From the NCBI GenBank assembly GCA_023249675.1, contig JAHFCE010000023.1, positions 1 through 50,719 on the forward strand: a stretch of DNA of 50,719 nt. The letters are read 5' to 3'. Each line of letters opens with the position of its first letter. Within the stretch, counting starts at the first letter, position 1. The notes under the pieces were generated by a model that was not told the origin of the DNA, did no database searches, and saw only the letters and a list, made by a program, of their open reading frames with translations. This DNA comes from Elusimicrobiota bacterium. Lineage in GTDB: Bacteria > Elusimicrobiota > Elusimicrobia > UBA1565 > UBA9628. The position numbers and the translations under genes are program-made. This document shows, in pieces, positions 1 through 50,719 of this stretch.

Positions 1-1
1 A

Positions 2-277
2 GCCCTCTCTCCGGGAAATGTCTTCGCGCTGACCAATCGTGCGCTTGCCAAAGCCTCGCTATCGGATTCTTGCGGTATGGCAGCGGATTTCGAAGTGATC
101 CGCGGCTTAGACGGCCCGTGGCAGAGGCATTTGCGGGGTCTTGATCCCGTCTGGGCGCCGGCACATCTGGCGGCGCCGGAGACCGTCGTTGCGGCGCTCC
201 AGCAAGCGTTGGTGTCGGCGAAGGGCAATCGCCGCGTAGACTACTCCTTGCTTCTGACGATCGAGACGGCCGGATGA
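2..277 (+). CDS. C-terminal fragment of an unidentified protein
   Basis: The reading frame is open from base 2 to the TGA at 275-277, so the window starts inside this gene. About 91 C-terminal residues are visible; no motif, signal or membrane segment is recognisable. The stop overlaps the ATG of the next gene (ATGA), the same coupling seen throughout the following operon, so it is almost certainly the preceding cistron of that operon. The ATG at 77 is internal and is not evidence for a separate small gene, because the frame upstream is open and has the same codon use. Confidence 0.6.
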   Translation, partial: ALSPGNVFALTNRALAKASLSDSCGMAADFEVIRGLDGPWQRHLRGLDPVWAPAHLAAPETVVAALQQALVSAKGNRRVDYSLLLTIETAG

Positions 278-1800
278 ATGTGCCTCAGGGACCGGCCGCG
301 CGCCTGGCCGCCGGACGACGGCTCTATGTGGCCAGCCGTTTCCTGGAGGCGGAGGGCCTCTTGCGAGCGTTGATCGCCGACCATGGGATATCCTTCGAGG
401 CCGCCATAGCGTTGGGCACTACCTTGTCTCGACGCGAAAAGTGGGGCGAGGCTGAGACGATGCTCTCGGCGGCGCTCCGGCTGCGGCCGGATTCGGCGCC
501 CGCGGCGCTGCTGCTCTCGCGCGCTTTCTGCGCGCAGGGGCGCTCTCGGGAGGGGGAAAAGGTCATGCGGCGAGCCGTCCGCCTCGTGCCGTTCAGCGTG
601 ACAGCACTTCTGGAACTCGGACGGCTTTACGTGGCGATGAAGAACTGGGGCAAGGCCGAGCGTGTGTTGCGCGACGCAGCACGGTTGGCCCCGAAGAACG
701 TCGATGTCCATCTCGAGCGGCTGCCGCTGTTGCTTCAGCGAGGCGACTATCGCCGTGCCTTCGCCCTCGCCGAGACCATCATCAGCCTCGGAATGAAGAC
801 CGAGGAGCAGATCGAGAAGCTGACGTTTCCATTTGGCGAGCAGGGACGGCCGCCGTGGAGCAAGACCGCTGTCCGCCGCTGCGAGCGGGCGCTGACTCGC
901 TACGGGAAAGACGAGGAGGGGGCGTTCTGGGCGAAGTTCTACCTGACAGGGCTTCGTCTGCATCTGGACCTGGGCGGTGCTTTCAAGCAGATTCCCGCGC
1001 TTTCGGCACAGGCGACGGGACGCCATGCCTGGGCCCGCTGGCTGATTGGTCTCGCGCATATGCGGGAGCATCGCTGGAACGACGCGATCGCTGAACTGGG
1101 CCCGATCCTCCGTCGCTATCCGTTTTTCATCAGGGTTGGGTTTCTCCTTGGAGAAGCTCTTCTGGGGCAGGGTAAGACGGACTCGGCGTTGGCGTTCTTG
1201 AGCCGGCTCGAGCCGTCCCAAGGTCCGGAGCGGGGGATATGGCTTTCCTGGATGGGGGAGATCCATTTTCGTCTCAAGGATTTTGAGCGCGCACTGCCCT
1301 TCCTGAATGAGGCCTGTGGCCGGGGCGATGAGCTTCCTCTCGCCATCTGTTGGAGAGGCGGGGCTCTGTTCGGGTTGGGAAGGCCCCGAGAAGCCCTCGC
1401 GGATCTCGACTGCGCGGTTGACCGCGTCCCGATGGATGGCGAGCCGTATTTCCTGCGCGCCCATGTCCTACTGAGCCTGGGGCGCTACTCCGAGGCCTGC
1501 CGAGACCTCGGTCGCTATCTGGCGATCTTCCCAGATGACGGAGGCTTGGGAACTTTGCACACCTTCCTCCTTTGGCAGTTCGGGAAGTCGCCGCAGCCCC
1601 ATCGATTCGCTGCCATTCGCAACGGGATTACAGTAAGATGGCCCCAGATGCACGCGATTCTTCCGTCTCAAACCCAGGACGGACGCTTGGGGAGAGATGT
1701 CCTCCGAAAAATGACGGAGTGCGTCCTATCCCAGGAAGGTTTTCCTCACTATTTCCATCCGCACCAGTTGGTTTCCCGCCAGGGGGAAGCGAAGGCCTAA
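274..1800 (+). CDS. TPR-repeat protein (paralogue of the protein at 8987-10543)
   Basis: This 508-residue protein has no signal peptide or membrane segment and is built of helical TPR-type repeats over most of its length (for example AALLLSRAFCAQGRSREGEK and the later GRPREALADLDCAVDRVP). TPR arrays are protein-protein scaffolds. A central stretch is not obviously TPR. It shares distinctive segments with the second TPR protein of the operon: LSW(M/I)GEIH, then ERALPFL or KRALPYL, then a cysteine-containing CWRGGA or CWTWRGAA block, in the same order. ATG 274 overlaps the previous stop, and the stop at 1798-1800 shares a base with the next ATG. The role is probably to scaffold or present a substrate to the radical SAM enzymes next door; that is inferred from context only. 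Confidence 0.8.
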   Translation: MNVPQGPAARLAAGRRLYVASRFLEAEGLLRALIADHGISFEAAIALGTTLSRREKWGEAETMLSAALRLRPDSAPAALLLSRAFCAQGRSREGEKVMRRAVRLVPFSVTALLELGRLYVAMKNWGKAERVLRDAARLAPKNVDVHLERLPLLLQRGDYRRAFALAETIISLGMKTEEQIEKLTFPFGEQGRPPWSKTAVRRCERALTRYGKDEEGAFWAKFYLTGLRLHLDLGGAFKQIPALSAQATGRHAWARWLIGLAHMREHRWNDAIAELGPILRRYPFFIRVGFLLGEALLGQGKTDSALAFLSRLEPSQGPERGIWLSWMGEIHFRLKDFERALPFLNEACGRGDELPLAICWRGGALFGLGRPREALADLDCAVDRVPMDGEPYFLRAHVLLSLGRYSEACRDLGRYLAIFPDDGGLGTLHTFLLWQFGKSPQPHRFAAIRNGITVRWPQMHAILPSQTQDGRLGRDVLRKMTECVLSQEGFPHYFHPHQLVSRQGEAKA

Positions 1801-2915
1801 TGAAGATAGGAGAAAAGAAGGGAGACGTCACCGACCGCGAGTCTGAGGGCGGGACCAGGGCGATCCTTGAGTTCAGCGCGGGCTGCAACACCGACTGTCT
1901 TTTCTGCCTGCGCAACGAGATCCGAAAAAAGGAGGCCTTGCCGCCGTCCGTGAACTTCGGCCCCCTGTCTTCCTTCCTCACCCTCGCCCGCCGCCTGGGC
2001 CTTGAGTGCGTCGAGTTGGGCGGCGATGAGCCGACCGTCGTCGCGCGCGAGGTCCTGCTCCGGGTGGTCTCCGAGTGCCGGAAGGCCGGGTTTACGGATA
2101 TTCGCCTGGTCTCTAACGGGGTGTCCTTTGCCGACGCATCTTTGGTCCGAGATCTAGTGGCCGAGGGAGTCGGCGTGTTCATCCTTCCGATCTACGGGCT
2201 GGACGAGGAGGCGCACGACGCTGTCACGCAGAGAAAAGGCAGCTTCGCGGGCATGCGCTCGGCGGTTGCCGAGCTGAGCAAGCACAAGGACAAGGCGCGG
2301 GTCGTGATGCACACCATCCTCATCAAGCAGAATGAGGCCGAGATGGAGCGCATGACGGCGATGGTCGCGGACTGGGGGCTGAACCTCGAGATCGCTCGGC
2401 TGCATCAAAGCGCGCCGCACGTCGACTACTCCGCTTTAGTCCCTCTCCAGAAGGGCGAGCCTCTATGGGGCACTCTGTGGGGGGATACCGTGAAGATGCG
2501 CTACAACGTGCTCTACGGCGATATCAGTCGCGACGTGGAGAGCGACTCGATGTTTGCCTTCCTGGCAGATGCTCTGAAAAAACTCGGCATGCCCCAGGTG
2601 TTGATGGAGCGATGCCTGGCCGAGAGCGGCAAGAAACCGGCCTTCAAGGATCCCCGACGGCTCCTTCGACTTCTGGACCTGATCACGGTGGGGAAATTTG
2701 GTGACTTTGAGTTCGAACTTCTCGCCTGCGCGACGTCCCAACAGACTTTGGCGTTGGCGCGTCAGCGCTTGGCCTCAAGTCGCCGGGCCGAGGCGCTCAA
2801 GGCATTTCGCGAAACGCTCCGATTTCGCCTCGACAGCGACCAATCCGCCGCGGCCAAAAAAGAGGCCCTGGCCTCCATCCGCCAGATGCAGTTGGACATT
2901 CGGGAGCGGGCGTGA
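1800..2915 (+). CDS. Radical SAM protein (CxxxCxxC)
   Basis: This 371-residue protein binds a [4Fe-4S] cluster and S-adenosylmethionine through CNTDCLFC (Cys29, Cys33, Cys36), a canonical CxxxCxxC motif following a beta strand (AILEFSAG). A GGDEP segment at residues 74-78 matches the GGEP SAM-binding motif of the superfamily. The family generates a 5'-deoxyadenosyl radical and acts on varied substrates. I see no SPASM-type Cys-rich C-terminus. The frame is open further upstream, but the ATG at 1800 is preferred because it overlaps the previous stop as TAATG and sits just before the conserved core. Its partner is probably the degenerate homologue that follows with a 4-base overlap. The substrate cannot be told from sequence. 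Confidence 0.85.
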   Translation: MKIGEKKGDVTDRESEGGTRAILEFSAGCNTDCLFCLRNEIRKKEALPPSVNFGPLSSFLTLARRLGLECVELGGDEPTVVAREVLLRVVSECRKAGFTDIRLVSNGVSFADASLVRDLVAEGVGVFILPIYGLDEEAHDAVTQRKGSFAGMRSAVAELSKHKDKARVVMHTILIKQNEAEMERMTAMVADWGLNLEIARLHQSAPHVDYSALVPLQKGEPLWGTLWGDTVKMRYNVLYGDISRDVESDSMFAFLADALKKLGMPQVLMERCLAESGKKPAFKDPRRLLRLLDLITVGKFGDFEFELLACATSQQTLALARQRLASSRRAEALKAFRETLRFRLDSDQSAAAKKEALASIRQMQLDIRERA

Positions 2916-4174
2916 GCGCCCATGACTTGCTGACCAAGCTGTCGTCCTTGGCGTGGCGGGGCCTTGTCAGCGACCGCCCTGGAGAGTTGGGCGCATGGAA
3001 ACTGGAGCATCCGGAGCTATCCCGGATTCTTGCGAGACATCCCTCTGGGATGATCAGCAGTCGGGAGGTCTTCCAACTTGCGGATGATCTTCTGTTTCAG
3101 TCCCTCTACACTAAGGAGTGCCTGCTGGAACGGCGTTCACCTTCCATCGAGGATCGTGATAAGGCGGCATGGCTCGACAACCTGTTGACGGCGCACGGTG
3201 GGTATCGTCAACGGCTCCTCGAACAGATCTCAGGCGGGCAGGAGGTGGTAGCATCCGCCACTCTCCGGCGGCGTCTTGCGACTCGGCCCTGCGAGCGCCT
3301 GCGTCTGGTCTTCAGAGACGCGCTTGGAGCTCCTCGGGATTTTGAGCCATCGACGCTGAAGCGGGCGGTCGAATTCCTGTTCACGTCGCGCTCCAAGGAG
3401 CTCCAGCTCCACTACTGCGAATACGAGTCTCGTCACTTCGACATGATCCGCAAGACGGTGAAGTTGGCTGAAGCCGCCGAGAAGGCCTCGAGGAAGCGGG
3501 TTCTCCATATCCTCACGTTCCGGGATCCTGTCCTGAGTTCCGGGGAATTGGAGTTCTTCAGAAGGAGGCGCTTCCTGTTGGTGTTTGGAGGTAATGTTCC
3601 CGAGAGCACGCTTCGTCCGATGATCTCTTCGGGTGTCACCTACCGGGTGCGGGCCTTCGGCGACGGCCCATCGGGTTTCTTCGACGGCTTCGTCCGCTTG
3701 ACCGAAGCCGGCCATAAGAGCATCCAGACCTGTTATGACGTGGAGGCGCCGTGGTCGAATGCGGACATCCTCACTATGCTCCGGGAGTTCGAAAAGATAG
3801 CCGCTTTTGTTGCCACACGGCCCGGCGTTCATTTTGCGAACTTGGAGGGCATCCGGGAGCCGGTGCTTCTTAACGACGAACTCAGCCTTCATGCGGGGGG
3901 CGAACTGTTCCTGGCGCTTAATCTGCGTTACGACAGGCCCGAATGGCCGGTCCACGAGAGCCAGAAGGCCGGCCCGGTCTCCGAGGCCGCGGACATCGAC
4001 CTCTACCAGCGCACGCCGTTTGAGGTTTTTCATCAGCTTTCGCGTATGCAGACGGGCGACCCAGGCGCCTACCGTAAGCTGTTGCTCAGCTCGCTTCGCG
4101 TCGGCTCCGCCCTCGACGGCTGGCTTCGCCGCAAGCGGACGGAAGCCGGTATAGGCAAGCTCAAGTGCGCATGA
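2912..4174 (+). CDS. Radical-SAM-like protein lacking the Fe-S cysteines
   Basis: This 420-residue protein starts with GTG inside the previous stop (GTGA). From about residue 125 it follows the layout of radical SAM/SPASM maturases. RPCERLRLVF stands where CNLxCxYC would be, followed by a helix (STLKRAVEFLF), then LQLHYCEYESRHFDMIRKTV in place of the (I/L)xFFGGEPLLNxxLIKxIV strand-helix, then KRVLHILTFRDPVLSSGELE in place of the TNGTLLxxE strand. Only one of the three cluster cysteines (Cys127) could be retained and the GGEP motif is gone. It is therefore probably a catalytically dead partner or a substrate-recognition subunit of the adjacent active radical SAM enzyme. The fold assignment is by eye and is moderately secure; the pseudoenzyme role is inferred. 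Confidence 0.65.
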   Translation: MSAHDLLTKLSSLAWRGLVSDRPGELGAWKLEHPELSRILARHPSGMISSREVFQLADDLLFQSLYTKECLLERRSPSIEDRDKAAWLDNLLTAHGGYRQRLLEQISGGQEVVASATLRRRLATRPCERLRLVFRDALGAPRDFEPSTLKRAVEFLFTSRSKELQLHYCEYESRHFDMIRKTVKLAEAAEKASRKRVLHILTFRDPVLSSGELEFFRRRRFLLVFGGNVPESTLRPMISSGVTYRVRAFGDGPSGFFDGFVRLTEAGHKSIQTCYDVEAPWSNADILTMLREFEKIAAFVATRPGVHFANLEGIREPVLLNDELSLHAGGELFLALNLRYDRPEWPVHESQKAGPVSEAADIDLYQRTPFEVFHQLSRMQTGDPGAYRKLLLSSLRVGSALDGWLRRKRTEAGIGKLKCA

Positions 4175-5907
4175 ACGCGGACGCGCTCCTGTACGCGGAC
4201 TGCGTGGACCGATTCGTTGATATGCAAGCCCTGCCGTTTCTCGTTGAAAAGGGTCTCGATCGGACCCGTCGGCTTTATGATGCCGGCGCTGTCCGCGGTC
4301 AGTGGGAGAGCATGATCTCCGATGTCGCGGCCGGGCGCAAGACCGAGTCGCTCTTCCAGTTGTACGTCAACGTTCCTTTCTGCAGGCAGCTGTGCCACTT
4401 TTGCAACCTCAATGCCGTGGGACTGCGCTCACCGGATGAGACCGGCCGATACGTCGCAAGCTTGGTCGAGAGCATTCATTTTTTCGCCCCTACATTTTCC
4501 GGTGTTGCGTTTCGCAGTCTGTTCTTCGGCGGAGGCACTCCGAGCATTCTTAGCGCCGCAGAGATGGACGAAGTGCTCTCGGCGCTGCGCGGGTCGTTTG
4601 AAATCAGCTCCGTGGGCGAACGCTGCATGGAGGTCCATCCCGACAGTTTCACCGAGGACAAACTCGAGGTCGTCGCCCGACACGGCATCAATAAAATAAA
4701 CTTCGGCGTGCAGTCCATGGACCGCTCAGTGCTCGCGGGAGAAAACCGTGACGATCAGGGCCGCCGAGATGTGATCGCGCGTGCTCGCGCTATCCGCGCG
4801 TGCAAGGCGATCCGTTGTCTCAATATCGACCTTATCCTGGGATTGCGCGCAGACACCGAGGCCAAGTTCAAGAAATCCTTCGCTGAAGCGGTGGATCTTG
4901 AGCCCGATACGATCACGGTTTATCCGCTGCATCCGACGGGTCCGTACCTGTCCCGCTTCTACGGCGGAAGTCTCCGGGAATTTTATCTCGCTTTCGACCG
5001 CCTCTCGCCTCTGATCGTCGGCAGCGTGCGGGAATTTGCGGCCACCTGCAGTTACCGCTTGGAGATTCATCCTGATCGCTGGTATTTTCGGCGGGCAGGG
5101 GGATCTTCCGCGGATGAGTATGGCGGCTACGCCGATCGGGCGGCGCAGCCGGTGTCCGTGCTCGGCCTAGGGCCGCGGGCCCGCTCCCACATCTCGGGGA
5201 CCTTCGCCTACAGCCACAGAGCCGAGGTCGATGAGCCCTTCGAGCCTAGGACGCGAGCCTATCGCGGCCACGAGGTGGATCCGATCCTCGAACGTCTTAA
5301 GTTCGTCTTGGGCGAGCTCCTGTCAAGTGCGAAGATCTCTCGCGCGGATTTTTCCGCGCTCTTTTGCGGCGACATCACCGAGTGCTTCGGCGACGGATTG
5401 CGCGCCCTTCAGGAAGCGGGGCGTTCGAGGGTGGAGGCTGATTTCGTTCATTTCGCTGGTGTAGACGCGCGCGAGCGCTTGATCGACGCTTTGTCGCTTA
5501 TTGGAACCATCCGGCTGCGTGCCATGCTCGATTCCTACAACTACGGGAATTTCCGGTTTGCGATGAGCGTGGAAGAGCGGCCATGGCAGGTCTGGGTGGA
5601 ACGCACGGGCGAAGGAGAAACGTCGGCTTATCTGCTTCGCGTCGGCGACTTTGGGCTCGCCTTGGCCGGGCCTCGTGCCGGCGCCCAGGCCTCCCCGCTT
5701 GAAGCGAAGGTCCTCCACGTTTTGAAGTCTATTTTCACGGTTCTGGCAAAGCGATCGAGTCATCTCTGCGCCGATGAGCTGACTTTACTGCTGCAGCGCG
5801 CTCTCAAACGGGCTGGAGGGCATCCTGAATCCTGGTTCCCCTCGTCAGGGCTCTCCATTTTCGAACCTGCCGCCTCCCGAGGCGTCGGCGCGGACGGCAA
5901 ATGTTGA
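4171..5907 (+). CDS. HemN-like radical SAM protein
   Basis: This 578-residue protein has a HemN/HemW-type radical SAM core: LYVNVPFCRQLCHFCNL with Cys71, Cys75 and Cys78, then FFGGGTPS, an EVHPD segment, and NFGVQSMD. The fourth cysteine of true coproporphyrinogen oxidase (CxxxCxxCxC) is Asn here, so heme synthesis is unlikely. HemN-like proteins outside heme synthesis include methyltransferases and cyclopropanases of natural-product pathways. The C-terminal 200 or so residues are not typical and could hold substrate recognition. ATG 4171 overlaps the previous TGA (ATGA); an in-frame GTG lies two codons upstream at 4165. It is one of three radical-SAM-type genes in a row. Confidence 0.85.
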   Translation: MNADALLYADCVDRFVDMQALPFLVEKGLDRTRRLYDAGAVRGQWESMISDVAAGRKTESLFQLYVNVPFCRQLCHFCNLNAVGLRSPDETGRYVASLVESIHFFAPTFSGVAFRSLFFGGGTPSILSAAEMDEVLSALRGSFEISSVGERCMEVHPDSFTEDKLEVVARHGINKINFGVQSMDRSVLAGENRDDQGRRDVIARARAIRACKAIRCLNIDLILGLRADTEAKFKKSFAEAVDLEPDTITVYPLHPTGPYLSRFYGGSLREFYLAFDRLSPLIVGSVREFAATCSYRLEIHPDRWYFRRAGGSSADEYGGYADRAAQPVSVLGLGPRARSHISGTFAYSHRAEVDEPFEPRTRAYRGHEVDPILERLKFVLGELLSSAKISRADFSALFCGDITECFGDGLRALQEAGRSRVEADFVHFAGVDARERLIDALSLIGTIRLRAMLDSYNYGNFRFAMSVEERPWQVWVERTGEGETSAYLLRVGDFGLALAGPRAGAQASPLEAKVLHVLKSIFTVLAKRSSHLCADELTLLLQRALKRAGGHPESWFPSSGLSIFEPAASRGVGADGKC

Positions 5908-7751
5908 GGCACCCCATCCTGGTTCGGCTGCTGGCGGCCGTGATCACTTGTGGATGTCTTTCTACCAGTTGGGGTACGACTCTCAAGGTCTATGAAGGGC
6001 CGAAATCAAATCTGTGGAATGTTGAAGAAACGCGGCGTGTTGTCGGGGAGATTGAACTTTCCTCATCCTCATCCGTCACGCTGCCCGAAGGCGAGGACCG
6101 ATATGTCGAGCTCCCGCTTGCCGGGCTGGAGGGAGAAGAGCTCAAGCAGGCGGTTCGTAAAACTTGCGTTCGGGGCATGCGCGGCGTCTCTCTGCGCGGC
6201 AACCGAGGCGACATCGGCGCGATGCTGTCCGCTTTCGGGGGCTGCGGGCTTATCAGCTCGCTGAGCCTGCGAGGGGTCCGCGTCCGGCACTCGCAGCTAC
6301 AGGGCCTCCGAGATTTCCCGGCGCTTCAGGTCTTGGACCTTGCCGACACAATGATCAGCGACGAGGAACTAAAGACGTTGGTGAGCCTGCCACACTTGGA
6401 AAAATTGAACTTGAGCGGGACCCGCGTCTCCGATGCGGGCGTGACATGGCTTCAAGATGCGGCTGAGTTGAAAGTCCTCAATCTCGCCTATACGAATATC
6501 GGCGACAGGGGTTTGTGCGGGATTGCCGGCTCCCCTCGTCTGGAGGAGCTCGATCTTTGGGGAACCTCAATCTCCGACGCCGGCTTAGATTGCCTGAAGT
6601 GGGCGCACGCTTTAAAGGTCCTTGGCCTCAGTCAAACACGGATCACCGATGTCGGCGTAGCGCGTTTGACCGGACTGTCGGCATTGGAAGTGCTCAATTT
6701 AAACTTGACCTCGATCACTGGCGGGGGATTGAGCCCGCTGGGACGGCTGAACTTTTTAAGGGTTCTGGACCTCAGCTACACGAACGTTTCCGACAAGGCG
6801 CTCGTGAGCTTGGACAATTTTAAAAACCTACAGATACTGGAGCTTCAGCACACACGGGTCACGAATGTCGGCCTGAGTCATTTGCGGTCGTTGAAGAATC
6901 TAAAGTACCTCGATCTTCGCAATATAGTTCTCACTCGGGCCACATTCGACCTCCTGCGCGAATTGCCGAGCCTGCGCCATATCTGCGTCGACTCCATCTA
7001 TCGCGGCCGCCTCTCTAAGCTTCTTCCCGGCGTCCAGGATGTGCCCAAGCGTCATTGGCGCCTGTCTTATGCAACGAATGAGCAGGAGAGGTCTATCCGG
7101 TCGGCCATCGCTGCGGGGGACGCGGGCCAGCGCGAGGAGGCCCTGCAAAAAGCGGCTCAGGCGCTGAGCTCTCCTGTGACGGTGGAGCAGCTGCGCGATA
7201 TCGCACGTCTCTACGGCAGGCTCGGCGAATCTCGACGTGCTTTCGAGGCCTGGAAAGACTTGGCCAAGCGGCAGACTGAGGACATCACGGTCTTGATTGA
7301 GGCGGCCAATGCCGCGGTGTCGGCGGGCGAGAGAGAGTTTGCCTTGGCGGTCCTGTCCCGCATAAAATCTGCCAATCTCGAGGACTTTAAGCAAAGACGT
7401 CAAGTGGCGTTGATCTACCAGAGTTGCGGCGATTATCTGCATGCCTGCCCTCTGCTCGAAGAGGTGGCGCGGCATTCCCCGATGCGCGCTATCGCGATCA
7501 TGGATCAGGGCACCTGCAGATATTTAGCCGGCGCCTTTGAAGCGGCCGAGGCGGATTTGGAATCCGCGCTCAGCCTAGACCCGCGGCTATTGTCGGCCTA
7601 TCTGACTTTGGGATCCCTCTATGTCCGACGGGGCTCTTATTCACGGGCGGCCGCGCTCTATGATCGAGGCTTGGCCATCGCATCTTCTCCAGACAACGCC
7701 CCTTTGCGCGCGCTGCTCTTCGAAAGTCGCCGGACGCTGCCGTTAAAATGA
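5901..7751 (+). CDS. Exported leucine-rich repeat protein with C-terminal TPRs
   Basis: This 616-residue protein has an N-terminal signal peptide (MLRHPILVRLLAAVITCGC, likely cleavage after SWG), so it acts outside the cytoplasm. Residues of about 115-355 form at least eight consecutive 24-residue LRR units of the pattern LxxLDLxxTxIxDxGLxxLxx. The C-terminal 230 residues turn into helical TPR-like repeats (for example ACPLLEEVARHSP, LTLGSLYVRRGSYSRAAALY). LRR plus TPR suggests a binding protein in the periplasm or at the surface. The start overlaps the upstream gene by 7 bases and the stop overlaps the next ATG. It may recognise the product or target of the radical SAM enzymes encoded just before; that is inference from the operon. 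Confidence 0.8.
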   Translation: MLRHPILVRLLAAVITCGCLSTSWGTTLKVYEGPKSNLWNVEETRRVVGEIELSSSSSVTLPEGEDRYVELPLAGLEGEELKQAVRKTCVRGMRGVSLRGNRGDIGAMLSAFGGCGLISSLSLRGVRVRHSQLQGLRDFPALQVLDLADTMISDEELKTLVSLPHLEKLNLSGTRVSDAGVTWLQDAAELKVLNLAYTNIGDRGLCGIAGSPRLEELDLWGTSISDAGLDCLKWAHALKVLGLSQTRITDVGVARLTGLSALEVLNLNLTSITGGGLSPLGRLNFLRVLDLSYTNVSDKALVSLDNFKNLQILELQHTRVTNVGLSHLRSLKNLKYLDLRNIVLTRATFDLLRELPSLRHICVDSIYRGRLSKLLPGVQDVPKRHWRLSYATNEQERSIRSAIAAGDAGQREEALQKAAQALSSPVTVEQLRDIARLYGRLGESRRAFEAWKDLAKRQTEDITVLIEAANAAVSAGEREFALAVLSRIKSANLEDFKQRRQVALIYQSCGDYLHACPLLEEVARHSPMRAIAIMDQGTCRYLAGAFEAAEADLESALSLDPRLLSAYLTLGSLYVRRGSYSRAAALYDRGLAIASSPDNAPLRALLFESRRTLPLK

Positions 7752-8176
7752 GGGTACCCCCCTGGGTTGTGTTTTTCGGCTATATTGGCCTGTCGTGGTT
7801 CCTGAACGGTCTATTCCCTTTCTCGCGCTATTCCATGTACTCCAAGACTTTTACGCAGACAATATCCGTCACACTTTTGTCCGGGGATATTGCGGTTGAC
7901 TTCCGGGACTACACTGACTTTTTTGGAGACGTCGACGACCTGGCTCTTGCGCGTAAAATTTATGGGGATCGATGTCACTACATCAGCCCGCATCTCGGCT
8001 ATTTCAGTCTTGAGCATATTATGCGCTATCTATCCGAGCATGCTGTTTCTGGCGCGGCGCCGCCCGGATCCGCACAGTTGGAATTTGTGCTCCATCGTCT
8101 ACGCCGAGATTCAAACACAAGCCAAATCCTTGTTTCGCGGGATGTGCTCTGGCGCGGAACCGCGCGCAAAAAATAA
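7748..8176 (+). CDS. Small membrane-anchored protein of unknown function
   Basis: This 142-residue protein has one N-terminal hydrophobic segment (WVVFFGYIGLSWFLNGLFPF), followed by a soluble region with strand-like and helical parts and a basic C-terminus. I recognise no family. ATG 7748 overlaps the previous TGA, and its own TAA shares a base with the ATG of the HTTM protein that follows. Together with the lack of membrane segments beyond the first, this suggests it is the soluble partner or accessory subunit of that membrane protein. Confidence 0.65.
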   Translation: MRVPPWVVFFGYIGLSWFLNGLFPFSRYSMYSKTFTQTISVTLLSGDIAVDFRDYTDFFGDVDDLALARKIYGDRCHYISPHLGYFSLEHIMRYLSEHAVSGAAPPGSAQLEFVLHRLRRDSNTSQILVSRDVLWRGTARKK

Positions 8177-9000
8177 TGCCACACTCCTATAATCGTTTTT
8201 TTGTCTGTCGCGCCGCGCTTTCGGCGGTTGTTTTTTTTAGTTGGATCGGCTTAAGCCGGATGTTGTCTGAGATGAGTGGGATGAGTCATGAAGGAGCATT
8301 GTTCATCGGCCTGCATCGCGTTATGCTGTTGCCTTTCATGCGCCAGGGAACGGGCCTCCTTTTCTGCGTCTGCCTGATCTTGTTTGTGTTACGTCAGCGG
8401 CATCTATTGGCTGGATTAACGGCCTATGTGATTTTGTGGGGCATGCAGCAGACTGTGGTCTCTCAATATGTTGGGCATGATCCGAATCGCACGACCTTCA
8501 TTATGCCCGCAGCCGTATTGTTGACGTATTTGCTGGCCAGTATTTTGGAGGGAACCGATGAGCCGGCGGAGCGGAAGGTCTGGGAGGCCTGCTGTGCCAC
8601 CATCGGCGCCGTCTACACCTTATCGGCTCTCAACAAACTGAACGAGAGCGGAATCGGCTGGATCAATACGTACAGCTTGAGGGTTATTGTAACGGAGGAG
8701 TTGACCCGCTCTTCAGGGATTCTTTATGTGATCCGGTCCTGGCTGGCTCAAAGCCCTTTGGTCAGTTATTGCGGGAGTGCCTATACTTTGACCGTGGAAT
8801 TATTCGGCGTCACGATGCTGATGAGCCGATTCCGTCCTTACTATGCGGCGGCTCTTTTGATCATGCATTCCCTTATTTTCATTGGGATGGGTATTTTCTC
8901 TTTTTTCCCATGGGCTATTTTCGTGCTCGTGGTGAGTTTTTCCACATCGTCGGATCCGTTCGGGGAGCGCAAGCGGCGGCTTGATCATGACCGACCATAG
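8176..9000 (+). CDS. HTTM-family (vitamin K carboxylase-like) membrane protein
   Basis: This 274-residue polytopic membrane protein has about seven hydrophobic segments. The region SALNKLNESGIGWINTYSLR resembles the conserved SKL...GW.W..G..L segment of HTTM (horizontally transferred transmembrane) domains related to vitamin K-dependent gamma-carboxylase and DoxX-like proteins. No catalytic activity can be deduced; most bacterial HTTM proteins are uncharacterised. ATG 8176 overlaps the previous stop (TAATG). The codon use is more AT-rich and the serine and phenylalanine content higher than in neighbours, which is partly expected of a membrane protein. A perfect TATAAT at 8188-8193 lies inside the gene without a matching -35 element and is probably chance. 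Confidence 0.65.
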   Translation: MPHSYNRFFVCRAALSAVVFFSWIGLSRMLSEMSGMSHEGALFIGLHRVMLLPFMRQGTGLLFCVCLILFVLRQRHLLAGLTAYVILWGMQQTVVSQYVGHDPNRTTFIMPAAVLLTYLLASILEGTDEPAERKVWEACCATIGAVYTLSALNKLNESGIGWINTYSLRVIVTEELTRSSGILYVIRSWLAQSPLVSYCGSAYTLTVELFGVTMLMSRFRPYYAAALLIMHSLIFIGMGIFSFFPWAIFVLVVSFSTSSDPFGERKRRLDHDRP

Positions 9001-10543
9001 TACGCTCGAGCTTGCCGCCCGGATGCTCCGCCGGGGACGTCTCGTGTACGCAGCCAAGGCGTACTCCGCGGAAGCTCGTCGTCACCCCGGTTCCTCCGAG
9101 GCATGGCTCGGCCTGGGCCGCGCGTTGAGGCAGCAGCGGCGCTGGCCTGAGGCGGAAGTCTGCCTGCGCAAGGTGTTGGCTCTGCGTCCGGGCTGGGACG
9201 CTGCCGTGATGGAGTTGAGCGACGCGCTGCGCGGCCAAGGTCGCGTCGAGGAAGCCGTGACCACGTTGGCCGGGTTCGTCGCCGCGCAGCCCCGGCACGC
9301 GGCGGCCCTGCTCAAGGTGGGCGGCCTGAGGAGCGCTGTCGGACGGTTCGATGAGGCTCATCGGGACTTATCGGCGGCCATTGCGCTGGCCCCCGCGGAC
9401 GCCGAGGCATACCTGGAGCGCATGCAGGTTCAGTTGTGGCGGGGGAACTTCACTGAGGCCGCTGCCGATGCGGAGCGCGTCATCGACTTAGGTCTGAGGA
9501 GCGAGGGACGCTTTGAAAGGCTGAGCTTCCCATTCGCTGAAGCCGCTGGACGCGTCAAGGTCGGCGCCGGTCTGGGAGCTGCGCACCGGCGCCTCGAACG
9601 GTTCTCGCGGGCGAACCCCGATTCGGTCTGGGCATCCTTTTGGCAGCTGGGTCTGGCCTTCGAGCTGCATCATCGGCGTGAATACGCCCCGCTCGCGGCG
9701 GCGCTCTCGCGTCTGGCACGCGGACGCTATCTTTGGATGCGGTGGCTCATCGGTTACGCCTGCCTGCGCGCTCAGGACTGGGAAGGAGTGATCCGCGAGT
9801 GCGCTTCCGTGATCCGGAGCTACCCCTGGTTTCTCCGCGGCGGCTTCTTGATCGGGGAGGCGTTGATCGGCTCAGGCCACCGTGACAAAGCCGTCGCGTG
9901 GCTGGAGCGGTTAGAGCCTTCCGATGAAGGCCAGCGGGCACTTTGGCTTTCATGGATCGGCGAGATCCACTTGAGGTTGGGCTCCTACAAACGAGCGCTC
10001 CCGTACCTGGAGCAGGCCTGCCGACTCGGCGGAGGCACCTATTTGGCTCTTTGCTGGACCTGGCGGGGTGCGGCGAACTTCAAGCTCGGTCAGCGGCGCG
10101 AAGCGCTCAAAGATTTCGATGACGCCATCGCACGCTCGCCCGGCGATGCTGAGGCTTATTATTGGCGTGCGCTCTTGCTGACTTCTTTGGGCAAGGCCGC
10201 CGAGGCGCGGCGAAGTCTCGATGCGGTGCTCCGAACACACAAGCTTCCGGGTGTGTTCCTGCACCGCGCCCTCCTGCGGCGCGAGCTTGATGACCGTGCG
10301 GGGGCTACCCAGGACCTCAAGCGGCTTGCCGCGGTGGTTCGCCGCCGTTGGACGCTCCCGCCGGGGCGCCGCGTGCGCCTGCTGGCCCAAACGTCGAGAT
10401 GGCTTCAGAGCGGCTTGGTGCTGGGCAAGGCGCAAGCGCTGCGCAAGACGGCGGCGGAATTGTCGGACCATGAACTCCACTTCTGGTCAATCCCGGAGCT
10501 CTCAGGGTCTTGCGGCTCCGTCCCGATCGCTCCAGGCTTATGA
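8987..10543 (+). CDS. TPR-repeat protein (paralogue of the protein at 274-1800)
   Basis: This 518-residue cytoplasmic protein is built of TPR repeats in two blocks (about residues 10-165 and 250-440), for example ALPYLEQACRLGG and NFKLGQRREALKDFDDAIAR. Its architecture and several segments match the first TPR protein of the operon (ALWLSWIGEIHLRLGSYKRA against GIWLSWMGEIHFRLKDFERA), so the operon carries a duplicated scaffold. The ATG at 8987 was chosen; an in-frame TTG lies two codons earlier at 8981. The gene begins inside the HTTM gene (14-base overlap) and its TGA overlaps the following ATG. Confidence 0.8.
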   Translation: MTDHSTLELAARMLRRGRLVYAAKAYSAEARRHPGSSEAWLGLGRALRQQRRWPEAEVCLRKVLALRPGWDAAVMELSDALRGQGRVEEAVTTLAGFVAAQPRHAAALLKVGGLRSAVGRFDEAHRDLSAAIALAPADAEAYLERMQVQLWRGNFTEAAADAERVIDLGLRSEGRFERLSFPFAEAAGRVKVGAGLGAAHRRLERFSRANPDSVWASFWQLGLAFELHHRREYAPLAAALSRLARGRYLWMRWLIGYACLRAQDWEGVIRECASVIRSYPWFLRGGFLIGEALIGSGHRDKAVAWLERLEPSDEGQRALWLSWIGEIHLRLGSYKRALPYLEQACRLGGGTYLALCWTWRGAANFKLGQRREALKDFDDAIARSPGDAEAYYWRALLLTSLGKAAEARRSLDAVLRTHKLPGVFLHRALLRRELDDRAGATQDLKRLAAVVRRRWTLPPGRRVRLLAQTSRWLQSGLVLGKAQALRKTAAELSDHELHFWSIPELSGSCGSVPIAPGL

Positions 10544-12417
10544 GGCGGGACTTCGCGGCCAAAGCGGCCGCTTTCCCGTGTGTGGTTCCGACGCTGATTC
10601 TGGGCACGGCGATTTTAGCCCATTGGGGAGCGATTCATGGCGGCACCGTGGAAGCGGAAGATTACGTGCGCATGTTCTCCGGCTCGCTCCATGGAGGCTG
10701 GCAAGGCTGGTCGAAATTATTTTCTCCGGATTATTTCCAGGAATTTAATTCCGGACTTTACCGACCTTTGCAGTCCGTCTATTTCTATATGGGCTGGCTC
10801 TGTTTTGGTTCCAATATCGAGCTTTATCAGTGGTCTAAGATCGTCCTGCTGTGGGCCAGCTCTCTGCTCGTCTTCAGGCTGGGAGTTCATATCCTCGGCG
10901 AAAAGACTTGGGCCCTGCTGGCAGCACTTCTCTATGTCTCGCACCCGGTGCATACAGGCGCCCTGCTTTATGTGGGGAAGACAGAAGACCTTCTGATGGT
11001 CTCATTCTTTTTACTCACTTTTTGGTGCCATTGGCGGGGACGCTCCGTGGGAGGCCCCCACCCTCTGTGGACTGTCTGCACGTCCGCGGCCTTCGCCCTG
11101 GCCCTTGCAGCGAAGGAAACCGCTATCGTGTTGCCGGGGTGTTTGATTTTCTTCGACATGCTCCATGGCTCACGCGCCTCGGACGCCAGGCTCGGTTTGC
11201 GTCTATGCCTGCATTATCTTGCGCTTATGTGTGTGGCGGCGGCCTATCTGGCCGCTTTGGCCTGGATCGGGCAGCATATCTACGGGGCCTTCGGGCTTGC
11301 CTGGGAAAGTCCTTTCTGGAACCCTGCGTTGCGACTGGCGGCCCACGTCACGTGGCTCTGGGTTCCCTGGACCGGCCGGAACCATTTGAGCGCTGGAGCT
11401 TTGGTCTTAGGCGCTCTTTTCTTGGCCGGCATGGTGGTTCCTGATTGGATCGGAGGTACTCGCCGGCGGGCTCTATTTTTGATGGGCTGGATCATGCTGA
11501 GTCTGTTTCCGATTATGAACGTCTTCTCCACGGATTCCCTGACGGGCTACCTGGCACAGCAGGCGATCCAGCCCTGGCGTCTGCTGCTGCCTGCCATTGG
11601 CTTTTGCTGGCTTGCGGCCGTTTTTCTGCAACACCTGGCGGGTCGATGGGGTCGGGCCGCTGTCTGCATCTCTCTTCTGTGGCTCCACGGGCATCTGCTC
11701 GTATCGCGCGGCCTCGCCGCGGAGCATGGCGCGCAGTACGCGCACACCGTGATCCGTGGAGAATATCTGCATCCTGGCTACGTTTTCAAGAATTCCCGGT
11801 TTTACGGCGTCATGCTGTCGTTGCCCTCTCTGCGCCTTCGCCAGCCCGAGTTGGTCCGGGAGATCGCTTCCTCCGTGGCGCATCGTTTATCCCATCACTC
11901 TGGACCGACCATCGTCGATCTCTTTTCCCGGGACGCCATCTATCAGGACACCAAGACCTATATCCATGTACTCGAGGCGCTTTCCCACAAGGGGGTCGAG
12001 GCCTTCCATCGAGACTTGGCGCGCTTAGATCGAGAGCGTCCTCTGGGGGACTCTGCCTCTGAGTTCGCCCGCCGTCTGGGAGAGGCCGCTCGCCTCAAGG
12101 ATGACGGGGTAGCGCTGTTCCAACAGGGGCGGCGAACGGACTCCGTCCGTGTGCTCGAAAGATCTCTGACGCTCAACCCTGACAACATCTATACTTTGAT
12201 CAGTATCGCCGCCGTCCGCTTCGCTCTCAAAAATCCCTCTGAGGCCCTGGCGGCCCTCGATCATGCTTTAGACTTACCCGGAGCAGGCCCATTCCGGGGC
12301 ATGATCCTCGGTTCGAGGGCGCAAGTCCTCCAAGCCCTCGGACGTCCACGAGAAGCGGAGCGTGACCGGTGGGCCGTTGAGGGGCTGGCATCCTCTGCGG
12401 TGAAGAACTGGCGTTAG
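10540..12417 (+). CDS. TMTC-like membrane glycosyltransferase with C-terminal TPRs
   Basis: This 625-residue protein has about ten transmembrane segments in the first 430 residues and TPR-like repeats at the C-terminus (DDGVALFQQGRRTDSVRVLE, then PSEALAALDHALDLPG). An acidic AEDYVRM segment in the first periplasmic loop, the HPVHTGALLYVGKTEDLL motif (compare HPxHTEAVxxVxGRADLL of TMTC proteins) and ALAAKETAIVLPG place it in the GT-C superfamily of TMTC/ArnT/PMT-type enzymes. Those use lipid-linked sugars to glycosylate proteins or lipids on the far side of the membrane. ATG 10540 overlaps the previous stop (ATGA); the frame is open to a TTG at 10510. It is the last gene of the coupled operon and may glycosylate the product made by it. 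Confidence 0.75.
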   Translation: MRRDFAAKAAAFPCVVPTLILGTAILAHWGAIHGGTVEAEDYVRMFSGSLHGGWQGWSKLFSPDYFQEFNSGLYRPLQSVYFYMGWLCFGSNIELYQWSKIVLLWASSLLVFRLGVHILGEKTWALLAALLYVSHPVHTGALLYVGKTEDLLMVSFFLLTFWCHWRGRSVGGPHPLWTVCTSAAFALALAAKETAIVLPGCLIFFDMLHGSRASDARLGLRLCLHYLALMCVAAAYLAALAWIGQHIYGAFGLAWESPFWNPALRLAAHVTWLWVPWTGRNHLSAGALVLGALFLAGMVVPDWIGGTRRRALFLMGWIMLSLFPIMNVFSTDSLTGYLAQQAIQPWRLLLPAIGFCWLAAVFLQHLAGRWGRAAVCISLLWLHGHLLVSRGLAAEHGAQYAHTVIRGEYLHPGYVFKNSRFYGVMLSLPSLRLRQPELVREIASSVAHRLSHHSGPTIVDLFSRDAIYQDTKTYIHVLEALSHKGVEAFHRDLARLDRERPLGDSASEFARRLGEAARLKDDGVALFQQGRRTDSVRVLERSLTLNPDNIYTLISIAAVRFALKNPSEALAALDHALDLPGAGPFRGMILGSRAQVLQALGRPREAERDRWAVEGLASSAVKNWR

Positions 12418-12422
12418 AATCC

Positions 12423-12451
12423 TTGATAAATCACGGGAGAGGCGCTATCAT
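12423..12451 (+). promoter_or_regulatory. Sigma70-type promoter of the 12461 gene
   Basis: TTGATA at 12423-12428 is separated by 17 bases from TATCAT at 12446-12451. The start codon is only 9 bases further on, so transcription would begin within 2 or 3 bases of the ATG and the mRNA would be effectively leaderless. Confidence 0.55.
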
Positions 12452-12460
12452 GGGCCTCGG

Positions 12461-13933
12461 ATGAAGAAAGCCTCTCTGCTGAGCTACTTCTTGAGCACCG
12501 TCTGCTCGGACGACTGGTATCCTCCGCTGGATGGTTCCTACGTCCGCTTCACTTACGGACACGACTTGACTCTCAAGCAGGTCCGGTCTTTTTGGAGGGC
12601 TGCTGCAGCTCGGATCCGGGAGGCCCCGGACCGCCGCCCGATCGGGCTCTACCTCCACTGGCCGTTCTGCCTGTCACGTTGCCGCTTCTGCTTCTGCGAC
12701 GCCTACGCGCCGGAGCGGGTGGGCGAGCAGCGCCGGTACGCGGCACTGCTGCGCGAGGAGATCGAGTCGCTGCGCGATCTGTTCAAGGGTGTGGCCTTCA
12801 CGTCGGTGTACTTCGGAGGCGGAACACCCTCTTTCGCCCCGGACGACGTCCTCGAGGAGTTATTCACTTTGATCCAGGGCAGTTTCACTCTGGACCCCTC
12901 GGCGCAGCTCTACTTCGAGGCGTCTCCTTCGACGCTGACGGATGCGAAGCTGCGGCTGCTGCGGCGTCACGGCGTCAACCGCATCACGCTCGGTGTCCAG
13001 TCGCTGAGCCGTGAGGTCTTGCTGGAGGGCAACCGACTGGGCCAGAAGTCCCTGCGCATCGAGGAGCTCGCGGCGCGGATTCGGGCAGATGGGATCGTGC
13101 TCAACATCGACTTGATGGCGGGGCTCGACGGGCAATCCCCCGCGATGTTCATGGACGATTTGAAGACGGTGATTTCCTGGAATCCAGACATGCTGCATCT
13201 CTTTCAATTCGACCCCCGGCCGCACGTGCCTTCCGCGGCCGGAGCGCCGGCGCCGGAGGCCCGCCGCGATGAGATCCGGCGCGCGCTGGAGACGGGAGGA
13301 GTTCTTCTCAGGCGGATCGGCTACCAGCTTGCACATGAGGCTTGGGACACTCCGGAGCTGGAGCGCGCGGACGATCGGCAGGATACCGAGGCGCGGCGCT
13401 ATAACGCATCCATCCTCGGCATCGGGGCCAACGCGCTGTCGCACGCGTTCGGCTCGGGTTGGTATCAACATCCCATTTACGGCGGTCCGGGGCGGGCGGC
13501 TACGGCCTGCCGGACCTGGTCGGGCTACGCGGCCGGTCTCGATGAAGAGATGCGAGCCTACGTGCTGCGCAACGCGGATACGTGTGGGCGCTTCTCCCTG
13601 TCCGGTTTTCGACGTCTTTTCGCACGGGAGGCGTTGGAAACCTCGTTCCTACAGCGTCCTCTGCGGCGCCTGCTGGATAAAAGTCAGGCTGTCATCGAGG
13701 GCGACTGGTACATCTTTCGGCTTGGCCCTCAGGAGAGAATGATCGCGCTCAAGGGCTTCTATAGCATCGATGTGATTTCCCGGGTTGTGAAGTCCCGCGC
13801 GGCGCAGTGGCGGGAGTTCAACGCGCGCTACGGCGGCGCTCCGGACGCAGAGCTCCGGTCTCTGCTGAGGGGGCGGGAACGCGCACGTTATGCGAGCCAT
13901 CGCTACTTTCGGGCGCCGCTTTCCGTACATTAA
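12461..13933 (+). CDS. HemN-like radical SAM protein with CxxxCxxCxC motif
   Basis: This 490-residue protein belongs to the HemN/HemW superfamily. LHWPFCLSRCRFCFCDAY gives Cys70, Cys74, Cys77 and Cys79, the full CxxxCxxCxC pattern of oxygen-independent coproporphyrinogen III oxidase. Then come YFGGGTPS, EASPSTL, TLGVQSLS and the C-terminal winged-helix-like region. Length is close to HemN (about 450). However, the N-terminal 60 residues are unlike HemN and the neighbours are not heme genes, so a HemN-like methyltransferase or other enzyme working with the upstream operon is as likely. It has its own promoter. The next gene begins 9 bases after its stop. Confidence 0.8.
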   Translation: MKKASLLSYFLSTVCSDDWYPPLDGSYVRFTYGHDLTLKQVRSFWRAAAARIREAPDRRPIGLYLHWPFCLSRCRFCFCDAYAPERVGEQRRYAALLREEIESLRDLFKGVAFTSVYFGGGTPSFAPDDVLEELFTLIQGSFTLDPSAQLYFEASPSTLTDAKLRLLRRHGVNRITLGVQSLSREVLLEGNRLGQKSLRIEELAARIRADGIVLNIDLMAGLDGQSPAMFMDDLKTVISWNPDMLHLFQFDPRPHVPSAAGAPAPEARRDEIRRALETGGVLLRRIGYQLAHEAWDTPELERADDRQDTEARRYNASILGIGANALSHAFGSGWYQHPIYGGPGRAATACRTWSGYAAGLDEEMRAYVLRNADTCGRFSLSGFRRLFAREALETSFLQRPLRRLLDKSQAVIEGDWYIFRLGPQERMIALKGFYSIDVISRVVKSRAAQWREFNARYGGAPDAELRSLLRGRERARYASHRYFRAPLSVH

Positions 13934-13942
13934 GGAGGATCT

Positions 13943-14851
13943 ATGCACGTTGCTACGCTGTTTTTTTGGATGATTACAACCTGCTGGGCCGCTCAAGCAC
14001 CCATTTCCCAACAGATCCAGCCTATGGTTGAGCAGGTGAAAGAGTGCGCCGCTCAGTTCATCCCGGAGACCCTAGCCGCAGACATGAGATCGAACGCACC
14101 TATGGAAGAGGGGAAAGCAGCGGCCAGCGTATCCATGATTTCCTATTTTACATGCCGGGCGTTGGCCGAGACCAACCCACTGGTTTGTTCCCAACTCAAA
14201 GCAGAGACCTCTGCAAAAAATAAGAGGCGTCGAGATCAGCAATGCAAAAGTGAGTATTTCTGGACTTCATCAATTCTTGAGGTTCTCACAAAAAAAGGTG
14301 ATGGAGTTGCGGGGTGCCGCCAAGGTCTAGGCCTTTCTGTCGGCGTCGATGTGGATCGAGAATCGACATGCACAGCGTTCTCGGCAAAATATTTGAAGGG
14401 CAATGCTCGCTCCATGTGCGCACTTTTTCCAGCCGGGATGCTGGGCTCTCCGCAAGCATGTGAGCGCATGCTGACCTCTTATGATGCCGAACCAAAACGC
14501 TGCGACCTGCTCACGAGCGGACAATACGATATCGAGATATGTAAAACGCAAGCCGCCCTATTGAAACTTCTACGGACCAAGGATGCGGCGTCCTGCCAAG
14601 CTATAGCGATGTGCGGTGCCGCAGTGAGCGGTCGTTCGGAGCGATGCGCACCCTATGCAAAAACCGCCGGCCAAGCCTTTTGCGGCGCATACGTCAGGGC
14701 GAGCAATCGAGAAGGGAAGGGCGGCAAATACAGCTCGAAACAAAGCGCGGCGATCAAGGCGGCGCAGACCAAGCAATGGATGGAGGAGTTAAAAAAGCAA
14801 GAGCGTGCCCGAGCCACAAAAGAGGAGGAAGAAAGTCAACCAGAACCCTAG
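13943..14851 (+). CDS. Secreted cysteine-rich protein of unknown function
   Basis: This 302-residue protein has a signal peptide (MHVATLFFWMITTCWAAQA). The mature part has about 14 cysteines spread roughly every 15-20 residues, many in helical contexts such as ACERML and RCAPYAKTAGQAFCGAY, with a charged, Lys/Glu-rich C-terminal tail. An even number of scattered cysteines suggests disulfides in an exported protein. I do not recognise the family. A strong ribosome binding site (AAGGAGG at 13932-13938) precedes the ATG. It lies between a HemN-like enzyme and a QueC-like protein and could be a substrate or partner of them. Confidence 0.7.
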   Translation: MHVATLFFWMITTCWAAQAPISQQIQPMVEQVKECAAQFIPETLAADMRSNAPMEEGKAAASVSMISYFTCRALAETNPLVCSQLKAETSAKNKRRRDQQCKSEYFWTSSILEVLTKKGDGVAGCRQGLGLSVGVDVDRESTCTAFSAKYLKGNARSMCALFPAGMLGSPQACERMLTSYDAEPKRCDLLTSGQYDIEICKTQAALLKLLRTKDAASCQAIAMCGAAVSGRSERCAPYAKTAGQAFCGAYVRASNREGKGGKYSSKQSAAIKAAQTKQWMEELKKQERARATKEEEESQPEP

Positions 14852-15482
14852 CCGGCTAGAGAAGGTCTGCGTGCTTGCAAGCGGCGGCCTCGACAGCGGC
14901 GTCCTGCTGGCCGATCTTCTCGAGCGGGGCTACGAGGTCCATCCTTTTTACATGCGCTCCGGCTTCTACTGGGAAAAGGCCGAATTGCATTGGCTTCGGC
15001 GCTTCCTGAGGGCGCTGAAGAGTCCAAGGCTGAAGCCGCTCACGCTCGCCGAGACCCCGATGCGCTGGATCATGGGAGGGCACTGGAGCCTGACAGGCAA
15101 AGACGCACCATCTTCGCGCGCAGCCTGGGACTCGGTGTACCTGCCGGGCCGCAATCTCTTGCTGCTGAGCCAGGCCGGCGTTTATGCGGCCACGCGCGGC
15201 ATCCCGCTCGTGGCTTTGGGCGTGCTACGCGGCAATCCGTTTGCCGACTCGAAGCCGCGCTTTCTCAAGGACATGGAGTCGGCGATCAACGACGCCCTGC
15301 GCTCTCGCCTCAAGATCATCGCGCCGTACGCCGGGCTCGGCAAAACCAAGGTGGCGTTTCGGGCCGCGCATCTCGCGAAACGCTTTCCTCTGGAGTTGAC
15401 CTTCTCCTGCCTGCATCCACGCGGGGTGAACGCGTGCGAGCACTGCAGCAAGTGCGCGGAGCGCAAAGCCGGGCTTCGTTAG
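14805..15482 (+). CDS. QueC/ExsB-like ATP pyrophosphatase
   Basis: This 225-residue protein has a PP-loop ATP-binding motif, SGGLDSG (residues 26-32), a LPGRNLLLL segment matching the PGRN or PARN motif of QueC, a PFADSKPRF segment, and a C-terminal four-cysteine zinc site (FSC...ACEHCSKCAER). QueC (7-cyano-7-deazaguanine synthase) converts 7-carboxy-7-deazaguanine to preQ0 in queuosine and 7-deazaguanine pathways. Length is typical. The GTG at 14805 is the only plausible start before the PP-loop and makes the gene overlap the previous one by 47 bases. No other queuosine gene is nearby, so a paralogous amide- or nitrile-forming role in the local pathway is possible. It ends convergently with the minus-strand operon, overlapping by 4 bases. 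Confidence 0.75.
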   Translation: MPEPQKRRKKVNQNPSRLEKVCVLASGGLDSGVLLADLLERGYEVHPFYMRSGFYWEKAELHWLRRFLRALKSPRLKPLTLAETPMRWIMGGHWSLTGKDAPSSRAAWDSVYLPGRNLLLLSQAGVYAATRGIPLVALGVLRGNPFADSKPRFLKDMESAINDALRSRLKIIAPYAGLGKTKVAFRAAHLAKRFPLELTFSCLHPRGVNACEHCSKCAERKAGLR

Positions 15483-16405
15483 GGGGCGGCGATGTCCGCC
15501 GTCGCAACCGCGACGCTCGTGTAGGAGCCAGCCTCGAGCTGGTCGGATAGCCAGGTCACCGGCTGGGGCTTGAAGGAGACCTCGATGAATTTTCGACAGC
15601 CCGCGGTCGAGGCGGCGCGCACCGCGTCGAGATGCCGCTCGCAGGCGACGGTTTGCACGACAAGCAGTTCCTTGATGCGCACTGGGTCGGTTTCCACTTT
15701 TCCAGACGTGCCCATGAACACGGGCACGGAGGGCGCCTTGACCTCGATGGTCTGCAGGGCCGCGGCGAGCGTCGCTTGCGCGGGCGCGAAGGCCGCGGTG
15801 TGATAGGGCCCCTCGACTTTGAGAAGCGTGACCTTCACGGGCCAGTCCTCGGCGCGGGCCTTGGCCGCGTAGGCCTGGAGCGCTGCCATGGTCCCGCCGA
15901 GGGTGCCGCGGCCCGCCGTATTCCACAGGGCTACGGAGATACCGCGAACTTCGTTTATCGATTCGACGACTTCGCCGAAATCGTCCGATGAGACGGCGGC
16001 CAGGCCCATCGGTTCGGTGAAGTCTTTGCAGCAGTCGGAAAACGCCCGCGCGCGTGAGGCGATGAAGCGGCCGGAGTCTTCGACTGTCAGCGCTCCGGCC
16101 GCGACCAAGGCGGCGACCACGCCCATCGAGTGGCCGATGGCGCCGTCGAGCTTGAGTGTGGGATGCGCCGCCTTGTAGGCGAGCCAGTGCGCGACGTGGG
16201 AGGCATGGATCGCGCGCTGCGCGTTGAAGGTCAGCGCCAGGGGCTCCTCGGGCATCGTTGTCAGTAACGTCTCCAGGTCGGCGCCGAGCGACGGCTTCAA
16301 GCGCTCGATGATGGCGCGCGCCGCGGGGATCCTCAGTAGCTCGATGCCCATCCCGGTTTCCTGGACCGATTGGCCGGCGAACAGCGCGCAGATTTTTTCG
16401 TTCAT
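15479..16405 (-). CDS. fabD: Malonyl-CoA:ACP transacylase (FabD-like)
   Basis: This 308-residue acyltransferase loads malonyl units onto acyl carrier protein. FAGQSVQETGMG at the N-terminus, GHSMG with nucleophile Ser93 (GHSLG in most FabD), an Arg in FIASRARAF (Arg118) and His202 in VEGPYHTA are the usual landmarks in the right order. ATG 16405 overlaps the stop of the acyltransferase-PPTase gene (ATGA); the frame is open further upstream but that part lies within the previous gene and is not conserved. It is the last gene of the fatty-acid type operon. Confidence 0.85.
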   Translation of the reverse strand: MNEKICALFAGQSVQETGMGIELLRIPAARAIIERLKPSLGADLETLLTTMPEEPLALTFNAQRAIHASHVAHWLAYKAAHPTLKLDGAIGHSMGVVAALVAAGALTVEDSGRFIASRARAFSDCCKDFTEPMGLAAVSSDDFGEVVESINEVRGISVALWNTAGRGTLGGTMAALQAYAAKARAEDWPVKVTLLKVEGPYHTAAFAPAQATLAAALQTIEVKAPSVPVFMGTSGKVETDPVRIKELLVVQTVACERHLDAVRAASTAGCRKFIEVSFKPQPVTWLSDQLEAGSYTSVAVATADIAAP

Positions 16406-17811
16406 GAGATCATGAAGCTCGCGGCCGCGAAGCGGCCGGAGTGGGAGAGAGAGAGGCTCCAGTCTTGCGCCGCGCCGCGCCACAGGACGCCGGGCAGGCC
16501 GCTGTTTTCGGTGAGCGCGAGGCGCGACGAGGTCCCGATCTCGTCGTTGGTCGAGGCGATGAAGTCGACTGCTAAGTCGCGCACGAAGGCGCCGGGGGAC
16601 GTCCCGGCGGGGACCTCGCCGACGGTCCATAGGATGTCGCCCTCGGTCTCGTCGTCGCCGATATAGCCGCCGCGCAGGACCGCCACACAGTGGAGCTTGT
16701 CCTCGTCATCATCGGTGAAGCGGATGTCGAGCTGGAGGCCGGTCGGGATATGCGTCGCCTTGCGCCGGAACAAGTCGACCTCGATTTCGTGGAACGCGCC
16801 GTTGGGGACCACGATCACAGCACGGCCCAAGGCCTTGTGGCAGGCCTCCTTCGCGCAGAAGAAGCGCCAGAAGCCGCGGAAGAGGCTTGCCGGCCCCAAG
16901 GACTGCAGAGACTCGAGCTCGCGCTTGGTCAGGTGGCGCTCAAGCCATTCTTGGTCGGCCGCGCTGAGATCGTCGGAGAAATTCTCGCGCAGCAGCGGTC
17001 CCTTCAGGTCCACGACGTCGTTGCCAGCACAGTTGCGCGCCATGTCCGAGCCTTTCCACCACTCCTGCTGCATCGAGGCTAAGCGGTCGAAGAGGCGCTG
17101 GCTGATGTCGCGCGGATTGCTCTCTCCGGGAAGCGCGCCGTTGACGAGCTCGGCGACGACGCGCAGGCGGTCGCCTTTGGGCGGGCAGGCGGTCGTCGCG
17201 ATCTGACGCTCGGAACGCAGGTAGACGCAGAGAAATTTCGAGGCGGGAACCTCGAGCGCCAGCTTGCCGAGGAAGTCCTTGGGGCGCTTGGGCTCAAGCC
17301 AGCCCGAGCGCGAACGCCCGGCCTCGGGGTAGACGAACACGGAGCCGCCTTCGCGCAGGACCCAGGCGCATTTATCGAAGGCTTTCTGGCGCCAGGTCTC
17401 GGACGCCGCGTCTTCTCCGCCGCGCAGAAACGGGATGCAGCGGCACAGATAGAGCAGGCCGCGCAGGAGCGCGCTTTGCATCGGCCCGCCGAGCTTGTAG
17501 TAGTTCGTGTATTCCGGCGTGGACCAGGGGATGCGGCGATCCTCGAGAAGGCGGCGAGTGGGGAAGATCGCCCAGAAGACGAGAAAGCTGTCGATGAGTG
17601 TTAGGTGATTGGCGGCCCAAATGACGGGCCCATCGTGTTGGTCGAGCTTGGCCCAGATATCCGCGCGGAGAGCCTCGATGTTCTCATCGAGGCGATACTT
17701 AAAATAGAAGCGCGCGACCGCGGCGACCACGAGCGAGACGGGGGCGACCAGCACGCGGCTGAGGCGCCACTGCCGGCGCAGGGCCTTGACGTCCTCCGCA
17801 CTCAGCGGCAT
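16402..17811 (-). CDS. PlsC-type acyltransferase fused to a phosphopantetheinyl transferase
   Basis: This 469-residue protein has two parts. Residues 1-250 look like a lysophosphatidate-type acyltransferase: a hydrophobic N-terminus, the HX4D catalytic motif NHLTLID (His69, Asp74) and YPEAGRSRSG in place of FPEGTRS. Residues 260-469 look like a 4'-phosphopantetheinyl transferase: GNDVVDL (Asp265) and FCAKEACHKALGR (Lys321, Glu322), matching the F.AKEA..KALG metal- and CoA-binding motif of AcpS. One chain would thus activate the carrier protein and move the finished acyl chain to an acceptor. ATG 17811 is 3 bases after the stop of the carrier-like gene. No frameshift is needed to join the halves. 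Confidence 0.8.
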   Translation of the reverse strand: MPLSAEDVKALRRQWRLSRVLVAPVSLVVAAVARFYFKYRLDENIEALRADIWAKLDQHDGPVIWAANHLTLIDSFLVFWAIFPTRRLLEDRRIPWSTPEYTNYYKLGGPMQSALLRGLLYLCRCIPFLRGGEDAASETWRQKAFDKCAWVLREGGSVFVYPEAGRSRSGWLEPKRPKDFLGKLALEVPASKFLCVYLRSERQIATTACPPKGDRLRVVAELVNGALPGESNPRDISQRLFDRLASMQQEWWKGSDMARNCAGNDVVDLKGPLLRENFSDDLSAADQEWLERHLTKRELESLQSLGPASLFRGFWRFFCAKEACHKALGRAVIVVPNGAFHEIEVDLFRRKATHIPTGLQLDIRFTDDDEDKLHCVAVLRGGYIGDDETEGDILWTVGEVPAGTSPGAFVRDLAVDFIASTNDEIGTSSRLALTENSGLPGVLWRGAAQDWSLSLSHSGRFAAASFMIS

Positions 17812-17814
17812 TCG

Positions 17815-18717
17815 TTAAGAGAGAGTCTCGGCGAGTGCCGCTGAATCCTTAAGGGCCGCCCGGACCTCGGCCACTGTCTTGTCCTCGACCTTGCGGCGCA
17901 GGCCGGCGGCCTCGGAGACTTCTTGGGAGACGCGCAGCTTCGCGGCGCTCATCTTAAGGCGCGTCCTGATCTCGGCCTCCTCGCCGCGGAACTTGGCGAG
18001 CGCCGCGGCGTCGCCGCCGGCGGAGACGCCCTTGATCTTGTCGAGGGTCAGGGCCAGTTCGCTGTTGAGCGCCTCGAAACCGCTCTTGTCGTTTTGGTAG
18101 CCGGCTGCCTTTGAGGCCGCGAGCTTGGAGGGGTCGGCGAGCAGGGCGTCGTAGGCCTGTGCCTGCGCGACGAGGGTTTTTAAGTTCACGAGGGCCTCGG
18201 CGCGTTCAGAGCCCGCGAGTTTCTCGGCCTTGCCCGCCATTTTCTTCAGCGCGTCGGCCATTTTCCAGCCGTCGCCGGTCGCCATCACGTAGGCGAAGGA
18301 CATGACCTTCTCGAGATAGGCGTCGTTCTTCGGCATATGCCCGAGGTCCATCAGCATCTTGACCGACAGGCCCGGCGTCGCGGCGAGCGCGTCCTGGCCG
18401 TCGAGGATGCGCAGCTTGCCGAGTTCGCCCGCGGCGAGCTTGTACTCGGAGGAACCCTCGGACAAGGGCACCCGTGCGGTCATTGTCGTGAGGAACTGCC
18501 GTTCGATGGACATGGTGATGTCGGCGAGGTTCGAGGACTCGATGCCCATGCCCACGATGTGGCCGAGGTAGGGGGTATTCGCGTCGGCCGCGGCGTAGTT
18601 GGCCTCGTTGGTGGCGTACTTCTTCACGCCCGCCGTGATGCGCGACTGCGCGTCTTCCGGCGTGATCGTGTTGAGATCAACCGCCGCGACGACCGCCTGC
18701 TTTCGCATGAATGCCAT
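17815..18717 (-). CDS. Probable acyl carrier domain protein with long helical C-terminus
   Basis: This 300-residue protein has no full-length match that I recognise. Residues of about 15-105 resemble an acyl carrier protein. A helix (ITPEDAQSRITAGVKKY) is followed by MGIESSNLADITMSIERQF, which lines up without gaps with the LGADSLDxVELVMALEEEF helix II of ACPs, and then by a VP...KLAAGELGKL region like the IP...TVGDL end of ACPs. The phosphopantetheine serine would be Ser61 (codon 18535-18537). Residues 110-300 are alanine- and lysine-rich amphipathic helices, perhaps coiled coil. It sits between fabF and a phosphopantetheinyl transferase, where an ACP gene would be expected and no other is present. 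ATG 18717 follows a GGAGG site. Confidence 0.6.
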   Translation of the reverse strand: MAFMRKQAVVAAVDLNTITPEDAQSRITAGVKKYATNEANYAAADANTPYLGHIVGMGIESSNLADITMSIERQFLTTMTARVPLSEGSSEYKLAAGELGKLRILDGQDALAATPGLSVKMLMDLGHMPKNDAYLEKVMSFAYVMATGDGWKMADALKKMAGKAEKLAGSERAEALVNLKTLVAQAQAYDALLADPSKLAASKAAGYQNDKSGFEALNSELALTLDKIKGVSAGGDAAALAKFRGEEAEIRTRLKMSAAKLRVSQEVSEAAGLRRKVEDKTVAEVRAALKDSAALAETLS

Positions 18718-18757
18718 ATTTTCGTTCCTCCGGGTATGAGCCGCCGCCCTGATTCTA

Positions 18758-20077
18758 TTACTTTCCGTTCCAGCGTTTGAAGAGAACGCAGCCGTTGACG
18801 TCGCCAAAGCCAAACGAAGCCTTGATGACGTACTCGAGCTCCTTCTTCACCATCTGATGGGGGATGCTGTCTCCGATCGGAATCTGGGGGTGCACGTCTT
18901 CGCTGTTGATCGAAGGATGGACGTAACCGTTGACGATCTGGTCCACGACGGCGACGCATTCGAGCGCGCCCGCCGCGCCGAGCGCGTGGCCGATCATCGA
19001 TTTCGTCGATTGGATGAGCGGGAATTTCTCCACAGGAAGCTCCAGGGCCTTGATCCAGCTCGCGACCTCGCGGGGATCCGCGCCGGTCGAGGTCAGGTGG
19101 CCGTTGATCAAAGAAATCCGGCGAGGGTCCAAATCGGCGTCCTTGATCACCCGCCGTATGCAGCGCATGACCCCGTCTGGATTGGGGAAGGTCATGGTCC
19201 CGCCGTCGCGCTGGCCGCCGGAATTGGCGTAGGCCGTGATGACCTCGCAGAGAATCGAGGCGCCGCGCTTCTGCGCGCTCGCGAGCGTTTCCAGGCGCAG
19301 GACGCCAGCGCCCCCGGCCGGCACGAAGCCGCAGGCGCCGGCACCCATCGGCTGGGAGCCCTTCTCGGGGCGATCGTTGAACTTGGAGCACAGCACGTCG
19401 CGCATGGCGTCGAAGCCCGACCAAGTCCCAGGGTGGGTGCCTTCAGCGCCGCCGGCGTACATGGAGTCGGCGAAGCCGAGTTGGATATGCTTGAAGGCTT
19501 CGAAAACAGCCTCGGTTCCCGTGTTGCAGGCCGACGAATTCGTGGTCGTCTGTCCGCCGAGGCCGAGGAACTTTCCCACGGCGACCGAGACCGAGCTTTC
19601 CATGATCTTGGGAACTATGTCGGTGCCCATCGAGCGCACGCCCATGCCTAGATCCTGCTCGCCCGCGGCCGCGAGCGCGGGGGCGAGCTCGTCGCACATC
19701 GTGTCCATGCCGCCGATGCCGCAGCCGATGATGGCACCGGTCGTCCAATCGACGGGGGTGTCGTTGTAGCCTTTCTTGAGATCGACCGCGACGCCCGACA
19801 TGCGCGCGGCCTCGACGGCGGCCATCGTCGCGTAGACCATCGCTTCGTTGAGCTTGGCGAGGTCGGGGCCGCAGAGCAGGGCTTCGGCTTCGTCCGGACC
19901 GACGGGGGGCTTGCCGCCGATCTGGCAGGCGAAGTTGAGGCTCGTCAAGTCCTCATGGCGGGCGATGCCGGACTTGCCGGCTTGCAGGGCGCTGCGGTAG
20001 TCCGCGACGCCGAGCCCGTTCGGGGCCACGGCGCCGATGCCGGTAATCACGACGCGCTTCGGGTCGCGTGCGCTCAT
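18758..20077 (-). CDS. fabF: Beta-ketoacyl-ACP synthase (FabF-like, KAS II fold)
   Basis: This 439-residue condensing enzyme has the nucleophile Cys184 (SSACNTGTEA), His327 (INGHLTST, where most FabF have NAHGTST), Lys359 and His364 (TKSMIGHALGAAG), and the C-terminal SFGFGDVNGCVLF. The Cys-His-His triad is complete, so it should both decarboxylate malonyl-ACP and condense. The GHL variant marks a subfamily distinct from housekeeping FabF; from memory a similar variant occurs in Bacteroidota condensing enzymes. ATG 20077 lies one base after the stop of the dehydratase gene. Confidence 0.9.
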   Translation of the reverse strand: MSARDPKRVVITGIGAVAPNGLGVADYRSALQAGKSGIARHEDLTSLNFACQIGGKPPVGPDEAEALLCGPDLAKLNEAMVYATMAAVEAARMSGVAVDLKKGYNDTPVDWTTGAIIGCGIGGMDTMCDELAPALAAAGEQDLGMGVRSMGTDIVPKIMESSVSVAVGKFLGLGGQTTTNSSACNTGTEAVFEAFKHIQLGFADSMYAGGAEGTHPGTWSGFDAMRDVLCSKFNDRPEKGSQPMGAGACGFVPAGGAGVLRLETLASAQKRGASILCEVITAYANSGGQRDGGTMTFPNPDGVMRCIRRVIKDADLDPRRISLINGHLTSTGADPREVASWIKALELPVEKFPLIQSTKSMIGHALGAAGALECVAVVDQIVNGYVHPSINSEDVHPQIPIGDSIPHQMVKKELEYVIKASFGFGDVNGCVLFKRWNGK

Positions 20078-20078
20078 T

Positions 20079-20564
20079 TTAATTGTCCGAATTCGTGGGA
20101 ATCCACAGTCCGGACACGACCCCGCTGAATGCGGTCTCGCCGTCCTTGGGGCCGCCGAGGAATTTGATCTCGGCCTCGGCCACGAGCTTGCCGGCGCGGA
20201 AAAAACCGCTCGCGCCGAAAACGGCGCGGCAGACTAAGATGTCGCCGGGGCGCACCATCTTCTTAAACGAGCCGCGATCGATGTGAGTGAATCGACTGAG
20301 CTGATCGGCCAGGCGTTCCGTGCCGGCCTCGGCGCTCATGAGATAAATCCCCCAGGCGACAACCGCGGCCTGCACGGCCATCTCGACCATCTTCACGCCG
20401 GGCACGATCGGGTTGCCCGGGAAATGCCCCGCGCAGTCCTCGTCCTTCCAGGTGTAGCGCGTGAGGACGTGCTCGGCGTCGATCTCGAGGATCTGATCGA
20501 TGAAGCGCGTCGGCGGGCGCTGGGGCACGAGCTGGAGCACTTCGGCGGCCGTCAAAGCGCTCAC
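20079..20564 (-). CDS. 3-hydroxyacyl-ACP dehydratase, hotdog fold (FabZ-like)
   Basis: This 161-residue single-hotdog protein has the active-site loop GHFPGNPIVPGV with His47 and the helix residue Glu61 (MVEMAVQAA), the catalytic pair of FabZ. It would remove water from 3-hydroxyacyl-ACP. The start is a GTG at 20564 that overlaps the stop of the reductase gene (GTGA). Length and motif order fit FabZ or FabA-like ApeI-type dehydratases; FabZ is the best single name. Confidence 0.85.
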   Translation of the reverse strand: MSALTAAEVLQLVPQRPPTRFIDQILEIDAEHVLTRYTWKDEDCAGHFPGNPIVPGVKMVEMAVQAAVVAWGIYLMSAEAGTERLADQLSRFTHIDRGSFKKMVRPGDILVCRAVFGASGFFRAGKLVAEAEIKFLGGPKDGETAFSGVVSGLWIPTNSDN

Positions 20565-21286
20565 AAAGCCATGCCCCCATCGACTGCGATCACGGCTCCC
20601 GTCAAGTACTGGTTCTCGATCGCGTGCCAGACGGTCTCGGCGACGGCCTCGGGCGCGCCGAAATTCCCGAGCGACACGTCTTTCTTGATGCCCGCCCGCT
20701 GCTCTTCGGGAATGGCGGCGGTCATGTTCGTCTCGATGAAGCCCGGCGCGACAGCGACCACGCGAATGCCTTTGGGGCCGAGTTCGGCGGCAAATTGCCG
20801 GGTCAACGCTTCGAGAGCGATTTTGGAGGCTCGATAAATCGCAGATCCGACAACGGCCTTGCGGGCCAAGATGGAGGATATGTTGACGATCACTCCCGCC
20901 TCGTTGCGCGCCATTTCTTTCGCGAAGTCGCGCATAAGAAATAACGGCGCTTTGAGATTCGTGTCCATGATTTTCTCGTAGGAAGACTCCGTCACCATCA
21001 ACGCGGGCTCGTGCGGGCGGTCGATGCCCGCGTTATTGACCAAACAGAAGGGGGTTCCCTTGGCGAGCACGGCGTCCAGGAGGGTCTTTCGGCCTTCGGC
21101 CCTCGAGAGATTTGCCTGAACGGCGAACGAATCGGGGATCTCGTTGACAAGCGCCTCCGCGGCCCCCTTGTTGCCGTTGTAGTGTATGCAGACCTGCAGC
21201 TGTTCTTCGGATCTCGCATGGATCAGTCGACATATCGCCGCGCCGATCCCGCCCGAAGCTCCCGTGACGACCGCTATATCCCTCAT
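20561..21286 (-). CDS. fabG: 3-oxoacyl-ACP reductase (FabG-like SDR)
   Basis: This 241-residue short-chain dehydrogenase has the NAD(P)-binding TGASGGIG (residues 8-15), NNAG (84-87), Asn110, Ser138 and the YRASK active site (Tyr151, Lys155), and ends with GAVIAVDGGMAL as FabG does. It would reduce 3-oxoacyl-ACP. ATG 21286 follows a GGGAGA ribosome site. The 46-base palindrome with DnaA boxes ends 15 bases upstream of the start, so it would form a strong hairpin in the mRNA just before this gene. Confidence 0.9.
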   Translation of the reverse strand: MRDIAVVTGASGGIGAAICRLIHARSEEQLQVCIHYNGNKGAAEALVNEIPDSFAVQANLSRAEGRKTLLDAVLAKGTPFCLVNNAGIDRPHEPALMVTESSYEKIMDTNLKAPLFLMRDFAKEMARNEAGVIVNISSILARKAVVGSAIYRASKIALEALTRQFAAELGPKGIRVVAVAPGFIETNMTAAIPEEQRAGIKKDVSLGNFGAPEAVAETVWHAIENQYLTGAVIAVDGGMAL

Positions 21287-21300
21287 CGAGTCTCCCGAGA

Positions 21301-21346
21301 AAAGTTATCCACAAACTTGGTCTGTACCAAGTTTGTGGATAACTTT
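21301..21346. repeat. Perfect 21-bp palindrome carrying two inverted DnaA boxes
   Basis: The arms 21301-21321 and 21326-21346 are exact reverse complements separated by a 4-base loop. Each arm contains the strict DnaA box TTATCCACA (21305-21313; complement TGTGGATAA at 21334-21342). The element lies between the truncated SRPBCC-like ORF and fabG. No T-run follows on the minus strand, so it is not a typical terminator. Candidate roles are a DnaA-binding operator, a titration site or an mRNA processing hairpin. Confidence 0.75.
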
Positions 21347-21481
21347 AAGAAATCCGCCAGGAAAAATCTCATCCCATTGCGCGCTTTTCGATGAGTACCA
21401 CGCGCGCCAAAAATCCGCGAGGGGCGCCTTGACAGTGGTTTCCTGGCGGATTATCCGGACCGTGGCGACCATCGAGCTCAT
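21305..21481 (-). pseudogene. Truncated SRPBCC (START-like) ORF
   Basis: This 58-codon frame starts with an ATG overlapping the fabH stop (ATGA) behind a GGAGGT site, so it looks translated. Its first 35 residues (VRIIRQETTVKAPLADFWRA) resemble the N-terminal strand and helix of SRPBCC ligand-binding proteins, which are normally about 140 residues. The frame then runs into the DnaA-box palindrome and stops in its far arm, so the last dozen residues are palindrome-encoded. It is best read as the remnant of a cyclase/SRPBCC-type gene, or possibly a small leader ORF. Confidence 0.4.
21351..21452. repeat. 14-bp inverted repeat with a 74-base spacer
   Basis: AATCCGCCAGGAAA at 21351-21364 is the exact reverse complement of 21439-21452. 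The repeat starts 4 bases after the DnaA-box palindrome and brackets most of the truncated SRPBCC-like ORF. It could fold as a long stem-loop in the operon mRNA or be the ends of a small decayed element. No flanking target duplication was seen. Confidence 0.5.
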
Positions 21482-22488
21482 TGTACCTCCATGTATCCGC
21501 CGCCCCAAGCGAGGCCCGCGCCGAGGACGGCGTAGACGATTTGGTCGCCCCTCTTGAGCGTGTCGAGGCGCTGGGCGAGGGCCGAGGGCATTCCTGCCGC
21601 GGCGATGTTGCCCTGGGCCTGGACGTTGCTGATGTGGCGCTCCCTCGGCAGATTCAGGTGGCCGATGATGGACTCCTGCATGATGAAATTGGCCTGGTGC
21701 GTCACGGTGTAGACGTCCTCGGCGAACAGCTTCTTGGCGGCGGCGACGGCCTCAAACATCTCGACGGTGCGGCGGATCGAGAACTCCCGGACCTTCGCGC
21801 CGTCCTGCCAAAAGTGAGAGGCCGCGTCGACCTTCACGTCGTCGGCGCCGGAGGGAGCAGTCGCGAACACGATCGGCTCGATCTTCAAGCGGCCCTTGTG
21901 TTTGAGCGAACAGACCTGGGCGGAGGCACCGTCGCCCCAGATGTAGCCGTCGAAGTTGTCGGGGGAGTAGTCCACGCGCGTCGTGTAGCAGCCGGTTTGC
22001 ACGGTGAGCACGAACTCGGGCCAGGCTTTTTCGTTCAAGTCGCCCAGGTGCATCATGTGCCGCGCGAACGAGGAGCAGGCGGTATTCATGTCGCAGTGCG
22101 GGCCGGGGCCGATGCCGAGGGCCTTCGCGATGTAATTCGCGGTGCCGGGCACCAGGTCGAAGGGAAGATCGCAGTTGCTCACGACCAGGCCGATCGACTT
22201 GGGGGCAACGCCGCAGGATGATAGCGCTTTGCGCGCGGCGGCAACCGCGAGCGTGATCGGCGTCTCGCCGTTGGCGCGGGCGTGGACGATCGCCTGTATC
22301 GGATTTTTATTATGCGTCTTGACGAGGTACTCCTTGGAAAGCACGGAGTAGCGCTTCTGGATGCCGAGGCGGGAGGCGCACCAATCGGGCGTTCTTTTAA
22401 GGCCGACATCCTTATGCAGGAAGTCGTTGTCGATTTCTGTTTTTGGAAGGGCCCAGCCCATCCCGAGGATGTTGAAAGGGACGCTCAT
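21478..22488 (-). CDS. fabH: 3-oxoacyl-ACP synthase III (FabH-like)
   Basis: This 336-residue KAS III-type condensing enzyme has the nucleophile Cys138 in NTACSSFARH, His264 in THQANFIMQ and Asn294 in AQGNIAAAGMP, the complete Cys-His-Asn triad. It would start chains by condensing an acyl-CoA with malonyl-ACP. The ATG at 22488 shares a base with the previous stop; the much longer open frame upstream lies inside the enoyl reductase gene and is not conserved. GNIAAAG in place of GNTSAAS suggests a pathway-specific FabH. Confidence 0.9.
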   Translation of the reverse strand: MSVPFNILGMGWALPKTEIDNDFLHKDVGLKRTPDWCASRLGIQKRYSVLSKEYLVKTHNKNPIQAIVHARANGETPITLAVAAARKALSSCGVAPKSIGLVVSNCDLPFDLVPGTANYIAKALGIGPGPHCDMNTACSSFARHMMHLGDLNEKAWPEFVLTVQTGCYTTRVDYSPDNFDGYIWGDGASAQVCSLKHKGRLKIEPIVFATAPSGADDVKVDAASHFWQDGAKVREFSIRRTVEMFEAVAAAKKLFAEDVYTVTHQANFIMQESIIGHLNLPRERHISNVQAQGNIAAAGMPSALAQRLDTLKRGDQIVYAVLGAGLAWGGGYMEVQ

Positions 22489-23453
22489 TAAAGGCCGGAG
22501 ATCGCCTCGCCGCCGTCGGTGCGGATAATCGAGCCGTTCGCCCAGCGCAAGGTGGGCCCGCACAGGCCCAAGATGGTTTCGGCGATGTCCTCCGGAGTGG
22601 TGAGCCGGTGGAACGGGTTGCGCAGGCGCGCCTGGGCCTTCATCAGGTCGAAGTTCGGAATTGCGTTGCCGGCGGGCGTGTCGGTGATGCCGGCCTGGAC
22701 TATGTAGGAACTGACGCCATACGGCGCCAGTTCGACGGCCATCGCGCGGCACGAGGCCTCAAGCGCGGTCTTCGCGGCGGACACGGCGGCGTAGCCCTTC
22801 CACGCGACCTCATTGCCTTCAGACGTCATGGCCACTAAACGGGCGTCTTTGCTCAGGAGCCCCTCCTTGCAGAGCTCGCGACCCCACAAAAGATAATCGT
22901 AACCCATCATAAAGATCGTTTTTTTCAGGTCGTCTTCGGTGAGCAATTCGTCGCGGTAAGGAATCCGCGAATCGGCGAGAGTATGCAGCGCGTCGCAGCC
23001 TTTCTCGTGGAACGCGGTGTTGACCGCGGCCTTGACCTTATCGGCCGGCAGGCCGAGGGCGTCCGCCAGGCCCTTGATGGCCTGGCCGCGGAAGTCGGGG
23101 GTTTTGTCCTCGATCAGCAGGCGGCAGGAGCCGGCCGCGATGGACTGCATGAACAGGTGGACCTTGCCGGGCCCGCAGTTGGAAACGATGCTTTCGAAAA
23201 TCTCTCCGCGGCCGTCCTCATCAAAGAGATTGATGTTGTGGGTGACGAGTTTGACGCCCGAAGCGCGGATTTCATCGAAGTGGGGCTTGATCACCGATTC
23301 AACGGTGCCCTCTTTATCTTTGTGGCCGATGAGGATGTTAAAACCCGCCCGCGCCAGCCGTTTAGATGTCGCCAGGCCGAATCCCGAGGAGCCGCCAAGC
23401 ACGACGGCCCAGAGGCCCAAACCGTGAAAATCGGGGGTATTTTTCTGATCCAT
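22488..23453 (-). CDS. SDR-type enoyl-ACP reductase (FabI/FabL-like)
   Basis: This 321-residue SDR has an N-terminal Rossmann motif LGGSSGFG and the Y-X6-K active-site spacing of enoyl-ACP reductases (GYAAVSAAK, Tyr221 and Lys228), followed by ALEASCRAMAVELAPYGV and a GSIIRTDGGEAISGL end. The classical glycine motif is closer to FabL than to FabI. It is longer than FabI (about 260) by an insert around residues 110-170. An in-frame ATG at 23480 overlaps a TAGAAT -10 candidate, so the start at 23453 is preferred, with low certainty. It is the first gene of the lipid-type operon. Confidence 0.75.
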   Translation of the reverse strand: MDQKNTPDFHGLGLWAVVLGGSSGFGLATSKRLARAGFNILIGHKDKEGTVESVIKPHFDEIRASGVKLVTHNINLFDEDGRGEIFESIVSNCGPGKVHLFMQSIAAGSCRLLIEDKTPDFRGQAIKGLADALGLPADKVKAAVNTAFHEKGCDALHTLADSRIPYRDELLTEDDLKKTIFMMGYDYLLWGRELCKEGLLSKDARLVAMTSEGNEVAWKGYAAVSAAKTALEASCRAMAVELAPYGVSSYIVQAGITDTPAGNAIPNFDLMKAQARLRNPFHRLTTPEDIAETILGLCGPTLRWANGSIIRTDGGEAISGL

Positions 23454-23478
23454 AGTCTTATCGTTGTAGGCGAGGCAC

Positions 23479-23484
23479 ATTCTA
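23479..23484 (-). promoter_or_regulatory. Candidate -10 element for the lipid-synthesis operon
   Basis: TAGAAT on the minus strand lies in the divergent intergenic region and overlaps the first possible ATG. A good -35 is not visible (TTCGCG at the right spacing). Transcription from it would start near 23472 and favour the ATG at 23453. Confidence 0.35.
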
Positions 23485-23498
23485 CAACAATTCCAGAC

Positions 23499-23527
23499 TT
23501 GCGCGAACGGCGCGGCTGTGCTACCCT
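23499..23527 (+). promoter_or_regulatory. Candidate promoter of the metal-efflux operon
   Basis: TTGCGC (23499-23504), 17 bases, then an extended -10 TGCTACCCT with TACCCT at 23522-23527. The ATG at 23538 follows after 10 bases. The -10 is a weak match. I see no clear MerR- or CopY-type operator. Confidence 0.35.
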
Positions 23528-23537
23528 ATGAACGAAG

Positions 23538-23885
23538 ATGAGAGCCTGGACGAAGCTGCTTCTCAGCGTGTCGCTGGCCCTGTCATGGGTGGCGCCGTTG
23601 TGCGCCCAGGGCGTCGCGCCGAGTCATGCCTGTTGCATGGGCGGCGCAGCGCCGAAGCCGGCACCCTCGAATAGGCAGTTGCCGGCCTGTTGCCGTGCGT
23701 CCGATGCAATGCCCGTGTTCGCCGCCGTGACGGCCCCGGCTCCAGTGCCGGCGCTTCTCTCCTCCGCCGTGATCGCCGCCGAGCCGCCCCGCGTTTGCGA
23801 GGTCGTCTTGCAGCGCTTCGTTGCCGCCTTTCCGCAGGCGCCTCCTGGGACGCACTCCGGGCTGTCTCCTCCCGCCTCCGTCTGA
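23538..23885 (+). CDS. Small exported cysteine-containing protein of the efflux operon
   Basis: This 115-residue protein has a signal peptide (MRAWTKLLLSVSLALSWVAPLCAQG) and a Pro/Ala-rich mature part with two vicinal cysteine pairs (ACCMGG and PACCRA) and a lone Cys near residue 88. Paired cysteines with a nearby Met in a protein placed directly upstream of a Cus-type efflux pump suggest periplasmic copper or silver binding. This is inferred from context; I do not recognise the family. Confidence 0.6.
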   Translation: MRAWTKLLLSVSLALSWVAPLCAQGVAPSHACCMGGAAPKPAPSNRQLPACCRASDAMPVFAAVTAPAPVPALLSSAVIAAEPPRVCEVVLQRFVAAFPQAPPGTHSGLSPPASV

Positions 23886-23954
23886 TCCCGCCGAAGAGCC
23901 GTTGCCCCGCCGTGCGCGGGGCCTCGCCTGACGCGTTCGTGACCGGAGGCCGTC

Positions 23955-25211
23955 TTGTATTCCCAATTTTTGCTGTCGTTCTTGCCGTGCCTTGTCCTCG
24001 CCGCAGCACCCCTTTCGGCGGCTGAGACCGTCGCGGTCTCAGCCGGCTCCCTCAGTCTCACGCAGGCCCTGGACGCGGCTCGCCGCAGCAACCCGGAAAT
24101 CCGGGTTGCCCTGAAACGCTGGGAGGCGGCGCGCAAGAAGATCGCCTCCGAAGCCACGCCCGAGAAGCCCCGTCTCGACATCGAGCGGATGTACGCGTCT
24201 TCCGGGAAGACTCCCCTGAACGGAGCCGATGAGAAGGCTGTTTCCATAACCCAGGAGTTCCCGTTTCCCAGCACGTTGTACTTGCGGGGAAGCCGCGCTT
24301 CGAAGGCGGCCGAAGTCTCGGAACAGGTTTACCGCGCCAAGGTTCGCGAGGTTCTGGCGAAGACACGGACCTCCTACGCGATGCTGTACCTCTCCCTTAA
24401 GAGCCGCAAGCTGCTCGATGAGAACATCGAACTCATGCGCCGCTTCGCCAAGGTGGCGGAATCGAAGTACGCGGCGGGGTCGGTCAGCGAATCGGACGCT
24501 CTGAAAGCGCAGGTCGAGCTGACGAAGATGTTGAACATGGGCGTGGTCGTCGACGAGGAGAGGGAGTTGGCGAGTGCTATGCTCAACGCCTTGATGGGGC
24601 GCTTGGCGGGCGAACCCCTTGGAACTCCCCGCGACCTTGAACCGGGTCGCCTGGAGAAAGCTCGCGAGGAGCTTGAAGCCGTGGCGTTCGCGCGCCGACC
24701 CGAACTGCGCCAGGCGGTGCTCGCCGCCGAACTCTCCCGGACCTCCCTGTCTCTGGCAAAGTCGGAGTTCCTGCCTGACATCATGCTGTCCTACCGCAGC
24801 CGCAAGGATCCGGTGCGCGGCCGCACCAGCGACGCCGTCCTGGGGCTCTCGATCCCGCTTTGGTTCTGGAAGCCGGCGGCCTTGATAGCTGAGGCCTCGG
24901 CGGAGAAGGAGATGGCGGAGGCCGAACTCGAGGCGGCTCGGCTCATGACCGCCTCCGATCTTAGAAGCGCCTTTGTGCGGACGCGGACCGCACAAAGATT
25001 GGCCGAGAGCTATAAGACGAGCCTCCTGCCCCAGGCCGAGTCGGCTCTGACGGTGGCCGAGTCGAGCTACCAGGCGGGACGATCCAGCTTCCTGGATCTT
25101 CTCGATGCGCAACGCTCGCTGTTGAATTTCAAGCTCGAGTACTACCAATATCTGGCGGACTACGAACAGCGAGCCGCGGAGCTCGAACGCGTGATCGGAG
25201 AGGAGCTGTGA
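23955..25211 (+). CDS. TolC-family outer membrane efflux channel (CusC-like)
   Basis: This 418-residue protein has a signal peptide ending near LSAAE and two long alpha-helical hairpin repeats typical of outer membrane efflux proteins: LTQALDAARRSNPEIRVA at the start of the first repeat, and EFLPDIMLSY and YQAGRSSFLDLLDAQRSLL in the second. It would form the outer membrane exit duct of the CusABC-like pump. The start is a TTG at 23955 supported by GGAGG seven bases upstream; no ATG fits. A 12-bp perfect hairpin (24019-24045) lies inside the early coding region. The stop overlaps the GTG/ATG region of the next gene. Confidence 0.85.
   Translation: MYSQFLLSFLPCLVLAAAPLSAAETVAVSAGSLSLTQALDAARRSNPEIRVALKRWEAARKKIASEATPEKPRLDIERMYASSGKTPLNGADEKAVSITQEFPFPSTLYLRGSRASKAAEVSEQVYRAKVREVLAKTRTSYAMLYLSLKSRKLLDENIELMRRFAKVAESKYAAGSVSESDALKAQVELTKMLNMGVVVDEERELASAMLNALMGRLAGEPLGTPRDLEPGRLEKAREELEAVAFARRPELRQAVLAAELSRTSLSLAKSEFLPDIMLSYRSRKDPVRGRTSDAVLGLSIPLWFWKPAALIAEASAEKEMAEAELEAARLMTASDLRSAFVRTRTAQRLAESYKTSLLPQAESALTVAESSYQAGRSSFLDLLDAQRSLLNFKLEYYQYLADYEQRAAELERVIGEEL
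24019..24045. repeat. 12-bp perfect inverted repeat in the early efflux-channel gene
   Basis: CGGCTGAGACCG, a 3-base loop (TCG) and the exact reverse complement. It lies 65-90 bases after the TTG start, around the signal peptide cleavage site. It could be an operator or an mRNA hairpin that tunes expression, or could be chance in GC-rich coding sequence. Confidence 0.4.
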
Positions 25212-25216
25212 ACCTT

Positions 25217-26497
25217 ATGATTAAAAAAATATTTATTATCGCGGGTCTCGTTCTCTCGGGAGGGGGCCTCGCCGGATATTTCCTGACGCGCGGCCATGCG
25301 CCGCACGCCGCGCACCAGACGGCAGGCTACCATTGCCCGATGCATCCCAGCTACACGTCGGACAAGCCGGGCGACTGCCCCATCTGCGGGATGAAGCTTG
25401 TTCCCATAGAACCTGCGGGGGCGGCGACAGGAAAACAGATCTGCGTCCTTCACAAGTGCACGATGGCGCACTGCAAGATGGAGCTGCCCTTGATTCCGGG
25501 CCAAACCGTGACTTGCCCCATCTGCGGCACGCACACAGCGCCCGCCGCCGGTGCGACCGGCAAGATACTCTACTATCGCAATCCCATGAATCCTAAGGCG
25601 ACCTCGCCCGTGCCCATGAAGGACTCGATGGGCATGGACTATGTGCCGGTCTATGCGGAAGACGTCTCCGAGACATCTGTGGCGGGCCAGGCGTCCACGG
25701 TCATCTCCGCGCAGAAAAGGCAGCTCATCGGCATGAAGACCGAGGTCGTCGCACGGCGGCGGCTAAAGTTCACCGTGCGGGCCTCCGGGAGCGTGGCCTA
25801 CGATCCGGAACTCTACAACGCCATCGCGGAGCACCATAGCGCCATGGTCGCGCGAGACAAGGTCAAGGACAGCCCCTGGCCCGATGTCCACGAGAGAGCC
25901 GAGGCCTTGGTGCGCGCCGCCACCCTGCGCTTGCGCCAGCTCGGGCTCTCCGAAGCCCAGATCGGGGCGTTCACCGGCATGGAGTCCGCGCCGGAGAACC
26001 TCCTGCTCGGTGGGTCGGGCGGCACCGTATGGATCTACGCTCAGATCTACGAGTATGAGATCTCCCAGGTTCGCCCCGGTCAGCAGGCCGAGATCACCAC
26101 TCCCGCCTATCCCGGGCGAGTCTTCCACGGGACGGTCAAGGCGGTCGATCCGAATCTCTCGGCGGAGACCCGGTCTTTGCGGGTGCGCGTCGAGGTTCCC
26201 AACCCGGACGGCCTGCTCAAGCTTGAGATGTTCGTCAACGCGGCGATCAAAGCCGACCTGGGAACTAAGCTCGCTTTGCCCGAAGCGGCGCTCCTCGATA
26301 GCGGCGAGCGAAAACTCGTGTTCGTCGAGTTGGGAGAAGGTCGCATCGAACCACGCGAGGTCCGCGTGGGCAGCGTCGCCGATGGCTACTACGAACTCCT
26401 TTCGGGCGTGCGCGAAGGAGAGCGGGTGGTGACGACCGCGAACTTTTTCATCGACTCCGAGTCGCGGCTGAAGTCCGCCCTCTCGGGCAAGAGATAA
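25217..26497 (+). CDS. cusB: RND efflux periplasmic adaptor with heavy-metal-binding domains (CusB-like)
   Basis: This 426-residue membrane fusion protein has an N-terminal anchor. Two heavy-metal-binding modules follow: YHCPMHPSYTSDKPGDCPIC (residues 38-57) then GMKLVP, and a CPIC/HKC-containing stretch (about 76-105). A YYRNPMNP...PMKDSMGMDYVPVY segment (119-146) is typical of CusB/CzcB-type adaptors. The rest has the barrel-sandwich and beta-barrel domains. Methionine, cysteine and histidine clusters point to Cu(I)/Ag(I). An in-frame GTG at 25208 overlaps the previous stop but is too close to the AGGAG site, so ATG 25217 is chosen. Confidence 0.85.
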   Translation: MIKKIFIIAGLVLSGGGLAGYFLTRGHAPHAAHQTAGYHCPMHPSYTSDKPGDCPICGMKLVPIEPAGAATGKQICVLHKCTMAHCKMELPLIPGQTVTCPICGTHTAPAAGATGKILYYRNPMNPKATSPVPMKDSMGMDYVPVYAEDVSETSVAGQASTVISAQKRQLIGMKTEVVARRRLKFTVRASGSVAYDPELYNAIAEHHSAMVARDKVKDSPWPDVHERAEALVRAATLRLRQLGLSEAQIGAFTGMESAPENLLLGGSGGTVWIYAQIYEYEISQVRPGQQAEITTPAYPGRVFHGTVKAVDPNLSAETRSLRVRVEVPNPDGLLKLEMFVNAAIKADLGTKLALPEAALLDSGERKLVFVELGEGRIEPREVRVGSVADGYYELLSGVREGERVVTTANFFIDSESRLKSALSGKR

Positions 26498-26501
26498 GTC
26501 C

Positions 26502-29500
26502 ATGGTCGAAAAACTGATCGCCTGGTCGGCCCGCAACAAATTCATCGTGATCGCCTTGGTGGCGGTCGCCCTCGGCGTCGCCGTCTACTGTATGAGGAAC
26601 TCGCGCTTGGACGCCATCCCGGACCTCTCTGACACCCAGGTGATCATCTATTCGCGCTGGGACCGCTCCCCGGATATTCTGGAGGACCAGGTCACCTATC
26701 CCATCGTGACCGCCCTGCTCGGCGCGCCCGGCGTCAAGGCCATCCGCGGCTTCTCCGACTTCGGATACTCCTACGTCTATGTCATTTTCCAAGATGGGAC
26801 CGACCCTTACTGGGCTAGAAGCCGCACACTGGAGTATCTGAGCAAGATACTGCCGCAGCTCCCGGATGGGGTGCGTACGGAACTCGGGCCCGACGCCACG
26901 GGTGTGGGCTGGGTGTACCAATACGCTCTAGTCGACAAGAGCGGGCGCAACAACCTCGCCGACCTGCGCGCCTTCCAGGATTGGCACCTCCGTTACTTTC
27001 TCCAAGCGGTCCCCGGCGTGGCCGAGGTCGCTTCCATCGGAGGCTTTCAAAAGCAGTACCAGATCAACATCGATCCCAACGCCCTCGTGGCTTACAAGGT
27101 CCCGTTGATGAAGGTCGTCGAGGCGATCCGTGAAGGGAACAACGACGTGGGCGGCCGTCTGCTGGAGTTTTCGGGCAAGGAGTACATGGTCCGCGGACGG
27201 GGTTATATCAAGTCCGTCGCGGACATCGAGAACATCGTGGTCGGCCGAGACAGACTTGGCACGCCGATTCTCGTGCGCAGTCTCGGCCATGTGGCCCTCG
27301 GTCCGGACATCCGGCGCGGTGTGGCCGACCTCGACGGCGAGGGCGATACTGTCGGCGGCGTGGTCGTGATGCGATACGGAGAGAACGCGCTCCATGTCAT
27401 CGAGAGGGTCAAGAAGAAACTCGAAGAGATCAAACCCTCTTTGCCCCCGGGTGTGGAGATCGTGACCACCTATGACCGTTCCAGCCTCATCGAGCGCGCC
27501 ATCGGCACCTTGAAGGAGGAACTGCTTCTCGAACTTGTGATCGTCAGCCTGGTCATCCTCGTGTTCCTCTGGCACATTCCGACGGCCATCATTCCGATCG
27601 TCACGATTCCAGTCGCGGTCATCCTCACCTTCATACCGATGTATTTCATGGGACTGACGGCGAACATCATGTCGATTTCGGGCATCGCCATCTCCATCGG
27701 CATACTTGTCGACGGCGCCATCGTGGAGGTCGAGAACGCGTATAAAAAACTCCAGTTATGGATCGAGGGGGGGCGCCAGGGCGATTTCCATGAAGTCCGC
27801 CTGAAGGCCATGCAGGAAGTCGGTCCGGCCGTCTTCTTCTCGCTTCTGGTCATCGCGGTCGCCTTCATGCCCATCTTCACGCTCATGGACCAGGAAGGCC
27901 GTCTCTTCAGGCCCCTGGCCTTCACCAAGAACCTGGCCATGGCCATCGCCGCGCTACTCGCCATCACCTTCGATCCGGCCATCCGGATGATGTTCTCGCG
28001 CATGGACGATTTTACCTTCAAACCCAAGTGGCTGGCTTGGGTGTCGAGCCAGGTGCTGGTGGGTCGCTACTACCCCGAGGAGAAGCACCCTGTGAGCAGG
28101 GTGCTTTTCCGCTTTTACGAGCCGGCCTGCCGGTTCGTTCTGGAGCATCCCTACAAGACCATCTCGACGGCGGTCTTTCTGGTGCTCTCGACCATCCCGG
28201 TCTACCTGCATCTCGGCGCGGAGTTCATGCCTCCGCTCAACGAGGGCACTCTCCTCTACATGCCGACGACCTTGCCGGGCATCTCCGTCACCGAGGCCCA
28301 AAGTCTTCTTCAAACCCAGGACCAACTTCTCAAGTCCTTCCCGGAAGTGGAACGGGTCTTCGGCAAGGCCGGCCGCGTCGAGAGCTCGACCGACCCGGCT
28401 CCGTTCTCCATGATGGAGACGACGGTCGTGCTCAAGCCCCACGACCAGTGGCGCAGGAAGTCGTGCTGGTACTCCTCTTGGGTTCCGGAACTCTTCCAGA
28501 GGCCTCTAAGACACGTTTGGGACGACCGTTTGAGCTGGGAGGAACTGGTCGCGGAGATGGACGGCAAGCTGCGCTTTCCCGGCGTGAGCAACGCCTGGAC
28601 GATGCCGATCAAAGGCCGCATCGACATGCTGACCACGGGAGTGCGCACGCCCATCGGCATCAAGCTCTTCGGCTCCGATTTAAAGGAGATCGAGAGGCTC
28701 GGCGTCGAGATCGAATCGGCGCTGAAAGACATTCCCGGCACGCGCAGCGTCTACGCGGAACGCACCGCGGGCGGCTATTTCGTCGACTTCGACCTCAAGC
28801 GCGACCAACTCGCCCGCTACGGCCTGAGCATCAAGGAAGCCGAGATGGTGATCATGTCCGCCATCGGCGGCGAGCCGGTCACGACCACGGTCGAAGGCCG
28901 CGAGCGCTACTCGGTCAACGTCCGCTACGCGCGAGAGTTCCGGGACACCGTTTCCAAGATCCAGCGCGTCCTCGTGCCCACGATGAGCGGCGCGCAGGTG
29001 CCTCTGGCCCAGCTTGCGGACATCCGTTTGCTGCAAGGACCCGGCATGATCCGCAACGAGAACGGCTTGCTCTCCGGTTATGTCTACGTCGATGTGGCCG
29101 GCCGAGATATCGGCAGCTATGTGACGGAGGCCAAAAAGATCATCTCTGCAAAAGTGCCGCTGCCCACCGGCTACGCGATTCAGTGGAGCGGGCAGTACGA
29201 GAACATGGCGCGCGTGCGCGAGCGGCTGAAGGTGGTGCTGCCTCTGACTATCGTCATCATCATCTTCCTGCTCTATATGAACACCAAGTCCTGGGCGAAG
29301 ACCGCCATCGTCTTGATGGCGGTGCCCTTCTCGCTCATCGGCGCGGTGTGGCTCTTGTACCTGCTCGGCTACAACGTGTCGATCGCGGTCTGGGTTGGGA
29401 TGATCGCCTTGATGGGGCTCGATGCGGAGACGGGAGTCTTTATGCTCCTTTATCTGGATATGGCATACTCCGATATGGTGCGTGCGGGGCGCATGAGCAC

Positions 29501-29786
29501 GTATGCGCATCTTGAGGAAGCCGTCATCCATGGCGCGGTCAAGCGCATACGTCCCAAGCTGATGACCGTGGCCTGCGCCTTCATGGGCCTGGTGCCCATC
29601 ATGTGGTCGGCCGGGACCGGCGCCGACCTCATGAAGCGCATTGCCGCACCCATGGTGGGAGGACTTTTCACGAGCTTCATCCTGGAGCTGCTCGTCTACC
29701 CGCCCGTTTTCTGTTTATGGAAGTGGCATTTCGAGATGAAGAAGGGGGTCGTTCAGGGCGGAAATTATCAAGGAGGAGTTCAATGA
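26502..29786 (+). CDS. cusA: Heavy-metal RND efflux pump (CusA/CzcA family)
   Basis: This 1094-residue inner-membrane RND transporter has the signature start (SRLDAIPDLSDTQVIIYSRW), the conserved DGAIVEVENA in TM4, PTTLPGISVTEAQ in the second periplasmic half, and the GLDAETGVFMLLYLD segment of the second membrane half. It would export metal ions from the periplasm or cytoplasm through the TolC-like channel using proton flow. It is about 45 residues longer than CusA of Escherichia coli, the extra lying in loops such as VSSQVLVGRYYPEEKHPVSR. A terminator-like hairpin (28083-28108) is present in that extra loop. The TGA overlaps the next ATG. Confidence 0.9.
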   Translation: MVEKLIAWSARNKFIVIALVAVALGVAVYCMRNSRLDAIPDLSDTQVIIYSRWDRSPDILEDQVTYPIVTALLGAPGVKAIRGFSDFGYSYVYVIFQDGTDPYWARSRTLEYLSKILPQLPDGVRTELGPDATGVGWVYQYALVDKSGRNNLADLRAFQDWHLRYFLQAVPGVAEVASIGGFQKQYQINIDPNALVAYKVPLMKVVEAIREGNNDVGGRLLEFSGKEYMVRGRGYIKSVADIENIVVGRDRLGTPILVRSLGHVALGPDIRRGVADLDGEGDTVGGVVVMRYGENALHVIERVKKKLEEIKPSLPPGVEIVTTYDRSSLIERAIGTLKEELLLELVIVSLVILVFLWHIPTAIIPIVTIPVAVILTFIPMYFMGLTANIMSISGIAISIGILVDGAIVEVENAYKKLQLWIEGGRQGDFHEVRLKAMQEVGPAVFFSLLVIAVAFMPIFTLMDQEGRLFRPLAFTKNLAMAIAALLAITFDPAIRMMFSRMDDFTFKPKWLAWVSSQVLVGRYYPEEKHPVSRVLFRFYEPACRFVLEHPYKTISTAVFLVLSTIPVYLHLGAEFMPPLNEGTLLYMPTTLPGISVTEAQSLLQTQDQLLKSFPEVERVFGKAGRVESSTDPAPFSMMETTVVLKPHDQWRRKSCWYSSWVPELFQRPLRHVWDDRLSWEELVAEMDGKLRFPGVSNAWTMPIKGRIDMLTTGVRTPIGIKLFGSDLKEIERLGVEIESALKDIPGTRSVYAERTAGGYFVDFDLKRDQLARYGLSIKEAEMVIMSAIGGEPVTTTVEGRERYSVNVRYAREFRDTVSKIQRVLVPTMSGAQVPLAQLADIRLLQGPGMIRNENGLLSGYVYVDVAGRDIGSYVTEAKKIISAKVPLPTGYAIQWSGQYENMARVRERLKVVLPLTIVIIIFLLYMNTKSWAKTAIVLMAVPFSLIGAVWLLYLLGYNVSIAVWVGMIALMGLDAETGVFMLLYLDMAYSDMVRAGRMSTYAHLEEAVIHGAVKRIRPKLMTVACAFMGLVPIMWSAGTGADLMKRIAAPMVGGLFTSFILELLVYPPVFCLWKWHFEMKKGVVQGGNYQGGVQ
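28083..28108 (+). repeat. Terminator-like hairpin inside cusA
   Basis: AAGCACCCTG, a 4-base loop (TGAG), then CAGGGTGCTT followed by more T (TTTT before CCGC). A 10-bp perfect stem plus a short T-tract resembles an intrinsic terminator, but it lies in the middle of an intact coding frame and may be accidental. Confidence 0.3.
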
Positions 29787-30157
29787 GACAGTTGACGATC
29801 GCCGCGATCATCGCGGTCGCCGTTGCCGGAAGCGCTTGGGCCGGGAAGGGGCACCTAGACCCTTCGGGCAAGAGCGAGACGATCTCGGGAGAAATGCTCG
29901 ACATGGCCTGCTACATGGCCCATGAGGGCAAGGGCAAGAAGCACGCGAAGTGCGCCGGAGCCTGCGTAATGGGCGGGGCCTCATTGGGAATTCTGACCAA
30001 GGAGGGGAAGGTCTATCTGGTCGTGGGCGACCACGAGAACGAGAAGCCCTACCTCCAAGCCAAGGCTTTGGCGGGCGGCGAAGCCAAACTGACCGGAACC
30101 GTCTTCGTGCGCGGAGGCTTGACCGCCATCATCGTGAGCAAGACGGAGAAGCTCTAG
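29783..30157 (+). CDS. Exported cysteine-containing protein of unknown function
   Basis: This 124-residue protein has a signal peptide (MRQLTIAAIIAVAVAGSAWA). The mature part has the segment GEMLDMACYMAH then a lysine-rich stretch, KCAGACVMGGASLGIL and a beta-rich C-terminus (VYLVVGDHE, LTGTVFVRGGLTAIIV). I have seen similar small exported proteins near cytochromes and metal systems but know no function; the three Cys and two Met suggest metal or redox chemistry. ATG 29783 overlaps the cusA stop behind a strong AAGGAGG site. The open frame further upstream belongs to cusA sequence. Confidence 0.7.
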   Translation: MRQLTIAAIIAVAVAGSAWAGKGHLDPSGKSETISGEMLDMACYMAHEGKGKKHAKCAGACVMGGASLGILTKEGKVYLVVGDHENEKPYLQAKALAGGEAKLTGTVFVRGGLTAIIVSKTEKL

Positions 30158-30604
30158 GTGGAGTTCAAGCTTTACCATCTACATCCGGCGGCCGTCCACT
30201 TCCCGATCGCATTGTTGGCGCTCGGAGCGGCGGCCGCCGGACTGCGGCTGAGGAAGAACGCTCCGGAGTGGCTTGCGAAGGCCGAATCATGGCTTCTCTG
30301 GCTGGGGACTTTGTCGGCTTGGGCGACGCTCGGCCTGGGGCTGCTCGCGCAGAAGACCGCGCCTCACGTGCCGCTGGCCTGGGAAGTCTTGGCTGAACAT
30401 GAGGAATTGGCGTGGTGGACCTGCGCTGTCTTCAGCGCGCTGTCGGGGCTGCGGGTATTCGCGGTGAAGACCGGTCGCGACGCGGGAAAAGTCCGCGCCG
30501 CGCAGGCCCTTCTCTGGGCGATCGGCCTCGGCCTATTGGTTGCGACGGCGATGCATGGCGGAGAGCTGGTATACGGCTTCGGCCTGGGAGTCGGCGCGCG
30601 GTGA
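30158..30604 (+). CDS. DUF2231 membrane protein
   Basis: This 148-residue protein starts with GTG immediately after the previous TAG. It has four hydrophobic segments and the conserved LHPAAVHFPIALLALG start and a GGELVYGFG end, typical of DUF2231 (predicted membrane protein, possibly binding heme or metal through the conserved histidines). The function is unknown. It closes the efflux operon. Its last 72 bases overlap the 3' end of the convergent minus-strand gene, so the two genes share coding sequence on opposite strands. Confidence 0.75.
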   Translation: MEFKLYHLHPAAVHFPIALLALGAAAAGLRLRKNAPEWLAKAESWLLWLGTLSAWATLGLGLLAQKTAPHVPLAWEVLAEHEELAWWTCAVFSALSGLRVFAVKTGRDAGKVRAAQALLWAIGLGLLVATAMHGGELVYGFGLGVGAR

Positions 30605-32962
30605 GAATGACTGCGTGCCGAATACGAGGCGGTCGACTTCGTCGCGCGTGAGCGCGCCGCGCAGGAGGTCGCTCACGTACTCGGGCGAGTAGAAGCGGTC
30701 AAGCGGAACGGTTTTGGGGCCGTCCTTGATGCGCACGCGGGCCGAGCCCGTGCCGAGGCCGAGCGTTGCGCGCGCATCGCGCCAGTCTTCGAGGCCCGCC
30801 TCAGCCAGCTGCTGGACGAAGGCCTTGTGCCAGTTCGCGGCGGCGGCCGCGCCCTTCGGAGCGATCACCTCGGGATCGAGCCCGAGGCCGACCAAGGAGT
30901 TCGATCGGGACGCGATGCCGTACGGGCAGTTGCCGTTGGCGCAGGCTTTCACCTTGGCGCAGCCAAGGCCCATGCCCATCCACAGGCGCGCGCCGGAGAT
31001 GCCGTCGGCGCCGAGCGCCAATTTCTCGACGCCCTCGGTCGGCAGCATCAGGTCGCCGGTGGCTTCCAAGAATATGAGCTCGCGGATCCCAAGCTTCTTG
31101 AGCACCGCGTCGGTGACGATGATCGCCTCGTTGCCGGGCAGGCTCGTGTTCGCGCCGGGCGGGGCGTTGCCGGAGCCCGGGGAGAAGTCGTCGCCGCGCC
31201 CGTCGAGCTGGATGTGGTCGGGCAGGGCGTTCGCACCCTTCAGGAACGTCAGGAACGCGAGCAGGTCCTCGGCGTCGCCGACGCCGAACTTGAGCGAGAC
31301 CGGCTTGTTGGTGACGACGCGCGCGGCCTTGATCAGCGCCGCGACCGATTCGTAGCTGTCGAGGTCGGGGACGATCTCGGGAGACTTGAAGGGCTGGTCG
31401 CGCCGGATCTCGCGCAGTGCGGCCACGATGGGGTCGACTTTCTTCGGGTCCACCTTGGCGCCGCGTTTGGCCGCCTGCTTGAGCTTGAACTGAGTCATCG
31501 CGACAAAGGGCGAGGCGGCGGTGCGGCGGAGCTTGTCGAAGTCGACCCGGAGGTCGCTTCCGCGGATGCCGTTGAGCGCCGAGCCGTATTGCGCGACGAC
31601 CTGCGCCTGAGCCAGATCGGCGGCGGAGAACTCGGCGAACAGCTTGTTGCGTTTCGCGAATAACGCGTCGACGAGCATGACGATCTCCGCCTCGGCCTGG
31701 CTGCCCTCCCGGAATTGACCGTTGGCGAGGTTCCAAGCGATGAGCTCGCGCTTGGCCTTGTCGGCGTTTCCCTCGAGCACGGCGAGCGCGAAGCCGGGGC
31801 CGCCCTCGCCGGTGTTGTAGAGCATGCGCGCGCCGCGATCCTTGGCGAGCTTCAGGTGAATGTAGAGCAAGGACAGATGGGACTGCGCGGAGAGCTGGGG
31901 GAAGCTCATGCCGGAAATACCCGCCATCGGTGAGAGCTCGATGTTTCCGATCCGATGTTTGGAGGCGCGGATCCTCTCGAGATTAGGTTCGGGGAAGATG
32001 ACGGGGGAGACCACCTCCGTCTGACCATCGTAGACCGCATGGCCGAAGGAGCCGCGAAAGTCGCCTTCCTTGTGGAGGCCTTCGAGCACCGACCAGCGCC
32101 AGTCATGCTTGCCTTGCGGCTGGCCGCTCATGTACTTGCGCCAGAGCTCGCCGCCGTGGGTCATCACGGAGCGAAAGGCGTTGAGCGCCGGACGGTAGAG
32201 AGCGTGAGCTAAGGCCGCCTTCATCATGAACTGAACCTTGAGCCAGGCGACCTTGGCGCGGAACACGGGGCCGCGCGTGAGCGCGGGCGGCGGGACCTCG
32301 TGGTTTTTAGCGGACGCGGCGCGCAGGCGGTTGGTGCCCGGCGACATCAGCCGCGACGGCGGATTCGCCAGTTGGGCGGCCATCGCCTCAACGGGTGTGG
32401 ACGCGAGCTCTCCCGGGGTGAACCGCGAGAGCCTCGCGGCCTCGAGGGAGGACTCAAGCTCACGACGCTTCTCGGTCGCGAGCTTGAGGGCGGCGCGTTC
32501 GTAGGCGGCGAGAATGTCCACTCGGCGCACCGAAGGCGCGAAGGCGGCCGCGGGACCGGCGAGCCAGCCTAAGCGCGCGGCGACGACGGCGTACTCGGCG
32601 GACGCCGGGTCGGCCGTGCGCTCATCCTCGAAGACTTTTTGCGTCTCGATCATCGCCTCAACGCGCAGCACGCGCACTGCTTGGTTCACCCCGAGCGTGC
32701 GCGCGGCCTGCGGCTGGGCGAGATAAGCTTCCGGAGTCAGACCCGAGGACTCGAGGGCGCGCAGGACCGGCGCTAAGTTCGCATCGGGCATGCTCGCTTG
32801 GAGGTCCATGAGCACTGGATCTCGAGATGCGTCCCAATGCCCGGCGGGCGTGGAGAGCAAAGACAGGGGAAGGCGCGGTCCGATCAGGATGGCGGGGGAG
32901 ACGACACCTGCGCTTGCAAGGGTGGCGAGGAGGAGGAAAGCGCACGGCAGAAGATGTCGCAT
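30533..32962 (-). CDS. Exported glutamate synthase-like FMN/Fe-S protein
   Basis: This 809-residue protein begins with a clear signal peptide (MRHLLPCAFLLLATLASAG). Residues of about 340-720 match the FMN-binding domain of glutamate synthase: ISGMSFPQLSAQSHLSLLYI, NTGEGGPG, KFGVGDAEDLLAF, then GLGCAKVKACANGNCPYGIA, which keeps the CxxxxxCxxxxC spacing of the glutamate synthase 3Fe-4S site (about residues 666-677). There is no N-terminal amidotransferase domain. The N-terminal 330 residues are alanine-rich and helical with no family. Related archaeal-type stand-alone domains are cytoplasmic, so export is unusual; Tat export with cofactor would normally need twin Arg, which I do not see. Substrate unknown. 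Confidence 0.7.
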   Translation of the reverse strand: MRHLLPCAFLLLATLASAGVVSPAILIGPRLPLSLLSTPAGHWDASRDPVLMDLQASMPDANLAPVLRALESSGLTPEAYLAQPQAARTLGVNQAVRVLRVEAMIETQKVFEDERTADPASAEYAVVAARLGWLAGPAAAFAPSVRRVDILAAYERAALKLATEKRRELESSLEAARLSRFTPGELASTPVEAMAAQLANPPSRLMSPGTNRLRAASAKNHEVPPPALTRGPVFRAKVAWLKVQFMMKAALAHALYRPALNAFRSVMTHGGELWRKYMSGQPQGKHDWRWSVLEGLHKEGDFRGSFGHAVYDGQTEVVSPVIFPEPNLERIRASKHRIGNIELSPMAGISGMSFPQLSAQSHLSLLYIHLKLAKDRGARMLYNTGEGGPGFALAVLEGNADKAKRELIAWNLANGQFREGSQAEAEIVMLVDALFAKRNKLFAEFSAADLAQAQVVAQYGSALNGIRGSDLRVDFDKLRRTAASPFVAMTQFKLKQAAKRGAKVDPKKVDPIVAALREIRRDQPFKSPEIVPDLDSYESVAALIKAARVVTNKPVSLKFGVGDAEDLLAFLTFLKGANALPDHIQLDGRGDDFSPGSGNAPPGANTSLPGNEAIIVTDAVLKKLGIRELIFLEATGDLMLPTEGVEKLALGADGISGARLWMGMGLGCAKVKACANGNCPYGIASRSNSLVGLGLDPEVIAPKGAAAAANWHKAFVQQLAEAGLEDWRDARATLGLGTGSARVRIKDGPKTVPLDRFYSPEYVSDLLRGALTRDEVDRLVFGTQSFSPRADSQAEAVYQLSAMHRRRNQ

Positions 32963-32970
32963 CCGATCAC

Positions 32971-32976
32971 ATTATA
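32971..32976 (-). promoter_or_regulatory. Consensus -10 (TATAAT) of the exported glutamate synthase-like gene
   Basis: A perfect TATAAT on the minus strand ends 8 bases before the ATG at 32962. No -35 is convincing. The short distance implies a leaderless or nearly leaderless mRNA. Confidence 0.5.
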
Positions 32977-33037
32977 AGGGAAGCCGGCGGAAGACGCCTG
33001 TGCCATTCGGTCCCCGCAGGCATAGACCGTATGCCTA

Positions 33038-33067
33038 CGCGCCCTTTCCCTTAGGGCCTAGGGCGCG
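33038..33067. repeat. 8-bp inverted repeat in the divergent promoter region
   Basis: CGCGCCCT (33038-33045) and AGGGCGCG (33060-33067) flank a 14-base spacer that itself contains CCCTTAGGG. It lies between the two divergent genes, 15 bases upstream of the TACAAT at 33083, and could be an operator. The intergenic region otherwise holds only promoter elements. Confidence 0.3.
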
Positions 33068-33082
33068 CGGCGCGGCGTTCGG

Positions 33083-33088
33083 TACAAT
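33083..33088 (+). promoter_or_regulatory. -10 element (TACAAT) of the exported HAD protein
   Basis: TACAAT lies 40 bases before the ATG at 33129. No -35 hexamer is evident. A GGGAGA ribosome site precedes the ATG, so this transcript has an ordinary leader, unlike several others in the window. Confidence 0.4.
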
Positions 33089-33128
33089 AGGGTTCGACGC
33101 CAGAGCAGACGCAGGGAGACACTATCTC

Positions 33129-35699
33129 ATGGCCCGACGCTTCCACCGCATCGTCTCGATTGTTCTTTCCGCAGCGCTTGTCGTTCTCTCTGTCGGGTTC
33201 GACGCGCAAAAGGCCGCCGCCCAGACGTTTACGGGCCGAGGCGCGCCGGTTGCGCCGGCGCCTTCGCTCAGCCTCGGGATCACGAACGCGCCCGGGACTT
33301 CTCTTGAGCTTCCCGTTCTACCGGCACTCGCGGGGCCGGCCGCGCTGACGGCCTCGCCGGTGGCCCCGGGCCCCGCCGCGGCGATCGCCGAGTCGATGGC
33401 GGCCGCAGCACCCGCGCTGCAGGCTCTGGCCAAACCCGAAACTATCGTTTCCGCCGCGCGCGATGCGGGCCGCGATCTCGAGGATGCTTTGACCCGGGCG
33501 ACATCTCTCCGGACTTCCGGTGAGCTTTCCGACGCCGTCATCGCCACCCTAGCGGCCTCGGCCCCGGCGCTTGTCGCCTCCGCCTCCTCGGCCGCGGCTG
33601 CGAAACCTCCGGCGGTTCCCGCCGCGGCTCCGGCGCGGGTCAAGGTGATCGATTCCGCCGTTTCTTACAGATACCATCGCTGGGTGCTGAAAGCCGTCGC
33701 GCTCCTCACCGGCGCGGTGTTCACGCTTCCGCAGGCCGGACCGGCCCTGAGCGCCAAGATCATCGCCTCCGCCGCAGACAAGGTCCTCGTCCTCTCGGAC
33801 TTTGATGACACCTTGGCCGGCTACAACCAAGTCCTGCCCCTCCAGAAGGTGGCCGCGATCCTTCAGATCCGCGCCGTGGGCAAGCACTTTGCCGTGATCA
33901 GCGACCGCAGCGATGTCGGCCGCCCAGGCGACGCCCAGCGCACCGTATTCGAGTCACTGGCATCCTTGCCCGTTGATGTCCGCGCGGGGATGTACGTCGC
34001 CGCCAATCGAGGCGGCAAGATTTATCGCTACGATGAACAGGGCGTGCCCCAGAAGGTGTACGAGACGCCCGCCCTTGAAGGCAGAAAGCTCAGGGGCGTC
34101 AAGGCTGCGGCGGATGCGACGAAGGCGCGCCTCACTTCGGTCGGCGCCGTGCAGCACGTCGCCGACGGCAAGCACCCTGCCGAGTCCTACAACACCTACA
34201 GCTACGCGATGATGCTCAAAGCCGGCTCCTCCGAAGACTCGGTGCGCGGCGCCGCGATGATTCTGTCCGAGGAGTTGGCCCGCCGCGGTATTGCCGTCGA
34301 GGTCGACCCGCGCTTTGCCAAGAACCCGGCGAACCCTCCCTACATCACCTTCTCAATCATCACGAAAGCCGACGCCGCGGCGTACATATCAAAGGCCCTC
34401 GGCGTGGACGTCAAGGATGCCTTCGTCATCGGCGACGCGATGTTCATGCCTCGCGCGGCGAAGAGGGCCGGCTGGCTGGCGCGTCTTGGCGAGCGCCTGA
34501 GCGGCCGTCCGCAGGCGAAGACGGGCAACGCCACGGACCGGAACATGGCCCAGGGTCTTCCCGGCGTTCTGGCGCTGGGCGTTGGAACCAATATGGACCC
34601 GCGCGTGCCCAATGGCTGGGCGCTCGCGGGCAAGGGTCCCGAGGTCACGCAGAAGGTGCTCGAGTCCGTCGCGTCGAAGACGCGCCGTCCCAACCGAGAG
34701 GCGGTCTCTCGAAGCGAGACCGTCCTCCGGCTTGGCGCGGTCGCGCTGATCGTTGGCCTGGGCGCGCTCGGCTGGTATGCGTTCGCCCATGTCCTCGGCG
34801 ACATCGTCCGTTTGGGCGGGGAGGCCGTCCGTAATTGGCAGAGCTCCCCGTTCGGTCCCGGCGCCGTCCTCGTCCTCGGCGCGGCGACGCTCGGCGGGGC
34901 GTCTTCGGGTCAACCGCTGCGCGAGAAGCTGCAAGCGTTCCAAGAAGCCCACGGCGCCACGATCCTTGCCATGCCGGGCGTCGAGCGCGTCGTCATCGAC
35001 GACGCCGACGGTCGACTAAGCTTGCGGATCGACATCAATGCCGGAAACGCCGGTTCCATAGAAAAAGCGGTCCTCGCGGTGCTCAAGGCCGTTCCGGAGC
35101 TGAGGACCGTTCCAGTGACGTTTCGGGTCATAGGCCCGATTGACGCGTTGGGCGATGAGCGCATCCAGCTCGGCCACTCGCGTCAGGTGGTGATTTCAAA
35201 TCCGAATCGTAACTACCCGCAGGCCCTGAAGAAAGCCCTCGAGATCGCCGCCGCGCGCGGCGCATCGTCCGATCAGGTTCGCTTCATCGAGGCAACCGCC
35301 TCGATGCCGGTGCGCGACGGCGCGCAGTGGAAGTACGCCTTCGCCGTTCCGGGCGCGCTCATCTACGTCGACTTCTCGAACTTCCTCGGCGGCGCCCAGG
35401 ACTTCCGGGCCAGCGTCTACGAAGGCGCCGTGCCGCCCGAGGGCGTCGAAGCCCTCGCGCTGACGGCCGACGAGTTTGCCTTCATCGTCGGCCTCAACGC
35501 CGACCACGCTCTGTTCTCCCTGCGCCGCGAGCTGCCGGGCTTCGGCGCGGGAGCGGCCGTCTCGCTCGCCGCGCGTTCCGCCGCAAACGGCGGCGCCCCG
35601 CAGATGAGCTACCGCTTCTACGATGACCATGGCAACAGCGGCACCGTCAGCGCCAACTCCTACAAGGGCGGGAGCTTCAATCCCTGGTCCGGCGACTAG
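33129..35699 (+). CDS. Exported HAD-superfamily hydrolase-like protein with extra domains
   Basis: This 856-residue protein has a signal peptide (FHRIVSIVLSAALVVLSVGF, cut near AAAQ), an Ala/Pro-rich region to about residue 180 and a HAD core: VLVLSDFDDTLAG (Asp224, Asp226, motif I), VISDRSD as motif II, and AFVIGDAMFMPRAAKRAG near residue 435 as motif IV. These are the landmarks of type IIB HAD phosphatases such as trehalose- or sucrose-phosphatases. A transmembrane segment follows (about 545-570), then a 280-residue soluble domain of unknown type ending in a Gly/Ser/Asn-rich tail. The frame is open upstream to 32790 but the ATG at 33129, with signal peptide and ribosome site, is the start. 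Substrate unknown. Confidence 0.7.
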   Translation: MARRFHRIVSIVLSAALVVLSVGFDAQKAAAQTFTGRGAPVAPAPSLSLGITNAPGTSLELPVLPALAGPAALTASPVAPGPAAAIAESMAAAAPALQALAKPETIVSAARDAGRDLEDALTRATSLRTSGELSDAVIATLAASAPALVASASSAAAAKPPAVPAAAPARVKVIDSAVSYRYHRWVLKAVALLTGAVFTLPQAGPALSAKIIASAADKVLVLSDFDDTLAGYNQVLPLQKVAAILQIRAVGKHFAVISDRSDVGRPGDAQRTVFESLASLPVDVRAGMYVAANRGGKIYRYDEQGVPQKVYETPALEGRKLRGVKAAADATKARLTSVGAVQHVADGKHPAESYNTYSYAMMLKAGSSEDSVRGAAMILSEELARRGIAVEVDPRFAKNPANPPYITFSIITKADAAAYISKALGVDVKDAFVIGDAMFMPRAAKRAGWLARLGERLSGRPQAKTGNATDRNMAQGLPGVLALGVGTNMDPRVPNGWALAGKGPEVTQKVLESVASKTRRPNREAVSRSETVLRLGAVALIVGLGALGWYAFAHVLGDIVRLGGEAVRNWQSSPFGPGAVLVLGAATLGGASSGQPLREKLQAFQEAHGATILAMPGVERVVIDDADGRLSLRIDINAGNAGSIEKAVLAVLKAVPELRTVPVTFRVIGPIDALGDERIQLGHSRQVVISNPNRNYPQALKKALEIAAARGASSDQVRFIEATASMPVRDGAQWKYAFAVPGALIYVDFSNFLGGAQDFRASVYEGAVPPEGVEALALTADEFAFIVGLNADHALFSLRRELPGFGAGAAVSLAARSAANGGAPQMSYRFYDDHGNSGTVSANSYKGGSFNPWSGD

Positions 35700-35704
35700 G
35701 CGCA

Positions 35705-35713
35705 TGCTAGAAT
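35705..35713 (+). promoter_or_regulatory. Extended -10 promoter (TGCTAGAAT) of the ccsA-hemA unit
   Basis: TGC followed by TAGAAT (35708-35713) is an extended -10; the -35 is poor. The ATG follows after 9 bases, suggesting a leaderless mRNA. Confidence 0.45.
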
Positions 35714-35722
35714 AGCCGGGAC

Positions 35723-36571
35723 ATGGCCCAGTCGCTTCTGTCGTGGGGTGCCTTCCTCCTTTACGTCGCGGCGTGCGCCGCGGCCTTCGTCTACCTGTTG
35801 ACGAAGAACGCGCGCTCAAGCCGCCTCATGCTGATTTTTATCGGCTGCGGTCTCGCGGCGCATCTGCTTGCTTTTGGGATACGCCTTGCGGTGTTCTGGG
35901 CCTACCCGGAGAACCGCTGGTTCCTTCCGGTCAACAACTTCTTCGGCGCCCTCTCATACATGTCGCTAGCCTTGGTCGCGGCGTTCTTTGTGATCGAGGC
36001 GCGCAAGCGCCTCGGCATTCTCGGGGCTTTCGTGCTGCCGATGGCCGCGCTGAGCCTCGGCCTCGCGGTGCTCAGGGCCGACCCGGCGGTCGGTCCGCTC
36101 GCCCCGAAGTTGCGCAGCTACTGGCTCAACATCCACCCGATGGTCTTGATGACCGCGTATGCCGCGTTCACCAACGCGTTCGGCGTGGGCCTGGCCCTGC
36201 TGATTCAGGAGCGGCAGATCAAGTCGCGCAAACCGAGCGAGCTCTGCTACCGCCTGCCCTCGCTTGACGAGCTTGACGCGCTCAACGGCATGATCATCGC
36301 CGTAACGCTCCCCGTTCTCGTCACCGGGCTTGTCATGGGCGCGGTGTGGGCGTACGAGACTTGGGGCCGCGCCTGGTCCTGGGATCCGAAGGAGACGATG
36401 TCGCTGATTACGGCCCTGCTCTACGGCGAGTTTCTGTGGCTGCGCTATGTCCGCGGCCAGCGCGGCCGCACGCCTGTGTACGTCTCTATGCTCGGCTTCG
36501 CGTGCATGCTCGCGACCTTCTTCGGCGCCGAGCTGTCCTCCGGTCGCCACGACTTCTTAGGGGGGAAATGA
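35723..36571 (+). CDS. CcsA/HemX-type cytochrome c assembly protein
   Basis: This 282-residue protein has eight predicted membrane segments and the heme-handling WWD-like motif WGRAWSWDPKET (about residues 212-223), plus conserved histidines in LAAHLLAFG, NIHPMVLM and SSGRHDFLG. Proteins of this family (CcsA, CcmC, HemX) move or present heme for cytochrome c attachment. Its gene overlaps hemA by 4 bases, the classic hemX-hemA arrangement, and it precedes genes for two c-type cytochromes that need such assembly. Confidence 0.85.
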   Translation: MAQSLLSWGAFLLYVAACAAAFVYLLTKNARSSRLMLIFIGCGLAAHLLAFGIRLAVFWAYPENRWFLPVNNFFGALSYMSLALVAAFFVIEARKRLGILGAFVLPMAALSLGLAVLRADPAVGPLAPKLRSYWLNIHPMVLMTAYAAFTNAFGVGLALLIQERQIKSRKPSELCYRLPSLDELDALNGMIIAVTLPVLVTGLVMGAVWAYETWGRAWSWDPKETMSLITALLYGEFLWLRYVRGQRGRTPVYVSMLGFACMLATFFGAELSSGRHDFLGGK

Positions 36572-37617
36572 AGCTCGTCTGCCTGAGTTGGAGCCATCGC
36601 GCGCGCGCGGGCTCGGCGCGCGAGGCTCTGGCCTCCGTGCCCGTCGAGCGAGTCCTTGCTGAACTCAAGGCGCGCGGCATTTGTGAGGCGGCAGCGCTTT
36701 CGACGTGCAACCGCTTTGAGCTTTACGCGGCCGGCTCCCCAGACGCAGCGCCGTCCGCGGGCGTCTTGATCGCGGCGCTCGAGGACCTCGCGGGCGCCGC
36801 GCTTGCAGAGCAAGCCGAGAGGCGCGAGGATGCCGCCGCGGCGGCCCATCTGTTCTCCGTTGCCGCGGGCCTCGATTCGCTCGTCGTCGGCGAGACCGAG
36901 ATCCTGGGCCAGGTGAAAACCGGCTATGAAAGCGCGAAGGCCGCGGGCATGACCGGCAAGCGTCTGAACGTCCTGTTCCAGCGCGCGCTGTTTGTCGGCA
37001 AGAAAGTTCGCGCTGAGACCGCGGTCGCTTCAGGCTCTTCCTCGGTGCCCTCGGTCGCCGTCCAGCTCGCGGAAACGATCTTTGGCCGCCTCGAGGGCAA
37101 GTCCGCGCTGATCCTCGGCGCGGGCGCGATGGCTGAGCTTGCCGCGAAGCACCTTGCCGCGCGCGGCGTCAGTCAGCTCGCCGTTTCAAACCGCACCTGG
37201 GAGCGCGCGTATCAGTTGGCCGCTCGCTATCAGGGCGAGGCCGTACGGTGGGAGAATTTCCCGGCCGAGCTCGAGCGCGCCGATGTCGTCATCGCCTCGA
37301 CCGGCGCACCCGCGGCCGTGCTCACCCGCGCGATCGTGGAGAACGCCGTCCGCCGCCGCGGTGGGCGCTCATTGTTTATGATCGACATCGCGATGCCGCG
37401 CGACATCGAGGAAACAGTCCACGGGATCGACGGCGTCTACCTCTACCGCCTCGAGGATCTCGAGGCGATCGTCGCCAAAAACATGGCCTCGCGCGCGGAA
37501 GCGGTCGCCGCGGCGCGTCGGATCGTGGATGCGAAGGCCTCCGAGTTCGGCGCGTGGGCCGGTTCGCTGTCGACGGGCCGCGAGCGCAGCTTCAAGCATT
37601 CGGAGAATCCCGCGTGA
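36568..37617 (+). CDS. hemA: Glutamyl-tRNA reductase, short form
   Basis: This 349-residue enzyme makes glutamate-1-semialdehyde from Glu-tRNA, the first step of the C5 heme pathway. The catalytic Cys47 is in STCNRFELYA, followed by GETEILGQV, the NADPH-binding ILGAGAMAELAAKHL and SNRTWERA. It ends soon after the SEFGAWAGSLS helix, so the C-terminal dimerisation domain (about 100 residues in typical 400-450-residue enzymes) is missing without any sign of a frameshift. ATG 36568 lies in the ccsA stop (ATGA) after a G-rich ribosome site. Confidence 0.9.
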   Translation: MKLVCLSWSHRARAGSAREALASVPVERVLAELKARGICEAAALSTCNRFELYAAGSPDAAPSAGVLIAALEDLAGAALAEQAERREDAAAAAHLFSVAAGLDSLVVGETEILGQVKTGYESAKAAGMTGKRLNVLFQRALFVGKKVRAETAVASGSSSVPSVAVQLAETIFGRLEGKSALILGAGAMAELAAKHLAARGVSQLAVSNRTWERAYQLAARYQGEAVRWENFPAELERADVVIASTGAPAAVLTRAIVENAVRRRGGRSLFMIDIAMPRDIEETVHGIDGVYLYRLEDLEAIVAKNMASRAEAVAAARRIVDAKASEFGAWAGSLSTGRERSFKHSENPA

Positions 37618-38522
37618 AGGCTGCGCTTGCCTTTGTCCTGTTTGCCGCGCCGTTGAATGTTGCGGCAGCGCCTTATGGAATCATCCTGATGGCCCATGGG
37701 GGCAGCGCCTCATGGAACCGGGAGATCGAGGCTCTGCGCGCGCGGGTGGACGCGCGGGCGCCGACCGAGACCGCGCTCGGCATGGCCGACCCCGCCGCGT
37801 TGCAAGCGGCCGTCGATCGTCTCGAGAGGCGCGGCGTGGCGAGAATCGTCGCCGTTCCTCTGTTCGTGCAGAGCCGTTCCGAGGTTCTTGATCAGACGCG
37901 CTATGCGCTCGGCCTCACGGATAAGTCGTCCGAGGTCTTGAAGAGAGCGTACGAACGGATGGGCGCTGCGCACTCGGCCCATGGCGCGCACCGGCATGAG
38001 TTTTCGCAGACGCGCGTGAAGGCGCGCGAGCCGATCGTGATGGCGAGCGGGCTCGATGATCATCCGTTGGTGTCACGGATACTGATGGAACGCGCGAAGG
38101 CTTTGTCGAGGAATCCCGCCAGCGAGACCGTCGTTCTTGTCGCACACGGGCCCGTCGACGATGCCGCCATGCCTTCTTGGCGCAATTCGATGACGTCGCT
38201 GTGCGGTGCGCTCGCGGGCGGCGGATTCCGTAAGTGTTCCTTCAGTCTCCTGCGCGACGATGCGGCGCCGGAAGTCCGGGCAGCGGCGGTGGCGGAGCTG
38301 CGCGCGAAGGTCGCGCGCGCGAAGACGCGGAAAGGCCGGGCGATCGTCGTTCCGGTGCTCATCGCGCGCGGGGGCATCGAAGAGAAGATCGCCAAGGACC
38401 TTCGGGGGCTCGACTATGCCTGGGACGGCCGGACGTTGATGCCGCATGAGGGCTTCGATGCCTGGGTGCTGGAACGCGCGGCGGCGGCGGATCGACCCGT
38501 GTTTGACAGATCCGCGCGCTAA
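37614..38522 (+). CDS. Exported CbiX/SirB-like chelatase-family protein
   Basis: This 302-residue protein starts at a GTG overlapping the hemA stop (GTGA). A short hydrophobic N-terminus (ALAFVLFAAPLNVAAAP) looks like a signal peptide. Two CbiX-like half domains follow, each with its histidine motif: IILMAHGGSASWNREI (His28) and VVLVAHGPVDDAAMPS (about His183). CbiX/SirB proteins insert cobalt or iron into sirohydrochlorin in the cytoplasm, so an exported version is unusual; it may bind metal or tetrapyrrole in the periplasm. Placement between hemA and the cytochrome genes supports a tetrapyrrole link. Confidence 0.7.
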   Translation: MKAALAFVLFAAPLNVAAAPYGIILMAHGGSASWNREIEALRARVDARAPTETALGMADPAALQAAVDRLERRGVARIVAVPLFVQSRSEVLDQTRYALGLTDKSSEVLKRAYERMGAAHSAHGAHRHEFSQTRVKAREPIVMASGLDDHPLVSRILMERAKALSRNPASETVVLVAHGPVDDAAMPSWRNSMTSLCGALAGGGFRKCSFSLLRDDAAPEVRAAAVAELRAKVARAKTRKGRAIVVPVLIARGGIEEKIAKDLRGLDYAWDGRTLMPHEGFDAWVLERAAAADRPVFDRSAR

Positions 38523-38532
38523 TTGTTATTTT
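38503..38532 (+). promoter_or_regulatory. Promoter of the Rieske/cytochrome b operon
   Basis: A consensus -35 TTGACA (38503-38508) within the end of the previous gene, 18 bases, then TATTTT (38527-38532) preceded by TGT (extended -10). The ATG follows after 8 bases. Confidence 0.5.
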
Positions 38533-38540
38533 GTGATCGA

Positions 38541-39104
38541 ATGAGCGAAGCCACTCCTCCCATCCCGGATCCGGTTGCGAACCCCATTCCTGCCGCCGCT
38601 CCCAAACCCATCGTGCCCAAGCCGGAGATGTCTCGCGGAGACTTCCTCTGGGCCGGCTGGGGCATGCTCGCCGCTTTTTTCGCCGCCTCCGCGGCCGCGG
38701 GCGCGCGCTTCATGTTCCCGAACGTGATTTATGAGCCGTCGCAAAAGTTCAACGCCGGTCCGGCCGCGAGTTATGATCTCGGCGTCTCCACGAAGTGGCT
38801 CAACGAGCAGCGCGTCTGGATTATCCGCACGCCGTCGGGCTTCTACGCGATGTGGGCGCGCTGCACGCATCTTGGCTGCACGCCGAACTGGTGGGGCGAC
38901 CAGAACCGCTTCAAGTGCCCGTGCCACGGCTCTAACTACACGCTCGGCGGCGACGTGATCGCGGGTCCCGCCCCTATGCCTCTGTGGCGCGCGAAGGTGG
39001 ACCTCGCTCCGACTGGCGACCTCATCGTCGACAAGGCCGTGCTCGAAAATAAGCCTGGCAAGCGTGAACTTGCGCCTTATTTCGCGGACTACGCGTCGAC
39101 TTAA
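38541..39104 (+). CDS. Rieske [2Fe-2S] protein of a bc-type complex
   Basis: This 187-residue subunit transfers electrons from quinol to cytochrome c. It has a Pro-rich cytoplasmic start, one membrane anchor (residues 36-58) and the Rieske fold with cluster ligands Cys108 and His110 (CTHLGC) and Cys126 and His129 (CPCHGSNY); Cys113 and Cys128 would form the disulfide. A few codons upstream of the ATG are also open, but the ATG at 38541 fits the promoter and the topology. It is the first gene of a four-gene respiratory operon. Confidence 0.9.
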
Positions 39105-39117
39105 GGACCATGACACA

Positions 39118-40773
39118 ATGCCCACTTTAGATCTCGAGAAGATCAAGAAAGAGATTTTCGACTCCCAGCTGTGGCGGTCAGTTTTCCGCGGCGGGGTCTG
39201 GAAGGATACGCCCCGCGATCGCGCCGGCCACATTATTGGCAACGTCTGGCTGCACCTGCATCCCGTCAAGGTCCGCCCGCGCGCGCTGAAGTGGGCCTAC
39301 ACGTGGGGCATGGGGGGGATCTCGTTTGCGCTCTACCTCCTGCTGACGCTGACGGGCGTGGCCCTGATGTTCTACTACCGACCCACGATCGGTCTTGCTT
39401 ATCGCGACATCAAGGACCTCGAGTTTGCGGTCACGCTCGGCATGTTCCTGCGCAACGCCCACCGTTGGGCCGCGCAGGCGATGGTCGTGGCCGTCATCGC
39501 GCACATGGTGCGCGTGTTCCTGACCGGCGCGTACAAGAAGCCGCGCGAGTTCAACTGGGGCATCGGTGTCCTTCTGCTGACTTTGACTCTATTCCTTTCG
39601 TTCACCGGCTACCTCCTGCCGTGGGACCAGCTCGCGATCTGGGCCGTCACCGTTGGCACGAACATGGCGGGAGCGACTCCCGTGCTTGGCAATGAGGGTC
39701 CGCTCGGCTCGCTGGTGGGCATGCGCATCAACAACGACGTGCGTTTCACGCTTCTCGGCGGCACGATGGTCGGCGAGAACACATTGCTTCGCTTCTACGT
39801 CATGCACTGCGTGGCGGTCCCACTCGTCGTGGGGATTCTGCTCATTTTGCACTTCTGGCGCATCCGCAAGGACAGCTTCTCCGCCGCGCCCTACGCCGCG
39901 GCTGAAGAAAAGGTGGACGTGTGGCCGCATCTCGTCAAGCGCGAGTACATCGGCGCGGCGGGCACCACGTTGTTCATCATGATCTGGTCTATTCTGCAGA
40001 ATGCGCCGCTTGAGGCGATCGCCAACCCCAATGTCACGACGAACCCCTCGAAGGCGCCGTGGTACTTCGTGGGTCTGCAGGAGCTGCTGGTGTACTTCGA
40101 TCCGTGGATCGCCGGCGTGCTGCTGCCCGGCCTGATCATTGTGGGCCTGATCGCGATTCCCTACATCGACACGAACCCGAAGGGCATCGGCTCCTACGCC
40201 TGGAAGGAGCGCCCGTTCGCCAACACCTTGTTCCTGCTGGGCGTCGTGATGTGGTTTGCTTTGATCTTCATCGGCTACGCCCTGCGTGGGCCGAACTACG
40301 CGTGGTACTGGCCGTGGGAATCCTGGTATATGCTGAAAGCCGCGCCTCCCGCAACCTGGAGCGTGTTCGGACCCAAGGGCGTGGGGGCTTACCCCATGCT
40401 TCTCGGCATCCCGCTGATCGGCGGGCTGTTCGGCGGCTCGATCCTTCTGCCGAAGCTGATCCAGAGAGAGCTCAGCGGCAAGAAGTTAATGGGCGGCTTC
40501 CTTGCGGCCGTGGCGGCGCTCGCCGCCGTCGGCATGGCGATGGGCAAGATGGGTGCCACGGAAGGGGCGTTTTTGCTGTTCTTTCTGGGAGCGTCCTTCT
40601 ATTTCGGTTTCGTCCTGCCGCAGCGCCACATCCGCACGCTCGACTGGCCGCGTTACCTCGTCACGATGGTGCTCGTGGTCTGCACGATGGGGATACTTCT
40701 CAAGATGTGCGCTCGCCTGACCTTCAATATCAAATATCTGCTGACGATCCCCGCGATCAGCATGAACGTCTGA
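39118..40773 (+). CDS. Cytochrome b (b6-type core with fused C-terminal part)
   Basis: This 551-residue membrane subunit binds two b hemes through His115/His129 and His230/His245. The first pair is separated by 13 residues and the second by 14, the pattern of cytochrome b6 rather than mitochondrial cytochrome b. [18 protein letters not shown] replaces the PEWY quinol-site motif. The C-terminal half corresponds to subunit IV followed by extra membrane segments (about residues 440-540), so it is longer than the usual 400. ATG 39118 follows AAGGA and gives a sensible N-terminus. Confidence 0.9.
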
Positions 40774-40774
40774 G

Positions 40775-42160
40775 ATGAGTTACCGAAAAGCCTTTATCGT
40801 CTCGAACGCCCTGATGTTGGCGGCTTTCGTCTGGGCCTTCGCCAAGGACTTTAATGCCCCTTGGCGCCCATATCAGAAAAAGTACTACCAGATGTCCGCG
40901 GACGTCCTGGAGAAGAAGGCGGCGGACGAGAAGGACCCGAAGAAGGCCGACGTCCTCAAGGCGGAGGCGCGCAAGATGCGCCATTCGCCCATGGAGATCA
41001 AGCAGATCATCTCGAGCGACCTCGGCCGCTTCGATCGCTGCGTGACCTGCCACGTCGGCATGGATGAATACACGAACCCCACGCTGAAGAACGACTTCAC
41101 GCAGAACCCCTATAAGTCGCATCCGAAGGTGGACTCAGCCCTCGTCAAGGCGCATCCGTTCACGAAGTTCGGCTGCACCTCCTGCCACTCCGGCCAGGGG
41201 CTGGCCACGACCGTCGAGGGCGCGCACGGCTGGATCAAGCACTGGGAAAAGCCGATGCTCAAGGGCGTGACGATTCAGGGCGCCTGCGTGAAGTGCCACG
41301 GTAATTTTGAGACCCTCAAGGGCGCGGAAGTCGCGGCCTCGGGCAAGAAGCTGTTCCGTCAGCACGGCTGTCAGGGCTGCCATGCGATCAACGGCTGGGG
41401 CGGCGTGATCTCGGTCGATCTTGGCGACATCGCCGACAAGCCCTTCGAGCGCATCGCCGGCTACAACTTCAAGCGCGTGAAGATCGACGGCAAGGAGCTG
41501 CCCGACGAGCATCACGACAGTCACTGGAACATCCAGAACTGGATCCGCGGACATCTCGTCAACGATCCGGTGGCAGTCACGCCGAATGACCCGTTCGCCC
41601 ACCTCAACGCGGAGCCGATCCCGCCCTCGGGCATGCCCGACTTTACCCAGGAGATCCGCCGCGAGGAGGCCGACGCGGTCGTCGCCTACCTGTCGGGCAT
41701 GACCAAGGAAGAGGTCATTCCGTACCGTTATCATGTCCCCGCGCCGGCGGCGCGGGAGCCCCAGCTCTCCGGCGCCGCGCACGGCAAATACGTTTTCGAG
41801 AAGTACGGCTGCCAGGGCTGCCATGGCCTTGAGGCGAAGAGGGGCCGCCGCCGCTTCAACGCGTCGAGTTCTGCGCAGAAGGAATACGATCCGAAGATGC
41901 CCGAGAAGGAACAGTTTGAGCAGATGAGCCTCGGCGCCGAGCCGACCTTGCCCGATCTGATGGGCACCTACACGCACGAGGAGCTCGTCAAGAAGATCGA
42001 ATCGGGCGTGTCGGCGGCCGACGCGAAGAAGTGGAGCCCGAAGGGGCCCATGCCGATGGTCTATATGCCGTCGTGGAAGGGCAAGATCTCGAAGGGCGAG
42101 CTGGACGATCTCGCGACCTGGCTGCTCAGCATCGCGAAGAAGGACGACAGCGGTTTTTAA
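40775..42160 (+). CDS. Membrane-anchored pentaheme cytochrome c
   Basis: This 461-residue protein has an N-terminal signal anchor (residues 5-23) and five heme-binding CxxCH motifs: CVTCH, CTSCH, CVKCH, CQGCH and again CQGCH. The last two are in class-I-like cytochrome c domains with Met ligands possible in the SGMPDFTQEI and MVYMPSWKGKI segments. It replaces the usual cytochrome c1 or f of the complex and would carry electrons out of the Rieske protein. It starts one base after the cytochrome b stop and is followed by a monoheme cytochrome. Confidence 0.9.
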   Translation: MSYRKAFIVSNALMLAAFVWAFAKDFNAPWRPYQKKYYQMSADVLEKKAADEKDPKKADVLKAEARKMRHSPMEIKQIISSDLGRFDRCVTCHVGMDEYTNPTLKNDFTQNPYKSHPKVDSALVKAHPFTKFGCTSCHSGQGLATTVEGAHGWIKHWEKPMLKGVTIQGACVKCHGNFETLKGAEVAASGKKLFRQHGCQGCHAINGWGGVISVDLGDIADKPFERIAGYNFKRVKIDGKELPDEHHDSHWNIQNWIRGHLVNDPVAVTPNDPFAHLNAEPIPPSGMPDFTQEIRREEADAVVAYLSGMTKEEVIPYRYHVPAPAAREPQLSGAAHGKYVFEKYGCQGCHGLEAKRGRRRFNASSSAQKEYDPKMPEKEQFEQMSLGAEPTLPDLMGTYTHEELVKKIESGVSAADAKKWSPKGPMPMVYMPSWKGKISKGELDDLATWLLSIAKKDDSGF

Positions 42161-42176
42161 TTAAGGGAGGTGTGAT

Positions 42177-42782
42177 ATGAACCGAAAACTAACTTTGATC
42201 ATCGCCGCGGCGCTGACGCTTGCGGCTTACGCCGCGCCCGCGGCGACTGTGTCTGCGGCGGAAATGAGCGAGAAGGAAAAGGCGCTCGCCAACCCGTATC
42301 CGAACGACTTCGGCCCGGACACGCTTGCCGCCGACGTGCTCAAGGCCTACCCGGCCAACGTCCAGGCGGGCTACAAGAAGCTTCTGAGCACCAAGTCGGG
42401 CTGCGCCCAGTGCCACTCGGCCGCGCGTCCGCTCAACAGTCGTTTCGTCGAGCCCGAGGGCGGCATGGACGACGCCAAGCAGGACGCCGCTCTCGCCAAG
42501 TTGAAGAAGGAGCAGCCCGAGCTGTTTGCGGACGGTTCCGCGTGGCAAGTCGAGACGAAAGTCTGGAGCCGCTACGTCAAGCGGATGATGAACAAGCCGG
42601 GCTGCAACCTGCAGAAGGCCGACGGCAAGGCCATCTATGAATTTTTGTCCTACGACTCGGTCAAGCGCAAGACCGGCGCCAATGCGGCGCAGTGGGCCGC
42701 GCACCGGAAAGGCCTCGTCGAGCAGCTCAAGACGAAGAACCCGAAGCGCTACGAAGAGTTGAAGGAAGCCAAAGATCTGTAG
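42177..42782 (+). CDS. Periplasmic monoheme cytochrome c
   Basis: This 201-residue protein has a signal peptide (LTLIIAAALTLAAYAAPA, cut near VSAAE) and one heme site, CAQCH (about residue 76), with a possible axial Met in YVKRMMNKPG. The rest is helical and charged. It probably accepts electrons from, or is a subunit of, the Rieske/cytochrome b complex encoded directly upstream. A good GGGAGG ribosome site precedes the ATG. Confidence 0.85.
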   Translation: MNRKLTLIIAAALTLAAYAAPAATVSAAEMSEKEKALANPYPNDFGPDTLAADVLKAYPANVQAGYKKLLSTKSGCAQCHSAARPLNSRFVEPEGGMDDAKQDAALAKLKKEQPELFADGSAWQVETKVWSRYVKRMMNKPGCNLQKADGKAIYEFLSYDSVKRKTGANAAQWAAHRKGLVEQLKTKNPKRYEELKEAKDL

Positions 42783-42786
42783 GCGC

Positions 42787-43938
42787 TTGAACGGCGCTTC
42801 GCGGGCCCTGCTCGTCTACGGTTACGAACCGAGCGGGCACTCCGCGGCGGCGTTGGCGATCGAAAAGGCCGGCCGAAAGGCCGGCTTTTCTTTTTCCCGG
42901 ATAGAAATCGCCTCAGACCATCATCCGGTGGCGGGCTTGGCTGTCGCGCGCGGCTACCACGGTCTATTGAGCGCCGCGCCGCAGGTATGGCGCGCGCTGT
43001 ACCGCGGGGCTTGGGCCCGCTCGCTCCTGCGCGCGGTGCGCGGCGCCTACCTGAGCTTCGGCGGCGCCCGGCGCCTGCGCGAAGGCGTGCGGCGCTCGGG
43101 CGCTCAGGTTGTCGTCTGTCCTCAGGCGGCGGTCGCCGCGGTGCTGAGCGAGGCGCGCGTGCGCGGCGAACTCGACATACCGGTGGTCGCGGTCCTCACC
43201 GATTTCGGAGCCCATCCATTTTGGGCCGATCCCGCCGCGGACCTGATTCTCGCGCCCAACGCGGCCGCCGTCGACGCCCTGGCGGTGTTCGGTGTGCCGC
43301 GCGAGCGTCTGCGCGCGACCGGAATCCCGATCAGCCCGGCGTTCGCCGATCTGCCTTCTCAGGATGAAGCGCGGCGCTCCTTGGCCTTGCCGCCGGCGGC
43401 TCCGGTGGCGCTTTTGTCGGGCGGCGGCAAGGGCCTGGGCGGATTCGACCGGGCGGCCACAGCGTTGCTGGCCGCGAGCCCGCGCGCGCATCTGCTCGTT
43501 CTGTGCGGCGCCAACGACCGTCTTCGAATATCGCTTTCCGGCTGCCGCGAGGCGGGCGGGCGCCTGCGTGTGTTCGGGCCTCAGCCGTCGGAATTCGTGG
43601 CCGTCATGATGGCGGCGGCAGACGTTCATATAGGCAAACCCGGGGGATTGAGCGCGGCCGAGTGCCTTGCCGCGGGCCTACCTATGGTTTTAACGCGCCC
43701 CTTGCCGGGCCAGGAGGAGGCCAACGCGCGACACCTGCTCGCTCTCGGCGCGGCGCTCGATGGGGGCCTGCCGGAGCATGCCGCGCGGAAGGCCGCGCGT
43801 CTGCTCCAGGACCCCGAAGCCCTCGCGCGCATGCGCTTGGCCGCGTCCGCCGCGGGACGTTCCGGTTCGGCGGACGACGCGGTGTCCGCGATCGCGGCGC
43901 TGGCGTTTGACCGTCCCCGTTCATTCCTGTTACAATGA
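42787..43938 (+). CDS. MGDG synthase/MurG-like glycosyltransferase
   Basis: This 383-residue GT-B enzyme resembles diacylglycerol glycosyltransferases and MurG. The N-terminus VYGYEPSGHSAAALAI corresponds to the glycine/His loop of the MGDG synthase family, VAVLTDFGAHPFWAD follows in the first domain, and KPGGLSAAECLAAGLPMV with LPGQEEAN forms the donor-sugar site in the second. It would add a sugar to diacylglycerol or a related lipid at the cytoplasmic face. The start is a TTG four bases after the cytochrome stop; no other start keeps the conserved N-terminus. A strong intrinsic terminator-like hairpin lies 76-108 bases into the coding region. Confidence 0.8.
   Translation: MNGASRALLVYGYEPSGHSAAALAIEKAGRKAGFSFSRIEIASDHHPVAGLAVARGYHGLLSAAPQVWRALYRGAWARSLLRAVRGAYLSFGGARRLREGVRRSGAQVVVCPQAAVAAVLSEARVRGELDIPVVAVLTDFGAHPFWADPAADLILAPNAAAVDALAVFGVPRERLRATGIPISPAFADLPSQDEARRSLALPPAAPVALLSGGGKGLGGFDRAATALLAASPRAHLLVLCGANDRLRISLSGCREAGGRLRVFGPQPSEFVAVMMAAADVHIGKPGGLSAAECLAAGLPMVLTRPLPGQEEANARHLLALGAALDGGLPEHAARKAARLLQDPEALARMRLAASAAGRSGSADDAVSAIAALAFDRPRSFLLQ
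42863..42895 (+). terminator. Intrinsic terminator-like hairpin inside the glycosyltransferase gene
   Basis: GCCGGCC, loop GAAA, GGCCGGC, then TTTTCTTTTT, with an A-tract (AAAA) before the stem that pairs with the T's. This is a textbook rho-independent terminator about 85 bases after the cytochrome operon stop, yet it is within the glycosyltransferase reading frame. It probably ends most transcripts of the respiratory operon. Confidence 0.7.
43907..43936 (+). promoter_or_regulatory. Promoter of the peroxiredoxin-ferredoxin unit
   Basis: TTGACC (43907-43912), 18 bases, TACAAT (43931-43936) preceded by TGT (extended -10). The ATG is only 6 bases downstream, so transcription would start at the A of the start codon. 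Confidence 0.6.
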
Positions 43939-43942
43939 CGCG

Positions 43943-44419
43943 ATGCCCGCAATTAAGACGACGAAGCCCGTCGCCGTCGGCGACAAGGCTCCCGGTTTCT
44001 CCGCGGCCGATGAGACGGGCCGCGCCTGGTCGCTCAAGGCGCTCAGAGGCAAGACCGTCGTCCTCTATTTCTATCCGAAAGACAAGACTCCGGGCTGCAC
44101 GACCGAGGCCTGCGACTTCCGCGACCGCTATGATGCGTTCGTCAAAAAAGGGGCGCGGATTTTCGGCGTGAGCCCCGACACGGCCAAGTCCCACGCCGGC
44201 TTCAAGGCCAAGCACGGCCTGCCTTTTCCGCTTCTCGTCGATGAGGACAAGGAAATTTGCCGCGCGTACGGCGTCTGGAAGGAGAAGTCGCTCTATGGCC
44301 GCACATTCATGGGCGTGGAGCGCTCGACCTTCGTGATCGGCAAGGATGGCCGCCTCGTTGAGGTCCTGCGCAAGGTCTCCGTTACCGGCCACGCCGAGGC
44401 CGTCTTGGAGGCCGTCTAA
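43943..44419 (+). CDS. bcp: Thiol peroxidase, Bcp/PrxQ family
   Basis: This 158-residue peroxiredoxin has the active site YPKDKTPGCTTEACDFRD with peroxidatic Cys52 and resolving Cys57 (the C-x4-C pattern of atypical 2-Cys PrxQ/Bcp), plus GVSPDTAKSH and a conserved Arg in GVERSTFVI. It reduces hydrogen peroxide and organic peroxides in the cytoplasm. The frame is open further upstream, but the ATG at 43943 matches the promoter and the family's usual start. The stop overlaps the next ATG (TAATG). Confidence 0.92.
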   Translation: MPAIKTTKPVAVGDKAPGFSAADETGRAWSLKALRGKTVVLYFYPKDKTPGCTTEACDFRDRYDAFVKKGARIFGVSPDTAKSHAGFKAKHGLPFPLLVDEDKEICRAYGVWKEKSLYGRTFMGVERSTFVIGKDGRLVEVLRKVSVTGHAEAVLEAV

Positions 44420-44868
44420 TGCCCGCTCCCCAGAACGACGCGCGCCGCGCGGCCCTCGTCAAAGGCGCGTCCAAGGCCAAGATCAAGGCCCTCATCAATT
44501 TGTCCGCCTGCACCGGCTGCGAAGTCTGCATCGCGGTCTGCCCGGTCCCGCAGTGCATCGAGAAGTTCGGCGAGGATCCCTCGAACACGGGTGTCTGGGT
44601 CAACTACGACATCTGCATCGGCTGCCAGCTCTGCGCCAAGGACTGCCCGTGGGACACGATCCGCATGGTGCCGACGCCGACAGTCGCGATGGATCAGACC
44701 TCGCTCGATTCCCAGCTCAATCACGAGCACGCCGTCTTCCAGAAGCCCGAACTCGTGCCTGAAGAGATTCGCGGCTTCTTGACGAAGGCTCCCAAGACCG
44801 ATCCCGCCGTGCTCGAGCTTTTCGGCAAGAACAACCCCATCGTTCCGGGGCCCATGAGCCCAAAGTAG
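44419..44868 (+). CDS. 2[4Fe-4S] ferredoxin-like protein
   Basis: This 149-residue protein has two cluster motifs, CTGCEVCIAVCPVPQC (residues 31-46) and CIGCQLCAKDCP (66-77), within a longer chain that has a basic N-terminus and a Pro-rich C-terminal tail. It is an electron carrier of the 8Fe type; the tail may dock it to an enzyme. It is translationally coupled to the peroxiredoxin gene. Its redox partner is not visible. Confidence 0.85.
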   Translation: MPAPQNDARRAALVKGASKAKIKALINLSACTGCEVCIAVCPVPQCIEKFGEDPSNTGVWVNYDICIGCQLCAKDCPWDTIRMVPTPTVAMDQTSLDSQLNHEHAVFQKPELVPEEIRGFLTKAPKTDPAVLELFGKNNPIVPGPMSPK

Positions 44869-44881
44869 CCTTCGCGCGCCC

Positions 44882-46411
44882 ATGAGATATTCATCAGCCA
44901 TCGGCGGACTATTTTTGGTCTCTTTGGTGTTTATCGCTGGCTGCGGCCCGCTGATGGTCAACATGGCCTACAGGCCTGAGGGCCCGGCTCAGCCGGTCCT
45001 CTTCGAGCGCCGGCCGCCCCTCTTCCTCGCGCCGGTCACCAACGCCACGGACGGGAAGGTCGAGACCTACCAGGGACCGTTCCAACTCACGCAGTCGGCG
45101 GAGCAGACGCTCCGGGATGCGCTCGCCACCGAGCTCGGCCGTCTGCAGTATCCGTTGGCCGAAACCGCGCAGCAGGCGGAAGGCGTCGTGGAGGCGGTCG
45201 TGGCGCGGATGGCCATCGACTTGACCGGGACCCAAGGCCTCAGCGACCTCGTCCAGGCCGAGTACTCTCTCGATGTCACCGTCAAGGACTCGCGGCAAAG
45301 AGCGCTCATCGCGAAGAGGATCACCGGCACCGCCAAGGCGGTGCGCCCCGGATTCGGGATACCCAGCGCGCTCTACTCCGGGATGATGACCAGCGCCATC
45401 GGCCAGGCCATGGGAAAGCTCGGCCCATTTTTCGAGTCCCAAGACCTCTTGGCCCTGCTCGAGGGTCGACGGCCCAACCGCAAGGCAGTCGCGGTCGAGG
45501 CACCCGCGCCGATCCGTCTGCATAGCCAGGGGAAGTCAAAGAAGGCGATGGTAACGATCATTCCACAGGGAGAAGAGGCTCCGCCGCAGGCCGCGCCCGA
45601 GCCGCCCGCCGCGCCAGCTGCGCTGCCCTCGGATATCGACGAACTTCCCACCGCCAGATTTCCAGCTCGGCAGGACGCTTATGCGGTGGTCATCGGCGTC
45701 GGCAAGTACCGCCAGAAACTTCCGCCGGCGGACTTCGCAGATGGGGACGCGCGGGTCGTCGCACGCTATTTGACGAAGGTTCTGGGCTACCAGGATGCCA
45801 ACGTCGCCATGCTCGTCAACAACGAGGCAACCAAAGGCGATTTTGAGAAATATTTCGACCAGTGGCTGCCTAACCGCGTGGAGAAGGATGCCGAGGTCTT
45901 CATTTATTACTCCGGACACGGCGCGCCCAATCCAGAAACGGGCGACGCCTATCTTGTGCCTCATGACGGAGATCCGACCTATCTCAAGCAGACGGGCTAT
46001 CAGCTCAAGAACCTCTACGCGGCGTTGTCCAAGCTCCCAACTCGCCATATCACCGTGGTCTTGGATTCATGCTTCTCGGGCGCAGGCGGACGCTCGGTTC
46101 TTGCCAAGGGCGCGCGGCCGCTGGTCAACGTGAGGCTAGGCGGAGTTGTCCCTTCGAACATCAGGGTCCTTTCCGCCTCGGCCGCCGACCAGATCAGCCA
46201 CGCTTATGAGGCGCAGGGCCATGGGCTCTTCACTTACTTCTTACTCAAGGGCATCAAGGAACAGACAGGCAAGGGGTCGGTGGACATGAAGAAGGTTTTC
46301 GATTCCGCCGTGCCCCAGGTGAGCAATATTGCTCGGCGCGAGTACAACAGCGACCAGGTGCCGCAGTGGCAGGAATCGGCAAGAACAACCGCATCGTTCC
46401 GGGGTCGATGA
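44882..46411 (+). CDS. Lipoprotein with caspase-like (peptidase C14) domain
   Basis: This 509-residue protein has a lipoprotein signal peptide with lipobox IAGC (Cys21). Residues 30-200 form a domain related to lipoprotein or GNA1162-type assembly folds (repeated strands and amphipathic helices). After a Pro/Ala linker, residues 265-505 form a caspase/metacaspase fold: AYAVVIGVGKYRQKLPP, FIYYSGHGAP with catalytic His346, and VVLDSCFSGAGG with catalytic Cys397. Both catalytic residues are intact. It would be a cysteine protease tethered to a membrane in the periplasm. A second, very similar lipoprotein begins at 49448. Confidence 0.85.
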   Translation: MRYSSAIGGLFLVSLVFIAGCGPLMVNMAYRPEGPAQPVLFERRPPLFLAPVTNATDGKVETYQGPFQLTQSAEQTLRDALATELGRLQYPLAETAQQAEGVVEAVVARMAIDLTGTQGLSDLVQAEYSLDVTVKDSRQRALIAKRITGTAKAVRPGFGIPSALYSGMMTSAIGQAMGKLGPFFESQDLLALLEGRRPNRKAVAVEAPAPIRLHSQGKSKKAMVTIIPQGEEAPPQAAPEPPAAPAALPSDIDELPTARFPARQDAYAVVIGVGKYRQKLPPADFADGDARVVARYLTKVLGYQDANVAMLVNNEATKGDFEKYFDQWLPNRVEKDAEVFIYYSGHGAPNPETGDAYLVPHDGDPTYLKQTGYQLKNLYAALSKLPTRHITVVLDSCFSGAGGRSVLAKGARPLVNVRLGGVVPSNIRVLSASAADQISHAYEAQGHGLFTYFLLKGIKEQTGKGSVDMKKVFDSAVPQVSNIARREYNSDQVPQWQESARTTASFRGR

Positions 46412-46514
46412 GCCTGAAGTAAAGCCGGGTCCCCATCCCCTCGCCTAATCCCCCGGGCGAGAACGCCTCCTGGGACCATTGGCACCTCATGAGGGGTCGA
46501 AGGTCCCTGGACTG

Positions 46515-46542
46515 TTGACCGGTGCGACTGTTAGCCTAAGAT
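46515..46542 (+). promoter_or_regulatory. Promoter of the macro-domain multidomain gene
   Basis: TTGACC (46515-46520), 16 bases, TAAGAT (46537-46542). The -10 overlaps the first ATG (46541), so if this promoter is used translation must begin at the ATG at 46547 or the GTG at 46553. Between 46411 and here I see only a weak CTCGCC/GGCGAG hairpin without a T-run. Confidence 0.45.
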
Positions 46543-49312
46543 GGGTATGTTAGTGATTCTTCTTTCGGTACTGCTCGGGTTTATCCCGAGCGCGGACGCT
46601 GCGGGGGTCGCCACAGGCCTGCCGCCGCGCACCCTCTCCTCCATACACTCTTTTCTTCGTTCGCCTACGCCCGATTGGGGCACGCTGACGACTGCTGTCT
46701 CCTTTCTTCGCAGCGTCGATCTAAACGATCCAGCAACTCTCGAGCGTGTCAGGCCCATCGTCGAGGAGCTGCGGAGTGTTGCCCAGCGGCAGCTTGACTC
46801 GTCACCTCGCTCCGGTACGACCGAATCTGAGCTATTCGCCGCTTCTCAGAAACTCCGGCTTCTCAATGAGCCCGAATTCCGCAATCTGTTGACATCGGAG
46901 CAGCAGCGTCGCATAGGGGCGGCATTCTGGGCCTATAGCGAGCATCTTGTTGAGGACGTGCGTCTGGAGCGTTGGTCGCCATCGAAGTTCACGCTGGAAG
47001 AGAAGATCAAGGGCATCGCCAGGGCGTTGGAGGCGTCACGCGTCGTTCCGGGCGAACTTGGGACACCGACATTGAGGAGTGATCCGGCGGTCGCAGTCGA
47101 GATCGTCAGCGCTGATGTCTCAAAAGTCAAATCGGACGCCCTGATCTGCGGAGTGCAGCTGGCGGGTCTTTGCCACGGCGGGATTAACGCGATGATCGGG
47201 AGGGTCGGAGGCGATGGTTTTCACAGGCAAGTCGACGCCGCGAAGCCCTTGCGCGACGGTCAAACGCTTGTTGCGCGAGGCGATCGCAAGAACACAGGTC
47301 TCTTTCAGAACGTCGTCTTTTTCGCCGACAACATGCGCCTGCCTCTCCGCGAGCTCGTATTCAATAGCTTAAAAGCCGCCGATGAAGCCGGGTTCCAATC
47401 GGTCTCTCTGCCCGCGGCGCGGACAGGCTACTACTACGGCCTGCTCGAAAAGACCTACGAGGAACTGGTCGCTGAGACGATTAAAGGCGTTGACGCGTTT
47501 CTTAAGGCCGGCCGGAAGAACGTCGAAAATATTTCCATCGTCGTCCATAATAATCCAAGGCTCTTGTCCCTGTTCAAGGCGGTTCAGTCGACCGATTCTG
47601 AGCGCGAGGCGCTGCGTCAAACCAGGCTTTCCGGAAAGGGCTTCTCTCTTTCGCCCCGGGCAAAGCGAGTTTCAGCGAGGCGGCGGGGCACTGCCATCGT
47701 CCAAGACCTGCTCGCCCCGTGGGATCTCGCGCGTATGCTCAAAGGCCGTACGCCGCAAAAGATCGGCGTCATTGAGGCCCGTGCCGCATTCAGTAGGCCG
47801 TCGGTCTCCGTTCTCAATCTCCCGATCAAGATGCCAGGCACTGATTTTCGGATTCCGGCCGAACTTGAGCAATACCGCGAGTTCCTTCAGAAGATTATCG
47901 ACGATCAAGTCGCCGTCAACCCGAACTGGAGCGAGTTCCACGCCTATTTGACCGTCGACAGCGGGTTCGTCAAGAAGGGCAGCTATCACCGGCGACCAGG
48001 CATCCATATCGATGGGGTGCAGGGTTCGCGTTATATGCAGAAGCTGCCGCCTGAGAATACTTATTCGGCGAGTGATGCCGTCGGCACCGTCTTTTACGCG
48101 CAGCCCTTCGATTTGAGACACATCCAAGCAGACCGCGACTACATCCATGGCGAACTCGAGCGCCAAGCCGATGAAAGAAATGCGGTACAGACCGCCAATT
48201 ACGGGATCTACCACTGGGACTCTTACTCCGCCCATCGCGCGGCAGTCGCCGAGCAGGACATTGCGCGCACGTTCGCACGCGTCGAGTTCAGCAAGAAGGT
48301 CTACGACAGTGTGGGCGACACGGTTAACCCGCTCTTCGATTACTCGTGGCCCCGCCTGCCGCGCCCCATCCCCTACGAGCTTAACTGGCATGCGGAGAAG
48401 CTCGCTAAGGTCGTCCATGAGAAAGGTCGGCGTGCCAACAGCGTCTCGATTGCGTTCGTTTCGGGAACGACCGCTTCCAAGCGCCGGGCGCTTCTCGATC
48501 TCGTACGGGTTCGCCGCGCCGCGGACGTTGGTCCGTTGGTGAGAATTCTTTCCCAGGACCCGGCCGTGGCACGGATATTGGTCTCAGACAAAATCGCGCC
48601 GTTGTGGGATTTGGTAACCGACTACCCTATCCTCGATGGGCGCACCGCGTTTCCTGAACTCGGTCGCCCGATCGATGATCGGACCATCGTCGAAGGCTCC
48701 AAAGGCTCTGGCGGCGGGCAGACGGACTTCTTGATCGACTATTCGGATCTTGATCTGCGACGGGGCGTACTTGAGCCCGCGCGCGCAATCGGAGCCAAGA
48801 AGGCCGACGATTGGGCGAAGTTCCAGAAGCTGCAGGCTCTTGTCCACCGTGCGCTGCCACGTGACGGCTGGCGCGAGGGCGGCAATGACCCCGAGTATGC
48901 CGCGTTCCTGGCGCGCACGAAAGGCGCGGCGCGCGTGAGCTTGGGCGAATACATCCGACTGGGCATCGGGGTCTGTCGCGAGAACGCTCTACTGACGGTC
49001 GTTGCTTTGCGCGCGGCCGGCTATAAGGCGCGCTACGCTTATTTCAAGGCCTTCAAGGCCGACGGCTCGTTCGATCAGGATCATGCTGTCGCCATCGTCG
49101 AACTTGGAGGGACGACGTACGTGCTCGATAGTTACCGGCTGCTGGGCCGTTACTATAACGGCCATCGGCTTGCCGATCTTTTGCAGCCGCCGGCCAACGG
49201 CAAGTACGTTGAGGCGGGCCCGCTTGCTGCTGAAAACGCCAGCGATCCTGGCGGCTGGAAGCTCGTCCTCAATACCTTTCCACGCGTTAGGCCGCTCCTG
49301 GAAGATCGATGA
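46541..49312 (+). CDS. Exported protein with macro, 2OG-Fe(II) oxygenase-like and transglutaminase-like domains
   Basis: This 923-residue protein has a signal peptide (MLVILLSVLLGFIPSADA). Three segments are recognisable. Residues of about 185-345 look like a macro domain: VEIVSADVSKVKSDALICG, LCHGGINAMIGRVGG as the ADP-ribose loop and SLPAARTGYYYG as the second loop. Residues of about 465-600 look like a 2-oxoglutarate/Fe(II) oxygenase double-stranded helix: GIHIDG (His489, Asp491), SYSAHRAA (His565) and RTFARVEFS (Arg576 or Arg580). Residues of about 800-870 look like a transglutaminase/protease core: GVCRENALLT (Cys812), DQDHAVAIVEL (His848), YVLDSYR (Asp863). Each set has its key residues. 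I know of no protein with this combination. It lies between two caspase-like lipoproteins. Two later in-frame starts (46547, 46553) are possible. Confidence 0.65.
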   Translation: MGMLVILLSVLLGFIPSADAAGVATGLPPRTLSSIHSFLRSPTPDWGTLTTAVSFLRSVDLNDPATLERVRPIVEELRSVAQRQLDSSPRSGTTESELFAASQKLRLLNEPEFRNLLTSEQQRRIGAAFWAYSEHLVEDVRLERWSPSKFTLEEKIKGIARALEASRVVPGELGTPTLRSDPAVAVEIVSADVSKVKSDALICGVQLAGLCHGGINAMIGRVGGDGFHRQVDAAKPLRDGQTLVARGDRKNTGLFQNVVFFADNMRLPLRELVFNSLKAADEAGFQSVSLPAARTGYYYGLLEKTYEELVAETIKGVDAFLKAGRKNVENISIVVHNNPRLLSLFKAVQSTDSEREALRQTRLSGKGFSLSPRAKRVSARRRGTAIVQDLLAPWDLARMLKGRTPQKIGVIEARAAFSRPSVSVLNLPIKMPGTDFRIPAELEQYREFLQKIIDDQVAVNPNWSEFHAYLTVDSGFVKKGSYHRRPGIHIDGVQGSRYMQKLPPENTYSASDAVGTVFYAQPFDLRHIQADRDYIHGELERQADERNAVQTANYGIYHWDSYSAHRAAVAEQDIARTFARVEFSKKVYDSVGDTVNPLFDYSWPRLPRPIPYELNWHAEKLAKVVHEKGRRANSVSIAFVSGTTASKRRALLDLVRVRRAADVGPLVRILSQDPAVARILVSDKIAPLWDLVTDYPILDGRTAFPELGRPIDDRTIVEGSKGSGGGQTDFLIDYSDLDLRRGVLEPARAIGAKKADDWAKFQKLQALVHRALPRDGWREGGNDPEYAAFLARTKGAARVSLGEYIRLGIGVCRENALLTVVALRAAGYKARYAYFKAFKADGSFDQDHAVAIVELGGTTYVLDSYRLLGRYYNGHRLADLLQPPANGKYVEAGPLAAENASDPGGWKLVLNTFPRVRPLLEDR

Positions 49313-49388
49313 ACCACCTCACGCCGCTTACCCCGTATTGTTGTAAGATTCCGGACAACGATGGGGTTGAACTCAAAACCAGCTACAG

Positions 49389-49418
49389 TTGGACGGAAGA
49401 CGCCTAAGTCTTTACGAT
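49389..49418 (+). promoter_or_regulatory. Candidate promoter of the second caspase lipoprotein
   Basis: TTGGAC (49389-49394), 18 bases, TACGAT (49413-49418). It leaves a leader of about 23 bases that contains GAGGAG before the ATG at 49448. Confidence 0.4.
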
Positions 49419-49447
49419 CTACAGACATTGAGCTGAGGAGCAATAGG

Positions 49448-50719
49448 ATGAACTGGTCTTTGATTGCTGCCTTCAGTCTCTTCTTTTTCATTGTGGGGTG
49501 CGCTCCCACGCGGCATGATCCCTTCGCGAATCTTGGCGACGCCAAGCCCAGAGTCCTTGGACCGCTGAGAGCCCTCACTGTGGCTAAGGTCTACTCGGAG
49601 AACACGAAGACTGTCCCGCTCTATACCTCGGCAGCCAAGGTGATGACGTTCGGAACCGTCAATACCACGTTGATCCCGGGAATCGAGCGCTTTCTCGCAG
49701 AGAATTTTAAATCCGTGATAAAAGCGGAGAAACTTGAGCAGGCCGAGGCGAGCGGCGCGGATGTGATCGTCGTGATCGATGTCTACGGCGCGGCGAAAAG
49801 ATACGGTTATGGCATCCCGGACGTCCACTGGGACGCCAAGGTCATCTTCATGAAGCCGGACCGGGAGGAGATCGCGACCGTGCACGGCGAATCCCACAAG
49901 CGATCGGTGGTGGGAGGGATTATTGGGATGGGGGGCCTGCTGCCGACCCAGATGGCATCGGCAGCCGTAGTCAACCATGCTGCGGAGAAGGAGACCCTGG
50001 ATCACCTGCTGGCGGAATTCGAAGCGACAGCGAGGGGGAAGTTAGCTCGGTTCGCGGAGGCGCGCTCCGTTCAGGGCGTCCCGGCGCCGGCGCTCGCCAA
50101 GATCATCGTGTCCGACGTGGACAAACCGAACTATACGATTGAGCCAGATCCGCGGAAATTTGCCCTTGTGATGGGTGTGGAGAAGTACAAGAGCCTGCCC
50201 CAGGCCCAATACGCGGAGCGCGATGCGGCCGCGGTATACGCCCATTTGATGGCGTTAGGTTACCCGGAGAAAAACATCAAATACCTCGCGGCGCTCGACG
50301 CGACGAGATCCGGGCTGCAGAAGAATCTCGAGACCTGGCTTGTCCGAGTCGTCAAGGCGGACAGCGAGGTCTTTTTCTATTTCTCTGGACATGGCGCACC
50401 CGATCCGGAAACGGGCAAGGCTTATCTGGTCCCGTGGGACGGCGACCCCCAATATCTCAATGAGACGGCCTACCCCGTGCAGAAGCTCTACGAATCGCTC
50501 GCGGGCTTGAAAGCTCAGAATGTCATCGTGGCGTTGGATTCCTGCTTTTCAGGCGCCGGAGGACGTTCCGTCCTGCCCAAAGGCGTCCGGCCGTTGGTAA
50601 ATAAGGTGGATATCGGCGCACCCCTTGGCGAGGGTTCCCACGCCATGGTCGCGCTGACCGCCTCCGGAGGCAATCAGATCTCGGGTACGCTTGACGAGCA
50701 AGGTCATGGTGCGTTCACA
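49448..50719 (+). CDS. Lipoprotein with caspase-like domain (runs off the window)
   Basis: The frame is open from ATG 49448 to the last base (424 residues seen). It has a lipoprotein signal (FFFIVGC, Cys18), an N-terminal domain of about 200 residues ending in a glycine-rich hydrophobic stretch (VVGGIIGMGGLLP), and a caspase-like domain from about residue 240: FALVMGVEKYKSLPQAQYAE, FYFSGHGAPDPETG with His315 and ALDSCFSGAGGRSVLPKG with Cys366. The caspase half is very similar to that of the lipoprotein at 44882, including GAP(D/N)PETG(K/D)AYLVP, but the N-terminal domains differ. Catalytic residues are intact; the end lies outside the window. Confidence 0.85.
   Translation, partial: MNWSLIAAFSLFFFIVGCAPTRHDPFANLGDAKPRVLGPLRALTVAKVYSENTKTVPLYTSAAKVMTFGTVNTTLIPGIERFLAENFKSVIKAEKLEQAEASGADVIVVIDVYGAAKRYGYGIPDVHWDAKVIFMKPDREEIATVHGESHKRSVVGGIIGMGGLLPTQMASAAVVNHAAEKETLDHLLAEFEATARGKLARFAEARSVQGVPAPALAKIIVSDVDKPNYTIEPDPRKFALVMGVEKYKSLPQAQYAERDAAAVYAHLMALGYPEKNIKYLAALDATRSGLQKNLETWLVRVVKADSEVFFYFSGHGAPDPETGKAYLVPWDGDPQYLNETAYPVQKLYESLAGLKAQNVIVALDSCFSGAGGRSVLPKGVRPLVNKVDIGAPLGEGSHAMVALTASGGNQISGTLDEQGHGAFT

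Follow-up and report, generated by a model that had tools for sequence, protein, structure and literature searches.

A predicted exported Elusimicrobiota protein combining a macro domain, a 2-oxoglutarate-Fe(II) oxygenase and a transglutaminase-like domain

Introduction

In a 2.6 Mb Elusimicrobiota genome, an open reading frame (ORF) for 923 residues lies between two genes for caspase-like lipoproteins, raising the question of what a single, apparently exported chain would do with a macro domain, a 2-oxoglutarate (2OG)-Fe(II) oxygenase-like domain and a transglutaminase-like domain, and whether the neighbouring caspases take part. The contig that carries it, of 50,719 bases, is the window, i.e., the whole stretch of DNA analysed here (Table 1). 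We tentatively favour, with a probability of roughly 45%, the view that the protein works on its own as an exported, modular enzyme and belongs to a small family in Elusimicrobiota; its nucleotide- or ADP-ribose-binding module would bring a thiol enzyme and an oxygenase to a target. This reading is based on the predicted folds of the macro and oxygenase domains, the profile match of the transglutaminase-like domain, invariant oxygenase residues, the shuffling of modules among relatives, and the lack of a conserved gene partner.

Table 1. Features of the locus, with positions in the window
Feature	Residues	Position	Strand	Basis or remark
Caspase-like lipoprotein 1		44882..46411	+	Peptidase_C14, E 2.8e-18; neighbour, judged outside the system
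923-residue ORF: N-terminal module, macro, 2OG-Fe(II) oxygenase, transglutaminase-like	1-923	46541..49312	+	ATG start
Probable Sec signal peptide MGMLVILLSVLLGFIPSADAA	1-21	46541..46603	+	Sequence; similar, more typical ones in relatives
Helical N-terminal module	~22-180	46604..47080	+	Full-length model; common to unrelated exported proteins of the class
Macro domain	~183-350	47087..47590	+	NCBIfam profiles, predicted fold, alignment
2OG-Fe(II) oxygenase domain (PHROG 1843 family)	~351-617	47591..48391	+	PHROG profile, conservation, domain model
Predicted metal-binding H489-x-D491 (HID)	489-491	48005..48013	+	Invariant in 43 sequences
Predicted metal-binding H565	565	48233..48235	+	Invariant in 43 sequences
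R576, likely 2OG carboxylate-binding Arg	576	48266..48268	+	Invariant in 43 sequences
Linker	~618-740	48392..48760	+	pLDDT mostly <50
Transglutaminase-like domain (C812, H848, D863)	~741-880	48761..49180	+	DUF553 profile, full-length model
Caspase-like lipoprotein 2		49448..50719	+	Peptidase_C14, E 2.5e-11; neighbour, judged outside the system; contig end cuts the gene

The open reading frame and its predicted export

The extent given for the chain in the initial annotation is exact, and all residues named there sit at the numbers assigned to them. An in-frame TAG lies 9 bases 5' of the ATG, so that a longer N-terminus is impossible. The start of the protein resembles a signal peptide without the usual positive charge, and relatives with a complete N-terminus have clearer signal-peptide-like starts; we infer from the sequence that the protein is exported. 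The ORF varies rather little in base composition over its length and its frame stays open, which speaks against an assembly chimera, although only sequencing reads could exclude that origin.

A helical N-terminal module, absent from the earlier description, precedes the macro domain. This module also heads FGE-sulfatase proteins, ABC1-kinase/CAAX-protease proteins and large exported Elusimicrobiota proteins of unknown function, and it recurs in two further proteins of the same genome (L147, G000:C17; L148, G000:C41), one of the two matches being weak. It is possibly a lineage-specific carrier domain. Further carriers were seen elsewhere, at loci L022, L023, L150 and L151.

The macro domain probably binds rather than hydrolyses

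The predicted fold of residues 178-356 matched many macro structures with Z scores of 15-17. Among these, E. coli YmdB (YmdB/PRK00431 type) matched with a Z score of 17.0 over 161 residues and has Asp192 and the glycine loops in common with the present domain, which differs from that type in being fused and, as judged from sequence, exported, and in its altered loops. NCBIfam ADP-ribose-binding models matched at E 2e-5 with the full protein and 1e-6 with the isolated stretch, far under the equivalog cut-offs, and the Pfam Macro score was sub-threshold (12.7 bits; cut-off 22). The ADP-ribose-type macro fold proposed earlier is thus upheld by fold and NCBIfam profiles.

Asp192 is kept, whereas the MacroD motif NAAN is replaced by CGVQ and GGGVDG by CHGGIN (Cys211, Asn216); the second loop reads TGYYYG. 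In comparison with Thermus TTHA0132, Gln takes the place of the second NAAN Asn in all Elusimicrobiota family members, their GGGVDG loop has an Asn, and Cys211 is an invariant Cys specific to the Elusimicrobiota macro family, which has the signature VQ....[LF]C.[GA]G[IV]N. The catalytic Asn (NAAN) and Asp (GGGVDG) of MacroD-type hydrolases are therefore absent. From what is established for MacroD enzymes, such a loss makes classical hydrolase activity less likely and a role in binding more so, and the macro domain thus probably binds rather than hydrolyses.

The oxygenase domain and its predicted active site

The oxygenase domain has no Pfam family and is matched by PHROG 1843, a family of unknown function (E 5e-21); searches of its sequence profile against PDB and Pfam gave chance matches only. 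Because the macro domain filled the fold search made with the full-length model, the oxygenase domain was folded alone, and the resulting model (pLDDT 87, pTM 0.87) has a double-stranded beta-helix fold. Its top PDB matches are Fe/2OG oxygenases almost without exception: the structures of PHD2/EGLN, EvdO2, SptF and ThoJ have the same beta-helix and HxD...H...R arrangement (Z 10.5-10.7, reaching 10.7 with PHD2 and 10.5 with EvdO2), whereas identity to them is 8-15%, and the present domain belongs to an unannotated lineage (PHROG 1843/8970) and lies within a chain predicted to be exported.

Three alignments, with 13, 28 and 43 sequences (the last mostly from phages), all show His489, Asp491, His565 and Arg576 as invariant, which is far beyond chance. 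In the 43-sequence alignment, the sole invariant columns are these four, which coincide precisely with the iron and 2OG ligands that a member of the superfamily should have, and two glycines, Gly487 and Gly492. Arg580, which the initial annotation had listed beside Arg576, is Arg or Lys in relatives and drops out of the site, while the other residues proposed for it stand. Site invariance and the fold of the domain model agree with the earlier call of an oxygenase-like domain, and a 2OG-Fe(II) oxygenase with a predicted competent active site is well supported.

Homologues in phages and plasmids

Homologues of the oxygenase are encoded by phages of Rhizobium, Agrobacterium, Microbacterium, Salicola, Erythrobacter and others, by megaplasmids and by one Megaera plasmid. 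A scan of viral contigs with the four Elusimicrobiota sequences alone as the query found nothing; with a broader alignment, homologues were found at 80 loci, in as many viral contigs. The PHROG 1843 phage proteins (e.g., of Rhizobium phage RHEph01 and Salicola phage SCTP-2) have the same domain and invariant site, but unlike the fused Elusimicrobiota domain they are stand-alone proteins, mostly of 200-250 residues, of unknown function. The oxygenase assignment thereby offers a testable function for PHROG 1843/8970, a widespread phage family so far without one.

The PHROG 1843/8970 proteins (L046-L125, L024, L027, L041-L045) appear to be an unannotated 2OG-Fe(II) oxygenase family with two subgroups, marked by GNRPGWHSDG and HRRPGxHIDGYW...HESLPV, respectively; the four site residues are common to both. 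The homologue in Erythrobacter phage XM05 (L027:3989-4654) is labelled 'DNA endonuclease V', a label that is probably wrong as its sequence is of the oxygenase family. A small protein lies beside the phage oxygenase at eight loci (L051, L052, L084 and others), nearly always just upstream, and forms one cluster; it is a possible partner of the phage oxygenase. DUF7352 was found in six of the phage-oxygenase neighbours scanned. An RNA-repair role of the phage homologues was hinted at by three loci, but wider neighbour scans and ligase distances lend it no general support.

The transglutaminase-like domain

Residues 799-864 match Pfam DUF553 (E 1.9e-6; 27.9 bits, cut-off 20.5), a match recovered again from the genome side, and Transglut_core is sub-threshold (17.7 bits; cut-off 23). 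Resemblance to DUF553 and transglutaminase-like domains (PF04473, PF01841) lies in the profile match and in the Cys-His-Asp order; in contrast to those families, the present domain has no close relatives in the 231 class genomes, plasmids and viral contigs searched. In the full-length model, Cys812 opens a helix and His848 and Asp863 lie on the next two strands, at a low confidence for this placement (pLDDT about 45-60). The triad domain described earlier is thus upheld by profile and residue order, with a structural placement of low confidence, and is less secure than the other two domains. As for the exported three-domain chain as a whole, the macro and oxygenase parts are borne out by profile, conservation and fold, the transglutaminase-like part by profile and residue order, and export is predicted.

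A small family with exchangeable modules

The N-terminal module and the macro domain occur together in eight Elusimicrobiota genomes, namely the present one and G188, G292, G333, G334, G278, G329 and G113; presence is sporadic (7-8 of ~235 genomes). In the named genomes searched, the relatives come from Elusimicrobia MAGs, which places the present genome in Elusimicrobiota. The relatives are 41-58% identical and most have the oxygenase, but where the 923-residue protein has its transglutaminase-like domain they have nucleotidyltransferase- and/or phosphorylase-like modules, labels that rest on sub-threshold Pfam matches (weak NTP_transf_2 and PNP_UDP_1). Downstream of the macro domain, G188, G333 and G292 encode the oxygenase and a phosphorylase-like module; G329 encodes a nucleotidyltransferase-like module and the oxygenase, as does G278, apparently split across two contigs; and G113 encodes a nucleotidyltransferase-like module without an oxygenase. 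In G334, N-terminal module, macro, oxygenase, nucleotidyltransferase-like and phosphorylase-like regions stand in a row across a 10-base gap. The oxygenase can be internal or C-terminal, and its pairing with a transglutaminase-like domain is found, within the family, only in the present genome. The G292 relative, on a complete chromosome (L017:8500-11500), has at least two frameshifts, owing to either a pseudogene or sequencing error.

No other genome among those searched encodes the trio of macro, oxygenase and transglutaminase-like domains, and no published protein with the three was found in the open-access literature, in line with the earlier remark that none is known. The domains are all of known superfamilies; it is their combination that is undescribed there. 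The family also shows modules being shuffled downstream of an unvarying carrier, in a phylum about which little is known. The family has no conserved gene partner: in G188, G292 and G333 the gene lies between a glycosyltransferase gene and plsX, whereas in the present genome that interval, of about 780 bases, holds no family member and the gene lies at the caspase locus.

A proposed mode of action

In the favoured reading, the signal peptide would direct the chain across the inner membrane, and the N-terminal module, which further large exported proteins in this class also have, might carry or place the protein. With its ligand-binding loops kept, the macro domain would bind ADP-ribose, or a nucleotide group akin to it, and so hold the target. 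The oxygenase would bind iron through His489, Asp491 and His565 and 2OG through Arg576, and would hydroxylate the held target. The last module would be exchangeable: here a transglutaminase-like Cys-His-Asp enzyme that may cleave or cross-link protein, and in relatives a phosphorylase- or nucleotidyltransferase-like one. We infer the ligand of the macro domain, the activity of each site, the action of the modules on one target and the identity of that target.

The missing positive charge at the protein start and the poor model of the transglutaminase-like domain, with its lack of close relatives, count against this reading. The main difficulty is cofactor supply. Outside the cytoplasm, 2OG, reduced iron and ADP-ribose should be scarce, which makes an exported 2OG oxygenase unusual: it would have to work in a special niche or be delivered into another cell. 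In a wider form, the protein would stand for a hitherto unrecognized class of exported proteins with several enzymes in one chain. Their macro domain, capable of binding only, would bring a phage-shared 2OG oxygenase, along with a second enzyme that can be exchanged, to targets bearing ADP-ribose or a nucleotide tag, either outside the cell or in another organism; this generalization is improbable, if well short of negligible.

Alternative explanations

The alternatives are taken in falling order of probability. Delivery into another cell, the chief rival, would solve the cofactor supply: the protein would be a Sec-exported, effector- or polymorphic-toxin-like carrier, whose exchangeable C-terminal module, here the transglutaminase-like one, would act inside a competing cell or a host protist, both of which offer 2OG, iron and ADP-ribosylated targets. 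A constant N-terminus with variable modules swapped downstream is the arrangement by which polymorphic toxins are recognized; it was found here, as was a sporadic distribution. Candidatus Megaera, known to live as a symbiont of protists, has a related oxygenase, and Orpheovirus has a structural relative. Polymorphic toxins and effectors that take Sec/T2SS routes are known to carry transglutaminase domains as their tips (PMC3482391). However, the 135 bases between the gene and that of caspase 2 hold no ORF of immunity-gene size (at this locus), toxin tips are not typically nucleotidyltransferase- or phosphorylase-like, the oxygenase is not confined to the C-terminus, the N-terminal module is also carried by FGE-sulfatase and ABC1-kinase proteins, which are no toxin set, and three members share one conserved locus. 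Such an effector is therefore considered unlikely.

A slightly less probable explanation is that the macro, nucleotidyltransferase-like, phosphorylase-like and oxygenase modules carry out nucleotide chemistry in the envelope, with nucleosides, ADP-ribose or the ends of nucleic acids as substrates, and that the present member gained its transglutaminase-like tip late. The row of modules in G334, the weak PNP_UDP_1 and NTP_transf_2 matches and the RNA ligase and kinase genes adjoining some phage homologues are consistent with this, but those profile matches are under curated cut-offs, RNA ligase is encoded in 12 of the 43 phage records and near the oxygenase in few, and a thiol enzyme tip does not fit.

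It is quite doubtful that the protein is mostly a scaffold, with the macro and transglutaminase-like domains as inactive remnants and only the oxygenase catalytic. The loss of the MacroD catalytic residues and the poor transglutaminase-like model point in that direction, and inactive transglutaminase domains in exported proteins provide a precedent (PMC3482391); against it, none of Cys812, His848 and Asp863 is missing or out of order, and DUF553 scores above its cut-off.

The caspase-like neighbours

The two flanking proteins look like lipoproteins, are 47% identical over 214 residues and both keep the His and Cys motifs. Caspases of this family occur in 62 of the 231 class genomes, often in several copies, and Peptidase_C14 caspase-like lipoproteins are strikingly expanded in the class, often as tandem pairs. 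G278 and G329, which encode the macro-oxygenase protein, have no such caspase at E<=1e-20. At the syntenic locus of G198, the same upstream genes as here, for cytochrome c, a glycosyltransferase-like protein and ferredoxin, are followed by two caspase genes ~50 bases apart with nothing between them; as the caspase site is empty there and the glycosyltransferase-plsX interval is empty in the present genome, presence of the family is not tied to one locus.

The initial annotation had suggested that the 923-residue protein and both caspases belong to one extracytoplasmic system that could modify or cleave proteins, a very improbable reading that has adjacency on the same strand and the intact caspase motifs in its favour, and against it the multiple caspase copies, the G198 pair without the gene and the other neighbours of the relatives, which together indicate that the trio is not a conserved system. 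The genome survey suggested along with it found no conserved neighbourhood of this kind, defence-system models matched the caspases but not the 923-residue protein, and the caspase neighbourhood looks like a coincidence. Through a 46-base direct repeat (89%; 44822-44867 and 46376-46421), caspase 1 ends in a copy of the 3' end of the ferredoxin-like gene, which is out of frame there and supplies the last codons of that protein; the repeat marks an earlier recombination around caspase 1.
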